Origin: Paracoccus sanguinis
GTDB lineage: Bacteria > Pseudomonadota > Alphaproteobacteria > Rhodobacterales > Rhodobacteraceae
Length of the DNA stretch: 64,000 nucleotides
Reading direction: 5' to 3'
Assembly: GCF_900106665.1 (NCBI RefSeq)
Contig: NZ_FNNA01000001.1
Coordinates: 434,001 to 498,000 of the forward strand
In this document: positions 1 to 64,000 of the stretch, one piece after another
Numbering within the stretch: position 1 is the stretch's first letter
Layout: every line of letters begins with the position of its first letter
Made by a program: the position numbers and the translations under genes
The notes under the pieces: model-generated
Databases searched by the model: none
Told to the model about the DNA's origin: nothing
What the model saw: only the letters and a program-made list of their open reading frames with translations

Positions 1-1
1 G

Positions 2-31
2 AAGGCCGTCCCGGCGCGGGGGCGGCCTTTT
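2..31 (+). terminator. Rho-independent terminator of an upstream plus-strand gene
   Basis: Arms AAGGCCG and CGGCCTT pair, and the stem extends through a T-G pair and CCC/GGG to about 11 bp around a 6-nt loop. The plus strand continues into TTTT. The gene it ends lies outside the window; recO on the opposite strand stops just beyond it. Confidence 0.6.
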
Positions 32-36
32 CGCGT

Positions 37-753
37 TCAGGGGCTGGTGAGGCGCTGCACCAGCCGCCCCCGCGCGGCGGGCAGCGGGCGGCCAACATGG
101 GCCTCGGCCATGCGGGCGAGGAAATGCCCGCTGAGCGCCAGCCCCGCGGCCAGCCCCTCGCGCCCCGCAGGGCCCGTGCCGCCCAGCAGCGCCGGCAGCG
201 GCATCAGCCGGTCGGCCCACGCCCCCGCGCCGTCCGCCGTCACCGCGTGCCCGGTCCGCGGCGAGACATAGGCGAGCCCGTCGCGCGCCCCCGTCACCGC
301 GCAGCGGTCGAGCGCGAGGCCGAAGCCCAGCTCGTCGAGCAGCGACAGCTCCCACCCCAGATACTGTGCGGCCCAGTCGCCGCCCACGTCCATAAGGTCC
401 AGCAGCGCCTCGGTCGCGTCCGTCAGCCGCGGGTGGGGGTCGCGCTCGGGCAGGGCCCAGCCGACCAGCGCCGCCACCGCGTTGAGCCCGGCGAGCGCAC
501 CCGCGTCGGCCATCAGCCCGGACCGGGCGCGCGCCGGTTCGGCGATCAGGCTGCCCAGCTGGTCGTCGAGCCGCGCCCGCCAGCGCAGCGCGACCCGGTT
601 GCCGGGCTGCAGCATCGCCGCCCGCTTGACCGACCCGCCCCCCGGCACGAGGCCGCGCAGCAACCCCGCCTCGCGCGTCAGCATGGTGACGATGGCCGCG
701 TGCTCGCCGTGCCGTCGCCGCGCGATGACGGTCGCCTCGCCTGCCCATTCCAT
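37..753 (-). CDS. recO: DNA repair protein RecO
   Basis: 238 aa, the usual length of RecO. RecO works with RecF and RecR to load RecA onto SSB-coated single-stranded DNA at gaps. The N-terminus (MEWAGEATVIARRRHGE) matches the OB-fold start of the family, and the Ala/Leu-rich helical C-terminal part contains a WELSLLDELGFGLALDRC segment typical of alphaproteobacterial RecO. It starts at 753 and diverges from the adenine deaminase gene with about 60 bp between them. recF, its functional partner, lies only 2 kb away. The identification rests on overall family resemblance rather than a single catalytic motif. Confidence 0.9.
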   Translation of the reverse strand: MEWAGEATVIARRRHGEHAAIVTMLTREAGLLRGLVPGGGSVKRAAMLQPGNRVALRWRARLDDQLGSLIAEPARARSGLMADAGALAGLNAVAALVGWALPERDPHPRLTDATEALLDLMDVGGDWAAQYLGWELSLLDELGFGLALDRCAVTGARDGLAYVSPRTGHAVTADGAGAWADRLMPLPALLGGTGPAGREGLAAGLALSGHFLARMAEAHVGRPLPAARGRLVQRLTSP

Positions 754-812
754 CGCGCCTTCCTTTCGCCGCCACGCTGCCGCAATCTCGGGGCGGCGAA
801 CAGGGGGACGTG

Positions 813-2591
813 ATGCTCAAGACGTGGATCGAGGCGCAGCCGCGGCTGGTCGAGGTGGCCGCCGGCCGCGCCCCCGCCGACATGGTGATCCGCGGCGGCA
901 TCTGGGTCGCGGTCCACTCGGGCGAGGCGCTGCCGGGGCACGACATCGCCATCGCGGACGGGCGGATCGCCTGCGTGGTGACGGATGCCTCGGCCAACAT
1001 CGGCCCCGCGACGCAGGTGATCGAGGCGGCCGGCCGCTACATGATCCCCGGGCTGATCGACGCGCACATGCACATCGAATCGGGGATGCTGACGCCCGCG
1101 CGCTTCGCCGAGGCGGTGATCCCGCACGGCACCACGGCGCTGTTTCACGACCCGCACGAGATCGCCAACGTCATGGGCCTCGACGGCGTGCGGCTGATGC
1201 GGGACGAGAGCCTGATTCAGCCGATCACCATGCTGACGCAGATGCCCTCCTGCGCGCCCTCGGCGCCGGGGCTCGAGACGACGGGGCACCCCATCTCGGC
1301 CGGCGAGGTCGCCCAGGCGATGGGGTGGGAGGGGATCGTGGGCCTGGGAGAGATGATGAACTTTCCCGCCGTGGCGGCGGGCGATCCCGCGATGCTCGAG
1401 GAGATCGCGGCCACCCGCGCCGCGGGCAAGACGGTCGGCGGGCACTATGCCTCGCCCGACCTCGGCCGGCCCTTCGCCGCCTACGCCGCGGGCGGGGCCG
1501 AGGACGACCACGAGACGACCGCCGAGGCGCAGGCCATCGCCCGCGTCCGGCAGGGGATGGGGGCGATGCTGCGCTACGGCTCGGCCTGGCATGACGTGGC
1601 GGCCCAGATCACCGCGATCACCGTGCGCGGGATGGACCCCGCGGGCTTCATGCTCTGCACCGACGATTGCCACGCGGGCACGCTGGTCCACGACGGGCAC
1701 ATGGACCGGGTGGTGCGCCACGCCATCGCCTGCGGCTGCGACCCGCTGGTGGCGATCCGCCTCGCCACGCTCAACACCGCGCGGCACTTCGGCATGGCGC
1801 GCGAACTGGGCAGCCTGACGCCGGGGCGGCGGGCGGATGTGATCCTGACCTCGGACTTGACCGCGCTGCCGATCGAGCTGGTGGTGGCGCAGGGCCGCGT
1901 GGTGGCCGAAGCGGGGCGGCTGACGGTCGACTGCCCGCGCATCGACTGGCCCGCCGCGGCGCGCGGGTCGGTGCATCTCGGCCGGCGGCTCGCGGCCGAG
2001 GATTTCACCGTCCCGGCCACCGGCACTCGCGCCACGGTGCGGGTGATCGGGGTGGTCGAGAACCAGGCGCCGACCCGGGCACTGACCGCTGATCTGCCGG
2101 TGGAGGACGGCTTCGTGGTGCCCGAGGGCGAGGCGGCCCGCATCGCGCTGGTCGAGCGGCACAGGGGCACCGGCGGGGTGGTCAACGGGTTCGTCTCGGG
2201 CTTCGGCTATCAGGGCCGGGTCGCCGTCGCCTCGACCATCGCGCATGACAGCCACCACATGATCGTGGTCGGCACCTGCGCCGAGAACATGGCCGCCGCG
2301 GTGGCACGGCTGGGCGCGTTGCAGGGCGGCATCACCGTCTTCCGCGACGGGGCCGAGCTCGCCCATGTCGCGCTACCCATCGCCGGCCTCATCTCGGACG
2401 CCCCCGCCGCCGAGGTCGCCGCCGCCGCCGAGGCGGTCAACGCCGCCATCCGCGCCTGCGGCTGCACGATGAACAACGCCATCATGCAGCACGTCCTGCT
2501 GGCGCTGGTGGTGATCCCCGAGCTCAGGATCTCGGACCTCGGGCTGGTGGACGTGACCCGCTTCGCCCTGACCGAGGTGGTCGCGGGCTGA
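813..2591 (+). CDS. ade: adenine deaminase
   Basis: 592 aa, full length for the Ade family. It deaminates adenine to hypoxanthine and ammonia in purine salvage. Metal-binding and active-site motifs of the amidohydrolase fold are visible: DAHMHIES near residue 85, HDPHEIANV near 110, GLGEMMNFP near 175, GGHYASPDL near 210 and CTDDCHAG near 285. A second-domain segment ends with the SLTPGRRADVIL motif common to amidohydrolases. I chose ATG at 813, 8 nt after AGGGGGA; a GTG at 810 in the same frame is also possible. It sits between recO and recF but is transcribed away from both, so no functional link is implied. Confidence 0.92.
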   Translation: MLKTWIEAQPRLVEVAAGRAPADMVIRGGIWVAVHSGEALPGHDIAIADGRIACVVTDASANIGPATQVIEAAGRYMIPGLIDAHMHIESGMLTPARFAEAVIPHGTTALFHDPHEIANVMGLDGVRLMRDESLIQPITMLTQMPSCAPSAPGLETTGHPISAGEVAQAMGWEGIVGLGEMMNFPAVAAGDPAMLEEIAATRAAGKTVGGHYASPDLGRPFAAYAAGGAEDDHETTAEAQAIARVRQGMGAMLRYGSAWHDVAAQITAITVRGMDPAGFMLCTDDCHAGTLVHDGHMDRVVRHAIACGCDPLVAIRLATLNTARHFGMARELGSLTPGRRADVILTSDLTALPIELVVAQGRVVAEAGRLTVDCPRIDWPAAARGSVHLGRRLAAEDFTVPATGTRATVRVIGVVENQAPTRALTADLPVEDGFVVPEGEAARIALVERHRGTGGVVNGFVSGFGYQGRVAVASTIAHDSHHMIVVGTCAENMAAAVARLGALQGGITVFRDGAELAHVALPIAGLISDAPAAEVAAAAEAVNAAIRACGCTMNNAIMQHVLLALVVIPELRISDLGLVDVTRFALTEVVAG

Positions 2592-2607
2592 GCCCGCGGG
2601 CGGGATG

Positions 2608-3687
2608 TCAGTCCAGTTCGCTGGCCGTCGAGCCATCCCCGTCGCGGGCCACCGCGAGGCGGCGCGCGCGGGGGCCGAAGGCGTCGAAGAGCTCGTGCCC
2701 GGTGCCGGTCAGCACCGCCTGCGCCGGCAGCGCCGCGATCTCGTCATAAAGCGCCGCGCGGCGGTCGGCGTCGAGATGCGCCGCGACCTCGTCGAGCAGC
2801 AGCACCGGGCGCTCGGCGACGAGCGCGCGGGCGTTGGCGAGGATCAGCGAAAGCAGCAGCGCCTTCTGCTCGCCCGTGGAACTTAGGCCCGCGGGTTGGT
2901 CGGACGGTCCCCACCACGCACCGAGATCGGCGCGGTGCGGGCCGCTGAGCGTGCGCCCCGCGGCGGCCTCGCGCGGACGCTGGTGGGCGAGGCGCTCGGC
3001 GATGCGGGCCGGGTCGGTGTCGTCGGCGAAGCCCTCGCCCGGCAGCAGCGCGAGGCGGGCGGCCGGAAAACTCGTCGCCGCCCCCGCCTGCGCCGCGGCG
3101 ATCCGGTCGAGCGCGGCGAGGCGGTTCAGGGTCAGCGCCGCGCCCGCCTCGGCCATCTGCGCCTCGAGCGCGCGGAACCAGCCGGGGTCGCGGATCTCGT
3201 CCCGAAACAGCCGGTTGCGGTCGCGCATCGCCTTCTCATAGGCCAGCGCCACGCCCGCATGACCGGGCAGAAAGCTCAGCGTCAGCCGGTCGAGAAACCG
3301 CCGCCGCCCCTCGGGCGTGTCGGTCCACAGCCGGTCCATCGCCGGCGTCAGCCAGATCATCCGGGTCAGCGCGCCGAGCGCGAGCTGCGGCTCGGCCTTG
3401 TCGTCGATGCGGGTGCTGCGCGGCTCACCCGGGGCGGCGCCCGTCTCGACCGGGCGGCCGTCGATCACCGCGCGGATGCGCCAGCCCGCGCCGACGCCCT
3501 GCCGCGCCTGCTCGGCGGGTGCCGCGCCGCGCAACCCGCGGCCCGGCGACAGCATCGACAGCGCCTCGAGGATGTTGGTCTTGCCGGCCCCGTTCGGGCC
3601 GAAGATCGCCAGCGGCCGGTCGTCGAAGCCGAGGTCGAGCCGCGGCCAGGACCGGAACTGCGCCAGCGAAAGCTGCGTCAGCGTCAC
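2608..3687 (-). CDS. recF: DNA replication and repair protein RecF
   Basis: 359 aa. RecF is an SMC-like ATPase that, with RecO and RecR, directs RecA to single-strand/double-strand junctions. A Walker A motif (FGPNGAGKTN) lies near residues 29-38, a signature-type SSTGEQKALLLS near 270, and a Walker B LLLDEVAAHLD near 300. It starts with GTG inside the last codons of dnaN (GTGA overlap, 4 nt), so the two are translationally coupled. The order dnaA-dnaN-recF is the classic replication-initiation operon. Confidence 0.96.
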   Translation of the reverse strand: MTLTQLSLAQFRSWPRLDLGFDDRPLAIFGPNGAGKTNILEALSMLSPGRGLRGAAPAEQARQGVGAGWRIRAVIDGRPVETGAAPGEPRSTRIDDKAEPQLALGALTRMIWLTPAMDRLWTDTPEGRRRFLDRLTLSFLPGHAGVALAYEKAMRDRNRLFRDEIRDPGWFRALEAQMAEAGAALTLNRLAALDRIAAAQAGAATSFPAARLALLPGEGFADDTDPARIAERLAHQRPREAAAGRTLSGPHRADLGAWWGPSDQPAGLSSTGEQKALLLSLILANARALVAERPVLLLDEVAAHLDADRRAALYDEIAALPAQAVLTGTGHELFDAFGPRARRLAVARDGDGSTASELD

Positions 3688-4802
3688 ACGCGCATCGGCA
3701 TGACGACATAGACGGCCGAATCGTCGCCGCCCTCGCGGATCAGCGCCGCATCGCCCGAGCCGTTGAACAGGAACACCGCGTTCTCGCGGTCGATCTGCGC
3801 GGCGATTTCCTGCAGATACTTGGCGTTGAAGCCGATCTCGAGCGGCTCGTCGGCATAGGCGACCGCCAGCTCCTCGTCGGCCGCGCCCGCGTCGGGGGCG
3901 TTCACCGACAGAACCAGCCGGTCCTCGTCAAGCGCCAGCTTGACGGCGCGCGAGCGTTCGCTGCTGACGGTGGCCACCCGGTCCACGGCGCGGGCGAAAT
4001 CGGCGGCGTCGACCTCGAGCCGGCGGGCGTTGGCGCGCGGGATGACGCGGGTGTAGTCGGGGAACGTGCCGTCGATGACCTTCGAGGTGAGCGTGATGGT
4101 GGGCGTGGCGAAGCGCACCTTGGTCTCGCCCACCGACACGGCGATCTCGGTCTCGTCGTCGTCGAGCAGCTTCTTCAGCTCGGCCACGGTCTTGCGCGGG
4201 ACGATCACGCCCGGCATCTCGGCCGCGCCCTCGGGCAGCGGCGCATCGACGCGCGCCAGCCGGTGCCCGTCGGTCGCCACGCAGCGCAGGCTGGGGCCGC
4301 CCTCGCCCTCGGCCACGTGCATATAGACGCCGTTGAGGTAATAGCGTGTCTCTTCGGTCGAGATTGCAAAGCGCGACTTGTCGAAGAGCCGGCGCAGCAC
4401 CGCCGCGGGGGCGGCGAAATTGGCGGCGTATTCGGTTGAGGCCATCGCCGGGAAATCCTCGCGCGGCAGCGTGGCGAGCGAAAAGTTCGAGCGCCCGGCC
4501 TGCACGGTCAGCCGGTTCGTGGCGGCATCCGCGGCGATCTGGACCAGCGCCCCGTCGGGCAGCTTGCGGGCGATCTCGTTCAGCAGCGCGGCGCTGACGG
4601 TGGTGGCGCCGGGACGCTCGACCATCGCCGGGGCGCGGTCCACCACCTCGGTGTCGAGGTCGGTGGCGCGGAAGCTCACGCCGTCGGCCGTCGTCTCGAT
4701 CAGCACGTTGGCGAGGATCGGGATGGTGTTGCGGCGTTCCACGACCGACTGGGCCTGCGCGACAGCCTTGCCCAGCGCCGCCTTTTCGATCGAGAACTTC
4801 AT
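3684..4802 (-). CDS. dnaN: DNA polymerase III beta sliding clamp
   Basis: 372 aa, normal for DnaN. It forms the ring clamp that holds Pol III and other partners on DNA. The start MKFSIEKAALGKAVAQAQ is the conserved first-domain helix, and the C-terminus ends in YVVMPMRV, the terminal strand of the family. The ATG at 4802 gives this conserved N-terminus; the reading frame is open further upstream but without similarity. It is followed directly by recF (4-nt overlap) and preceded by dnaA with an 84-bp gap. Confidence 0.97.
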   Translation of the reverse strand: MKFSIEKAALGKAVAQAQSVVERRNTIPILANVLIETTADGVSFRATDLDTEVVDRAPAMVERPGATTVSAALLNEIARKLPDGALVQIAADAATNRLTVQAGRSNFSLATLPREDFPAMASTEYAANFAAPAAVLRRLFDKSRFAISTEETRYYLNGVYMHVAEGEGGPSLRCVATDGHRLARVDAPLPEGAAEMPGVIVPRKTVAELKKLLDDDETEIAVSVGETKVRFATPTITLTSKVIDGTFPDYTRVIPRANARRLEVDAADFARAVDRVATVSSERSRAVKLALDEDRLVLSVNAPDAGAADEELAVAYADEPLEIGFNAKYLQEIAAQIDRENAVFLFNGSGDAALIREGGDDSAVYVVMPMRV

Positions 4803-4886
4803 GGCTTTGGCCCTTTGGCTGTCAGGTGCGCGGCCCGCCGCCGCGCGCACAGTTTCGTCATCGTTCGGGTGGGGTCAAGCCGCCGC

Positions 4887-6272
4887 TTACGCCTCGAGCG
4901 CGCGGCGCAGCAGGTCGATGTCCTCGCTGAGGCTGCGGTCCTCGCCGCGCAATTCCTCGATCTTGCGCACGCCGTGCATGATCGTGGTGTGGTCGCGGCC
5001 GCCGAAGCGCCGCCCGATCTCGGGCAGCGAACGCGAGGTCATCTGCTTGGCCAGATACATGGCGATCTGCCGCGGCCGGGCCAGCGTGCGGACCCGCTTG
5101 GGCCCCACGAGGTCCGACAGGCGGATGTTGTAGTGCTCGGCCACCTTGCGCTGGATCTCCTCGACCGAGACCTTGCGGTCCGAGGCGCGCAGGATGTCGG
5201 CGAGACACTCCTGCGTCATGTCGAGGTCGATCTCGCGCCCCATCAGGCTGGCGAAGGCGAAGAGCCGCTGCAGCGCGCCCTCGAGCACCCGCACGTTCGA
5301 GGTGATGCGGTGGGCGAGGAACTCGAGCACGCCGTTCCCGAGCACGAGGCCGGGGTAGGTCTGGCGGAACTGCTCGGTCTTGGATTGCAGGATCGACAGC
5401 CGCAGCTCGTAGTCGGTGGGGTGCAGATCGACGATCAGCCCGCAGGAGAGGCGCGACTTGATCCGCTCCTCAAGATCCTTGATCTCGCCCGGCGCGCGGT
5501 CGGCCGAGATGACGATCTGCTTGCCCTGATCGACCAGCGCGTTGAACGTGTGGAAGAATTCTTCCTGCGTCGAGTCCTTGCCGGCGATGAACTGGACGTC
5601 ATCGACCATCAGCACGTCGACGGTGCGGAACAGTTCCTTGAAGTCCATGACGGTGCGCTCGCGCAGCGCCTGGACGAAGCGGTACATGAATTGCTCGGCC
5701 GAGAGATAGAGGATGCGCGCGCCCTCGTCGCGGACCCGGCGCTCGGCGGCGATGGCGTGCATGAGGTGGGTCTTGCCGAGCCCGACGCCGCCATAGAGGA
5801 ACAGCGGGTTGAAGGTCACGGGGCCGCCCTCGGCCACCCGGCGGGCGGCGGCGTGGGCGAGCTCGTTCGGCTTGCCGACGACGAAGTTGTCGAAGGTGAA
5901 ACGGGTGTCGAGCGGCGCCGACATCTCGTCCTCGCGCAGCGGGCCGCGGGCGCGGACGGGCGCGGCAGCGGGGGCCGTTGCAGCGGCGGGCGCGGCGTTG
6001 GCCGCCGGCGCGGCGCGGCGCGCGGGGGCGGGGGCGGCGGCGACGGTGAAGGTCACGCGTTCGACCGGGGCACCCTGCCGGACAAGCGCCTCGACGATCG
6101 GGCGAGCATAGTGGCGCGACACCCAGTCCGAGAGGAACCGGGTCGGGCAGACGATGTCGGCTGCACCGGAATCGATGGCCCGCAGGCTCAGCGGGGCCAG
6201 CCAGGTCATGTAGTTGTTGGCCCCGACCTGCGCCTCGAGTTCGGGCCGCGCCCCCGCCCACAGCTTGTCCAT
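4887..6272 (-). CDS. dnaA: chromosomal replication initiator DnaA
   Basis: 461 aa. DnaA binds origin boxes, opens the duplex and loads the helicase. Visible features are the N-terminal interaction domain (MDKLWAGARPELEAQVG), a poly-Ala/Pro linker (about residues 85-130), AAA+ Walker A (GGVGLGKTH), Walker B (VLMVDDVQFIAGK) and the DNA-binding signature RDHTTIMHGVRKIEEL near the C-terminus. ATG 6272 was chosen because it begins the conserved first helix; an in-frame TTG 33 codons upstream has no conserved sequence. The upstream region holds two GANTC (CcrM) sites, described separately. Confidence 0.96.
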   Translation of the reverse strand: MDKLWAGARPELEAQVGANNYMTWLAPLSLRAIDSGAADIVCPTRFLSDWVSRHYARPIVEALVRQGAPVERVTFTVAAAPAPARRAAPAANAAPAAATAPAAAPVRARGPLREDEMSAPLDTRFTFDNFVVGKPNELAHAAARRVAEGGPVTFNPLFLYGGVGLGKTHLMHAIAAERRVRDEGARILYLSAEQFMYRFVQALRERTVMDFKELFRTVDVLMVDDVQFIAGKDSTQEEFFHTFNALVDQGKQIVISADRAPGEIKDLEERIKSRLSCGLIVDLHPTDYELRLSILQSKTEQFRQTYPGLVLGNGVLEFLAHRITSNVRVLEGALQRLFAFASLMGREIDLDMTQECLADILRASDRKVSVEEIQRKVAEHYNIRLSDLVGPKRVRTLARPRQIAMYLAKQMTSRSLPEIGRRFGGRDHTTIMHGVRKIEELRGEDRSLSEDIDLLRRALEA

Positions 6273-6647
6273 TCGTCCGTCCCTCGTGTCCCCATCCCCG
6301 CCGGGAACGCCGGCGGGCCAGTGCAACAGCGCCATGACAGGAAACGGCAACAGATCGGACGTCCGCCGCAATCAAGCGGCGACAGAGGCCCGGGGGCCCC
6401 GACCGATCTGTCCCGGGTCGTCCGCGGCCGGTGGCAGCCGGCGCGGACAGCCGCGGCGCCGCGAAACCCTGCGTTGGGCAGGCTTCGGGCCGCGCGCTGC
6501 GTCCGGGCGGGGCGGCGGCAGCTGGCCTCTCCCGGACGGTTCTTCCCTGTCACGACGTGAATCGCTTCCGAGACGCTAGCGCCAAGCGCGACGGCCCCGC
6601 AACCGAACTATGAACTTGACAGCACCTTTGTGGGGCGAATCTGCCAC

Positions 6648-6665
6648 TATGCCGCAGTAGGCATA
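6648..6665. repeat. inverted repeat upstream of dnaA
   Basis: TATGCC and GGCATA arms separated by six bases, in the AT-richer part of the dnaA upstream region. It could be a protein-binding site or chance; it lies seven bases from the GANTC site at 6637-6641. Confidence 0.4.
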
Positions 6666-6718
6666 ATACACATAAAATACAGCAGCTTGCCCGAACGGGC
6701 GATGCTGCGGATGCGAAA

Positions 6719-6748
6719 GGGCGCGGCCGCCGGATGCGGTCCGCGCCC
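6719..6748 (-). terminator. rpsT terminator hairpin
   Basis: GGGCGCGG pairs with CCGCGCCC, with an inner CCGC/GCGG extension around a 5-nt loop. On the minus strand the stem is followed by TTTC. It lies about 50 bp after the rpsT stop codon, so it probably ends the rpsT transcript before dnaA. Confidence 0.6.
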
Positions 6749-6800
6749 CTGTGCGGCGGGCGATGCCGGGCGGCCCGAGGGGCGCCGCGGCGGCGCCGGA

Positions 6801-7070
6801 TCAGGCCTGCGAAAGGGCTTTCACCCGCGACGCCAGGCGCGAGATCTTGCGCGAGGCGGTGTTCTTGTGGATCACGCCCTTGGTCACGCCGCGCATCAGC
6901 TCGGGCTGGGCCGCGGTCAGCGCCTCGGCCGCGACCTTCGCGTCGCCGCCGGCGATCGCTTCCTCGACCTTGCGGATGAAGGTGCGGATGCGCGAGCGGC
7001 GCGCCTTGTTCACGGCGGTGCGGCGTTCGGTCTGGCGGGCGCGTTTCTTGGACTGGGGCGTGTTGGCCAT
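6801..7070 (-). CDS. rpsT: 30S ribosomal protein S20
   Basis: 89 aa, basic, beginning [17 protein letters not shown], the hallmark of bacterial S20. S20 is a primary 16S rRNA-binding protein of the small subunit. The ATG at 7070 gives the standard N-terminus. Location just upstream of dnaA is characteristic of alphaproteobacteria. A strong UUCG-loop hairpin lies in its leader about 60 nt before the start, and a terminator-like hairpin follows the gene. Confidence 0.97.
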
Positions 7071-7132
7071 GAGGATCAGCTTTCGGGTCTGTTGCGTTCA
7101 AATCTCGTCGTCATCGCGCAAACCGCGACCTG

Positions 7133-7159
7133 CCGCCCGGTCCCCGAAGGGACAGGCGG
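7133..7159 (-). other. UUCG-capped hairpin in the rpsT leader
   Basis: Arms CCGCC/GGCGG and GTCCC/GGGAC form a 10-bp stem with a small internal bulge; on the minus strand the loop reads TTCG, a very stable tetraloop. It lies between the enoyl-CoA hydratase stop and the rpsT start. No T-run follows, so it is either a weak terminator of the upstream gene or part of the rpsT 5' leader. Confidence 0.5.
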
Positions 7160-7273
7160 TCATGGTTCATGCCTTAAGCGGGCCCACGCGCATGTCAGGG
7201 GGCGCCTATAGACGAGACGCCCCGCCAAGGGAAGCCCGAATCGCCCCCCGCCCTGCCCGGCCCGGCCCCGGCC

Positions 7274-8050
7274 TCAGCGGTCGCGGAACTGCGCCTCGCG
7301 CTTTTCGGCGAAGGCGCTCATCCCCTCGGCCTGGTCCTCGGTGGCGAAGAGCGCGTGGAAGGCCCGGCGCTCGAACAGAAGCCCCTCGCGCAGGGTCGTC
7401 TCGAAGGCGCGGTTCACCGTCTCCTTGGCGACCTGGGTGGCGATGGCGGACTTGGCGGCAATCTTGCGGGCCGCGCCCATCGCCTCGTCCATCAGCTTGT
7501 CGGCGGGCACCACGCGGCTGACCAGTCCCGAGCGCTCGGCCTCGGCCGCGTCCATGAAGCGGCCGGTCAGGTTCATGTCCATCGCCTTCGACTTGCCGAC
7601 GAAGCGGGTCAGGCGCTGGGTGCCGCCGATCCCGGCGATGACGCCGAGGTTGATCTCGGGCTGGCCAAACTTGGCGGTCTCGGAGGCGATGATGAAGTCG
7701 CACATCATGGCGAGCTCGCATCCCCCGCCCAGCGCATAGCCCGAGACGGCGGCGATGATCGGCTTGCGGATGCGGTTGATCTGGTCGATCTCGCCCCCGA
7801 AGAGGTCGCCCATCAGCACGTCCACATAGGACTTGTCGGCCATCTCCTTGATGTCGGCGCCGGCGGCAAAGGCCTTTTCGCTGCCGGTCAGCACGATGCA
7901 GCGCACGGCCGGATCGGCGTCCGCGGCCGTCAGCGCCGCCGCCAGCTCACCGATGAGCGGGGCGTTGAGCGCGTTGAGCGCCTCGGGACGGTTCAGCCGG
8001 ACCAGCGCGACACGGTCGGCGATCTCGACGAGGATGGTCTGGTAGGCCAT
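7274..8050 (-). CDS. enoyl-CoA hydratase (crotonase family)
   Basis: 258 aa, the standard crotonase length. It adds water across 2-trans-enoyl-CoA in fatty-acid and amino-acid breakdown. The two catalytic glutamates are present at E112 ([11 protein letters not shown]) and E132 ([17 protein letters not shown]), spaced 20 residues apart as in mitochondrial crotonase. The oxyanion-hole strands FAAGADI and GYALGGGC are also present. This makes hydratase activity likely, but acyl-chain specificity cannot be read from the sequence. It lies between mutM and rpsT. Confidence 0.9.
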
Positions 8051-8141
8051 GCGGGTTCCCCCCTTGCTGTGCTTGAGCCGGTGCTAGCAAAGCCCGGGCA
8101 AGGGGGGAAGTGGGCGGCGCGGGGCGCGGCGATGGCGGGGG

Positions 8142-8987
8142 TCAGTGCTGGCAGGTGGGGCAGTACCAGGTCGAGCGCCCGGACTGGACGATCCGCCGCA
8201 CCGTGCCCGCGCAGCCCGGCCGCGCGCACGGCTGCCCCTCGCGGTCATAGACGCGGAAGCTGTGCTGGAAATACCCCAGCTCACCCGACGCCTGCCGGTG
8301 GTCGCGCAGGCTCGACCCGCCGGCGGCGATCGCCTCGACCAGCACCGCGCGGATGGCCGCGTGCAGGGCCACAAGCCGCGCCGGGCCGATCCGGCCCGCG
8401 GCCCTGAGCGGGTGGATGCCGGCCCGGAACAGCGCCTCGCACACATAGATGTTGCCCAGCCCCGCGACGATCCGCTGGTCGAGAAGCGCCGCCTTGACCG
8501 GCATCCGCCGGCCCCGGAACGCCGCCGCGAGCACCGCCGGGGTGAAATCGTCGGAGAGCGGCTCGGGGCCGAGGCTGGCCAGCAGCGGATGTGCCTCGCC
8601 CGGCCTCACGAGATCGACCGCGCCGAACCGCCGGGCGTCGTTCAGCGTGACGGTCACCCCGGCTTCGGTCGTCAGGATCAGGTGGTCGTGCTGGGGCAGG
8701 ATCGCCGGGTCGTAGTGAAAGCTGCCGAGCGCCGCGCCCTCGACCCGCACCCGCCCCGACATCCCGAGGTGGACGAGCAGGCTCGGCCCCCGGTCGAGAT
8801 CGGCCAGCAGGTACTTCGAGCGCCGGCGCAGATCGGTCACCCGCGCCCCGGTCAGCACCTGCACCAGATCCTCGGGCATCTTCCAGCGCAGGTCGGGGCG
8901 GCGCTGCTCGACCCGCGCGATGCGCTGGCCGGTCAGATGCGGCGCGAGGCCGCGCCGGACGGTTTCCACCTCTGGCAGTTCTGGCAT
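8142..8987 (-). CDS. mutM: formamidopyrimidine-DNA glycosylase MutM (Fpg)
   Basis: 281 aa. It removes 8-oxoguanine and formamidopyrimidines and nicks the abasic site. The start [14 protein letters not shown] carries the catalytic Pro2 and Glu3, which fixes the ATG at 8987 although the frame is open far upstream. The C-terminal zinc finger (two Cys pairs, CARPGC ... CPTC) and the helix-two-turn-helix segment [12 protein letters not shown] are intact. It diverges from ubiE, with 78 bp for both promoters. Confidence 0.96.
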
Positions 8988-9065
8988 TTCCCCCCCATCC
9001 GCTGCATGGTGCCGCCCGACCCGCAGGGCCGCGCCCTTCGCGCCCCGCCGCATGGACCGAGAGCT

Positions 9066-9878
9066 ATGACCGACGACCGCCCGACACAATCCGCCGCGCC
9101 CGCGACGCCTCCCTCCGGCGACGGGGCGGACGACGCGCGCGCGCGGCAGACCCATTTCGGCTTCCGCGACGTCCCCGAGGGCGACAAGGCGGGGCTCGTT
9201 CACGGGGTGTTCTCGCGCGTCGCCTCGAAATACGACGTGATGAACGACCTGATGAGCGTCGGCGTCCACCGGCTGTGGAAGCAGGCGATGATGGACTGGC
9301 TCGCGCCCCGCGACGGGCAGGCGCTGCTCGACGTGGCCGGCGGGACCGGCGACATCGCGTTCCGGTTTCTCGACCGCGCGCCGGGGGCACGGGTAACCGT
9401 CTGCGACATGACCGAATCGATGCTGGTCGAGGGGCGCAAGCGCGCCGAGGCGGGCCGCCTGGCCGACCGGCTGGCCTGGGTCACGGGCGACGCGATGGCG
9501 CTGCCCTTCGCGGATGCGGGCTTCGACCGCTACACGATCAGCTTCGGCATCCGCAACGTCACCCGGATCGAGGCGGCGCTGGCCGAGGCCTACCGGGTGC
9601 TGCGGCCCGGCGGGCGGCTGATGGTGCTCGAGTTCAGCCAGCTGCCGGTGCCGGCGCTGCAATGGGCCTATGACCGCTACTCCTTCAACGTGATCCCGCC
9701 GCTGGGGCAGCTGGTGGCGAGCGACCGCGACTCCTATCAGTATCTCGTCGAGTCGATCCGCCGGTTCCCGGATCAGGAGCGCTTTGCCCAGATGATCCGC
9801 GACGCAGGCTTCGGGCAGGTCGCCTATCGCAACCTCTCGATGGGGATCGCGGCGCTGCATTCGGGGTGGAAGCTGTGA
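9066..9878 (+). CDS. ubiE: demethylmenaquinone/ubiquinone C-methyltransferase UbiE
   Basis: 270 aa class I SAM-dependent methyltransferase acting in ubiquinone synthesis (C-methylation of the benzoquinol ring). SAM motif [14 protein letters not shown], a [13 protein letters not shown] post-motif and the UbiE signature [17 protein letters not shown] are present, as is the C-terminal [12 protein letters not shown]. The ATG at 9066 gives an extended, low-complexity N-terminus of about 30 residues before the conserved THFGFRDV block, common in this group. ubiB follows on the same strand after 133 bp. Confidence 0.95.
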
Positions 9879-9916
9879 GCGCCGTGCCGGCCGGGGGCGC
9901 CCCGGACCACGGCCGA

Positions 9917-9957
9917 GCGGGGGTTTTCCACCCCCGCACCCCCGGAGGATATTTGCG
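9917..9957 (+). repeat. dispersed 41-bp intergenic repeat, copy 1
   Basis: Nearly identical (39 of 41 bases) in inverted orientation to 58467-58507. It contains a self-complementary part (CGGGGGT ... ACCCCCG) and ends with CCGGAGGATATTTGCG. Both copies lie between genes, here between ubiE and ubiB. Confidence 0.75.
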
Positions 9958-10011
9958 TCCAGCCCGAGGCGGCTGCCGGGCGCGGGGCCTGCGGGCACGG
10001 GGCCGCGGCTG

Positions 10012-11541
10012 ATGCGCGGGCCCCACAACATCTGGCGGCTGATCCGCACCGGCGCCACCTTCCAGCGCACCGGCGCGATGGGCGCGGCGCTCGACGCGCT
10101 CAGCGCGCCGCCGCGGGTGCGGGCCGCCGCGCGGATCATGGGCTGGCCCTTCGCCTGGCTCGGCTATGCGGGCGACCCCGCCCTGCCCCCGGTGACCCGC
10201 GCGATCACGGCGCTGGGGCCGGCCTACATCAAGTTTGGGCAGATCCTCTCGACCCGCCCCGACGTGGTCGGGACCGGCATGGCCGAGCAGCTCAGGATGC
10301 TGCAGGACCGTCTGCCGCCCTTCCCGACCGCCGAGGCCCGCGCGCTGGTCCAGTCCGAGCTGGGCGCGCCGGTCGAGACGCTGTTCAGCGCGTTTTCCGA
10401 ACCGGTCGCGGCGGCCTCGATCGCCCAGGTCCACGAGGCGCGGCGCGCCGACGACGGGGCGCGGGTCGCGGTCAAGGTGCTGCGCCCGGGGATCGAGGCG
10501 GCCTTCCGGCGCGACATCGACGCCTTCCACCTCGCCGCGGGGATGATCGAGCGGCTGTCGCCCGGCAGCCGCCGGCTGAGGCCCCGCGACGTGGTGGCGC
10601 ATTTCGAATCGGTGGTGTTGGGCGAGCTGGACCTGCGGCTCGAGGCCGCTTCGGCCTCGGAGTTCGCCGAGAACACGCGCGGCGACGCGGGGCTGTCGGT
10701 GCCGCTGCCGCACTGGACGCTGAGCGCGCGGCGGGTGATGACCAGCGACTGGGCCGACGGCATCCCGATGGCCGAGGTCGACGCCATCGCCGCCGCCGGC
10801 CACGACCGCCATGCCCTGGCCGAGCGGCTGATCCAACTGTTCCTGAACCACGCGCTGCGCGACGGGTTCTTTCACGCCGACATGCATCAGGGGAACCTGC
10901 GGGTGGCGCCGAACGGCGACATCGTGGCCTTCGATTTCGGGATCATGGGCGAGATCGACGAATACACCCGCCGGGTCTATGCCGAGATCATCTACGGCTT
11001 CATCCAGCGTGATTATCACCGCGTCGCGCGGGTGCATTTCGAGGCCGGCTACGTCCCCCCCGACCGCGACATGGCCCAGTTCGCGCGCGCACTGCGCTCG
11101 GTCGGCGAGCCAATCTTCGGCGCGGACGCTTCGCGCATCTCGATGGCGAACCTGCTCGCGTATCTCTTCGAGGTCACCGAGCGGTTCGGGATGGCGACGC
11201 GCACCGAGCTGATCCTGCTGCAGCGCACGATGGTGGTGGTGGAGGGCGTCGCTCGAAGCCTCGATCCGCAGATCAACATGTGGGCGGCGGCTCGCCCGGT
11301 GGTCGAGCGCTACATCCGCGACAACCTCGGCCCCCGCGCGGCGGCCCGCGACGGCCTGCGGGCGCTGCAGGCGCTGGGGCGGCACGGGCCGCTGCTGCCG
11401 GAACTCGTGGACCGCCAGATCGACCGCCTGTCTCGCCCCGCCCCCCCCGCGGTGGTTGTCGAGCGCTCCCGCCCGGGCGAGGCGGTCTGGGCAGTCGTAT
11501 TGCTTGGGCTGGGTGTGCTGGTCGGGCTGGCGCTGGGGTAG
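10012..11541 (+). CDS. ubiB: ubiquinone biosynthesis kinase-like protein UbiB
   Basis: 509 aa member of the UbiB/ADCK/ABC1 atypical kinase-like family that supports CoQ assembly at the membrane. The family-specific KxGQ motif is present ([16 protein letters not shown], near residue 70), as are an Ala-rich loop (AAASIAQVH), a catalytic-type [11 protein letters not shown] and DFGIMG. A C-terminal hydrophobic segment ([19 protein letters not shown]) is the expected membrane anchor. It starts at ATG 10012 after the dispersed repeat. The order mutM-ubiE-ubiB is common in this group. Confidence 0.94.
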
Positions 11542-11763
11542 CGCCGGGACTGGCGCGCGCGTTCTCTTAGGCCGGCCCGGTTCGCCAGGGGGTCAACGGA
11601 TGTCGAGCCCCCCAAAGACGACGACAGCTAAACCCAGACATAAACTGGCGAGCGTTGCCCGACTGCAGCTCGCCGATCGCGTTTCTCAGTCATTGCGCTA
11701 GCTCTCTCACCAGCGCAGTGCGCGGCTCCGCCCGCGTCTATTCGGCCGTCTTTTACTTGAGCT

Positions 11764-11777
11764 GCGTAAGCTTACGC
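11764..11777. repeat. 14-bp perfect palindrome
   Basis: GCGTAAGCTTACGC, in the 258-bp gap between ubiB and the convergent flagellar gene cluster. I see no other gene or clear terminator in that gap. Function unknown. Confidence 0.4.
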
Positions 11778-11799
11778 CCCCATGAAAGCGCCCGCGACC

Positions 11800-12573
11800 T
11801 CACCCAAGCAACGCCAGCGCGGCGTTATATGACGACTGGGTTCCTGTCGCACCACCCGCGCGGACCAAGAATCGCGTCAGCAGTTTCTCCACGCTGGCCG
11901 AATCTGAGAAAGCGCTGACCGACGAACTGCCGGTCACCCGCTGAGTTCGCTCGGCGAGTTCGTCCGCCTGCCGGTCGATCGGCAGCTTGCCGAACTCCTT
12001 GCCCAGCCCCAACGCGCCTTCGAACACCTTGCGCAGTGGCATCGAACCCAGAATGCTGAACCACTTCCCGCGGTCCGTCGCTCCAGACGCCGCAAGCAAC
12101 GGCAACTCCCGCTGAGCATTCATAGCCAGCCGCAGATTGCCGTCGGCAGTGCCGACCCGCCGCTCCAACTCAGCCGCCACGTGGCGCTCGGTGACCGTCG
12201 CAACCAGCCCGGTCGCCCGCTTGCCGCCGGCGCCGAAGCCAAACGCCTCCGCCATCGTCCGATATCGTTTGTCGCCGAGCCGGTTCGCCAAGCTCCGCGG
12301 ATCGGACAGATCCGATTCGAGCACCTTGCGGATAAAGAACCGCTTGCTCGCGTCCGCCTCGAGGCCGTAGGCGCTCAGCGCGGTGCGCAACAGCCGAGTG
12401 TCGCCGACCAGCTGCTCCGCCGACGTCACGCTGGCCATCCGCTTGCGGAAATGCTCGTTGTCGCGTGCGATCGCCGGGTCGCGGGCGATGATCCCGCGCT
12501 GGAGCGTTGCGGTCCGGGACAGGATCTTCCACCCCGCGTAACCGCCTGCACCGACGACCGGCTGATAGCTCAT
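11800..12573 (-). CDS. DUF1217 family flagellar-associated protein
   Basis: 257 aa. The sequence (start MSYQPVVGAGGYAGWKILSR, with the FFIRKVLESDLSDPRS and KRYRTMAEAFGF blocks) matches DUF1217 proteins, which are found in flagellar loci of Rhodobacterales; their biochemical role is not established. It begins with an ATGA overlap to flbT, so it is translationally coupled as the last gene of flaF-flbT-DUF1217. No signal peptide or transmembrane segment is evident. Its position suggests a role in flagellin export, assembly or control. Confidence 0.75.
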   Translation of the reverse strand: MSYQPVVGAGGYAGWKILSRTATLQRGIIARDPAIARDNEHFRKRMASVTSAEQLVGDTRLLRTALSAYGLEADASKRFFIRKVLESDLSDPRSLANRLGDKRYRTMAEAFGFGAGGKRATGLVATVTERHVAAELERRVGTADGNLRLAMNAQRELPLLAASGATDRGKWFSILGSMPLRKVFEGALGLGKEFGKLPIDRQADELAERTQRVTGSSSVSAFSDSASVEKLLTRFLVRAGGATGTQSSYNAALALLG

Positions 12574-12971
12574 GAGAGCTGCGCGAACAGTCGCGCCTCT
12601 CGGCCGAGAAGACCACGCAGTCGGCGCAGCGCCTGGTAGACGTTCCCGGCAGCCACATCCGCCGTCGCACCGTCAAGCGCGGCCCGGCTGTCCCGGTCGT
12701 CGAAGACCTGCGAGAGCTGCTCGATCCCCCGCATGAGGTCGCGCCGGCCGGGTTCGGCCTCCGCGTCCCCCGACAGGATCATCTGGGCCGCAAAGCAGAC
12801 CCGGGCCACCGGGGTGGCAACGTCGTCGGGGTGAATCGCCTCCTTCAGTCGCAGGATGTTGGCGTTAGGGGTACGGATCGCGATCCGTGCCCGCCGATCA
12901 CCGTTCTCGATCACGGCGCCGTTGATCAGGACCCGCTCACCCGGAGCGAGCTTGAGGATGAGGCCGCTCAT
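12570..12971 (-). CDS. flbT: flagellin synthesis repressor FlbT
   Basis: 133 aa, usual FlbT length. In Caulobacter FlbT binds the 5' untranslated region of flagellin mRNA and lowers its stability and translation when the hook is incomplete. The N-terminus SGLILKLAPGERVLINGAVIENG... is the family hallmark, followed by a LRLKEAIHP block. It overlaps flaF upstream and the DUF1217 gene downstream by 4 nt each. A stem-loop lies in the leader of the flagellin gene one gene upstream, a possible target. Confidence 0.9.
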   Translation of the reverse strand: MSGLILKLAPGERVLINGAVIENGDRRARIAIRTPNANILRLKEAIHPDDVATPVARVCFAAQMILSGDAEAEPGRRDLMRGIEQLSQVFDDRDSRAALDGATADVAAGNVYQALRRLRGLLGREARLFAQLS

Positions 12972-13324
12972 GCCGCAACCTCTCCGCGCAGACCCTTCAT
13001 GATCGCCAGGTTGACGTCGATCATCGCGGCGGGCTCGGCGTGGCCGGCAATGGCCCGGTGCGACTGGCGGATGGAAAAGATGGCGAGCGACAGGAGCCGC
13101 GCCTTCAGGTCATCGGGCAGATCGTTGCCGTCGTCCGCCAGATCCGCGGCGAGGGTCGACCACAGGTCGGCATTCACGGCGGCGGCGCGGGCGAGCGACA
13201 TCTCGCCCCGGCTGGCGCGCTGAAGATCGCGCGTCACTCTTGAGAAGGCGTCGTATTCCACGTCTCGGTGCGAACGTACGGTGTTGAAACCGGCGCCGCG
13301 GGCAAAGTTGCCTGGGGCTTGCAT
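12968..13324 (-). CDS. flaF: flagellar biosynthesis regulator FlaF
   Basis: 118 aa from ATG 13324. A TTG two codons upstream (13330) has better spacing from GGGAG and may be the true start. FlaF is needed for flagellin translation or secretion in alphaproteobacteria and works opposite to FlbT. Family features visible are HRDVEYDAFSRVTRDL near the start, NADLWSTLAADLADDGNDLP in the middle and RLLSLAIFSIRQSHRAI near the end. It is the first gene of the coupled flaF-flbT-DUF1217 set and lies 66 bp after the flagellin stop, with a hairpin between. Confidence 0.88.
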   Translation of the reverse strand: MQAPGNFARGAGFNTVRSHRDVEYDAFSRVTRDLQRASRGEMSLARAAAVNADLWSTLAADLADDGNDLPDDLKARLLSLAIFSIRQSHRAIAGHAEPAAMIDVNLAIMKGLRGEVAA

Positions 13325-13361
13325 GGTCAAGGGGGCGCTCCCTTCAAGCTGCGTGGGGGAA

Positions 13362-13388
13362 GGCCGGGGCGACTATGCCGCCCCGGCC
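13362..13388 (-). terminator. flagellin gene terminator or attenuator hairpin
   Basis: A perfect 10-bp stem (GGCCGGGGCG with CGCCCCGGCC) around a 7-nt loop, lying 8 bp after the flagellin stop and 32-38 bp before the flaF start. There is no T-run, so it may limit rather than abolish read-through into flaF, or protect the 3' end of the flagellin mRNA. Confidence 0.6.
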
Positions 13389-13395
13389 GGTGTCA

Positions 13396-14601
13396 TCAGC
13401 CGCGGAACAGCGCGAGGATGTTCTGCGGCGCCTTGTTGGCGATCGACAGCGACTGGATCCCCAGCTGCTGCTGGGTCTGCAGCGCCTGCAGGCGGGCAGA
13501 GGTTTCTTCCATGTCGGCATCGACCAGCGCACCGATGCCGGTCTTCAGCGAGTCCCCGAGCTTCGACAGGAACTCGGTCTGCATCTCGATCCTGCGGCCC
13601 ACCGAGCCAAAGGAGGCCGCGGAGGTCGCCGCGGTCGAGATCATCGCGTCGATCGCGCCGAGCGCCGCCCGGGCGTTGACCTCGGTGCTCACCGACAGCG
13701 TCGCCAGTCCACCGAGGGCACCGGCCCCCGCGTTGGAGAACTGTGCTGTCACCCGCAGGTCAGTGGTGCCCGTGTTGGTGATGTTCAGCTCACCCGGGGC
13801 GCCCTGGTCGTAATCCACGCCGACCCCGGCGATCCCAAGCTTCTCGATCGCCGACTTCAGACCGACGGCGACGATGTCGGCGGGCGAGGAGGCGGCGGCA
13901 TCCTCGGTCGTCAGCGTATAGCTGGCGACCTTGTCACCGATCGTCACCGAGATCCGGTCACCCGCGGCGAGCGTCGCGGCACCGTCGATCGTGATGGCCT
14001 TGCCCGCGGTGTCGCCCGCATTGAGGAAGAACGCCGCGGTATCGCCAGCGCCCGATGCCCCTTCGGACCCCGCCAGCGCTGCCTTGCTGACATAGCCGCC
14101 GGTCGAAAGGTTCGACCCCGCGACGGTGATGCTGGACGAGGTCGACCCACTGGCCGAGCGGTCGATCGCCGAGAGGAAGTCGACCGTGGCGGTCGACCCA
14201 TCGAGCAGGTTCATGCCGTTGACCTGCGACGATTTCACGACGCCGTCGATCTGCTTCTTCAGGTTGGTGACGTCGTCCTGCAGCTTGCCGCGATCGGCCG
14301 AGGTCTGCGCGGTGATGATCGTGTCGCGCATCTTCTTGAGCAGGGCGGTAACCTGCTCGGCGCCCTCGCGGGCAGTGCCGACGGCCGCGCCCCCCATCGA
14401 CAGGCTCGACGAGATGGCCTTGAAGCCGCTGACATCGGCCTCCATGACCTGCGAGATCGCCCAGACGGCCGCGTTGTCCTTCGCCGTCGCGACCGACTTG
14501 CCGGTCGAGATCTCGTCCTGGGTCTTCGCCATGGCCGAGTTGATGCCCTTGAGGGTCTGCAGCGCGACCATTGCGCCGTTGTTGGTCAGAATGCTGGACA
14601 T
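13396..14601 (-). CDS. fliC: flagellin
   Basis: 401 aa. It is the filament subunit secreted by the flagellar type III apparatus. The D0/D1 N-terminal helix (SSILTNNGAMVALQTLKGIN) and C-terminal helix (QLGIQSLSIANKAPQNILALF) are well preserved, with a variable middle (about residues 140-300) rich in Gly, Ser and Thr. The ATG at 14601 follows GGAGG at good spacing, which decides between it and an in-frame start five codons upstream. The gene is single in this window and is followed by flaF and flbT, its post-transcriptional regulators. Confidence 0.95.
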   Translation of the reverse strand: MSSILTNNGAMVALQTLKGINSAMAKTQDEISTGKSVATAKDNAAVWAISQVMEADVSGFKAISSSLSMGGAAVGTAREGAEQVTALLKKMRDTIITAQTSADRGKLQDDVTNLKKQIDGVVKSSQVNGMNLLDGSTATVDFLSAIDRSASGSTSSSITVAGSNLSTGGYVSKAALAGSEGASGAGDTAAFFLNAGDTAGKAITIDGAATLAAGDRISVTIGDKVASYTLTTEDAAASSPADIVAVGLKSAIEKLGIAGVGVDYDQGAPGELNITNTGTTDLRVTAQFSNAGAGALGGLATLSVSTEVNARAALGAIDAMISTAATSAASFGSVGRRIEMQTEFLSKLGDSLKTGIGALVDADMEETSARLQALQTQQQLGIQSLSIANKAPQNILALFRG

Positions 14602-14618
14602 TGTGTCCTCCTGCAATT

Positions 14619-14639
14619 CGGGCGTCGTTCCGGCGCCCG
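14619..14639 (-). promoter_or_regulatory. stem-loop in the flagellin 5' leader
   Basis: CGGGCG and CGCCCG arms with a 9-nt loop lie 18 nt before the flagellin ATG, just upstream of the Shine-Dalgarno GGAGG. By analogy with Caulobacter it could be involved in FlbT action on flagellin mRNA; that is inference. Confidence 0.45.
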
Positions 14640-14776
14640 GGTTTCACGAAAGGCGGCCATTCTGACCAGCGGGTTTTCCCCGGCATCGTCTGATGCAGTT
14701 CCCGGTTTAACCGGCAACAGCTAACGAATACTGAATCGCGCCATTGAAACCAGAGCTGCAATAGACCGGATTTTCA

Positions 14777-15091
14777 TCAAAACTTCTGGCTCGCTTCGAC
14801 GAGTGAGGTGGAGACGCGCTGGCGCCCCCCGCGATCATAGACGTCGAGACCCCCGTGGCCCTGCGCCAGCTCCTCAAGCCAGCCGCGCGCCGCGTCGATG
14901 CCGCTCAAGGCTGCCTGGGCCAGCCGGGACAGGCGCTCGAGTGCGCGCGTGCACTCCCCTTGCTCGGCCGGCTCCAACGGTCGCCGCTCGACCGACCGAT
15001 GAAATCTGGTCAGCAGAGCCTCGGCCTCGGACGGATCACCCTCTATCATGGCCATGCAGGCCGCCTCGATCAGTCCTACCCGGTCAACCAT
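14777..15091 (-). CDS. FlgN-like flagellar chaperone
   Basis: 104 aa from ATG 15091, which overlaps the stop of the upstream rod-binding gene by 8 nt (ATGGTTGA). The protein is helical and ends with a GGLDVYDRGGRQRVSTS stretch resembling the C-terminus of small FlgN-type proteins in Rhodobacterales. FlgN chaperones hold hook-associated proteins before export. The assignment rests on size, helical character, tail motif and flagellar context, not on a catalytic motif. An in-frame ATG 20 codons upstream is less likely because it lies inside the neighbouring gene. Confidence 0.5.
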   Translation of the reverse strand: MVDRVGLIEAACMAMIEGDPSEAEALLTRFHRSVERRPLEPAEQGECTRALERLSRLAQAALSGIDAARGWLEELAQGHGGLDVYDRGGRQRVSTSLVEASQKF

Positions 15092-15329
15092 CCGTGCGTG
15101 CCCCCCTTGCGCCCAGCCCGAGTTCCAGCCGTTCCGCCATGGCATCGGCATATTGATCGATCAGGAAGGACGCGAATTGCGATTCGCCGACTCCGCCTGA
15201 GAAGGCACCGCGGCGTTCGGCCGGCATTGCAATCTTGAGCATCTCGGACAGGAAAGCCGCCTCGAGCTTGTCAGCGAATTTCGTCGGCGCTGGCCGCACT
15301 GTCGGACTATTCATCGGAAATTCGATCAT
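15084..15329 (-). CDS. FlgJ-type rod-binding protein (short form)
   Basis: 81 aa. It has the rod-binding domain pattern of FlgJ: KLEAAFLSEMLK, then FSGGVGESQFASFLIDQYADAMA. The muramidase half of enterobacterial FlgJ is absent, as is usual in alphaproteobacteria, where a separate lytic transglycosylase serves. ATG 15329 was preferred over GTG 15335 because ACGGAG lies 8 nt upstream of it. It is coupled to the FlgN-like gene and diverges from fliK. Confidence 0.75.
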   Translation of the reverse strand: MIEFPMNSPTVRPAPTKFADKLEAAFLSEMLKIAMPAERRGAFSGGVGESQFASFLIDQYADAMAERLELGLGARGARTDG

Positions 15330-15440
15330 CGACACGCTCCGTTAAGAATGGATATTTTTACATCCTAAACGGTGGCGGTAAATATTTGGTAACCCGAAGC
15401 CGGTAATGATCGAGACATCGATTCGTTCGGGGTGGTTGCC

Positions 15441-17447
15441 GTGACACCGATTGCGTTAATGACGACGCTGCCCTCTGCTCCTGCAGCCGCCCCATTCCGC
15501 GCTGCGCCGAAAGCAGCCGAGGCTGGCTTTTCAGCGGTGCTTGCCGCGCTCGAGGGCGTCTTTGCCGCGAGCGTGGGTGATCAGCGTTCCGGCGATCAGC
15601 AGGTGGAGCGGGAAGCTGAGGACGCAAACGCTGGAGAACCATCCGCGGTGCTGGGCGAGGATGATGTCCCCGCGGAGTTTCAGAACGACGCGGACGTCGA
15701 AGATTGCCTCGGGCTTCAGGCCGACGCGGTGCCTGCGGGTTGTGTCACGTTGCTGGCCGCAGTTGGTCCGCTAGGCCCAGCCCTGCCTGTGCTTCGACCG
15801 CCGTTGGGCGGCGTCCCCACTCCGGAGGAGGCAAGTTTTGCCCGGACGTCCGAGATGCAAGAAAGGGACGCCAAGACGTTACCCCCCTTCTCGGGAGCGA
15901 CCGGAAACTCCAAAGTTCGTGTCGGAGACATCGACGAAAAAGTAGCGATGTCGTCTGCGCGTCACGGCGTTGCCCGGGCGGATTCTCCCCCTCAACCCGA
16001 CACTATCTCGTCTGCCGCCGATGCTCTTCCGCCCCGCGGGGGAGCATCGCGTCCCGGAAAACAGGCATTATCGCCTCCAAGCGATGTCACGAAGCCGCAT
16101 GCGGCGGAGGGTCAAATTTCACCCGACCAATTGGAATGCCCGAGTCCTAGGCATTTGATACTTCCAGTCGTCGCCTCCCACGACAGCGGTCCGACGCACC
16201 GCGTACGATCGGAAAGTGCTATCGGAGCGATCGCCCAATGTCCCCCCGGGGCGCTCAAGCCTCTCTTTGCGGAGGCCGCTCCCATAGAACGCCCGACTGA
16301 GCAAGTCCTACCTCGGTCGTCGGACGACGCAGTCTCGGTATCCGCGCAGCAGGCACCGGTGTCCGACCGGTCGTCGCCACCGGGAGTGCAGACTGTCTCG
16401 GTACCCCATCTAAAAGGGTCCGCCACCCCCTCCCTTGAGGTATCATCGGCGGCCAACAGGATCGCCCCATTGGCAAAGGGGGCGCGGTCGCCCTTGGCCG
16501 ACTCACCCGTTCGCGCTGGGGAGTCGCGCACGCTTGAGCCTGTCCCCCTCACACACCTGAACTCTCCCGCTGCAGCGTCGACTCCCACCTCAACGCCACT
16601 TGCAGTGTCTGCGCCTCCCACGCGGCTCGCGACGGAGACCGAGAGGGCGCCGATCAAAGCGGCTATGTCACAGGTGTATGACGCTCCTGCTCCCATACGC
16701 TCGCATACAGTGACGACCGCTAACCAGCCGCCGCCCGTCCAACGCTCGGACGGCGAACATTCGGTTTCGACCGCTAGCGACCGCGACGAGCCGTCTGGCG
16801 GCAGCGAGCTTGCAATGCAGGACCGGAGCAGTGTTGCCGCTCTGCTGAGGGGGCTGCCAGCCACGACGCCCACGGTTGCGGCGATCCCCGTTACTGGCGA
16901 TTTCGCCGGGCCGAAAAGCGTTCCGCTGGCCGAGCCGATTCGCCAGATTGCCGATGCCATTGTTCGGACCCGCGAAGGAGTCGTTGAGATCACGCTCGAT
17001 CCGATCGAACTGGGCCGCGTAACAGTAACCCTCGCGATGGACCGCCATCAGTCATTGGGGATCGTTGCCGAGCGCCCTGCAACGCTCGAGCTGATCCGCG
17101 GCCACACCGACCAACTCCTGCGCGACCTGCGCGATCACGGGATGCCGGACGCGCGTCTCGACTTCCTCCGCGGTCCCGATGGCCCCTCCGCGGAGCGCCA
17201 CCTCCCCCCGCCCGCGCGGGCGGGCATCGACGACGGGCGGACGGGATCGAACCTCGCGGGCGGGCAGGGCTCCGGCAATCAGCCCTCGGGCGGGTCGAGC
17301 GACCATAACCAGTCGCAGCGACCGCCGGTCTACGACCGATCTCGGACGGAATCACTGGACACCGTAGCGCAAACCGGGCCCGCGAGCGCCGACACCACCC
17401 CGGCGCTGCGTGCCCGGGGCAGCGGGCGCCTCGACCTGCGATTATGA
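15441..17447 (+). CDS. fliK: flagellar hook-length control protein FliK
   Basis: 668 aa from GTG 15441 (GGGG lies 8 nt upstream; GTG 15432 and ATG 15459 are alternatives). FliK measures the hook and switches export from hook to filament proteins. The first about 490 residues are Pro/Ser/Ala-rich and poorly conserved, as in other FliK proteins. The C-terminal domain is recognisable from VEITLDPIELGRVTVTLAMD through TLELIRGHTDQLLRDLRDHG to ARLDFLRG. The tail after that is Gly/Ser/Gln-rich. Codon use in the low-complexity part is less GC-rich than neighbours, as often seen for fliK. flgD follows on the same strand. Confidence 0.88.
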   Translation: MTPIALMTTLPSAPAAAPFRAAPKAAEAGFSAVLAALEGVFAASVGDQRSGDQQVEREAEDANAGEPSAVLGEDDVPAEFQNDADVEDCLGLQADAVPAGCVTLLAAVGPLGPALPVLRPPLGGVPTPEEASFARTSEMQERDAKTLPPFSGATGNSKVRVGDIDEKVAMSSARHGVARADSPPQPDTISSAADALPPRGGASRPGKQALSPPSDVTKPHAAEGQISPDQLECPSPRHLILPVVASHDSGPTHRVRSESAIGAIAQCPPGALKPLFAEAAPIERPTEQVLPRSSDDAVSVSAQQAPVSDRSSPPGVQTVSVPHLKGSATPSLEVSSAANRIAPLAKGARSPLADSPVRAGESRTLEPVPLTHLNSPAAASTPTSTPLAVSAPPTRLATETERAPIKAAMSQVYDAPAPIRSHTVTTANQPPPVQRSDGEHSVSTASDRDEPSGGSELAMQDRSSVAALLRGLPATTPTVAAIPVTGDFAGPKSVPLAEPIRQIADAIVRTREGVVEITLDPIELGRVTVTLAMDRHQSLGIVAERPATLELIRGHTDQLLRDLRDHGMPDARLDFLRGPDGPSAERHLPPPARAGIDDGRTGSNLAGGQGSGNQPSGGSSDHNQSQRPPVYDRSRTESLDTVAQTGPASADTTPALRARGSGRLDLRL

Positions 17448-17721
17448 TCGGATCGAAGAAGCTCGTCAGCGAAAGCTGAAACTTCCGCCGGCACCGGACC
17501 CACTTGCCGGTCTTCCCCCATCCACGCAACCCGCCGGACACCGCATGACCCAACTGCTCTCAGGCCTGCCGACCGTCTCCACCACAACCGCGGCGCGGCC
17601 GCTTCTTCCCGGCCCCGCCACGGGCTACCCCGCGGCGTCTGAATTTGCGGCCGCTCTTGACCAAAGCCCCCTCGCCGCCAATGCCACTTCGACGTTCGAC
17701 CCTTACGGGAGCGGGGACATC

Positions 17722-18438
17722 ATGCCTAAAGCCACCCCCGCCCGGCGTCTGATGAGCGCGAATGCGCCGAGTTCAGCCACAGGCACAGCGGCCGCTGCGC
17801 CCGACATCGCCGAGCCGGCGCCGGACGCCGGGGTCACGGGGTCGGGGTTCGCTGGCGGGGATTTCCAGACCTTTCTCAAGATGCTGACCACGCAGATCAA
17901 GAACCAGGACCCTCTCAACCCGATGGAGGGCTCGGATTTCGCCGTCCAGCTGGCGACCTTCTCGGGGGTTGAGCAGCAAGCGCGCACCAACCAGTTGCTC
18001 GAACAGATGACGGCGGCGCGGGCGGAGGGGCTGGGCAGCGTCGCAGGCTGGATCGGTAAGGAGGTCCGCACGACGGCCCCCGTCTGGCACGGCGGCGATC
18101 CGCTGCGGCTGGACGTCCGCCCGGCAGAGGACGCCACCTCGGTCCAAATCGTGGCGCTCGACCGATATGGACGCGAGGCCGCGCGCGAGACGCTTCCCGC
18201 CCAGCCGGGCGAGATCACCTGGTCCGGCCGCGCGGCGGATGGAACGGCACTGCCCCCCGGACCCTACAGCTTCAAGCTGGTCAGCCTGCGCGGGGCTGAC
18301 ATCGTGAAGACGGCGCCAGTCGGGGCCTACGCGCGGGTCACGGGCGCCGAGCTGACCTCGCAGGGGCTGCGGCTGACGCTGCCCGGTGGCGCGAGCGCGC
18401 TCGAAAGCGAGGTGACGGCGCTGCGTGATCCAGCGTGA
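17722..18438 (+). CDS. flgD: flagellar hook assembly protein FlgD
   Basis: 238 aa from ATG 17722, which has GGGGA 4 nt upstream. The frame is open back to 17410, with another ATG at 17545 that would add 59 poorly conserved residues. FlgD caps the growing hook. Diagnostic motif: DFQTFLKMLTTQIKNQDPLNPM followed by SDFAVQLATFSGVEQQARTNQ, then a Tudor/Ig-like C-terminal part including GEITWSGRAADGTALPPGPYSF. It forms a fliK-flgD unit. No further flagellar gene follows; the rest of the apparatus must be encoded elsewhere. Confidence 0.93.
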   Translation: MPKATPARRLMSANAPSSATGTAAAAPDIAEPAPDAGVTGSGFAGGDFQTFLKMLTTQIKNQDPLNPMEGSDFAVQLATFSGVEQQARTNQLLEQMTAARAEGLGSVAGWIGKEVRTTAPVWHGGDPLRLDVRPAEDATSVQIVALDRYGREAARETLPAQPGEITWSGRAADGTALPPGPYSFKLVSLRGADIVKTAPVGAYARVTGAELTSQGLRLTLPGGASALESEVTALRDPA

Positions 18439-19422
18439 CGCGCGAGTACGTTGCGGGAGAAGGCGTAAAGCAGCGAAGCTGGAAACGCGCCCGGCGGTGA
18501 TGTGGGTGCGACTTCTACAGGGCGGCGAGAGAGTGTCGAGGCTGTTAAGCCGTCGTCTCGGTGCAGCGAGACCACGACGTCGGCGGAATCACTGCGCTGC
18601 AATGGGATCGCTGGGCAGGTCGCTGATCGGGCCATGCATTAAGTCGCCACGTATGCCGCGCTGCTACTCGACGCATGGAAGCTTCGCTCGCCCCCGCAGC
18701 GAGCGAGTTGGCTGCTTTTGAAGCGGCCGAGCGCCGCGCTTGCATCGCTCCGATCCAAGGCCCCTTGTTGGCGCTAGCCAAGCAGCAGTCCATCGGGTCA
18801 ACTGCTCGCTTGCGACCGAAAAGGCTGTACGCTTGATTGGATTAATATCGGTGTCCCAACCAGCGATCTCTTCCTGCCAGCGCCAACCAATTCGCCACGC
18901 TATGGGTGCTGCTGGTCCGATCAGGATGAGCCGATATGCCGGCGTCCTACGAAAGTTGTGGGCCGTCTTCGATCAGTGCGCCACGTGCCTCTCGCAATGT
19001 GTGCTGGGTGTCCGGACAAGGGTATTCCTCAAAGTTCACCGCGGATTGCAGCCGCTCTCAGGCTACCCAAGCCCGCGCGGGGAGCCGGTCTAGGAGACTA
19101 GACTGCCGTGTCGCTGGCGGAGGCAAGGCGCAAGGCGGGAGCGATCCGGGCTGACGAAAAACGCGCAGTCTGCACAGTGACCCGTGCGTCGTGACCGTGA
19201 CCAATCGGTCGTCCGCGTCATCCTGGAGTTCAGGCGCGACACGCGCTCCTCCACCAAACACCCGCTCGCGACACCACGCCACGGCACCCCTCGCCCGGCC
19301 GCGCCGCCCAGACTCACGAAAGATCCCCTGCCCACCCCGCCCCGCCCACCCCACCCTTGCGCCCGAACCCGCGCCGACTATAACCCCGGACGATTTGCAC
19401 ACCGACGATCCGAGGGGCCGCC
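18439..19422. other. 984-bp gene-free region between flgD and carB
   Basis: Only short, unconserved reading frames are present (the longest is about 117 codons, near 18740-19093 on the plus strand), none with a recognisable motif or good start site. Base composition is less GC-rich than the neighbouring genes and stop codons occur in all frames. A CGCTCGC/GCGAGCG hairpin lies near 18688-18708. The last part must contain the carB promoter; I cannot place it. It looks like decayed or rearranged sequence. Confidence 0.6.
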
Positions 19423-22758
<3,336 letters not shown>

Positions 22759-22765
22759 GGGGGTT

Positions 22766-23416
22766 CTAAATGGGAGCCAGAGCCTCAGAAGGCTCTACCA
22801 TCGCCGCGAAAGTGTCATCCATTGCCCTAATAAAATGCACCATCACCATCGAGTGGACTTTTGCAACCTTCACTCTCACACGCAAAAGTTGGCCCGGTGA
22901 AATTTCAAAAGCCCGCTCAGTGCCAAACAGGTCTCTTTGTACAGCACTAAAGTGGTTTGTTGCTTCAATCGACTTATGAGCAATCCTATTCCTGATCTTC
23001 TCCGCATTGGTTAGCATTTGCTCTCGAGACGCAAGCATCGGGGCTAGCGGCCAACCGTCACGAAGATAATTTGTCGACGTCGTCCGAACCTCCGACGGCT
23101 TCGCCCAGCTTAAAAATTTGTAGCCTGCCTTGGTCAGCAGCCTCGCTTTCCCTTCGTCGGTCAAATTTAAATAAGAGTGAGCCCCGTGACCATTTAGTGA
23201 TAATCCACCAGTCACGTAATGCAAAAAACATTTTTCAATGGCGGATTCGTACTCAGTAAATATTCGCAGAAATTGCGCTTCCGCAATCGTATCGCTAAGG
23301 CAATCATCGGAAGATACGTCCTCCCGTGCCGCTGGCAATCCTTCCGCCGCCTCTTTAGCGGCAGCAAAGGTCATGCGCACGCTCTCCGAAAAACTTATAA
23401 AGTTATCGCCCTGCAT
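22766..23416 (-). CDS. HEPN domain protein, likely RNase-type, partner of a DUF262 protein
   Basis: 216 aa from ATG 23416, which overlaps the stop of the upstream DUF262 gene by 14 nt; another in-frame ATG 12 codons earlier lies deeper in that gene. The canonical HEPN catalytic motif R-N-x3-H is present as RNRIAH at residues 142-147, inside a helical segment (EQMLTNAEKIRNRIAHKS). The overall pattern resembles MAE_28990-type HEPN-like nucleases, which I recall being paired with DUF262 proteins. Known HEPN proteins of this kind cleave RNA in toxin or antiphage systems. Base composition is far less GC-rich than the flanking genes, and the gene ends only 7 bp from the carB stop. Function is inferred. 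Confidence 0.7.
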   Translation of the reverse strand: MQGDNFISFSESVRMTFAAAKEAAEGLPAAREDVSSDDCLSDTIAEAQFLRIFTEYESAIEKCFLHYVTGGLSLNGHGAHSYLNLTDEGKARLLTKAGYKFLSWAKPSEVRTTSTNYLRDGWPLAPMLASREQMLTNAEKIRNRIAHKSIEATNHFSAVQRDLFGTERAFEISPGQLLRVRVKVAKVHSMVMVHFIRAMDDTFAAMVEPSEALAPI

Positions 23417-24503
23417 CGTTAATGCTCGCCAGCACGTACTTTGCTCTTTCAATTCTGGCTTCCGTATCGGTCGTTCTTCTTTGAGCGTAATTGATAAACT
23501 TGGCTACTGAGGCGGGCACGTCCTCCTGCGGGTCTTCTGTGTACTTATCATACAGAGCACTGATTTCTCCGAGCGCTTCACGCCATGCGATAATTCCCGC
23601 ATTATTCAATGGCGGCTCAGGAGACGGCGCTGGCTCATCAGGCTCAACCATACCGACGAGACCGTATTTAGAATGGGCAAGAGCGGTAAAGAGAGTATAG
23701 AACCAGTGAGGGCGAGACCAGTTCGTCGACGCCAGCGTCTTAGCAGGGTAGATGGCCCCCACCTGAGCCATCACTTCGTGAAACCGCTCTTTCGCCTCCT
23801 CTATTTCAGGAACCGGCTGATCAAAAACCTCATATTTCCGGTATATTTTTTCGACATTCTTGTTGGTCTGCACGCCATCAACCAAAGAAACAAGCAAATC
23901 TGACGCCAACTGCGCCTCTCCCATTCGCGAAACAGCTTTTTCGGTCAATACCTTCCCATCGAGCCAGTACTTAGCATATGCATGACCTAGTTCGTAGGCG
24001 CACGTCTTGAACTGCCCCAGAAATTTTGCGTTCAGCTTTTCTTGCGCATTGAGAGTGACCGAATAGGTGTTAATCCGAGCGAATATATCCAATATGTCCG
24101 CGAGCGAAAGATTAAACAGGAGATCAACGCCAACTTCATATTGCAAAAAGGCAGTCTGAGCATCCTCGGAAAGTTCGGAAAACTTCATGCCCCCGAACTC
24201 CTTGTTGTGCGTCGGAAGAACTGAGAACGAATCGCTCAAGAACTCCAGAATAGTTCGTATGCGCTGCTGGCCGTCAACAACCGTTCTAACGTTTTTCTTA
24301 TCCACCAAGTCCTGCATTAATATTACTTTCGGCATAGGCTTGCCGCGCAGGATTGTATCCACCAAGAAGGACTTGGCCTTTCGCGTCCAGACACTACGCC
24401 TTTGAAATTTTGGCGACAAATCAAGGAGCGAATTCGCATGCCACTCCGCGAAATCTGCTATGCTGTAAGCTCGCGCGTCAAACTGCTTCATCGTGGGCCC
24501 CAT
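23403..24503 (-). CDS. DUF262 (ParB/GmrSD N-terminal-like) protein
   Basis: 366 aa from ATG 24503, preceded by AAAGGA; ATG 24491 is also possible. Three DUF262 hallmarks are present: PKFQRRSVWTRKAKS (31-45), DGQQR (77-81) and FARINTYSVTLNAQE (141-155). DUF262 domains have a ParB-like fold and bind or hydrolyse nucleotides. In GmrSD they form part of a modification-dependent nuclease. Here the domain lacks the DUF1607 HNH half, and the second gene, a HEPN protein, seems to supply the effector. Two lines counted gave 38% and 50% G+C, against about 70% around, so recent acquisition is likely. Confidence 0.8.
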   Translation of the reverse strand: MGPTMKQFDARAYSIADFAEWHANSLLDLSPKFQRRSVWTRKAKSFLVDTILRGKPMPKVILMQDLVDKKNVRTVVDGQQRIRTILEFLSDSFSVLPTHNKEFGGMKFSELSEDAQTAFLQYEVGVDLLFNLSLADILDIFARINTYSVTLNAQEKLNAKFLGQFKTCAYELGHAYAKYWLDGKVLTEKAVSRMGEAQLASDLLVSLVDGVQTNKNVEKIYRKYEVFDQPVPEIEEAKERFHEVMAQVGAIYPAKTLASTNWSRPHWFYTLFTALAHSKYGLVGMVEPDEPAPSPEPPLNNAGIIAWREALGEISALYDKYTEDPQEDVPASVAKFINYAQRRTTDTEARIERAKYVLASINDAGR

Positions 24504-24608
24504 TTATCCTTTGGTATTCTATGCAGTTCCTCACCACGTGCAACAGCGATAAGTTGGTCAGCATCGGCGTCATCTCGCCCTGCGCGAAACCAAATTTAGC
24601 TTAGCACC

Positions 24609-25106
24609 TCACTCCCTCGCCCTCAACCAAGCCATCCGATCCGCCCGCTTCCCCGCCTTCTCCTCCCCCATCGGCACCCCCGGATCGTCGCTCATCCACT
24701 CCGCCATCTGGGGGTCGATCTCGTCCATCGGCTTCTGGGTGTCGCCCCAGCCGGGTTTCGGGCCGTTCAGCCCCTCGCTGTCGCGGCGGCGCAGATAGTC
24801 CATCGTCTCGCCCCCTTCGAGCACGCCGGCCAGCCGCGCGTGCATGAACCCCGCCAGCACCCGGTTCATCCGCGGCCCGTAGCCCTCGCCCAGGCTGCGG
24901 AAGAACCGCAGCACATCCTCCTCGATCATCAGCGTCACCCGCACCTTCTTGCCCGAGCCCCGCTCGCGCGCCAGCTCGTGCCAGGCGTCGGGCACCCGCC
25001 CCTCGGTCAGGATCTTCTGGTGCAGGTCCCATTCCAGCCGCCGCATCACGTCGGCCATGTAGTGATAGTTGACCCGCCGCGCCGCCTCGGCCTTGCTCTG
25101 CGCCAT
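24609..25106 (-). CDS. orphan BrnA-like antitoxin-domain protein
   Basis: 165 aa from ATG 25106 (GGGAGG upstream; the open frame continues further but without start signals). Residues 54-93 (KKVRVTLMIEEDVL, then RFFRSLGEGYGPRMNRVL) match the ribbon-helix-helix domain of BrnA antitoxins. BrnA normally neutralises the BrnT RNase encoded just upstream; no BrnT-like gene is present here. The protein also carries a 70-residue acidic/charged tail after the domain, longer than typical BrnA. It has genome-typical GC content, unlike its DUF262/HEPN neighbours. A perfect CtrA box lies 45-60 bp and four phased LexA half-sites 84-120 bp upstream of its start. Confidence 0.7.
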   Translation of the reverse strand: MAQSKAEAARRVNYHYMADVMRRLEWDLHQKILTEGRVPDAWHELARERGSGKKVRVTLMIEEDVLRFFRSLGEGYGPRMNRVLAGFMHARLAGVLEGGETMDYLRRRDSEGLNGPKPGWGDTQKPMDEIDPQMAEWMSDDPGVPMGEEKAGKRADRMAWLRARE

Positions 25107-25150
25107 CGCCCGCCCTCCCCGGTTGAGGCGCCCATCCTCGCCCCCGCGGG

Positions 25151-25166
25151 TTAACCGGGCATTAAC
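25151..25166. promoter_or_regulatory. CtrA box (perfect TTAA-N7-TTAAC)
   Basis: TTAA at 25151-25154, seven bases, TTAAC at 25162-25166. It lies 45-60 bp upstream of the BrnA-like gene and about 165 bp from aroC. It matches the full consensus of the response regulator CtrA, the target of the CckA phosphorelay encoded at 33.5 kb. Confidence 0.65.
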
Positions 25167-25189
25167 CACCCGGGCGGTGGCGTTCGCAT

Positions 25190-25226
25190 GAACTGTGCAT
25201 GAACGCTGCATGAACGTTGCACGAAC
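25190..25226. promoter_or_regulatory. array of four phased LexA half-sites
   Basis: GAAC occurs at 25190, 25201, 25212 and 25223, each exactly 11 bases after the last, giving three overlapping GAAC-N7-GAAC units. This is the reverse complement of the alphaproteobacterial SOS box GTTC-N7-GTTC, also found here before recA. The first three repeats share GCATGAAC; the fourth is GCACGAAC. The array lies between the BrnA-like gene and aroC. Confidence 0.65.
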
Positions 25227-25331
25227 GGCAGACGGGATGTGCATCCCCCTTTCGGGACCGGAGTCCCAAATGCGCGCCCCGCCTTCCCCTTCCCGCGCGC
25301 CTTGCGTATGTCCCCTGAAAACGGGGGTCTC

Positions 25332-26432
25332 ATGAGCGTCAACAGCTTCGGCCGCATCTTCGTCGTCACCACCTGGGGCGAGAGCCACGGCCCCGCCCTC
25401 GGCGCCACCGTGGACGGCTGCCCGCCCGGAATTTCCCTTGCGGAATCAATGATCCAGCCGTGGCTCGACCGTCGCGCGCCGGGCCGCTCGAAGCTCACCA
25501 CCCAGCGGCAGGAGGCCGACCAGGTCCGCATCCTCTCCGGCGTATTCGAGGGCAGGACGACCGGCACACCGATCCAGCTGATGATTGAAAACACCGACCA
25601 GCGCTCGCGCGACTACGGCGACATCGCCGAGCGATTCCGCCCCGGTCACGCCGACATAACCTATTGGCAGAAATACGGAATCCGCGACTACCGCGGCGGC
25701 GGCCGCTCGTCGGCGCGCGAGACCGCCGCCCGCGTCGCCGCCGGCGGCGTGGCCCGCGCGGTCCTCGCCCAGCTCGCGCAACCCCTCCGCATCACCGGTT
25801 ATATGGTGCAGATGGGCGAAAAGATCGCCGACCGCAGCCGCTTCGACCTGGCCGAGATCGACCGCAACGACTTCTTCCTGCCCGACGCCGCCGCGGTCCC
25901 CGAATGGACCGACTACCTGACCGGCATCCGCAAGGACCAGGACAGCGTCGGCGCGATGGTCGAGGTGCTGATCGAGGGCGCGCCCGTCGGGCTCGGCGCC
26001 CCGGTCTATGCCAAGCTCGACACCGACCTCGCCGCGGCGATGATGTCGATCAACGCCGTGAAGGGCGTCGAGATCGGCGAGGGCATGGCCGCCGCCGGCC
26101 TCAAGGGCACTGAAAACGCGGATGAAATTCGCATGGGCCCGGACGGGCCGGTGTATCTGTCGAACCACGCCGGCGGCATCCTCGGCGGCATCTCGACCGG
26201 GCAGGACATCACCCTGCGCCTCGCCGTCAAGCCGACCTCGTCGATCCTCACCCCCCGCCGCTCGATCACCACGCGCGGCGAGGAGGTCGATGTGATCACG
26301 AAAGGCCGCCACGACCCCTGCGTCGGAATCCGCGCGGTGCCGGTCGCCGAGGCCATGGCGGCCTGCGTCATGCTCGACCACCTGCTGCTGGACCGCGCCC
26401 AGACCGGCGGGGTCCGCGGTCGGATCGGTTAG
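25332..26432 (+). CDS. aroC: chorismate synthase
   Basis: 366 aa. It makes chorismate from 5-enolpyruvylshikimate-3-phosphate using reduced FMN, the last common step of aromatic amino-acid synthesis. Signature segments are visible: [19 protein letters not shown] near the start, [20 protein letters not shown] (residues about 105-125) and the Arg/Ser-rich [17 protein letters not shown]. The ATG at 25332 gives [20 protein letters not shown], the family N-terminus. Its stop overlaps the convergent CMD-family gene by 4 nt. Its upstream region holds the LexA array and the CtrA box. Confidence 0.97.
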
Positions 26433-26770
26433 GCGGCGGCCGCCAGCTCGTCCCAGATCGCGAGCGCCTTCGAGCCGTACATCAGCGACGGCCCGCCGCC
26501 CATGGTCACCGCCATGGCGCAGATGTCGCCCAGCTCTTCGCGCGTGCCGCCATGCTTCATCAGCGCCTGCAGGTGGAACGCAATGCACGGCTCGCAGCGG
26601 GTGGCGATGGCGATACCGAGGGCGATGAACTCCTTCTCCTTCGCGCCCAGCACGCCGTTCTTCGTCGCGCCATGCTCGAGCGCCATGAACCCCTTGAGCG
26701 TCTCGGGGACGAGCTTGCTCAGCTCCTTGTTCATGGCGCGCTGCTCGGCCATCTTCTCGGTCGCAGACAT
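26429..26770 (-). CDS. carboxymuconolactone decarboxylase/AhpD-family protein
   Basis: 113 aa from ATG 26770, which follows AGGAG at 8 nt. The redox motif CEPC followed by His ([14 protein letters not shown]) is the AhpD-type CxxC-xxx-H centre of the family, giving a likely peroxidase or thiol-disulfide role rather than true decarboxylation. Helical throughout and small, as for single-domain CMD proteins that form hexamers or trimers. It lies downstream of the amidotransferase gene (75-bp gap) and converges on aroC. Substrate is unknown. Confidence 0.85.
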
Positions 26771-26845
26771 TCGATTGCTCCTATATGAGACGCCCCGGCT
26801 TACCGCCCGGCACGGCGGCTCGGCAAGTCCCCGCACACTAAAGGC

Positions 26846-27640
26846 TCAGGCGGCTGAGCGCTCCACCTCGATCCGGAACGGCGTGACCGTCACGCGCTCG
26901 CCTTCGAAGACGCAGAACGAGCCCTGCGGGATCTCGAGCCAGCCGGTCTCGTCGCTCTCGAGCGGTTCGGACACGACAGCCCGCCCGCCCCGCGTCTCGG
27001 ACCAGCGGTGAAACAGCGTCGGCGCCTGGTCGTCGGACGCATAGCGCACCGCATAGAGACGTTCGCCGTCCGACAGCGCGCAGGTGAGCCGCACATGCGG
27101 CGCCGTCCCCCGGGCGCGGGCCAGCCCCTCGAACCGCGCGGTGGCGCGGGCGAGCGCGCCGCAGGGGTCGCTGTCCAGCCCCTCGCCCAGGGCGCAAAGG
27201 AACAGCGCCTCGCTGTCGGTCGCGCCCTTGCGGTGCGCGTAGAGGTCGTCGGGGATCAGCACCTCGGCCGACCGGCGCCACAGGTCATAGCCGCCGAACT
27301 GGCCGTTGTGCATGAAGCTCCATCGGCCGACGGTGAAGGGGTGGCAGTTGTTGCGGCTGGTCGCGGTGCCAGTCGAGGCGCGAACATGGGCCATGAAGAG
27401 ATGCGAGCGCACCGTCGCCGTCAGGCTGCGCAGGTTCGGGTCCGACCAGGCCGGCATGACGTCGCGGTAGAGGCCGGGTTCGGGCCGGTCGCCATACCAG
27501 GCGATGCCGAAGCCGTCGGCATTGACCGGGGTGTGGCAGCGCGTGGCCCCGTGGCTCTGGCGGACCAGCGAGTGGCCCGGCCGGCTCACGATGTCTTCCA
27601 GATAGATCGGCTCGCCCAGATAGGCCGCCCAGCGGCACAT
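26846..27640 (-). CDS. class II glutamine amidotransferase (EgtC/YafJ-like)
   Basis: 264 aa. The N-terminal Cys2 (MCRWAAYLGEPIYLED) is the nucleophile of Ntn-type glutamine amidohydrolases. Other conserved parts are HTPVNADGFGIAWYG, FMAHVRASTGT, NCHPF and FMHNGQFGG. The protein consists only of the glutaminase-type domain, as in YafJ and EgtC, so the ammonia acceptor or amide substrate is unknown; no ergothioneine genes are in this window. The ATG follows GAGGGG. A strong inverted repeat lies just upstream (27657-27700). Confidence 0.85.
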   Translation of the reverse strand: MCRWAAYLGEPIYLEDIVSRPGHSLVRQSHGATRCHTPVNADGFGIAWYGDRPEPGLYRDVMPAWSDPNLRSLTATVRSHLFMAHVRASTGTATSRNNCHPFTVGRWSFMHNGQFGGYDLWRRSAEVLIPDDLYAHRKGATDSEALFLCALGEGLDSDPCGALARATARFEGLARARGTAPHVRLTCALSDGERLYAVRYASDDQAPTLFHRWSETRGGRAVVSEPLESDETGWLEIPQGSFCVFEGERVTVTPFRIEVERSAA

Positions 27641-27656
27641 GCCCGTCCCCTCGCGG

Positions 27657-27700
27657 TTTCTCGTGATTTGCCCGCAACGTAACAGGCAAATCTCAAGAAA
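27657..27700. repeat. inverted repeat upstream of the amidotransferase gene
   Basis: Arms TTTCT-(3)-GATTTGCC and GGCAAATC-(3)-AGAAA pair perfectly apart from a 3x3 internal loop, around a 12-nt centre. It fills the gap between the DUF1330 stop (27711) and the amidotransferase start (27640). It may be a terminator of the alaS-side neighbour or an operator; no long T-run follows on the minus strand. Confidence 0.6.
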
Positions 27701-27710
27701 TCACTACGTT

Positions 27711-28016
27711 TCAGCCGGCGCCGTTTTCCTCGACGATCACAAGGTCGCGCTCGGACGCGCCGCGGGCATTGTCCAGCGCCGCCTGATATTCCGGCGAGCG
27801 ATAGCAGGCCTCGGCCGCCGCGAGGCTCGGGAAGCGGGCCACCACGTTGCGGGCCCGATCGTTCCCCTCGAGCTGCACGTAAGCGCCCGAGCGCGAGAGG
27901 AACACGCCGCCATGCGCGGCAATCGCCGGACCCGCGGCCTTGGCGTAGCGGCCGTAGGCCTCGGGATCGGTCACCTTGACGTGGGCGATCCACAACGCGG
28001 TGCGGGTCTCGGTCAT
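27711..28016 (-). CDS. DUF1330 family protein
   Basis: 101 aa, a dimeric ferredoxin-like alpha/beta-barrel type small protein. The pattern [31 protein letters not shown] and [10 protein letters not shown] is typical of DUF1330. No catalytic function is established for the family. Its ATG overlaps the alaS stop (ATGA, 4 nt), so it is translationally coupled to alanyl-tRNA synthetase as the second gene of that operon. Confidence 0.88.
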
Positions 28017-30673
28017 GCGCGCTCTCCGATCAGGGTTTCGACGGCGGCGATGGCGGCGTCAGCCTCGGCCAGCGAGGGCGCGCCGCCCTGGGCGCGGTCG
28101 GGCCGCCCGCCGCCGCCCTTGCCCCCGAGTGCCGCCACGGCGGTCTGGACGATCTCGACGGCGCTGAGCCGGTCGGCGAGATCCGGGGTCACGGTTGCCG
28201 CGACCGTCGCCTTGCCAGCGTCCTCGCCCATCACCAGCACCGCGCCGGTCCCCAGCGCGCCCCGCATCTGGTCGGCCAGCGCGCCGAGCTCCTTGCCCGA
28301 AACACCCTCGACCCGCCGGGCGATCAGCTTGATTCCGTTGATCTCTTTCGGCGCCGCCTCGCCCTGCGCGCCGCCCATGGCGAGCTGCCGCTTGAGCTGG
28401 GCGATCTCGTTCTGCATTGCCTTGCGGTCGTCGGCCATCGCCTTGACCCGCGCCACGACGTCGCCCGCCTGGGCCTTGAGGAGGCCGGCGATGTCCGACA
28501 GCTGCCGTTCGGCGTCGCGCAGATGCGCGAGCGCGGCCTGCCCGGTCAGCGCCTCGATCCGGCGGACCCCGGCGCTCGAGGCACTGTCGCCCAGCAGCAC
28601 AAAGGCGCCGATGTCACCGGTGCGCGAGACGTGGGTGCCGCCGCAGAGCTCGATCGAGTAGGTGTCGCGGTTCGCTCCCTTGGCCGACCCCTCGCGGCGG
28701 CCCATCGAGACGACGCGCACCTCGTCGCCGTATTTCTCGCCGAAGAGCGCCTGCGCCCCCATCTCGCGGGCGTCGTCGGGCGCCATCAGCCGGGTCTCGA
28801 CCGGGGTGTTCTGGCGGATGATCGCGTTCACCTCGGCCTCGATGCGGGCCAGCTCGTCCGTGGTCAGCGCCTTCCCGTGCGAGAAATCGAAGCGCAGCCG
28901 GTCGTCGGAGTTGAGCGAGCCCTTCTGCGCGACGTGATCGCCCAGCGCCTCGCGCAGCGCCTCGTTCAGCAGGTGGGTGGCCGAGTGGTTCGCCCGGATC
29001 GCGCCGCGCCGGTCGTGGTCGACCGACAGCGCCGCGCCCTGCCCGCGGGTGATCTGGCCCTGGGTCACCTCGGCCTGGTGGATCACGAGGCTGCCGGACT
29101 TGCGGGTGTCGGTCACGCGGGCGGCGCCGGTGTCCGTCTTGATCAGCCCGGTGTCGCCGACCTGCCCGCCGCTCTCGGCATAGAACGGCGACTGGTTGAC
29201 GACGATGGCGACCTGCGCGCCCTCGCCCGCCGTCTCGGTCTCGGTGCCGCCCTCGACCAGCGCGAGGATCTGGCCCTCGGCCTCTTCGGTGTCGTAGCCG
29301 AGGAACTCGGTCGCCCCGAAGCGGTCGGCGAGCTCGAACCAGATCGCCGCGTCCTTCGCCTCACCCGAGCCGGACCAGGCGGCCCGCGCCTTGGCCTTCT
29401 GCTCGGCCATCGCGGCGTCGAACCCCGCGACCTCGACCGCGCGCCCCTGCTCGCGAAGCGCGTCCTGCGTCAGGTCGAGCGGGAAGCCGTAGGTGTCGTA
29501 GAGCTTGAACGCCGTCTCACCGGGCAGATCCGCCCCTTCGGGCAACCGCGCGAGCTCGTCGCCGAGCAGCCGCAGGCCGCGATCGAGGGTCTGGCGGAAG
29601 CGCGTCTCCTCGCCCTTCAGCGTCTCTTCGATCATCGCCTGGCCGCGGGCGAGCTCGGGGTAGGCGGCGCCCATCTGCCGGACCAGTGCCGGGACGAGCT
29701 TGTGCATCACCGGGTCCTGCGCGCCCAGCATATGCGCGTGGCGCATGGCGCGGCGCATGATCCTGCGCAGCACATAGCCGCGGCCCTCGTTCGACGGCAT
29801 CACCCCGTCCGCGATCAGGAAGCTGGTCGAGCGGAGGTGGTCGGCGATGACGCGGTGGTGGACCTTGCCCGGCCCGTCCGGGTCGCTGCTGGTGGCGTGG
29901 GCCGAGGCCTCGATCAACGCCCGCATCAGGTCGGTGTCGTAGTTGTCGTGCTTGCCCTGCAGCAGCGCGCCGATCCGCTCGAGCCCCATGCCGGTGTCGA
30001 TCGAGGGGTTCGGCAGCGGCTTCATCGAGCCGTCCTCGAACTGCTCGAACTGCATGAAGACGAGGTTCCAGATCTCGATGAAACGGTCGCCGTCCTCTTC
30101 GGCCGAGCCGGGCGGGCCGCCCCAGACCTGCGGGCCGTGATCGTAGAAGATCTCGGTGCAGGGGCCGCAGGGGCCGGTCGGGCCCATGCGCCAGAAGTTG
30201 TCGTCGGTCGGGATGCGGATGATCCGGTCGTCGCCGAGCCCCGCGACCTTCTTCCAGATCGTCGCGGCCTCGTCGTCGGTGTGGTAGACGGTGACCAGCA
30301 GCTTGTCGCCGGGGATGCCGAAGTCGCGGGTCAGAAGCTCCCACGCGTAGGGGATCGCCTCTTCCTTGAAATAGTCGCCGAAGCTGAAATTACCCAGCAT
30401 TTCGAAGAAGGTGTGGTGCCGCGCGGTGTAGCCCACGTTGTCGAGGTCGTTGTGCTTGCCCCCGGCGCGGACGCATTTCTGCGCCGTGGTGGCGCGGGTG
30501 TAGTCGCGGTGCTCGAGGCCGGTGAACAGGTTCTTGAACTGCACCATGCCCGAGTTGGCGAACATCAGCGTCGGGTCGTTGCGCGGCACGAGCGGCGAGC
30601 TGTCGACGCGGCGGTGGCCGTTCCGTTCGAAGAAGTCGAGATAGGTCGAGCGGATGTCGTTCAGACTGGCCAT
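28013..30673 (-). CDS. alaS: alanyl-tRNA synthetase
   Basis: 886 aa, full length. It charges tRNA-Ala and edits mischarged Ser/Gly. Class II core motifs are in the first 250 residues ([20 protein letters not shown], the [20 protein letters not shown] block, NLVFMQFEQ). The editing domain has the [13 protein letters not shown] zinc-binding segment and [17 protein letters not shown]-terminal DHHA1/C-Ala domain with [11 protein letters not shown] completes it. The ATG at 30673 gives the family N-terminus. recA lies upstream on the same strand with 347 bp between. Confidence 0.97.
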
Positions 30674-31020
30674 GAGCGGATTCCTGCGGCGGGATGCGGC
30701 GGCCACATCTAATCCCGCGCCCGCGCGCTGTCCAGAACGGGTGGGCGGTGGTCAGGGGCGGGAGGTGGCGGTGGGGTGGAGTGATCCAAGCCCTGACTTC
30801 CCCGGTAAGGTCCAAACGTTGGCGTCGACCGGACCAAGCATTGCACCGATCCACGCTGGCCATCTGCCTGCCTCGGCGCCACTCCTGCGCGAGTTGATCG
30901 CGAGGCTGACACCCGTGTTCGGGCCCCGGCACCAACGCAATCACTTCGTCCGGAACTTCAGCACCTTACCCAAAAGCCGCCAACCCCACGCCGCACCAGC
31001 CGCGCGGGGCTGCTGACGCC
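30674..31020. other. 347-bp region between recA and alaS
   Basis: No credible gene. It should contain the recA 3' end and an alaS promoter. I see a GC-rich partly self-complementary stretch directly after the recA stop, followed on the minus strand by GGCTTTT, which could act as a weak terminator, but the pairing is imperfect. Confidence 0.4.
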
Positions 31021-32094
31021 CTACTCCTCGGTCAGCGCCTCGTCATCCCCTTCGGGTCCGGCGCCGAAATCGAGTCCGTGGCTCGCCCGAATACGGTCCT
31101 CGATGGCAAAGGCCACGTCGGGATTGTCGCGCAGGAACTGCTTGGCGTTCTCGCGCCCCTGCCCGATCCGCTCGTCGCCATAGGAATACCAGGCGCCGGA
31201 TTTCTCGACCACGCCGGCCTTGACGCCCAGGTCGATCAGCTCACCGACCTTCGAGATCCCCTCGCCGTACATGATGTCGAACTCGACCTGCCTAAACGGC
31301 GGCGCCACCTTGTTCTTGACCACCTTCACCTTGGTGGCGTTGCCCACCACCTCGTCGCGGTCCTTGATCGCGCCGGTGCGACGGATGTCCAGCCGCACCG
31401 AAGCATAGAACTTGAGTGCGTTGCCGCCGGTCGTCGTCTCGGGGTTGCCGAACATCACCCCGATCTTCATGCGGATCTGGTTGATGAAGATCACCATGCA
31501 GTTCGACCGTCCGATCGAGGCGGTCAGCTTGCGCATCGCCTGGCTCATCAGGCGGGCCTGGCTGCCCATCTGCATGTCGCCCATGTCGCCCTCGATCTCG
31601 GACTTGGGGGTCAGCGCTGCCACCGAATCGACTACGACCAGGCTCACCGCGCCCGACCGCACGAGCGTATCGACGATCTCGAGCGCCTGCTCACCGGTGT
31701 CGGGCTGCGAAATCAGCAGCTCGTCGAGGTTCACGCCCAGCTTGCGCGCATACTGCGGATCGAGCGCGTGCTCGGCGTCCACGAAGGCGCAGACCCCGCC
31801 CTTCTTCTGCTCTTCGGCCACCACATGCAGTGTCAGCGTCGTCTTGCCCGAGCTTTCCGGCCCGAAGATCTCGATGATCCGCCCCTTCGGCAGACCGCCG
31901 ATCCCCAGCGCGATGTCGAGCCCGAGCGAGCCGGTCGAGGTCGCCTCGATCTCGGCCACCGGGTTGTCGGCGCCGAGCCGCATGATCGAGCCCTTGCCGA
32001 ATTGCCGCTCGATCTGCGCCAGCGCGCTGTCGAGCGCCTTCTGCCGGTCCGCACTACGCTTGTCGTCCATCTTCAGGATGCTCGCCCCAGACAT
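31021..32094 (-). CDS. recA: recombinase RecA
   Basis: 357 aa. RecA forms filaments on single-stranded DNA for strand exchange and triggers LexA self-cleavage. Walker A (GPESSGKTT), the [20 protein letters not shown] block, the L1/L2 loops ([42 protein letters not shown]) and an acidic C-terminus are all present. ATG 32094 gives the [18 protein letters not shown] start typical of Rhodobacterales; an upstream start 19 codons earlier would run into the SOS box area. A LexA box lies 52-66 bp upstream. The ORF ends 347 bp before alaS. Confidence 0.98.
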
Positions 32095-32145
32095 TCTTGC
32101 CCACCCTCTAATCCAATGCCCGGTTGCGCACAACGCGCCCGGTTT

Positions 32146-32160
32146 GTTCACTTCCTGTTC
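32146..32160 (-). promoter_or_regulatory. LexA (SOS) box of recA
   Basis: GTTC at 32146-32149, seven bases, GTTC at 32157-32160, an exact GTTC-N7-GTTC. It lies 52-66 bp upstream of the recA start, where LexA would be expected to block transcription. Confidence 0.8.
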
Positions 32161-32238
32161 TTGTTCCCTGTTTGCCCCAATATCCGTGCCGACGCAACGC
32201 CTTTGGTCCCGCTGATTCGAGAGCTTCGGTGAAAGAAG

Positions 32239-32254
32239 TTAAGAAACGATTGAC
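32239..32254. promoter_or_regulatory. CtrA-like site (TTAA-N7-TTGAC) between recA and the methyltransferase gene
   Basis: One mismatch to the CtrA consensus. It lies 73-88 bp upstream of the plus-strand methyltransferase start and about 145 bp from the recA start, so either gene could be its target. Confidence 0.4.
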
Positions 32255-32326
32255 CGGCTTTCGGCTTGCCGCGGGCGCCTGGGCGTCCCAATTAGGTCCG
32301 ATGCGTTGTCCTGCCCCACGCCGCCC

Positions 32327-33487
32327 ATGACCCCCGCCGCCCGCGCCAGCGCCGCGATCGAGATTCTCGACGACATCCTCGCCGGGTCGCCTGCCGAGCC
32401 GCGGCTGATCCGCTGGGCGCGATCCAGCCGATATGCCGGATCGGGTGACCGGGCCGCGGTGCGGGACCTCGTCTTCGACGCGCTGCGCCGGCGCCGCTCG
32501 CATGCGGCGCTCGGCGGCGCCGATACGGGCCGCGGACTGATCCTCGGCGCGCTGCGCGAGGCGGGCCACGACCCGGACACGATCTTCGCCGCCGCGCCCT
32601 ACGCCTCACCGCCCCTCACCCCGGCGGAGCGCGACGCCGGGCGCCCACCCTCGCGCGCCGAGGCCACCGACCTTCCCGACTGGATCGCGGACCGGCTGGC
32701 GGCCGATCTCGGCAACAACTTTCCCGCGGTGGCAAGCGCCCTGCGCGAGCGGGCGCCGGTGTGGCTGCGCGTCAACCTCGCGCGCGGCACGCGCGAAAAC
32801 GCGCGCGCGGAACTGACGGCCGCGGGTGTCGAGACCTCCGCCGATCCGCGCTGTGACACCGCGCTTCTGGTGACTAGCGGCGCCCGGAGCGTGCAGGGCT
32901 CGGCGGCTTATCGTGAGGGGCTGGTCGAGTTGCAGGACCTCTCGCCGCAGATGGCCTGCGCCGCTCTTAACGTCGGGCCCAAGGTGCGTGTCCTCGACCT
33001 CTGCGCCGGCGGAGGCGGAAAGTCCCTCGCGCTCGCCGCCCGGGGCGCCAAGGTGACCGCCTGGGACGCCACGCCGGCCCGGATGCGCGACCTGCCGGCC
33101 CGCGCCGCGCGGGCGGGGGCGGCGATCGACATCGCGCCGGCGCTTCCGTCAGGGCCGTTCGATCTGGTCGTGGCCGACGTGCCCTGCTCGGGTTCGGGCA
33201 CCTGGCGACGGACGCCGGATGCGAAGTGGCGGCTGACCACGGCCGATCTGGAGCAGTTCGTCGCCGTCCAGGCCGGGATTCTCGACACCGCGGCCGCGCG
33301 GGTCGCGCCGGGGGGGCGGCTCGCCTACATGACCTGCTCGCTGTTTGCGGCCGAAAATGCCGGGCAGATCGATGCCTTCCTGCGGCGGAATCCAAGCTTT
33401 GCGCTGAATGGCCAGCGCACCCTGACACCGCTCGACGCGAGCGACGGTTTTTTCGTCGCCGAACTCAGTTCATTAATGCCTGCTTAA
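32327..33487 (+). CDS. RsmB/NOP-type SAM-dependent RNA cytosine methyltransferase
   Basis: 386 aa from ATG 32327 (a TTG at 32306 is in frame but lacks a Shine-Dalgarno too). It probably forms 5-methylcytosine in rRNA. An N-terminal NusB/RsmB-type helical part is followed by SAM motif I VLDLCAGGGGKSLALA, motif IV DVPCSGSGTWRR and motif VI YMTCSLFAAENAG. The two cysteines of the m5C mechanism (PCSG and TCS) are both present. Which rRNA position it modifies cannot be told. Its stop codon is part of a CtrA box that precedes cckA. Confidence 0.88.
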   Translation: MTPAARASAAIEILDDILAGSPAEPRLIRWARSSRYAGSGDRAAVRDLVFDALRRRRSHAALGGADTGRGLILGALREAGHDPDTIFAAAPYASPPLTPAERDAGRPPSRAEATDLPDWIADRLAADLGNNFPAVASALRERAPVWLRVNLARGTRENARAELTAAGVETSADPRCDTALLVTSGARSVQGSAAYREGLVELQDLSPQMACAALNVGPKVRVLDLCAGGGGKSLALAARGAKVTAWDATPARMRDLPARAARAGAAIDIAPALPSGPFDLVVADVPCSGSGTWRRTPDAKWRLTTADLEQFVAVQAGILDTAAARVAPGGRLAYMTCSLFAAENAGQIDAFLRRNPSFALNGQRTLTPLDASDGFFVAELSSLMPA

Positions 33488-33488
33488 C
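33473..33488 (+). promoter_or_regulatory. CtrA box (perfect TTAA-N7-TTAAC) before cckA
   Basis: TTAA at 33473-33476, seven bases, TTAAC at 33484-33488. It overlaps the stop codon of the methyltransferase gene and lies 44-59 bp upstream of the cckA start. It would let CtrA control transcription of its own upstream kinase. Confidence 0.65.
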
Positions 33489-33531
33489 TTGCCGCCCCTA
33501 TCGTCAGAGCGATCCTGATGACGAGGGTGGC

Positions 33532-35655
33532 ATGAAGCTAATTGCCAGCGCGCGCGCGGCCACGATCCTTCCCCTGCTGATGCTGCCGCTCGCGGTCGCC
33601 TCGCTGTGGCTGCTGGTTGCACCGCACGTGGTCGAGCCGCGGGTGCTCGTCATCGTCGGCGCGGTGGTGGTGGCGTGGTATCTGCTCGGCGGCTGGATTG
33701 CCGTGCAGCGCCTGTCGCAGGGGGTGACCCTCGCGCGCCAGGCACGGGCGGCGCGCGGGGCGCTTGCGGCCGATCCGGGCTGCGCCTGGCTTGTGGATCC
33801 TGACGGGTTGGTGCGCGGGCAGTCGCCGCAGGCCGAGCGGTCCCGCGACCTTCTGGGCGCGCCGATCGCGGCGTTGCTGCAGCGGGGGCGCGCCGATCCG
33901 GGGGCGGTTGCGGCGCGGCTGCTCTCACGGGCCGCCGAGGGGCGAGGGGCCGAGGTCGCGCTGCCAGACGGGCAGAGGGTGACGGCGGCACGCCTGCCCG
34001 GATCGCGGCTGCAGGTCTGGCGGATCGCCGTGCCCGAGCCGGCCGACGACGCCCCTGAACCCGGCTCCGAGGCCGCGCAGGTCATGCCACTGGATCTGGC
34101 AGGAATGCCCGTGGCGATGCTCGACATGGACGCGATGGGACAGGTCAGGGCCGTGAACCCTGCTGCCGAGGCGTTGCTGGGACGGGTGCCGCCCGGGGCG
34201 TCGATGGGCGACCTCCTCGACGGGCTGGGCCGGCCGCTCTCCGACTGGATCGCCGAGGTCCGCGAGGGTCGCAGCCTCGGGCGCGGCGAGGTGATGCGCA
34301 CCCGTTGCGAGGGGCAGGAGCGCGACGTGCAGGTGACGCTCGCCGCAGCGCCCGGGGTGGACCGCATCGTCGCCGTTCTGACCGACGCCAGCGCATTGCG
34401 CACGCTCGAGGACCAGTTTGTCCAGAGCCAGAAGATGCAGGCGATCGGCCAACTTGCAGGCGGAATCGCGCATGATTTCAATAACCTGCTCACGGCCATC
34501 AGCGGCCATTGCGACCTGCTGATGGTTCGGCGCGACACCGCCGACCCGGACTACGACGACCTCCACCAGATTTCGCAGAACGCCAACCGCGCCGCGGCGC
34601 TGGTGCGCCAATTGCTGGCGTTCTCGCGCAAGCAGACCCTGAAGTCCGAGATCGTCGACCTGCGCGACACGCTGTCGGACCTGACCCACCTGCTCAACCG
34701 CCTGGTGGGCGAGCGGATCGTGCTGACGATCACCCACGACCCCGCGCTGCGCCCGATCCGCGGCGACGCGCGGCAGCTCGAGCAGGTGCTGATGAACCTG
34801 GTGGTGAATGCCCGCGATGCGATGCCGTCGGGCGGCGAGATCGCCATCCACACAGAGAACCTGCGCCTCGGGACGGGCCGCACGATGGAGGGGGCCAACC
34901 TGCCCCGCGGCGACTACGTGCGCATCACCGTGACCGATCAGGGCTGCGGGATGCCGCCGGAGGTGGTCGAGAAGATTTTCGAGCCGTTCTTCACCACCAA
35001 ACGCGTCGGTGAGGGCACCGGCCTCGGGCTTTCGACGGCCTACGGGATCGTGAAGCAGACCGGCGGCTACATCTTCTGCCGCAGCACACCGGGTGAGGGG
35101 ACGGTGTTCTCGCTCTATTTCCCCGCCCGAAAAGCCGGCAAGCCACCGCCCCCGCCTGTTGAAGCGTCCGCGCCGGCAACGCTGCCCGGCGGCGCGGCCG
35201 AGCGGCGCCGCGTCGTGCTGCTGGTCGAAGACGAGGCGCCGGTCCGCTCGTTCGCGCGGCGGGCGCTGAACCTGCGCGGCTTCGACGTCATCGAGGCCGA
35301 CAGCGGCGAGGCGGCGCTGACCATCCTGCGCGACGAGGCGCTGACGGTCGATCTTCTGGTGAGCGACGTCGTGATGCCCGGGCTTGACGGCCCGAGCTGG
35401 GTCCGCGAGGCTTTGGTCAAGCGGTCCGGCACGCCGGTGATCTTCATGTCCGGCTACACCGACGTGCCGCTGACCGAAGGGCAGGACCCGGTGCCCAACG
35501 CGTTGTTCCTGGCCAAGCCGTTCTCGCTCAGCGAGCTTGCCGCCAGCGTCGAGCGGCACCTCAGCGACAGCGGCGGTATCGGGCCGGATGCGGGCCAGGC
35601 CGCCTCGTCGCCGCCTCGCCCGGCCGGGGCTGCCGCTCCGGCTGTGCGTAACTGA
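33532..35655 (+). CDS. cckA: cell-cycle hybrid histidine kinase CckA
   Basis: 707 aa from ATG 33532 (GAGGGTGG upstream). CckA phosphorylates CtrA and CpdR through ChpT and can also act as a phosphatase. Architecture: two transmembrane helices (about 10-57), a PAS domain near 188-290, HisKA with phospho-acceptor H314 ([17 protein letters not shown]), HATPase with N426 and the [14 protein letters not shown]-box, and a C-terminal receiver with D612 ([10 protein letters not shown]) and K662 (AKPFS). The two-helix membrane anchor, long HisKA loop and receiver are as in CckA of Rhodobacterales. A perfect CtrA box lies just upstream; a second sensor kinase gene follows 80 bp after. Confidence 0.93.
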
Positions 35656-35735
35656 ACGATGCGCCGCGCGACCGCTGGACCCGACCCGATTGGCGCTTTA
35701 CGAGGGCGCATGGTCCAGACCCGCCCGAGCGCCGC

Positions 35736-37751
35736 ATGACCCCCTCCGAGCCCCAGGTCCTGTCCAGGGCTGCGGACAGCTTGTCGGCAGCAAGGACGGC
35801 TGGCTCGGCGCACTCCTCCTCCGATGCTCCTGTCGCGCCTTCGTCCGCGCGCGTGTCGGGCTGGCCCATGATCGCATCGCTGGCCGCGACGCTGCTGCTC
35901 GGCGCGGCCCTGACCTTCGCCACGTCCCGGCTTGAGGACCGGGCGGCGGCCGCGCGCTTCGACCGGCTCGCCGATCTCGTCATCGGCAGCTTCCAGCAGC
36001 GCATGGCGCAGCATATTGCCCTTCTGCGGGCCACCCGCAGCTACCTCGAGGCCGAGCATGGCGCCGTCGAGGCGGAGGAGTTCGCGAGCTACGTCGCCGA
36101 CCTGCGGCTGGCCGAGAACTCGCCCGGCATCCAGGGAATCGGCTACGCGCCGCTGGTCGATGCCGCGAGCCGTACGGCCGTCGGCGCGCAGCTCTCGGCG
36201 CGCGCCGGGCGGCAGGTCGCCGTCGCGCCCCCGACTTCGGAGCAACCGGTCCTCGCCCCCATCGCCGCGCTCGAGCCGCAGGATGATCGCAACCGGCGGG
36301 CGCTCGGGTTCGACATGTATTCCGAACCGGTCCGACGCGCCGCGATCACGGACGCGCTGCGGCAAGGCGAGGCGCGCGCGACGGGCCCCGTCCAGCTGGT
36401 TCAGGAAATCACCGCAGACAAGCAGACCGGGTTCCTGATCTATCTGCCGACCCGGCAGACGCTGGCCGGCCTGCCCTCGGCGCGACCGGAGGCGGTGGTC
36501 TATGCCCCCTTCCGCGCGGGCGACCTGACCCGAGCCGTGCTCGCCGGCCTGCCCGACCTGCCGCTCACGCTGCGCGTCGTCGACCTTGGCGCGCCTGAGC
36601 CTGCGCTTTTCGACGATACCCCGGGGTCCGTGCCGCGGCAGCTGGCCGCGCGGACCGCGATCCGTGAGATCGATGTTTCGGGCCGACGCTGGCAGTTCAC
36701 CCTGACGCCCACGGCCGAGTTCCGCACCGTCCGCGATCGCTCGGCCAGCATCACCGTCGGGGCCCTGTCAATTCTGCTGCTGGGCGCGGTGGGCGTCGCC
36801 ATGCTGAGCCTGCGGCGCGCGCTGGATGCAGCGCGGCGCACCGCGGAACTGGCCGAGCGGCAAGCGGCTGACCGCGCGCTGCTGCTGCGCGAGATGCAGC
36901 ACCGGATCAAGAACCACATTGCCCGGATCCAGGCGATCGCACGGCAAAGCGCACGGGGCGCTCGCGATCTCGCCGATTTCGAACGCATCTTCGGCGGGCG
37001 CCTTGCGGCGATGGCCAAGGCGCAGGACGCGCTAGGGCGGGACGGCGCCGGCCGGGCCGACCTGCGGACGCTCTTGAGGGACGAGTTGGCCCAGGTGCTC
37101 GACCCTGCCGTCGTCGAGGCGACGCTCGACGGCCCCGCTGTGACCCTGGGGGCCCGCGAGGGCCAGGCGGTCGGGCTGGTGGCGCATGAGCTGGTCACCA
37201 ACGCCATGAAATACAGCCGCCATGGGCAGAGAGGCGGCGACGCGGGCGACGGCCTCTCCATCTCCTGGACGGAGGAGATGGTTGAGGGCGCGAGGTGGCT
37301 TGAAATCACTTGGCGAGAGCGTCCCGTCGTCGGGACGACAGCTTCTGGCAACGACGCGCCGACAGCGACGGGTGCTGCAATCGCGAGCGGGACAGCCGGC
37401 GCTGACGGCTTGGGTAAAGCTAACGCCGCAGCCTCGGCCTTCTTCGAACGCTCTGGAGTCGAGAGCAAAATTCGGTCGGGGGGTCGCGAGCGGGTCGGAA
37501 CGGAAGACCGCGACAGCCACGGAGCCGTTCGACCAACTCAACCCAGCGCGGATGTTCCGCCGCAGCTGCCGGAACGGCGGTCGGCCGTGCCCCCGGCGTC
37601 CGATCGCGCGGGGAGTCTGCCAGCCGACGGCGGGTTCGGAACGCAATTGATTGAAGCTCTCATTGAAGGCGACCTTGGTGGACGCTTTAACCGCAGCTTC
37701 GAGGCGACGGGCATGATTGTGAAAATCAGTTTCCCGCTCAAGGGCGAGTAA
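35736..37751 (+). CDS. CHASE-domain sensor histidine kinase, HWE/HisKA_2 type
   Basis: 671 aa. TM1 is at about 43-63, an extracytoplasmic CHASE domain (ENSPGIQGIGYAPLVDAASR near 127-146, FDMYSEPVRRAAITDALRQG near 192-211) follows, and TM2 is at about 339-358. The HWE/HisKA_2 kinase has phospho-acceptor H389 (EMQHRIKNHIARIQAIARQS) and an ATPase N-box (VAHELVTNAMKYS, N489). Between the W-R-E strand (526-528) and the G-box GFGTQLIEALIEG (633) lies an unusual 100-residue Ala/Gly/Pro/charged insert. Such kinases often act on general-stress or phyR-like regulators. The partner regulator is not adjacent. The signal sensed is unknown. Confidence 0.87.
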   Translation: MTPSEPQVLSRAADSLSAARTAGSAHSSSDAPVAPSSARVSGWPMIASLAATLLLGAALTFATSRLEDRAAAARFDRLADLVIGSFQQRMAQHIALLRATRSYLEAEHGAVEAEEFASYVADLRLAENSPGIQGIGYAPLVDAASRTAVGAQLSARAGRQVAVAPPTSEQPVLAPIAALEPQDDRNRRALGFDMYSEPVRRAAITDALRQGEARATGPVQLVQEITADKQTGFLIYLPTRQTLAGLPSARPEAVVYAPFRAGDLTRAVLAGLPDLPLTLRVVDLGAPEPALFDDTPGSVPRQLAARTAIREIDVSGRRWQFTLTPTAEFRTVRDRSASITVGALSILLLGAVGVAMLSLRRALDAARRTAELAERQAADRALLLREMQHRIKNHIARIQAIARQSARGARDLADFERIFGGRLAAMAKAQDALGRDGAGRADLRTLLRDELAQVLDPAVVEATLDGPAVTLGAREGQAVGLVAHELVTNAMKYSRHGQRGGDAGDGLSISWTEEMVEGARWLEITWRERPVVGTTASGNDAPTATGAAIASGTAGADGLGKANAAASAFFERSGVESKIRSGGRERVGTEDRDSHGAVRPTQPSADVPPQLPERRSAVPPASDRAGSLPADGGFGTQLIEALIEGDLGGRFNRSFEATGMIVKISFPLKGE

Positions 37752-38670
37752 GCCTCACAAAGGTTTAAGTGCCGCACAACCGAGATCGATCCGAAATAAA
37801 TCAGGTCTCCGGTCTGAAGGACACGACCGGGGGTCAATACCAGCAACGGCGTCTGCGGCTGATCGGGGAGCGTGTCGGCCGAAGCGACTCGATAGCGGTC
37901 GTCCCATGAAGGTTGTTTCCTTTGAGCAGACACGTCCTGCCATCACGGCGAAGCGAACCGACAAAAACCGCCGGGCCGCGACAATTGCGCGTTGTCTGCG
38001 CATGCGAATCCGATCGCGACGCTGCGTGGGCTGGCTGAGCCCAGTGACCCGGCTTGAGAACGCGGCTTGGATATACCGGCCAAGATACTTGGCAGGACCA
38101 AGAACACGTTGCACTCAACGTGTCGAAAGTCTCCTGCCCCTTTAGAGCGAGGTCGGGAGATGGCAAGCCGCGCTCTGCAGGTGGCGGGTCAGGGGTTGGC
38201 ACCACACCGGCTGCCAAGCTGTACCTGCTAGGTTGCGTGGTAGGACGACCCCGGAGTGGTATAGGATCGTCAGGCCGCGAGGGTCGGCCTTTAAAACCGG
38301 GTCAACCACCGAACCAACTCCGGCGCCAGTAGAGATCGCCGTCCGCCGGTTCGCAATTGCGGGATTTGTGCTTGAGCACGCGAGCATAACCGCCCTGACT
38401 GACACGGCAAATCCTGATCCAGCTGCTGCACGGAAAACCGGCGGCCGTAGCGGGTCGTTGGTTAGCCACAATGTTTTGTGGCATGGGTTTGAGTCCCTCG
38501 ATTTCGGAGGAACCTAAGCCAGCATTCCTTATTCTCACGACCGCTCTTGAAGCGAGCCTCGTCCATGACCGCCGCGACCACCTCATCAAAAAGTTAAACA
38601 ACTAGAGCCACTTGCCTCGCTCACTAACCGCCCGCACAAACCCGTTGTCGGGGGCCGCACCCAACGCCCC
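37752..38670. other. 919-bp gene-free region
   Basis: Only short frames lacking recognisable motifs or start signals are present on either strand. Composition is less GC-rich than neighbours. I tried reading all frames around 38300-38600 for transposase motifs and found no secure match. It lies between the sensor kinase gene and the lytic transglycosylase gene and may hold decayed mobile DNA. Confidence 0.55.
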
Positions 38671-39516
38671 CTAAAGCGCATCCCCCTCCCCCTCACCTGG
38701 CGGCGTCTCGACCAGCCCCGGGACCGGCGCCCCCTCCTCGACCCGCGCCGCGCGGTTCCGGGCAGCGAACAGCGCCCCGCGCGTCGCCCCGATCAGCGCC
38801 CCGCGGCTGGCCGCCACCACCGCCAGCGACCCCGGTGTCCCGGTCCGCGGCGCACCGAGCGGGGCGCCGAGCAGCGTCAGGCGCTCGCGGGCGCGGGCGA
38901 CCTTGCCGGGGTCCACGGGACCGGCGAGGGCAAAGCGGTTGTAGGTCTCGGCCGTCCCCACCATGCCGTCGAACCCGCGCTGCAGGAACGCCGCCCGCAG
39001 CTCGTCGAACCGCGCGAGATACTTCGTGGCGTTCACCGCCGTGCGCGAGTGGAACGCACCCGCCGCGCGGCGCCAGTCGCCCGTCTCGGCGTAGAGGTCG
39101 CGCACGAAGCGCGCGGCATAGCGGGCGTTCTCGAGCGGGTCGAACATCTCGACCACCGAGGGGAAGTTCTCGCCGTGCCAGCGGTAGTTGAGCTGGAAAC
39201 ACCCGATGTCGAGGTTCAGGCGGCCCTGGTCGATGCGGTCCTGGGCGAAGGCCAGCGCCTCGGCCGGGTCGTCGAACCAGCTGCCGGCGCCCTCGGCATT
39301 GACGCTCCACGCCCAGGGGCGGACGATGCCGGCGCGGCGGCGGCCGGTCTCGGTCAGGGTCAGGGTGGCCAGGATGTCCGGGGGCACCCCGACCTCGGCG
39401 GCCGCGGTCAGTGCCGCCCATTCGCAGACGGCCGCCGGCTGGTCGGCCGGATCGACCGCCGCCCGCGCCGCCCACGGCGCCAGCACCAGCATCAGGATCA
39501 CCATCACCCGCGCCAT
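38671..39516 (-). CDS. transglycosylase SLT domain protein
   Basis: 281 aa with a cleaved signal peptide (MARVMVILMLVLAPWAARA), so it acts in the periplasm. The SLT lysozyme-like core has the catalytic glutamate in LTLTETG (about residue 54), the LDIGCFQLNYRWHG block (core Gly/Gln/Leu) and a later YAARFVRDLYAETGDWRRA helix. It should cleave peptidoglycan between MurNAc and GlcNAc. The C-terminal 60 residues are Pro/Ala/Gly-rich. A CtrA-like site lies 48-63 bp upstream. In Rhodobacterales enzymes of this type serve flagella or gene-transfer-agent release; which one applies here is not known. Confidence 0.82.
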   Translation of the reverse strand: MARVMVILMLVLAPWAARAAVDPADQPAAVCEWAALTAAAEVGVPPDILATLTLTETGRRRAGIVRPWAWSVNAEGAGSWFDDPAEALAFAQDRIDQGRLNLDIGCFQLNYRWHGENFPSVVEMFDPLENARYAARFVRDLYAETGDWRRAAGAFHSRTAVNATKYLARFDELRAAFLQRGFDGMVGTAETYNRFALAGPVDPGKVARARERLTLLGAPLGAPRTGTPGSLAVVAASRGALIGATRGALFAARNRAARVEEGAPVPGLVETPPGEGEGDAL

Positions 39517-39563
39517 GCTGCCCCCTGCGTCACGCCCGTTACGAGAGGCCTAGCACCGAAGGC

Positions 39564-39579
39564 TTAAGACGAGGTTGAC
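39564..39579. promoter_or_regulatory. CtrA-like site (TTAA-N7-TTGAC) upstream of the transglycosylase gene
   Basis: One mismatch to consensus. It lies 48-63 bp upstream of the minus-strand SLT gene and just after the sufS stop. Confidence 0.4.
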
Positions 39580-39580
39580 G

Positions 39581-40792
39581 TCAGCCGAAAAGCTCGCGGC
39601 AGAAGCTCAGCCCCTCGACCAGCGCGTCGACCTCGGCGCGGGTGTTGTAGAGCGCAAAGCTCGCCCGCGCCGAGGCGGGGATGCCGTAGAACTGCATCAG
39701 CGGCATCGCGCAATGCGTCCCCGCCCGCACCGCGATCCCGCGCTTGTCGAGGATCGTGGCGATGTCGTGGGCGTGCGCGCCCTCCATCGTCATCGAGAAG
39801 ATCGCGCCCTTCTGAGCCGCATTTCCCTGCACTGACAACCAGTTGAGCGCCCCGAGCCGCTCGCGCGCATAAGCCCCGATCTCGGCCTCGTGCGCGGCGA
39901 TCCGCGCCATCCCGAGCCCCATGAGATACTCGAGCGCGACGCCGAGGCCGATCTGGTTCACGATCCCCGGGGTCCCCGCCTCGAACCGCAGCGGGGGGTC
40001 GGCGTAGCTGACCGCCTCGCGCGTGACCTCGCGGATCATGTCGCCGCCGCCGAGGAAGGGGCGCATCTCGGCCTGCCGCTCGCGGCGGATCCAGATCGCG
40101 CCCGAGCCCGAGGGGCCGTAGAGCTTGTGGCCGGTGATGCAGTAGAAGTCGCAGCCGAGCGCGGCCACGTCGACCGGCATGTGCACCGCCGCCTGGCTGC
40201 CGTCGACGAGCACCGGCACGTCGGTCCCCCGCGCGATCGCGCCCACGTCCACGATGGTGCCGGTGACGTTCGACATATGGGTGACGGCGATCAGCCGGGT
40301 GCGCGGGCCGACGGCGGCCAGCACCTTGTCGGCGGGCAGGCTGCCGTCCGGCTCGGGTTCGACCCAGCGCAGCACGACGCCCTGCCGCTCGCGCAGGAAA
40401 TGCCACGGCACGATGTTGGCGTGATGCTCGAGCACCGAGAGCAGGATCTCGTCCCCCGGCTGCAGCCGCGGCGCGGCCCAGGCGTAGCTGACGAGGTTGA
40501 TCGCCTCGGTCGAGCCCGAGGTGAAGATCACCTCGTCCTCGTGCGGCGCGCCGAGGAAGCGGGCGATGATCCCGCGCACCCGCTCGTAATTCTCGGTGGC
40601 GAGGTTCGACAGGTGATGCAGCCCGCGGTGGACGTTGGCGTATTCACCCGCATAGGCGCGGCTGATCGCGTCGATCACGACCTGCGGCTTCTGCGCGCTC
40701 GCGCCGTTGTCGAGATAGACCAGCGGCCGCCCGTTCACCTGCGTCGAGAGGATCGGGAAATCGGCGCGGATGGCGTCGAGGTCGAGGCTCAT
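39581..40792 (-). CDS. sufS: cysteine desulfurase SufS
   Basis: 403 aa PLP enzyme that takes sulfur from cysteine for Fe-S cluster assembly. The PLP lysine is in ITGHKLYGPSG; the persulfide-forming Cys is in VRAGTHCAMPLMQF; PLP-phosphate and substrate segments EVIFTSGSTEAINLVSYAW and DGSQAAVHMPVDV are present. SufS-type length and the Cys loop (RAG-THC-AMP) separate it from IscS. It is the last gene of the run coaBC-cysteine desulfurase-sufBCD-Yip1-Yip1-sufS and overlaps the upstream Yip1 gene by 4 nt (ATGA). Confidence 0.95.
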   Translation of the reverse strand: MSLDLDAIRADFPILSTQVNGRPLVYLDNGASAQKPQVVIDAISRAYAGEYANVHRGLHHLSNLATENYERVRGIIARFLGAPHEDEVIFTSGSTEAINLVSYAWAAPRLQPGDEILLSVLEHHANIVPWHFLRERQGVVLRWVEPEPDGSLPADKVLAAVGPRTRLIAVTHMSNVTGTIVDVGAIARGTDVPVLVDGSQAAVHMPVDVAALGCDFYCITGHKLYGPSGSGAIWIRRERQAEMRPFLGGGDMIREVTREAVSYADPPLRFEAGTPGIVNQIGLGVALEYLMGLGMARIAAHEAEIGAYARERLGALNWLSVQGNAAQKGAIFSMTMEGAHAHDIATILDKRGIAVRAGTHCAMPLMQFYGIPASARASFALYNTRAEVDALVEGLSFCRELFG

Positions 40793-41367
40793 GTGGGCAC
40801 CCCCGGGATCAGGCCGAGCGTCGCGGCGAGCATCGACATCAGCAGGCTGGTGAGCATCACGGTCCCGAAGATCCCCAGCACCACGAAGAACGGGTTGCGG
40901 AAGCCGTGCACCGCCATCGTCATCGCAACGATCAGATAGGCCGCGATCAGCAGCGTGGCGAGGCCGACGAGCGCGCCGAGCGGCGGCAGCACCACGGTCA
41001 GCACCAGCTGCAGCGCCTGCAGCGTGATCAGCACCGCTTCGACCCAGCCGATCGCCAGCAGCGCGTCGCCGAACTTGCCGGTGCCGCCGAAGATGCGCCC
41101 GACCTCGGCCAGCAGGAACGCGGCCAGCGTCGCCGAGGCGACCTGCACGCCGGCCATCGCCATCGGCTCGCGGGCGAGCGCGGCCAGAACGCCAGCCCCC
41201 TCGGCCGAGCCGGGCAGCAGCTGCGCGCCGAGCCAGCTCAGCACCGCCGAGAGCGCCGCGGTGGCGAGCACCAGCGACCAGGCGTCGCCGGTCGTCAGCG
41301 GCAGGCGGCGCAGCTGTTGCCAGGCGATCAGCGGGTTGCGCAAGGTCAGTTTGATCAGCGGGATCAT
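40789..41367 (-). CDS. Yip1-family integral membrane protein, suf operon
   Basis: 192 aa with about five hydrophobic helices (for example TLAAFLLAEVGRIFGGTGKF, GALVGLATLLIAAYLIVAMT, FFVVLGIFGTVMLTSLLM). The pattern of membrane segments around polar loops fits bacterial Yip1-like proteins, whose function is unknown. ATG 41367 overlaps the stop of the preceding membrane gene by 4 nt, and its own stop overlaps the sufS start by 4 nt. Being locked between sufD and sufS suggests a role in Fe-S cluster supply or iron/sulfide handling at the membrane; this is inference. Confidence 0.7.
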   Translation of the reverse strand: MIPLIKLTLRNPLIAWQQLRRLPLTTGDAWSLVLATAALSAVLSWLGAQLLPGSAEGAGVLAALAREPMAMAGVQVASATLAAFLLAEVGRIFGGTGKFGDALLAIGWVEAVLITLQALQLVLTVVLPPLGALVGLATLLIAAYLIVAMTMAVHGFRNPFFVVLGIFGTVMLTSLLMSMLAATLGLIPGVPT

Positions 41368-41876
41368 GCCGGCTCTCTTTGCAGGGTCAGGGCGCGCAGC
41401 CCGGCGATCCAGAACAGCAGGAAGGCGGCGCCGGCCACGGCGTGAACCAGCGTGAGCCCCGGCCCCGGCCCGACCAGCCCGGCCACCAGCCCGCCCAGCA
41501 GCATCACCGGCGCGGTCGCCGCCAGCGCCCAGGTCAGCGCCAGCCGCGCGAGCCGCCCCTCGATCCGCCCCCCGGCCGCGCGGATCAGCGCGCCTGACAG
41601 GGTTCCCACGGCCATCACGATCAGCGGCATCAGGAACAGCGTCGCCAGCAGTGCCCCGCCCAGATGCGCCTGCAACGGCACCGAGGGGTCGAGCATTGCG
41701 GCGCGCGCATGGCCGGGCCACTGGGCGACGAAATAGACGGCCATCGTGCCGAACAGCAGCGCCAGCATCGCCGGCTCAGGCATCGCGGCCATCCCCCGGA
41801 CCGCCCGGCCCGGCGCCCGCCAGGTCGAGAGGATACGCGGGATCAGGCCCATGCCGCGCGGCGGACGGCGTGTCAT
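41364..41876 (-). CDS. second Yip1-like membrane protein, suf operon
   Basis: 170 aa with about four or five hydrophobic helices (PAMLALLFGTMAVYFVAQW, LGGALLATLFLMPLIVMAVG, PVMLLGGLVAGLVG, LVHAVAGAAFLLFWIAGL). It begins 7 bp after the sufD stop and overlaps the next Yip1-like gene by 4 nt. The two neighbours have similar size and topology and could be an old duplication or two halves of a complex. No catalytic motif is visible. Confidence 0.65.
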   Translation of the reverse strand: MTRRPPRGMGLIPRILSTWRAPGRAVRGMAAMPEPAMLALLFGTMAVYFVAQWPGHARAAMLDPSVPLQAHLGGALLATLFLMPLIVMAVGTLSGALIRAAGGRIEGRLARLALTWALAATAPVMLLGGLVAGLVGPGPGLTLVHAVAGAAFLLFWIAGLRALTLQREPA

Positions 41877-41883
41877 GGCGTGC

Positions 41884-43243
41884 TCAGGCCCCCGCCCCGC
41901 CCGGTCCCGGCAGCGCCGTGGCCCGCGCGGTCAGCCAGTCCTCGAGCCGTTCGCCGATCTGGGTCCGCAGCGCCTCGTCCTCGACCTCGTCCAACGCGTC
42001 GGCGAGGAAGGACAGCACCAGCAGCACGATCGCCCGCTCACGCGGCACCCCGCGCGAACGCAGGTAGAAGAGGGCGGTCTCGTCCAGCGCCCCGGTGGTC
42101 GAGCCGTGGCTGCACTTCACGTCGTCGGCGTAGATTTCCAGCTCGGGCTTGGCCAGGAACTGGCTCGCCTCGTCCAGCAGCAGCGCCTGGCTGATCTGGT
42201 AGCCGTCGGTCTTCTGCGCCCCGGGCTTGACGAGGATCTTGCCCTGGAACACCCCGGTGGCGCCGTTCTTCAGCACCTTCTTGAACACCTGCCGGCTTTC
42301 ACCGCGCAGGCCGCCGTGGGTGACGAACACCGTGTCGTCCTGGTGGAAGCCGTCGCCGTCGCCCAGCACCGCCGCCGCGACATGGGCGAGCGCGTCGTCG
42401 CCCGCGATGTCGATCCAGCTTTCCTGACGCATATGCGCGCCGTCCACCGACAGCGCAAAGCTCTTCAGCGCGGCGCCCTCGGCCAGCCGGGCGAAGAGAT
42501 GCGAGACCGAGACCCGCGGCTGCCCGGCCCGATGCGCGGCGACATGGTTCAGCCGTGCGCCGGCGCCGAGATCGGCCTCGATCACCACGTTGCCGCGGGC
42601 GCCCACGATGCCGTTCTCGAGCAGCGTGAGCGCCGCCCCGGGCTCGAGCCGCAGGACGTGGTGGCAGAGCACGTCGGCCGCGTCGTCGCTGCGGCGGTAG
42701 AGGATCTGGACCGGCCGCGCGACCGAGCCGGTCACCCGGATCACCGCCCCGTCCCGGGCGGCGGCGGTGTTCAGCGCCGCGAAGGGGCGGCGCACCGGCA
42801 CCTGCCCGGCGGCCTCGAGCACGCCGTAGGCGGCCCCGACCCAGTGGCCCGGCTCGGCGTCGGCGCGGCTGAGCGGGGCGATCTCGATCCCTTCGGCCTC
42901 CAGCGGGTCCGAGGCCGCGGCGTCGAAGGCCCCGTCCACGAACACCAGGCGCAGCCGGTCGATGTCGGCAAAGAGCGGCGGATCGCCGAGCGCCGGGTCC
43001 ACGGCCACCGGCCGCGGCGCCTCGGCGTTGAACGGCGCGGGGTCGGTGTAGCGCCAGTATTCATCGCGCGGACGCGGCAGGCCCATGGCCCGCAGGCGCG
43101 CGGCCGCCTCGGACCGCGCGGGGGCCAGCGTGCCGTCGCGCGCGATCCCCACGGTCAGCCCGTCGAGCCGCGCGGCCAGCGCGTCGCGCGGCGCGGGCGT
43201 GCCGCCCTCGACGGTCGGGGTCTGCTGGGTGAGGGTCGCGGCG

Positions 43244-43251
<8 letters not shown>
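41884..43251 (-). CDS. sufD: Fe-S cluster scaffold subunit SufD
   Basis: 455 aa, right-handed beta-helix subunit of the SufBC2D complex that builds Fe-S clusters. Conserved C-terminal segment HGSTTGALDETALFYLRSRGV with the family His, and SFLADALDEVEDEALRTQIGERLEDWL. The N-terminal part is an Ala/Pro-rich, less conserved region. The start at 43251 overlaps the sufC stop by 8 nt, giving translational coupling. Confidence 0.93.
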
Positions 43252-44005
<754 letters not shown>

Positions 44006-44027
44006 TCCTGACCCCTCGGGCGCCGGC

Positions 44028-45569
<1,542 letters not shown>

Positions 45570-45574
45570 CGGCC

Positions 45575-46621
45575 TCACCTTCCCTGCTTGCTCTGCCAGC
45601 GGGCGCGGGCGGAAAGCCACGCGGCGGCAAAGCGGTCCAATTCCTCTGGCGTCGTCGTCGCCCCGAACGACACCCTGAGCGCGCACCCGGCATCCGCCTC
45701 AGGCACGCCCATCGCCCGCAACACCCCGCTGGATCGGACCTTGCCCGACGAGCAGGCCGACCCCGCCGAGACGGCGAAACCGGCGAGGTCCATCTGCATC
45801 ACCTGCGTCTCTCCGCGCCAGCCGGGCGTCAGGATCGACAGCGTCTGCGGCAGCCGGGGGGAATCGCGTCCCGGCAACATAGTGTTTCCGTCATGATCTT
45901 CCAGCCTCATCGCCAGCCGGTCGCGCATTTCGGCCAGTTTTTCCGCCATTCCCGCCGCGAGGTCGCGCTGCGCCGCCACCGCCGCGGCCGCGAAACCGGC
46001 GATTCCGGCAAGGTTTTCGGTGCCGGCGCGGCGCCCGCTCTCTTGCCCGCCGCCGCGCAGCCGGGCCGGACGGTCGGCGCCCGCGCGCAGGATCAGCGCG
46101 CCCACGCCGCGCGGGCCGCCGAGCTTGTGGGCGCTGACGAACCCCGCCTCGACGCCGAGCCAGTCGAAGGCAAAGGGGATCTTGCCGAACGCCTGGGTCA
46201 GGTCGCTGACCGCGAGCCCATGCGGCAGGTCCTGGATCACCCCGGTCTCGCTGTTGGCGAGCTGCAGCGCGGCGCCCGCCGGGTCCGCGACCGTCACCCG
46301 CCCGCTCGCCTCGACCAGCAGCGTCTCGGCGCACCAGGCGCGGACCGCGTCATGCTCGATCCCGGCGCAGGTGAGCCCCTGCCCCTCGAGCGCCAGCGCC
46401 GCCGCCTCGGTCGCGCACGAGGTAAAGACGATGTCGGCCTGCGCCGCGCCGAGCGCCTCGGCCAGCGTCTCGCGCGACCGCTCGAGCAGCATCTTGGCCG
46501 CCCTCCCCTCGGCATGGACGCTCGAGGGGTTGCCGGTCACGTCCAGCGCCTCAGCCATCGCCGCCCGCGCCTCGGGCCGCAGGGGCGCGGTGGCGTTCCA
46601 GTCGAGATAGACGCGGCTCAC
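45575..46621 (-). CDS. cysteine desulfurase, NifS/IscS-type
   Basis: 348 aa, starting with GTG at 46621 that overlaps the coaBC stop (GTGA, 4 nt). NifS/IscS-type features: start [27 protein letters not shown] near the PLP site, [14 protein letters not shown] with the PLP lysine, [13 protein letters not shown] and the active-site Cys loop [19 protein letters not shown]. Having this enzyme at the front and SufS at the end gives two desulfurases in one suf-type operon, an arrangement known in Rhodobacterales. No iscR-like regulator gene precedes it here; coaBC does. Confidence 0.9.
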
Positions 46622-48198
46622 GGCGCCTCGTCCGGCGCGGCCGCCCCCTCGCCCAGCGCCGCGGCGATGCGCCCGGCGAGGCGGCGCGCGACCTCGGTCT
46701 TGGGCAGCCGCGGCCACGGCTCGGCGCCGTCCGCGGTGACGAGCACCACGGCGTTCTCGGCGCCGCCCATGATCCCGGTGACGGGGCGGACGTCGTTGGC
46801 GACGATCCAGTCGCAGCCCTTCCGCGCCCGCTTGGCGGTGGCGTTGGCCACCACATCGTCGGTCTCGGCCGCAAACCCCACCACCAGCGCGGGGCGCCGG
46901 TCCGAGCGGCTGATCCAGGCGAGGATGTCCGGGTTTTCCGCCATCTCGAGCGCCGGGGGCCGACCCGAGCCGTCCTTCTTCAGCTTGCGGTCGGCGGCGT
47001 TCACCACGCGCCAGTCGGCCACCGCGGCGGCCATGACCGCGGCGTCGGCCGGCAGCGCGCCTTCCACCGCGTCGCGCATCTCGCGCGCCGTCTCGACCGC
47101 GATCACCTCGACGCCCGCGGGCGGCGGCACTTCGGCCGGGCCGGTGACGAAGCTGACCCGCGCGCCCAGATCGCGCAGCGCCGCGGCGATCGCGGTCCCC
47201 TGCGCGCCCGACGAGCGGTTGGCAATGTAGCGCACCGGGTCGATCGGCTCATGCGTCGGGCCAGAGGTGACGATGACGTGGCGACCTGCGAGCGGACCGG
47301 GCGCGGTGGGACACGCGGCGCCGGGGTTGGGGCGGTTTGCGCTGGTCGGACCGGCGGATTCCGGTTGGGCCTGCACCGGGCCAGCGGCGCCTGTCGCCGT
47401 ATGGTCCTCTGCGGCAAGACCCGATCCATCAGTCGTGTTGCTCGGCTCCACATTGGTCCCGCCGGCATCAAGCGGCGCATCCTCGCCCATCCCCGCGAGC
47501 GGCGCCACCGTCTCGCCACGCCCAGTTGCCCCCGCCGCCGCGCGGACGGCAGAATCCGGCGTGAGCCGCAGGATGGCGTCGGTCAGCCGCAGCGGCGCCT
47601 CTGCCCCGCGGCCCGTCTCTTCGGCCAAGCCGCCACCCGAACCTGGGCCAGCCGCACCGCCACCCAAGGCCTCGCGGATCGCCGCGACGATTGCCGCAGG
47701 CTCGGCCATCCGCCCCTCGCCCCACTCGCCGCAGGCCATCGCCCCGACATCGGGTCCGACCGTCAGGATCCCGTCGCCGCGCAGGGTCTCCAGATTGCGG
47801 CGCGTGGCCGGATGCTCCCACATCCGCACATTCATCGCCGGGGCGATCAGCACCGGCTTGTCGGTCGCCATGAGCAGGGTCGAGGCGAGGTCGCCCGCCA
47901 GCCCCGCCGCCATCTTCGCCATGAGGTCCGCCGTCGCCGGCGCAACCACGACCAGATCGGCCGCGCGTGACAGCTGGATATGCCCCATCTCGGCCTCGCG
48001 CGTGAGGTCCCAGAGCGCGGTGTGGCACGCCTCGCCCGACAGCGAGGCGAGGGTCAGCGGGGTGACGAACTGCGCGCCCCCCTCGGTCAGGACGGTGGTG
48101 ATCCTGACGCCCGCCCCGGAGAGCAGCCGGATCAGCTCGGGCGTCTTGTAGGCCGCGATCCCGCCCCCGACGATCAGCAGAACCCGCCGCCCCTGCAT
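46618..48198 (-). CDS. coaBC: bifunctional CoaBC (phosphopantothenoylcysteine synthetase/decarboxylase)
   Basis: 526 aa, well above the usual 400. It couples phosphopantothenate to cysteine and decarboxylates the product in CoA synthesis. The CoaC half (1-178) has His73 (GHIQLSRAADLVVVAPATADLM), Asn123 (PAMNVRMW) and Cys156 (ACGEWGEGRM). The CoaB half (from about 303) has SGPTHEPIDPVRYIANRSSG, the KLKKDGSG lysine and VGFAAETDDVV. Between them is an extra 120-residue Gly/Ala/Pro/Thr-rich linker (179-302) of low complexity. It heads the suf-containing run and is preceded by a 7-bp tandem repeat. Confidence 0.93.
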   Translation of the reverse strand: MQGRRVLLIVGGGIAAYKTPELIRLLSGAGVRITTVLTEGGAQFVTPLTLASLSGEACHTALWDLTREAEMGHIQLSRAADLVVVAPATADLMAKMAAGLAGDLASTLLMATDKPVLIAPAMNVRMWEHPATRRNLETLRGDGILTVGPDVGAMACGEWGEGRMAEPAAIVAAIREALGGGAAGPGSGGGLAEETGRGAEAPLRLTDAILRLTPDSAVRAAAGATGRGETVAPLAGMGEDAPLDAGGTNVEPSNTTDGSGLAAEDHTATGAAGPVQAQPESAGPTSANRPNPGAACPTAPGPLAGRHVIVTSGPTHEPIDPVRYIANRSSGAQGTAIAAALRDLGARVSFVTGPAEVPPPAGVEVIAVETAREMRDAVEGALPADAAVMAAAVADWRVVNAADRKLKKDGSGRPPALEMAENPDILAWISRSDRRPALVVGFAAETDDVVANATAKRARKGCDWIVANDVRPVTGIMGGAENAVVLVTADGAEPWPRLPKTEVARRLAGRIAAALGEGAAAPDEAP

Positions 48199-48314
48199 CC
48201 CAGCCTCCGCCTCTCGCCCATGCGCCCTTCGGCGCCTCGACGGGCGCCGGTCACGCCAGTCCTAGGCGACCCGTGGCGGCGGGGCAAGGAATGGGCGGGG
48301 CGGCGCGGGAACCT

Positions 48315-48444
48315 AGCGGCCAGCGGCCAGCGGCCAGCGGCCAGCGGCCAGCGGCCAGCGGCCAGCGGCCAGCGGCCAGCGGCCAGCGGCCAGCGGCCAG
48401 CGGCCAGCGGCCAGCGGCCAGCGGCCAGCGGCCAGCGGCCAGCG
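48315..48444. repeat. 7-bp tandem repeat (about 18.6 copies of GCGGCCA)
   Basis: 130 bases of uninterrupted GCGGCCA units, with no visible mismatch. It sits in the 334-bp gap between the comM stop and the coaBC start, 117-246 bp upstream of coaBC. Because 7 is not a multiple of 3, any frame reads through it as a seven-residue periodic peptide, so the apparent reading frames across it are artefacts. I see no gene elsewhere in the gap. Confidence 0.95.
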
Positions 48445-48532
48445 AGGGGGTGGCTTTCCGAGCCAACGTGCAAGCGGAAATCCGCCTCGCCCGCAAAAAT
48501 GTTTCGTCAGCTTCTCGTTGTTCCCCCCTCCT

Positions 48533-50047
48533 TCACGCCGCCGCGGCAAACGGCAACCGGTAGCTGATCGCCTCGGCCAGATGAGGCGCGCGCACCCGTT
48601 CGCTGCCGTCGAGGTCGGCGATGGTCCGGGCCGTCCGCAGCACCCGGTGATACCCGCGCGCGCTCAACCCCAGCCGCTCGGCCGCGCGCAGGATCAGGCT
48701 GCGGCCCTCGGCATCCGGGGCCGCGATCTCCTCGAGCACCCCGCCCGAGGCATCCGCGTTCACCCGCAGCGTCGGGTGCGCGGCAAAGCGGTCGGCCTGC
48801 ACCGCCCGCGCCGCGGCGATCCGGGCGGCGATCCCGGCGCTGGCCTCGCCCGCCGCGGGCTGCTCGAGATCGCCGATCGCCACCGGCGGCACCTCGATCC
48901 TCAGGTCGAAGCGGTCCATCAGCGGCCCCGACAGCTTGCCGAGATAATCCGCCCCGCACTGCGGCGCGCGGGCACAGGCGCGCGCGGCATCGGCGAGATG
49001 CCCGCAGCGGCACGGGTTCGCCGCCGCCACCAGCAGGAAGCGGCAGGGATAGCGCACGTGTGCGTTGGCCCGCGCCACCACCACCTCACCGATCTCGAGC
49101 GGCTGGCGCAGCGTTTCGAGCACCTGGCGCGGGAACTCGGGCAGTTCGTCCATGAACAGCACGCCATTGTGGGCAAGACTGATCTCTCCCGGCCGCGCCC
49201 CCCGCCCGCCCCCGACCATGGCCGCCATCGAGGCGGTGTGATGCGGGTCGCGATAGGGCGCCGCCCGTGAGATCGCGCCCTCGCTCAGCATCCCCGCGAG
49301 CGACTGGATCATCGACGTCTCGAGCGCCTCGGCCGGCGTCAGCTCGGGCATCAACCCCGGCAGGCGGGCGGCGAGCATCGACTTGCCCGACCCCGGCGGC
49401 CCCACCATCAGCAGGTGATGGCGGCCCGCCGCGGCGATCTCGATGGCGCGCTTGGCGCGCTCCTGCCCGCGGACGTCGGCCATGTCGGGTCCCGGCGCGG
49501 GGGGCCGCACATCCCCGGCCCGCGCCTGCGCCACCGGCGCGCGGCCGGTCAGGTGGTCGACCACCTGCCGCAGGCCCTGCGGCGCCACGACGGGCACCGC
49601 CCCGACCCATGCCGCCTCGGCCCCGCAGGCGGGAGGGCAGATCAGCGTGCGCTGCTCGTCGGCCGCCGCCACCGCGGCCGGCAGCGCCCCGGCCACCGGC
49701 ACCAGCCGCCCGTCAAGCGCCAGTTCGCCGAGCGAAACCACCGTCGCCAGCTCGTCGGCGGGCACGAGATCGAGCGCGGCGAGGATGGCGAGCGCGATGG
49801 GAAGGTCGAAATGCGAGCCCTCCTTCGGCAGGTCGGCGGGCGAGAGGTTCACCGTGACCCGCTTCGACGGCATGGCAATGGCCATCGCGGCGAACGCCGC
49901 CCGGACCCGCTCGCGCGCCTCGCTCACCGCCTTGTCGGGCAGGCCTACGACGGTGAAGGACGGCAGCCCGGGCGACACCGCCGCCTGAACCTCGACCAGC
50001 CGCGCCTCGATCCCGTCAAAGGCGACGCTGTAGGCGATTGCGACCAT
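48533..50047 (-). CDS. comM: ComM/YifB-type Mg-chelatase-like AAA+ protein
   Basis: 504 aa. The N-terminal Lon-like domain (AYSVAFDGIEARLVEVQAAVSPGLPSFTVVGLPDKAVSEARERV) is followed by Walker A (VGPPGSGKSML), an LAHNGVLFMDELPEFPRQVLETLRQPLE Walker B/sensor region and a C-terminal Mg_chelatase_C segment with cysteines (NPCRCGHLADAARACARAPQC) and RLGLSARGYHRVLRTARTIADLDG. ComM is a helicase that extends heteroduplex during natural transformation. A near-perfect CtrA site lies 42-57 bp upstream of the start; comM is known as a CtrA-linked gene in GTA-producing Rhodobacterales. It is the last of rsmI-yraN-gshB-comM. Confidence 0.93.
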   Translation of the reverse strand: MVAIAYSVAFDGIEARLVEVQAAVSPGLPSFTVVGLPDKAVSEARERVRAAFAAMAIAMPSKRVTVNLSPADLPKEGSHFDLPIALAILAALDLVPADELATVVSLGELALDGRLVPVAGALPAAVAAADEQRTLICPPACGAEAAWVGAVPVVAPQGLRQVVDHLTGRAPVAQARAGDVRPPAPGPDMADVRGQERAKRAIEIAAAGRHHLLMVGPPGSGKSMLAARLPGLMPELTPAEALETSMIQSLAGMLSEGAISRAAPYRDPHHTASMAAMVGGGRGARPGEISLAHNGVLFMDELPEFPRQVLETLRQPLEIGEVVVARANAHVRYPCRFLLVAAANPCRCGHLADAARACARAPQCGADYLGKLSGPLMDRFDLRIEVPPVAIGDLEQPAAGEASAGIAARIAAARAVQADRFAAHPTLRVNADASGGVLEEIAAPDAEGRSLILRAAERLGLSARGYHRVLRTARTIADLDGSERVRAPHLAEAISYRLPFAAAA

Positions 50048-50088
50048 CCGGTGCTCCCTCGTTTCGAGGGGACGTTAGCTGCGAGCGG

Positions 50089-50104
50089 TTGAGAAAGAGT
50101 TAAC
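50089..50104 (-). promoter_or_regulatory. CtrA-like site upstream of comM (TTGA-N7-TTAAC)
   Basis: One mismatch to the TTAA-N7-TTAAC consensus. It lies 42-57 bp upstream of the comM start, within the 158-bp gshB-comM gap. Confidence 0.5.
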
Positions 50105-50205
50105 AGCGACCGCGCGAAGGGGAATGCTGTGTGCTGGCGCGTTCCCGACGCATACTTTTAAGGGTGTAGCCAGATACATCGCCGCGAACGCTTCCGTCAG
50201 CGACC

Positions 50206-51150
50206 TTACGCCGCCCGCCGGCGCTCGATCGCCTCCCAGATCAGCGCGGCAGCGTTGACCCCATCGAACCGCTCGAGCTCCTGGATGCCGGTCGGCGAGG
50301 TCACGTTGATCTCGGTCAGCCAACCGTCGATCACGTCGATCCCGACGAAGATCTGCCCCTTCTCGCGCAGGACCGGCCCGATGCGGGCACAGATCTCGCG
50401 CTCACGATCGGTCAGGCCGACCTTCTCGGGCCGTCCGCCAACGTGCATGTTGGACCGGGCCTCGCCCTGCGCCGGGACGCGGTTGATCGCGCCCACGGGT
50501 TCACCGTCCACGAGGATGATGCGCTTGTCGCCCTTGACCACGGCGGGCAGGTATTTCTGCACGATCACCGGCTCGCGGTTCATGCCGCCGAATAACTCGA
50601 GCAACGCCGACAGATTGGCGTCGGCCTGCGGCAAGTGAAAGACGCCCGCGCCGCCATTGCCATAGAGCGGCTTGAGGATGATTTCGCCGTGACGCTGGCG
50701 GAAGCCGCGGATGGCCCGCACGTCGCGGGCGATCATGGTCGGCGGGGTGAGGTCGGGGAAATCGAGAACCATCAGTTTCTCGGGCGAATTCCGCACCCAG
50801 AACGGGTCGTTCACGACCAGCGTGGCCGGATGGATGCGGTCGAGCAGGTGGGTCGAGGTGACGTAGGCCATGTCGAACGGGGGGTCCTGCCGCAGCCAGA
50901 CGACATCGAATCCGGACAGGTCGACGGTCTGCCACTCACCGAAATCGACGTGGTTTCCCGCCTCGCGGCGCAAGGTGACGTCGCGCCCGTGCGCGAGCAG
51001 CCGCCCCTCGTCGAAGATCAGCCGATCGGCCGTGTACTGGAACAGGCTGTGGCCCCGGGTCTGGGCCTCGAGCCCCAGTCGAAAGGTCGAATCCCCGTCG
51101 ATCGAGACCGCCTCGATCGGGTCCATCTGCAACGCGACCTTGAGGCTCAT
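50206..51150 (-). CDS. gshB: glutathione synthetase
   Basis: 314 aa, ATP-grasp enzyme that joins gamma-glutamylcysteine to glycine. Typical parts: [20 protein letters not shown] at the N-terminus, the central ATP-binding [16 protein letters not shown] and [26 protein letters not shown], and the C-terminal [29 protein letters not shown]. It lies downstream of yraN (68-bp gap) and upstream of comM. gshA is not in the window. Confidence 0.96.
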
Positions 51151-51218
51151 CCCGGCTCTCCGCTCACCATCAATCGGTGCCGGTTGTCGCGCGACCGGCT
51201 CGGCGATGCAAGGCGCGG

Positions 51219-51641
51219 TCAGTTCAGGCCGAACGCGTTCTCGATGACCTCGACCCGGCCGGTCGCGTCCACCAGCGCGGCGTCGAAGCGGATGTCGGTC
51301 AGCGCGCCACCCGGAAGCTTGTCGGCATAGATGAGCGCTGCCGTGCAGATGCGGTCCATCTGCCGACGCGACAGCCGGGCGGCGGCCGCGTCATGGGTAT
51401 CGGCCTTTTTCACCTCGACGAAAACCACGGCCTCGCCGTCGCGGACGATCAGGTCCACCTCGCCGGCTGGGCTGCGCCAGCACCGCTCGAGAACCTCGGC
51501 CCCGCGGTCCCGGTAGTGATCGGCCACGCGGGCTTCGGCCGAATGGCCGCTGGCGTGGGCAGCCAGTCCCCGGGCGGCGCGCACCCCGGCGGGGGCGGTT
51601 CGGGGGCGGGTCTGGGTGACCCAGGGCATTGCGGTCTGCAT
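51219..51641 (-). CDS. yraN: YraN family endonuclease-like protein (UPF0102)
   Basis: 140 aa from ATG 51641, which overlaps the rsmI stop by one base (TGATG) and has GGAGG upstream; a GTG directly before it is an alternative. The restriction-endonuclease-like core is visible: [19 protein letters not shown], with the D-E-x-K pattern of the PD-(D/E)xK superfamily. The role of YraN is unknown, although the same rsmI-lpoA-yraN linkage is found in E. coli. The first 30 residues are Arg/Ala-rich and less conserved. Confidence 0.9.
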
Positions 51642-52561
51642 CACTCACCCTCCTGCATGGCCAGAGCCATGCGATACACATCCTTGCGCGCCCGGCCCGT
51701 CTCGGCCGCCACGGCCGCGGCGGCGTCGCGCACCGTCATCGTCGCCAGCCGCCCGGCGAGGGCGGCCCGGACACCATCATCGTCCGCCAGTTCCGCCGGG
51801 CGTGGACCCAGCACCACCACGACCTCGCCGCGAAGCCCCTCGTCGGGGATGCCCGCCGCGATTTCGGCGACCGTGCCTTGCCGGACTTCCTCGAACTTCT
51901 TCGTCAGTTCCCTGCACACACAGATAGCGCGATTCGGGTCAAGTTCGCACAACTCTTCCAACATTTCCTTAACGCGCCTCGGACTCTCGAAGATTACCGC
52001 CGTCGTGCCGACCCCGGCGACCTCGGCGAGCCACCGGCGGCGGGCGCCCTGCGCCGAGGGGGCGAAGCCCGCGAAGAGGAACCGGTCGGTGGGCTGACCC
52101 GCGACGCTCAGGGCCGCGAGCAGCGCCGAGGCGCCGGGCACGGCGTGGACGCGGCCGCCGGCGGCGGTGACCTCGCGCGCCAGGGTGAAGCCGGGGTCGG
52201 CCACCAGCGGCGTTCCCGCGTCCGAGGCATAGGCGACCGCCTCGCCGCGGCCGATGGCGGAGAGGATTGCCGGGGTCGAGCGGGCGGCGTTGTGATCGTG
52301 GTGGGCCACGATGCGGCGCCCGCGCAGCGGGATGCCGTGGATGGCGAGCAGGTGGCGGAGGGTGCGGGTGTCCTCGGCCGCCAGAAGATCGGCGGCGTTG
52401 AGCACGTCGAGCGCCCGCAGGGTGATGTCGCGCGCCGTGCCGATCGGGGTCGCGACGAGGTGCAGCCCCGGCTCGAGCCGTGCGGCCAGCACGCCCGCCG
52501 GTACCGGCTGCGGGGCCGCGTGTGCGGCGCCGCCGCTGCCGTCGTCGTCTGATCCCGCCAT
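51641..52561 (-). CDS. rsmI: 16S rRNA 2'-O-ribose C1402 methyltransferase RsmI
   Basis: 306 aa, ATG 52561 just after GGAGG at the right distance, which rules out the longer open frame. RsmI is a tetrapyrrole-methylase-fold enzyme. Signature segments: GLHLVATPIGTARDITLRALDVLNAAD, LLAAEDTRTLRHLL, VAYASDAGTPLVADPGF, VHAVPGASALLAALSVAGQPTDRF and FESPRRVKEMLEEL. It diverges from the LpoA-like gene, 184 bp away, and is coupled to yraN. Confidence 0.96.
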   Translation of the reverse strand: MAGSDDDGSGGAAHAAPQPVPAGVLAARLEPGLHLVATPIGTARDITLRALDVLNAADLLAAEDTRTLRHLLAIHGIPLRGRRIVAHHDHNAARSTPAILSAIGRGEAVAYASDAGTPLVADPGFTLAREVTAAGGRVHAVPGASALLAALSVAGQPTDRFLFAGFAPSAQGARRRWLAEVAGVGTTAVIFESPRRVKEMLEELCELDPNRAICVCRELTKKFEEVRQGTVAEIAAGIPDEGLRGEVVVVLGPRPAELADDDGVRAALAGRLATMTVRDAAAAVAAETGRARKDVYRMALAMQEGE

Positions 52562-52745
52562 GTTAAACCTCCGCTGCGAGCGCCCCGTCCGCGGGGCCGT
52601 GTCGCGCCGCCCCGGCGCGCCCTCGGGGCCCCGCGCGCACCGGCCGGTGCGCCCCTGACCTGCCGGGTCGGTCAGGTTGCCACGCGGCACGGAACAAGAC
52701 TACCCTGCCCCGCATCCGGCACCCCAGAAAGAGGGAATCACCCGC

Positions 52746-53945
52746 ATGTCCGCCACTCTCACGGCCCGCCCGGCTGCGCTCTGGCGCCGCCCCCTGCTGC
52801 GGGTCGCGGCCCTCGTCTCGGCGGCGGCGCTCGCCGCCTGCGCGCCCACCGAACCCACCGCAACCGGCGCGCAGACCGGCCCGATGATCGATCCGTCCCA
52901 GCCGGTCCAGGTGGCGCTGCTCGTGCCCGGCGGCTCGGGCGATCCGAACTACGACTACATGTCCCGCTCGATGGCCAACGCCGCGCGGATGGCAGTGGCC
53001 GACGCGCAGGGCGCGCGGATCGACCTGCGGGTCTACGAATTGGGCGACGACGCGGGCCAGGCCGTCGCCATGGCCAACAAGGCCGTGGCCGAGGGCGCCA
53101 AGGTCATCGTCGGCCCGCTGCATGGCGAATCGGCCAACGCGGTCGGCAACGCCGTCCGCGGCCGGGTCAACGTGCTGTCCTTCTCGAACAACGCCGACAT
53201 CGCCGGCGGCAACCTCTTCGTGCTCGGCAACACCTTCGGCAACACCGCCGACCGGCTCGTCTCCTACGGCGTCAAGCAAGGCCTGCGCCGCTTCCTGATC
53301 GTCCACGAGAACGACGTCGCCGGTCAGCTCGGCGGCGCCGCGATCGAGGGCGCCATCGCCCGCAACCGCGGCACGATGGTCGGCAAGACCGGCCACGGCC
53401 TCAGCCGGGCCGAGATGGACGCCATCGCCCCGACCATCGCCCGCGCGGCGGCCCAGAACCAGGCCCAGGCGCTGTTCGTGACCGGCAATCACGCCGAGGC
53501 CCTGCCCGAGATCACCGCGGCGCTCGCCAGCGCCGGCGTGTCCTCGCGCTCGATCCAGCTCATGGGCCTGACCCGCTGGGACGTCCCGGCAAGCCGCGCC
53601 GGCCTGCCGCAGCTGCAGAACGGCTGGTTCGCGGTCCCGGACCTCGGCCGCATGGCCGCGTTCAACGCCCGCTACCGCGCCGCCTACGGCGAGAACCCCC
53701 ACGACTTCGCCACGCTTGCCTATGACGGCGTCTCGGCGATCGCCGCCAACGTCCGTGCCGGGCGCGCCAACGCCGTCACCACAGCGGGCCTGACCCGGGG
53801 GGCGGGCTTCGCGGGCATCCAGGGGCCGTTCCGGCTGCGGCCCGACGGGTCGAACCAGCGCCAGCTGTCCGTCGCCACGCTACAAGGGGGCAAGCTGGTC
53901 GTGATCGACCCGGCGCGGTCCAGCTTCGGCGGTTTCGGGTTCTGA
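52746..53945 (+). CDS. LpoA-like lipoprotein (penicillin-binding protein activator)
   Basis: 399 aa. A lipoprotein signal peptide is visible (LLRVAALVSAAALAAC, with the lipobox Cys at about 37), so it is anchored to a membrane. The mature part is a periplasmic-binding-protein-like fold of the LppC/LpoA family (VQVALLVPGGSGDPNYDYMSRSM, VIVGPLHGESANAVG, ADIAGGNLFVLGNTFGNTADRLVSYG). LpoA activates the cell-wall synthase PBP1A in enterobacteria. The linkage to rsmI and yraN mirrors E. coli. glnD starts 2 bp after its stop. Confidence 0.85.
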   Translation: MSATLTARPAALWRRPLLRVAALVSAAALAACAPTEPTATGAQTGPMIDPSQPVQVALLVPGGSGDPNYDYMSRSMANAARMAVADAQGARIDLRVYELGDDAGQAVAMANKAVAEGAKVIVGPLHGESANAVGNAVRGRVNVLSFSNNADIAGGNLFVLGNTFGNTADRLVSYGVKQGLRRFLIVHENDVAGQLGGAAIEGAIARNRGTMVGKTGHGLSRAEMDAIAPTIARAAAQNQAQALFVTGNHAEALPEITAALASAGVSSRSIQLMGLTRWDVPASRAGLPQLQNGWFAVPDLGRMAAFNARYRAAYGENPHDFATLAYDGVSAIAANVRAGRANAVTTAGLTRGAGFAGIQGPFRLRPDGSNQRQLSVATLQGGKLVVIDPARSSFGGFGF

Positions 53946-53947
53946 AC

Positions 53948-56749
53948 TTGGCCCACCCCGATCCGGGCGCCGCGCCCGGCCGCGACGCGGTGACCGCCAT
54001 CCAGAGCGCCCCGGCCCTGCCCGGGGCGCACCCGCTCTTCGACCCGGCCACCGCCCAGGTGGCCATCGATGCGGCGCTCGTCGGCGCGACCGACGCCCGC
54101 GACATCCGCGCCCGCACCGTCGCCCTGCTGACCACCGCCCGGGCCGAGGCGATGGCCGACATCGTCGCCGGCCTCGCCACGCACCCCCGCAAGGGGCGCG
54201 AGACGGTCCGCGCCATCGCCGCGCTGACCGACGCCACGGTGCAGGCGATCCACCACGTCGCCACCGTGCACCTGCACCCCAACCTCGCGCCGACCGAGGC
54301 CGAGCGCCTCGCCGTCATGGCCGTCGGCGGCTACGGCCGCGGCGAGATGGCGCCCCATTCGGACGTGGACCTGCTGTTCGTCCACCCGTGGAAACCCGCC
54401 GGCTGGATCGAGAGCGTCGTCGAGTCGATGCTCTACATGCTCTGGGACCTCAAGCTGAAGGTCGGCCAGGCCACCCGCTCGGTCGACGAATGCCTGCGGC
54501 TGGCCGAGGGCGACATGACCATCCGCACCAGCCTGCTCGAGCACCGGCTGATCTGCGGCGACGCCGTGATCGCGCAGGAGCTGCGCGACCGGCTGTGGCC
54601 CGAGCTCTTCAGCCGCACCGTCCCCGAGTTCATCGAGGCCAAGCTCGCCGAGCGCAGCGCCCGCCACCAGCGCCAGGGCGGGCAGCGCTACGTGCTCGAG
54701 CCGAACGTCAAGGAGGGCAAGGGGGGCTTGCGCGACCTCCAGACCCTCTACTGGATCGGCAAGTACATCCACCAGGTCGACCGGGCGATCGAGCTGGTCG
54801 ATCTGGGCCTCTTCACCCGCGAGGAGCACACGACCTTCTGGGCGGCCGAGGACTTCCTCTGGGCGGTGCGCTGCCAGCTGCATCTCGCCGCCGGTCGGGC
54901 GGCCGACAAGCTCAGCTTTGACATGCAGCTCGAGGTGGCCGAGCGCATGGGCTACCGCGATGCGGGCGGCCGGCGGGGCGTGGAAATCTTCATGCAGGAG
55001 TATTTCCGCCACGCCACACGAGTGGGTGAGCTGACCCGCGTGTTCCTGACCGCGCTCGAGCAACGCCACCTCTACCGCGCGCCCCTGCTCGAGCGGTTCC
55101 GCCGCCGCCGCGTCCGGCCGGGCTTTCAGGTCGAGACCGGCCGCCTGACCGTCGCCGACCCCGAGCATTTCTTCGACGACCCGCTGAACATCCTGCGCCT
55201 GTTCGAGGAGGCGCTGCGCACCGAGATCCTGCTGCACCCCGACGCCATGCGCCGGGTGGCGCGCAACCTGCGCCGCTTCGACGACAGCGTGCGCACCGAC
55301 CCCGAGGCGGCGCGCATCTTCCTTGACCTGCTGCTGCGCCACGGCAACCCCGAACGCGCGCTCCGGCGGATGAACGAGCTGGGCGTGCTCGGCGCCTATA
55401 TCCCCGAGTTCGAGCGCATCGTCGCCATGATGCAGTTCAACGTCTATCACCACTTCACCGTGGACGAGCACCTGATCCAGTGCGTGGCCGAGCTGGCCCG
55501 GATCGAGCGCGGCGAGGTGGTCGAGGACCTGCCGATCGTCAGCCGGATCATGGGAGGCCCGATCGACCGGACGGTAATCTATCTCGCCACGCTGTTGCAC
55601 GACATTGGCAAGGGCCGCCCCGAGGATCACTCGATCATCGGCGCCCAGCTCGCCCGCCGCATCTGCCAGCGGCTGGGGCTCTCGGCCGAGCGGACCGAGC
55701 TGGTCGAATGGCTGGTCCGCAACCACCTGCTCATGTCCGACGTGGCGCAGAAGCGCGACATCGCCGACCCGCGCACGCTGCGCGACTTTGCCAAGGCGGT
55801 GCGCTCGCGCCGCCGGCTCGACCTGCTGCTGGTGCTGACGGTCTGCGACATCCGCGGCGTGGGGCCAGGGACGTGGAACAACTGGAAGGCCGAGCTGCTG
55901 CGCAAGCTGCACCGGCTGACGGCGGACGCGCTGGAAAACGGCCTCGAGGACGTGAACCGCGAGCAGCGGGTGGACGAGGCGCGCCGCTCGCTCAGGCATC
56001 TGCTGACCGCGCAGGGCTGGGCGCCGGCCGACATCCGGGCCGAGACGGGGCGGCATTACGACAGCTACTGGCAGGGCCTGCCGACCGACAGCCAGCAGGT
56101 GTTCGCGCGGCTGCTCAAGGGCATCTCGGCCGAAGAGATCCGCATGGACCTCGACCCCGACCTGCGCCGCGACGCGACCCGGGCGGCGTTCGTCATGGCC
56201 GACCACCCAGGCCTCTTCTCGCGCCTCGCCGGGGCGCTGGCGCTGGTGGGCGCGAACGTGGTGGACGCGCGCACCTATACGACCCGCGACGGCTATGCGA
56301 CCGCGGTCTTCTGGGTGCAGGACGCAGAGGGGCGGCCCTATTCCTCGGAACGGCTGCCGCAGCTGCGCCGGATGATCGAGCGCACGCTGGCGGGCGAGGT
56401 CGTCCCGCGCGAGGCCTTCGCCGACCGCGACAAGGTCAAGCGGCGCGAGCGCGCGTTCCGCTTTCCGACCCACGTCACCTTCGACAACGAAGGGTCCGAG
56501 ATCCACACGATCATCCAGGTCGATACCCGCGACCGGCCGGGGCTGCTTTATGACCTGACCCGGACGCTGGCCGCCAACCACATCCAGATCGTGAGCGCCG
56601 TGATCGCCACCTATGGGGCGCAGGTGGTCGACAGCTTCTACGTCAAGGACATGTTCGGGCTGAAGATGCACCAGCAGTCCCGCCGCGACGCGCTGGAGCG
56701 CAAGCTGCGGCAGGCGATCCGCGAGGGGGCCGAACGGGCGGCGGGGTAG
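53948..56749 (+). CDS. glnD: bifunctional uridylyltransferase/uridylyl-removing enzyme GlnD
   Basis: 933 aa; sensor of glutamine that uridylylates and de-uridylylates PII proteins. The nucleotidyltransferase motif GGYGRGEMAPHSDVDLLFVHP is near residue 120, the HD hydrolase motif LLHDIGKGRPEDHSIIGAQ near 550, and two ACT domains at the end (HPGLFSRLAGALALVGANVVDAR and RPGLLYDLTRTLAANHIQIVSA). The predicted start is TTG at 53948, 2 bp after the preceding stop; no conserved ATG exists in the first 75 residues, and GTG 53990 is an alternative. Confidence 0.95.
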   Translation: MAHPDPGAAPGRDAVTAIQSAPALPGAHPLFDPATAQVAIDAALVGATDARDIRARTVALLTTARAEAMADIVAGLATHPRKGRETVRAIAALTDATVQAIHHVATVHLHPNLAPTEAERLAVMAVGGYGRGEMAPHSDVDLLFVHPWKPAGWIESVVESMLYMLWDLKLKVGQATRSVDECLRLAEGDMTIRTSLLEHRLICGDAVIAQELRDRLWPELFSRTVPEFIEAKLAERSARHQRQGGQRYVLEPNVKEGKGGLRDLQTLYWIGKYIHQVDRAIELVDLGLFTREEHTTFWAAEDFLWAVRCQLHLAAGRAADKLSFDMQLEVAERMGYRDAGGRRGVEIFMQEYFRHATRVGELTRVFLTALEQRHLYRAPLLERFRRRRVRPGFQVETGRLTVADPEHFFDDPLNILRLFEEALRTEILLHPDAMRRVARNLRRFDDSVRTDPEAARIFLDLLLRHGNPERALRRMNELGVLGAYIPEFERIVAMMQFNVYHHFTVDEHLIQCVAELARIERGEVVEDLPIVSRIMGGPIDRTVIYLATLLHDIGKGRPEDHSIIGAQLARRICQRLGLSAERTELVEWLVRNHLLMSDVAQKRDIADPRTLRDFAKAVRSRRRLDLLLVLTVCDIRGVGPGTWNNWKAELLRKLHRLTADALENGLEDVNREQRVDEARRSLRHLLTAQGWAPADIRAETGRHYDSYWQGLPTDSQQVFARLLKGISAEEIRMDLDPDLRRDATRAAFVMADHPGLFSRLAGALALVGANVVDARTYTTRDGYATAVFWVQDAEGRPYSSERLPQLRRMIERTLAGEVVPREAFADRDKVKRRERAFRFPTHVTFDNEGSEIHTIIQVDTRDRPGLLYDLTRTLAANHIQIVSAVIATYGAQVVDSFYVKDMFGLKMHQQSRRDALERKLRQAIREGAERAAG

Positions 56750-56913
56750 GCAGGGGTTGCCGCTGGTCCCGGGCGACGGCGGCCGATGGGTGTTTGCGCC
56801 AGAAAGAAGCGGAGCGCGCGGCGCAAGGGCTGGTGGCGTCGCGCGGCCCCTTGCGGCGGGCGGGTCCGCGGGGCTAGGGCGGCGCGCGAAGGGCAGGACC
56901 GGAAGGGACGAGA

Positions 56914-58446
56914 ATGCGCGGCGGCTTGGTGCGGGGCTTTGTCTCGGTCGGATTGTGGACGTTCCTGTCGCGCCTCTCGGGCTTCGTGCGCGACATCCTG
57001 ATGGCCGCCTGGCTCGGGACAGGGCCGGTGGCCGAGGCGTTCCTCGTCGCGCTGTCGCTGCCCAACATGTTCCGGCGCTTCTTCGCCGAGGGCGCCTTCA
57101 ACACCGCCTTCGTGCCGCTGTTCTCCAAGAAGCTCGAGGGGGGCGACGACCCCCAGCGCTTTGCCCAGGACGCGTTCTCGGGGCTGGCCTTCGTGGTCGC
57201 GGTATTCTCGGCGGTGGCGATGATCGCCATGCCGGGGCTCGTGTGGCTGATGGCGGCGGGGTTCGCGGGCGACGCGCGCTTCGACCTCGCGGTCGAATAC
57301 GGGCGGATCACTTTCCCCTATATCCTGCTGATCTCGCTCGCCTCGATGGTGTCGGGGGTGCTGAACGCCAACGGCCGCTTCACCGCGGCGGCGGCGGCGC
57401 CGGTGCTCTTGAACCTGCTCTTCATCGTCGGGATGCTGCTCGGGCGCGCGCTCGGCTGGGATCTCGGGCTGACGCTCGCCTGGGCGACGCCGCTGACCGG
57501 GGTGGCGCAGCTCGCGCTGGTCTGGTGGGACGCGAGCCGCACCGGCTGGCGCTTCACCCCGCGCCGGCCGCGGCTGACGCCGGACATGAAGCGGCTCTTG
57601 ACCATCGCCCTGCCCGCGATCTTTGCCGGCGGCGTGGTGCAGGTGAACCTGCTCGTCGGCCGCCAGGTCGGCTCGTTCTTCGAGGGCGCGATCGGCTGGC
57701 TCAGCTACTCGGACCGGCTCTACCAGCTGCCGCTCGGGGTGGTGGGGGCCGCGGTCGCGGTGGTGCTGCTGCCCGAGCTGGCGCGCCGGCTCAGGGCGGG
57801 CGACGAGGCGGGCGGACAGTCGGCCTATTCGCGGGCGACCGAGTTCGGGATGTTCCTCACTCTGCCCGCCGCCTGCGCCATCGCGGTGATCGCCGTGCCG
57901 ATGGTGGCGACGCTGTTCGAGCGCGGCGCCTTCGACGCCAACGACACCCAGCAGACGGCCCGCGCGCTGATCGTCTACGCCCTCGGACTGCCCGCCTTCG
58001 TCATGCAGAAGATCCTGCAGCCGCTCTATTTCGCGCGCGAGGATACCCGCACGCCCTTTCGCTTCGCGCTGGTGTCGATGGTGGTCAACGCGGCGGTGGC
58101 GTTCGGGCTGATGGGCACGGTCGGGTTCCTCGCCGCGGCGCTCGGAACGACGATGGCCGCGTGGTTCATGGTCGCCCAGCTCTGGTGGGGAACGCGCGGG
58201 ATGGGCACGGCCGCCCGGGCCGATGCGCGGCTCATCCGCAGCCTGCCGCGCATCCTGATCTCGTCGCTGCTGATGGCGGCGGGGCTCTGGGTCCTGCGCC
58301 GCTGGCTCGCCGCCGACGGCGAGGGCGACCCGCTGGGCCTCGCCATCCTCGTCTTCGGCGGCGCCGCGCTCTATTTCGCGCTGAGCTTCGCCACCGGCGC
58401 GATCCGCCCCGCCGACCTCAAGGCTGCGGTGCGCCGCAAGCGCTGA
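56914..58446 (+). CDS. murJ: lipid II flippase MurJ
   Basis: 510 aa integral membrane protein with about 14 helices. The MurJ/MviN signature is clear at the N-terminus: FLSRLSGFVRDILMAAWLGTGPVAEAFLVALSLPNMFRRFFAEGAFNTAFVPLFS. It flips lipid-linked peptidoglycan precursor across the inner membrane. Starts at ATG 56914 after AAGGGACGAGA. It lies downstream of glnD (164-bp gap with no gene) and is followed by the dispersed repeat and a convergent rhomboid-like gene. Confidence 0.95.
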   Translation: MRGGLVRGFVSVGLWTFLSRLSGFVRDILMAAWLGTGPVAEAFLVALSLPNMFRRFFAEGAFNTAFVPLFSKKLEGGDDPQRFAQDAFSGLAFVVAVFSAVAMIAMPGLVWLMAAGFAGDARFDLAVEYGRITFPYILLISLASMVSGVLNANGRFTAAAAAPVLLNLLFIVGMLLGRALGWDLGLTLAWATPLTGVAQLALVWWDASRTGWRFTPRRPRLTPDMKRLLTIALPAIFAGGVVQVNLLVGRQVGSFFEGAIGWLSYSDRLYQLPLGVVGAAVAVVLLPELARRLRAGDEAGGQSAYSRATEFGMFLTLPAACAIAVIAVPMVATLFERGAFDANDTQQTARALIVYALGLPAFVMQKILQPLYFAREDTRTPFRFALVSMVVNAAVAFGLMGTVGFLAAALGTTMAAWFMVAQLWWGTRGMGTAARADARLIRSLPRILISSLLMAAGLWVLRRWLAADGEGDPLGLAILVFGGAALYFALSFATGAIRPADLKAAVRRKR

Positions 58447-58466
58447 CCGCGCGTCTTTCTTCCCTG

Positions 58467-58507
58467 CGCAAATATCCTCCGGGGGTCCGGGGGTGGAAAA
58501 CCCCCGG
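58467..58507 (-). repeat. dispersed 41-bp intergenic repeat, copy 2
   Basis: Inverted relative to copy 1 at 9917-9957 and differing from it at two bases. It lies between the murJ stop and the end of the rhomboid-like gene, so it may also act as a two-way terminator there, given its self-complementary core. Confidence 0.75.
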
Positions 58508-58521
58508 TCCGGTGGGGCCGC

Positions 58522-59232
58522 TCAGCGGTGCCGGATGCGCCCCCGCAGCCGCGCCAGGCCGCCCGGGACCAGCACGAAGGACATCAGGAACCCGATCACG
58601 AACCCCGCCACCTCGGCGATCCAGTTCTTCCCCGCGCCGCCGAACAGCACCCCGAAGATCAGCTGGAACGCGAGCAGGAAGCCGATCAGCGTGAAGGCGC
58701 GGAACTGGTTGGCGTGCTCCTCGCCCAACCGCGCCCAGAGCAGAAAGGTGAACGCGCCCAGCAGCCCGTAGACCGCCGGATACCCGCCCACCAGCGGATC
58801 GAACCGCATCTGCGGCAGCGCCGCCGCGATCGCGGCATAGACCGCCGCCCCGCCGACCGCGGCGCCGGCAAAGACCACCGCCACCGCCCAGGGCCGCATC
58901 GCCCGCGCCACCATGTTGCCGAGCGCCAGCAGGAACACGAGCACGAAGAGCGCGTGGGTCATCGAGTAATGCACGAAGGGATAGGTCAGCATCCGCCACA
59001 GCTGGCCGCCGGCGACGCTGTGGCGGTCCCAGGCGCGGATCAGGAACTCGGGCGCGAAGGCCGTCCGCTCGACCATGATCTGCCGCGCCGCCTGCCCCGC
59101 GCCGCTGCCGCCCGACAGGAACCCCAGCCGCCCGAGGCCGAAGTAGAGTTCGGACGCGAGGATCGGCAGCGCCAGCAGCCAGATGACCGCGGGCACGGGG
59201 TTCACGGGGCTTTCGTCGTATCCGGCTCGCAT
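58522..59232 (-). CDS. rhomboid-family membrane protein, probably catalytically inactive
   Basis: 236 aa from ATG 59232 with about six transmembrane helices. The overall layout matches rhomboid proteases, including a [25 protein letters not shown] block in the second helix area. The catalytic residues are missing: where GxSGxxxGL should be, the sequence is [13 protein letters not shown] (Tyr151 in place of Ser), and where AHxxG should be it is IAEVAGF (Glu207 in place of His). It is therefore likely a pseudo-rhomboid that binds membrane partners. It diverges from trpS. Confidence 0.82.
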
Positions 59233-59341
59233 CTGTCGTCCTCTCGCGTGGCGCAGCAAGCGCCCGTCCGGGGGCAGGGAGTTGCGCCCGTTCGGACCAA
59301 GGGGTAATCCGGCGCCGATCCTTTTTCCAGCAGGCAGGCCG

Positions 59342-60361
59342 ATGGCGCGCGTTCACTCTCCCCGCATCTTTTCCGGCATCCAGCCGTCCGGGGGGCTGAC
59401 GCTCGGCAACTACCTCGGCGCGCTCAAGCGCTTCGCCGAAGGCCAGGGCAAGGTCGAGACGGTGTTCTGCCTCGTCGACCTGCACGCCATCACCGTGTGG
59501 CAGGACCCCGAGGCGCTGCGCCGCCAGACGCGCGAGCTGGCGGCGGGCTTCATCGCCGCGGGCGTCGATCCCGCGCAGTCGATCCTCTTTGCGCAGAGCC
59601 ACGTCCCGGCCCATGCCGAGCTCGGCTGGATGCTGAGCTGCGTGGCGCGGATGGGCTGGATGAACCGCATGACCCAGTGGAAGGACAAGGCCGGCAAGAA
59701 CGCCGAGGCGCAGTCGCTGGGCCTCTTCGCCTATCCGGCGCTGATGGCGGCCGACATCCTCGCCTATCAGGCGACCCACGTCCCGGTGGGCGAGGACCAG
59801 AAGCAGCACGTCGAACTGACCCGCGACATCGCCGCCAAGTTCAACCACGACTACGACACCGACTTCTTCCCCCTGCCCGAGCCGGTGATCGAGGGCGCCG
59901 CGACCCGCGTGATGTCCCTGCGTGATGGCACCAAGAAGATGTCCAAGTCCGACCCCTCGGACGCCAGCCGCATCAACCTGACCGACGACGCCGACACCAT
60001 CGCCCAGAAGATCCGCAAGGCCCGCACCGACGCCGACCCCCTGCCCGGCAGCATGGAGGGGTTGAAGGACCGCCCCGAGGCCCGCAACCTCGTCAACATC
60101 TACGCCGCACTGTCGGGCGAGGCGCAGGACGCGGTGCTGGCGCGGTTCGAGGGGCAGGGCTTCGGCGCCTTCAAGCCGGCGCTCGCCGATGTGGCGGTGG
60201 CGGCGCTCTCGCCCATCACCGCGCGGATGAGCGAGCTGGTGGCCGACCCCGACGCCATCGACCGCATCCTGCAGGACGGCGCGGCCCGGGCTGACGCCAT
60301 CGCGGCGCCGATCGTGGCCGAGGCGCGCGAGATCATGGGGATGATCCCCGCCCGCCGCTGA
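59342..60361 (+). CDS. trpS: tryptophanyl-tRNA synthetase
   Basis: 339 aa class I synthetase. The start [30 protein letters not shown] contains the HIGH-type motif (TLGNYLG), and [10 protein letters not shown] is the KMSKS motif at about residue 200. ATG 59342 is the start that gives this conserved N-terminus. Length is normal. The gap after it (218 bp to ureD) holds no gene that I can see. Confidence 0.97.
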
Positions 60362-60579
60362 GGCAGGCGCACGGCGAGCCTGACCGGGTTACGGGCGCGG
60401 CGTCACGCCCGCGCTCCGCGCACGGATCAGGGCCCGGCCCTTCGGGTCCATCCCGCCGCGGCACAACCCGCCGCCACGCTGCCCAATCCTCGGGCAAACT
60501 GCGCGCCGGGCGACCGGGGACGTAACGGCGCCCGCCCCGGCCCCTTCCGACGGCGGCCCCCGCCGCGCAGCCTCGGGCC

Positions 60580-61437
60580 ATGCTCGATGCCCAGGTCCTG
60601 ACCCCTCTGCCGACCGCCCCCCGCCCCGTGCGCCACCAGCGCAGCCACGGGCGCGCGCGCGTGGCGCTGGAGGGCGGGCGCATTGCGGCGCTCGCGCAGT
60701 CCGGGTCGGCCAAGGCGATGCTGCACCTGCCGCCCGCGACCGAGACGCCGCAGGTCGTGTTCCTCAACACCTCGGGCGGGCTGACGGCGGGGGACCGCCT
60801 CGCCTTTGCGCTCGACCTCGCCGACGGCCGCGCCACCGCCACCACCCAGACCGCCGAGCGCGCCTATCGCGCCGAGGGCGGCCGCGCCGCGGTCGAGGTG
60901 ACGCTCAGCGCCGGTCCCGGCGCCCGCCTCGACTGGCTGCCGCAAGAGACGATCCTGTTCGACGGCGCGGCGCTCGACCGGCACACGCGCGTCGACCTCG
61001 CCCGCGACGCGCGTTTCCTCGGGATCGAGACCATCGTCCTCGGCCGGGCGGCGATGGGCGAGACGGTCGCCACCCTCTCGCTGACCGACCGGCGCGAGAT
61101 CCGCCGCGGCGGCGCGCCGCTGCTCATCGACCCGCTGCGGCTCGACAGCGCCGCGCTGGCGCGGGGCGGCCAGCCGGCGCTGCTGGCCGGCGCACGGGCC
61201 TTCGCCACGCTGATCCTCGCCGCGCCGGGGGCCGAGGACGCGCTCGCCCCCGTCCGCGCGGCGCTGACCGAACCCGGCGTCACCGCCGCCGCGACCGGCT
61301 GGGACGGGCGGCTGATCCTGCGCGCCCACGCCCCCGACGCCTGGCCGCTGCGCCACCAGCTCGCCCGGATCGTCGCGCTGCTGCGCCCCGAACCCCTGCC
61401 CCGCTGCTGGCAATTCACCCCCGAGAGGGCCGCATGA
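60580..61437 (+). CDS. ureD: urease accessory protein UreD
   Basis: 285 aa. UreD with UreF and UreG delivers nickel to apo-urease. Typical segments: [78 protein letters not shown]. It is the first gene of the urease cluster in this window and overlaps ureA by 4 nt (ATGA). The start at 60580 is the first ATG with conserved sequence following. Confidence 0.95.
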
Positions 61438-61736
61438 ACCTGACCCCCCGCGAAAAGGACAAGCTGCTCGTCGCCATGGCGGCGATGGTGGCGCGCAACC
61501 GCCTTGCCCGCGGCGTCCGGCTGAACCACCCCGAGGCCATCGCGCTGATCGCCGATTTCGTCGTCGAGGGCGCCCGCGACGGCCGCAGCGTCGCCGAGCT
61601 GATGGAGGCCGGCGCCCAGGTCGTCCGCGCCGAGGACTGCATGGAGGGCATCCCCGCGATGATCGAGACCGTGCAGGTCGAGGCCACATTCCCCGACGGC
61701 ACCAAGCTCGTCACCGTCCACCACCCGATCCGCTAG
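61434..61736 (+). CDS. ureA: urease gamma subunit
   Basis: 100 aa, the standard gamma subunit size. Start [43 protein letters not shown] is the family hallmark, and [28 protein letters not shown] closes it. Translationally coupled to ureD. Followed after 9 bp by ureJ, then ureB and ureC. Confidence 0.98.
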
Positions 61737-61745
61737 GAGCCGCCG

Positions 61746-62309
61746 ATGCGCCTGCCCCCTCTCGCCGCCCTCTCGCTCGCTGCGCTGACCCTGCCCGGCG
61801 CCGCGCTCGCCCATCCCGGCCACCCGCTCGGCGGGCTGGCCGGGGGGGTCGCGCATCCGATTGGCGGGGCCGACCACGTGCTCGCCATGGTCGCGCTGGG
61901 TGCGCTGGCGGCGCAGACCGGCGGGCGGGCGGTCTGGGCGCTGCCTGCCGGGTTCGTCGCGGCGATGCTGGCGGGCGGGGCGGCGGGGGCGGCGGGGCTG
62001 CCGTTTCCGGCGGTCGAGCCGCTGATCCTCGCCTCGGTCATCGTGCTGGCCGCGCTGGTCGCGCTTGCGGTGCGGCTGCCGCGCGCCGCGCTCATCGCCA
62101 TGAGCGCGGTCTTCGGCGCCGCCCACGGCTGGGCGCACGGGGCCGAGGGGCCGGCGACCGGCCTCGCCGCCTATGCCGCCGGGTTCGCGGCGGCGACGGC
62201 GGCGCTGCACCTCGCGGGCATCCTCGCCGCGCGGCTGCTGCCGCGGCTCTCGACCCGGATCGTGGGCGGGGCGACCGCGCTCGCCGGCGTCGCGCTGGCG
62301 GTGGCCTGA
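61746..62309 (+). CDS. ureJ: HupE/UreJ family nickel-related membrane protein
   Basis: 187 aa with a signal-like first helix and about six further hydrophobic helices. The His-rich segment [27 protein letters not shown] and the later [13 protein letters not shown] are the metal-binding signatures of HupE/UreJ proteins, thought to move or bind nickel. It lies between ureA and ureB, an arrangement seen in Rhodobacteraceae urease operons, and probably supports nickel supply. Confidence 0.9.
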
Positions 62310-62310
62310 C

Positions 62311-62616
62311 ATGATCCCCGGCGAGATCCTCCCCGCGCCCGGCACGCTGACGCTGAACGCCGACCGCCCGGCGCTGACGCTGATGGTCGCCAACACCGGC
62401 GACCGCCCGGTGCAGGTCGGCAGCCACTACCACTTCGCCGAGACGAACCCCGGCCTCGACTTCGACCGCGCCGCAGCGCGGGGGATGCGCCTCGACATCC
62501 CCGCCGGCACCGCCATCCGGTTCGAGCCGGGGCAGCGCCGCGAGGTGCAGCTCGTGCCGTTCGGCGGCGCGCGGCAGGTCTGGGGCTTCAACGGCCAGAT
62601 CATGGGGGCGCTCTAG
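62311..62616 (+). CDS. ureB: urease beta subunit
   Basis: 101 aa. ATG 62311 starts [20 protein letters not shown]; family segments [46 protein letters not shown] and [19 protein letters not shown] are intact. It is one base after the ureJ stop, and ureC follows directly. Confidence 0.98.
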
Positions 62617-64000
62617 ATGTCGGTCGAGATCGCCCGCCGCGACTATGCCGCGATGTTCGGCCCGACCACCGGCGACCGGGTGCGGCTGGGCGACACCGCG
62701 CTGGTGATCGAGGTCGAGCGCGACCTGACCCTCTACGGCGAAGAGGTGAAGTTCGGCGGCGGCAAGGTCATCCGCGACGGCATGGGCCAGTCGCAGGCGA
62801 CGCGCGCCGAGGGCGCGGTCGACACGGTCATCACCAACGCGCTGATCCTCGACTGGACCGGCGTCACCAAGGCCGACATCGGCCTGCGCGACGGCCGCAT
62901 CGCCGCCATCGGCAAGGCCGGCAACCCCGACACCCAGCCGGGCGTCACCATCGTCATCGGCCCCGGCACCGAGGTCATCGCCGCCGAGGGCCGCATCGTC
63001 ACCGCCGGCGGCATCGACTGCCACATCCATTTCATCTGCCCCCAGCAGGTGGACGAGGCGCTGGCCTCGGGCGTCACCACGCTGATCGGCGGCGGCACGG
63101 GCCCCGCGCACGGCACGCTCGCCACCACCTGCACGCCGGGGCCGTGGCACATCCGCCGGATGCTCGAGGCCGCCGACAGCCTGCCCGTCAACATCGGCCT
63201 CGCCGGCAAGGGCAACGCCAGCCGCCCCGCGGCGCTGGTCGAGATGGTCCGGGCCGGGGTCTGCGCGCTCAAGCTGCACGAGGACTGGGGCACCACCCCC
63301 GCCGCCATCGACTGCTGCCTGACGGTGGCCGAGCGTCACGACGTGCAGGTGATGATCCACACCGACACGCTGAACGAAAGCGGCTTCGTCGAAAACACCC
63401 TCGCCGCCATCGCCGGGCGCACCATCCACGCCTATCACACCGAGGGCGCGGGCGGCGGCCATGCCCCCGACATCATCCGCGTGGTCGGCGCGCAGAACGT
63501 CATCCCGTCCTCGACCAACCCGACCCGGCCCTACACCGTCAACACCATCGAGGAACACCTCGACATGCTGATGGTCTGCCACCACCTCGACCGCCGCATC
63601 CCCGAGGACGTGGCCTTCGCCGAAAGCCGCATCCGGCGCGAGACGATCGCCGCCGAGGACATTTTGCACGACCTCGGTGCCTTCTCGATCATCTCGTCGG
63701 ACAGCCAGGCGATGGGCCGGGTGGGCGAGGTGGTGACCCGGACCTGGCAGACGGCGCACAAGATGCGCGTTCAGCGCGGCCGGCTCGACGGCGAGACGGG
63801 CGAGAACGACAACCTGCGCGCCCGCCGCTACGTGGCGAAATACACCATCAACCCGGCGGTCGCGCACGGGATCAGCGCCCACGCCGGCAGCGTCGAGCCG
63901 GGCAAGCGCGCCGACCTGGTGATCTGGCACCCCGCCTTCTTCGGCGCCAAGCCCGAGATGGTGCTGGTCGGCGGCCAGATCGCCGCGGCGCAGATGGGGG
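62617..64000 (+). CDS. ureC: urease alpha subunit (cut by window end)
   Basis: The first 461 codons of about 570 are present; the frame remains open at the window edge. Urease hydrolyses urea to ammonia and carbamate. Nickel-centre features are present: the HIHFICPQQ histidines, the carbamylated lysine in [16 protein letters not shown], the [14 protein letters not shown] and [15 protein letters not shown] histidines and the mobile-flap region [36 protein letters not shown], followed by [15 protein letters not shown] with the metal-binding Asp. The ATG at 62617 abuts the ureB stop. Confidence 0.97.

Follow-up and report, generated by a model that had tools for sequence, protein, structure and literature searches.

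Within the window, a stretch of 64,000 nucleotides of the Paracoccus sanguinis genome, a 7-bp unit is repeated without a mismatch upstream of coaBC. This position raises the question of whether the number of units tunes the expression of the CoA and Fe-S genes that follow, or whether the repeat is a by-product of DNA replication with no required function. The evidence from the locus, from other genomes of the genus and family, and from known heptamer systems points to the latter.

A perfect heptamer array in the yifB-coaBC spacer

The genes around the repeat are all read on the minus strand, in the order gshB (50206–51150), yifB (48533–50047), coaBC (46618–48198), a cysteine desulfurase ORF (45575–46717) and a sufB ORF (44028–45686). 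YifB, a Mg chelatase-like AAA ATPase, matched TIGR00368 with 524 bits (cut-off, 362) and Pfam Mg_chelatase. CoaBC (phosphopantothenoylcysteine decarboxylase / phosphopantothenate-cysteine ligase) matched TIGR00521 with 375 bits (cut-off, 220), and SufB matched NF008773 with 896 bits (cut-off, 717). The cysteine desulfurase ORF downstream of coaBC was recognised by Pfam Aminotran_5, and the cysteine desulfurase models match it below their NCBIfam cut-offs. The coordinates of the last two genes are ORF limits, and their start codons are not settled. The intergenic spacer from the yifB stop to the coaBC ATG, delimited by the ORF limits and family matches of both genes, spans 334 bp (48199–48532); the corresponding spacers of eight syntenic relatives measure about 166–329 bp. 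The best named matches to positions 40001–64000 in the plasmid collection are Paracoccus records with 78.7–81.0% identity, and the best long DNA match within the genus reaches 82%.

Two other features of this neighbourhood were observed. CoaBC has 526 amino acids here with a long low-complexity linker, and its VTSGPT motif is located at residue 309; in the eight relatives it is at 216–223, and five named Paracoccus records have it at 205. A CCGGGGC/GCCCCGG hairpin, which looks like a dispersed palindromic element, is found in the yifB-coaBC spacer of three of the eight syntenic relatives (L141, L143 and L157) and is not found here.

The array occupies positions 48315–48444, with the unit AGCGGCC on the plus strand and GGCCGCT on the minus strand. 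Tandem Repeats Finder and an exact period-7 scan gave 18.57 copies over 130 bp, with 100% matches and no indels. The initial annotation had described a mismatch-free repeat of about 18.6 units at these positions, with the unit GCGGCCA, of which AGCGGCC is a rotation, and had placed it 117–246 bp from the coaBC start; both points agree with our analysis (coaBC ATG at 48198, minus strand). The array starts at base 89 past the yifB stop, and its other end is 117 bp from the coaBC ATG. In 400 kb of the same genome (twenty 20-kb stretches from one contig, 71% GC), the longest period-7 tract per stretch was 13–18 bp, and three simulated genomes of 3.59 Mb each with equal dinucleotide content gave maxima of 19–21 bp. 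Therefore, a 130-bp array is far beyond chance, and the locus carries the head-to-tail 7-bp iteration by which bacterial heptanucleotide SSRs are recognised.

An exact search of the 3.59-Mb genome showed that 48315–48444 is the sole site with at least three copies of AGCGGCC, so that a dispersed AGCGGCC family is ruled out for this genome. The G runs inside the array are GG at most on both strands, and a quadruplex reading is ruled out because a GGG run is lacking. The GGGNATC repeats of Xanthomonas and Nostoc are also intergenic heptamers, with 2 to 26 units; however, passages of PMC4692102 describe them as dispersed through the genome and G-quadruplex forming, and the present array shares neither property. 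The TAACTGA repeats of Beggiatoaceae are likewise intergenic heptamer direct repeats upstream of genes. Passages of PMC4679880 describe 169 sets, each with two to six copies and most of them within several nucleotides of a start codon, whereas the present locus has a single long array that ends 117 bp short of the start codon.

The exact number of copies should be read with the assembly in mind. Sixteen pairs of contig ends have exactly 95 bp in common, and there is no other overlap length of at least 20 bp among the readable ends (10 of the 41 ends read as N throughout and were set aside, and a short contig contributed only one of its ends). These overlaps indicate a de Bruijn assembly with k=95, and a collapse floor at k=127 was rejected because the contig ends show 95 bp. 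From graph theory, a pure period-7 array of at least 102 bp would form a loop in a k=95 graph, while one of up to 101 bp would be placeable. The array is longer than this limit; therefore, the 18.6 copies are the assembler's estimate, although the array itself is not in doubt. The doubt that the initial annotation had raised over the assembled copy number was justified. It is a fair question whether the figure of 18.6 has any biological meaning, and that it has none is quite conceivable, though we lean slightly the other way: if the array had been collapsed to the minimum at k=95, about 95 bp would be expected in place of 130 bp, so that some read or pair information was probably used. Such an origin of the length is compatible with expansion by slippage. 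In the same comparison, both ends of one 55341-bp contig (C20) overlap by exactly 95 bp, and it is therefore probably a complete circular replicon.

The coaBC promoter and the array

A predicted −35 hexamer, TTGCCC (48282–48287, minus strand), and a predicted −10 hexamer, TAGGAC (48259–48264, minus strand), are separated by 17 bp in the region between the array and coaBC. The pattern TTG[CT]NN-N17-TA was found upstream of coaBC in all 29 genus loci with a coaBC start, the present locus included. In mononucleotide shuffles, it occurred on average in 0.48 of the 29 loci and never in more than 5, and other spacings from 10 to 25 gave at most 8 of 29. The loci were taken from the 30 best matches of 125 genomes, one of which was left out as it had no nearby coaBC start. 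The pattern was stricter at first (16 of 29 loci) and was relaxed to the present form after looking at the sequences, which should be kept in mind for the count of 29. Five named Paracoccus records have a similar motif, TTGTTC-N17-TATGTG. Judging from its conservation, TTGCCC-N17-TAGGAC is probably the active coaBC promoter. A general consensus scan of 48150–48650 found no promoter, neither for coaBC nor as a second promoter upstream of the array, and no terminator, but the scan is a weak one that overlooked even the conserved coaBC motif.

The array lies 27 bp from the predicted −35 hexamer, on its upstream side, at about −63 relative to a start site inferred near 48252. The promoter motif is thus wholly between the array and coaBC, and changes in copy number cannot alter the core spacing or the 5' UTR. 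The proposal of the initial annotation that such changes could shift promoter spacing is not supported, since the core motif common to all 29 loci is entirely outside the array.

Heptamer arrays in the genus and beyond

Among 125 genomes of the genus, only that of P. sanguinis has at least three copies of AGCGGCC in tandem, and among 394 genomes of the family, it is again the only one with at least four. The reversed control unit was equally found in one of the 394 genomes, which suggests sporadic origins for such arrays. In the eight syntenic relatives, the yifB-coaBC spacer contains no heptamer of at least three copies. The array had been described as young or actively maintained; with one carrier in 125 genomes, it can be called young or homogenised.

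Elsewhere, AGCGGCC arrays recur sporadically, and a scan of genome contigs gave at least 120 loci. Among the matches listed, the longest array is 128 bp (L119, 3665–3792, a Rhodospirillaceae MAG). It is located directly before a 321-codon ORF, in a position unrelated to coaBC, and TTGACA and TATAAT sequences lie just ahead of it. In 34 loci of the Planctomycetota MAG maxbin.317 (for example, L018, L030 and L055), which were chosen for AGCGGCC, 214 kb contain 103 heptamer tracts of at least 21 bp (AGCGGCC, 58; ACCAGCG, 24), and this genome is apparently rich in heptamer arrays. Fourteen Marichromatium loci (for example, L061 and L132), chosen in the same way, contain 24 heptamer tracts of several units in 112 kb, with AGCGGCC tracts of up to 100 bp.

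A different heptamer, (CTGCCRY)n, follows yifB in four other Paracoccus genomes. The arrays were found in P. ferrooxidans NCCB 100066 (L237 593–814, 31.7 copies), P. versutus UW1 (L238 642–814, 24.7 copies), P. versutus DSM 17099 (L239 695–819, 17.9 copies) and the genome G118 (L288 4905–4986), whose 11.7 copies could be an assembly effect because it is a draft of about 190 contigs. They begin 21–26 bases past the yifB stop. Over its last 1400 nt, yifB is 98.4–100.0% identical among the four carriers. No CTGCCRY array follows yifB in P. pantotrophus DSM 11072 (about 96% yifB identity) or P. denitrificans HAMBI_2443 (about 91.6%). The yifB ends of UW1 and G118 are identical to three decimals over 1400 nt, and their arrays have a common seven-unit variant tail; the pure tract has 18 units in the former and 5 in the latter, a difference of 13. 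In this other clade, an array comparable to that of P. sanguinis has been homogenised and resized at the yifB end. The initial annotation had expected an unstable copy number, and heptamer arrays beside yifB do vary between close relatives, in other species and with another unit.

These arrays resemble that of P. sanguinis in that a heptamer of similar copy number lies just past the yifB stop in the same genus, but they differ in the unit and in their start (base 21–26 versus 89 past the stop). The gene arrangement also differs. In all four carriers, yifB and gshB converge, and the CTGCCRY arrays are therefore not at a promoter, whereas yifB runs into coaBC in P. sanguinis. At least four copies of CTGCCRY occur in 3 of the 125 genus genomes, and arrays of this unit away from yifB were found in G117 (10.9 copies) and G076 (5.9 copies). 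The three named records (UW1, DSM 17099 and NCCB 100066) have no other site with at least four CTGCCRY units. The reversed control pattern gave nine matches in the DSM 17099 record, which indicates that other heptamer arrays are present there.

We surveyed the yifB end in 117 regions; yifB was located in 115 of them and its stop codon in 113 (some genomes give two regions). A period-7 array of at least four copies lies within 250 bp of the stop in 5 of the 113, namely P. sanguinis, the three named records and G118; in one further region, that of G076, such an array lies 1.6 kb away. No period-7 array of at least four copies was found in two 400-kb samples taken elsewhere, one from the P. sanguinis genome and the other from the UW1 megaplasmid. 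By our own arithmetic, the 300 bp past each of the 113 stops make up about 3% of the 1.11 Mb examined. The gene after yifB is a convergent gshB in 63 of the 113 regions and coaBC in the same direction in 12, with neither recognised in 38, and the orientation of yifB is flipped between clades of the genus.

These counts are weak evidence for a hotspot of heptamer arrays at the yifB 3' end. Besides P. sanguinis, only two lineages have an array in the yifB regions, the P. versutus clade inside the 300 bp and G076 outside, and two independent cases after yifB are too few to tell from chance. It is unlikely that the yifB 3' end is a recurrent nursery of heptamers in Paracoccus that has acted in two clades, with array length modulating coaBC-suf expression here. 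The two clades have different units and opposite gene orientation, with each array just past the yifB stop. If the idea were true, an array beside the coaBC-suf promoter could modulate the expression of CoA and Fe-S genes.

Origin and possible function of the array

We consider the array to be a lineage-specific, near-neutral heptanucleotide SSR that arose by replication slippage and has no required function, with a probability of roughly 0.78. The starting point would have been two units that happened to occur side by side in the non-coding DNA separating the yifB stop from the coaBC promoter. Slippage would have expanded this doublet into an array, and continued slippage would keep the array pure, while transcription of coaBC would start from a conserved promoter of its own, beyond the array. 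Predicted folding of the single strands as DNA (−57.7 and −57.3 kcal/mol; z, −4.51 and −2.83) could help slippage. The hairpin of AGCGGCC is more stable than those of 251 of 300 random units of 71% GC; among 20 units with the same base composition, it comes 12th (a tie with the 11th), and this rank rules out that it is exceptional for hairpins. Heptamer arrays of the genus appear, homogenise and resize over short evolutionary distances without needing a promoter, and the present array fits this behaviour. Its purity is the expected product of such turnover and, by itself, no pointer to selection.

The array also agrees with what is recorded for other bacteria. Passages of PMC4692102 state that heptamers are over-represented among bacterial SSRs and that high-GC genomes have more long repeats, and bacterial satellites derived from heptamers are on record in passages of PMC6749651. 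As in the heptanucleotide SSRs described in parts of these two reports, perfect 7-bp units are joined head to tail in a non-coding spacer of a high-GC genome, and the length varies between relatives, here in the comparable array. Unlike such SSRs generally, as those parts present them, the P. sanguinis genome has one long AGCGGCC array, with a unit that is new to the genus genomes searched. The array adds one more case to the already known bacterial heptamer SSRs. Our open-access literature search, which cannot prove absence from print, found no report of this array or of heptamers that follow yifB.

Several points weigh against a near-neutral status. The change in copy number was seen in other species with another unit, and there one of the lengths, that of G118, comes from a draft assembly and could be an assembly effect. 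The array is also within reach of upstream activators, given its distance of about 63 bp from the inferred start site. In addition, a heptamer array upstream of a promoter controls hmwA expression in H. influenzae, according to passages of PMC8262952. By analogy, the length of the array might alter coaBC-suf transcription through DNA shape or through the distance to an upstream activator or a second promoter. The position immediately upstream of the coaBC promoter motif and the varying copy number of comparable arrays are consistent with this idea, and the hmw1A/hmw2A array is similarly a 7-bp array about 100 bp upstream of its gene, with a comparable number of copies (13–38). However, passages of PMC8262952 and PMC2651432 place those heptamers between two promoters of a surface adhesin, where more copies lead to less expression. 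In P. sanguinis, the −35 and −10 hexamers are wholly downstream of the array with a spacing of 17 bp that is constant in all 29 loci, so that core spacing is unaffected. The array is outside the only promoter motif found, and the weak consensus scan gave no second promoter upstream. Moreover, the genes that would be regulated have housekeeping roles, the array was seen in none of the other genus genomes searched, and in the other clade the comparable arrays do not sit at a promoter. Regulation by array length is therefore quite improbable.

The array might instead act as RNA. Read-through transcripts from yifB could fold over it and thereby be ended, blocked or protected, which would insulate coaBC from yifB. 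The minus-strand array RNA has a predicted energy of −95.2 kcal/mol (z, −2.09; equalled by 1 of 200 shuffles). Per base, the spacer from yifB to the −35 hexamer has a stronger predicted fold than any of the other eight compared (−0.549 versus −0.416 to −0.519). The fold of the whole spacer is nevertheless ordinary for its composition (z, −0.34, against +0.76 to −1.82 in the relatives), and the consensus scan of 48150–48650 found no terminator-like site with a T run. Rfam gave no match in 46500–50500 at E up to 1, which rules out the array as an Rfam family, and the same gene pair is kept in relatives that lack the array. We find such a role hard to credit. It is more doubtful still, to the point of being barely credible, that the array codes for a heptapeptide-repeat protein (GQRPAAS on the plus strand, GRWPLAA on the minus strand). 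The unit is stop-free in every frame and ORFs of 78–195 amino acids cross the array, but any 7-mer that lacks a stop necessarily leaves all frames open, the longest ORF through the array is an antisense overlap with coaBC, and no other genus genome searched has an AGCGGCC array.

Two cautions apply to loci of this kind: a repeat upstream of a gene is, on its own, no evidence of promoter tuning, and when an array is longer than the assembly k-mer, its copy number is only an estimate. Use of the array as a strain-typing marker is plausible; it would be a single-locus marker for the species and is probably hypervariable. The P. versutus counterpart is visibly polymorphic; therefore, the birth, homogenisation and resizing of heptamer arrays could be traced at one gene end within a single genus.
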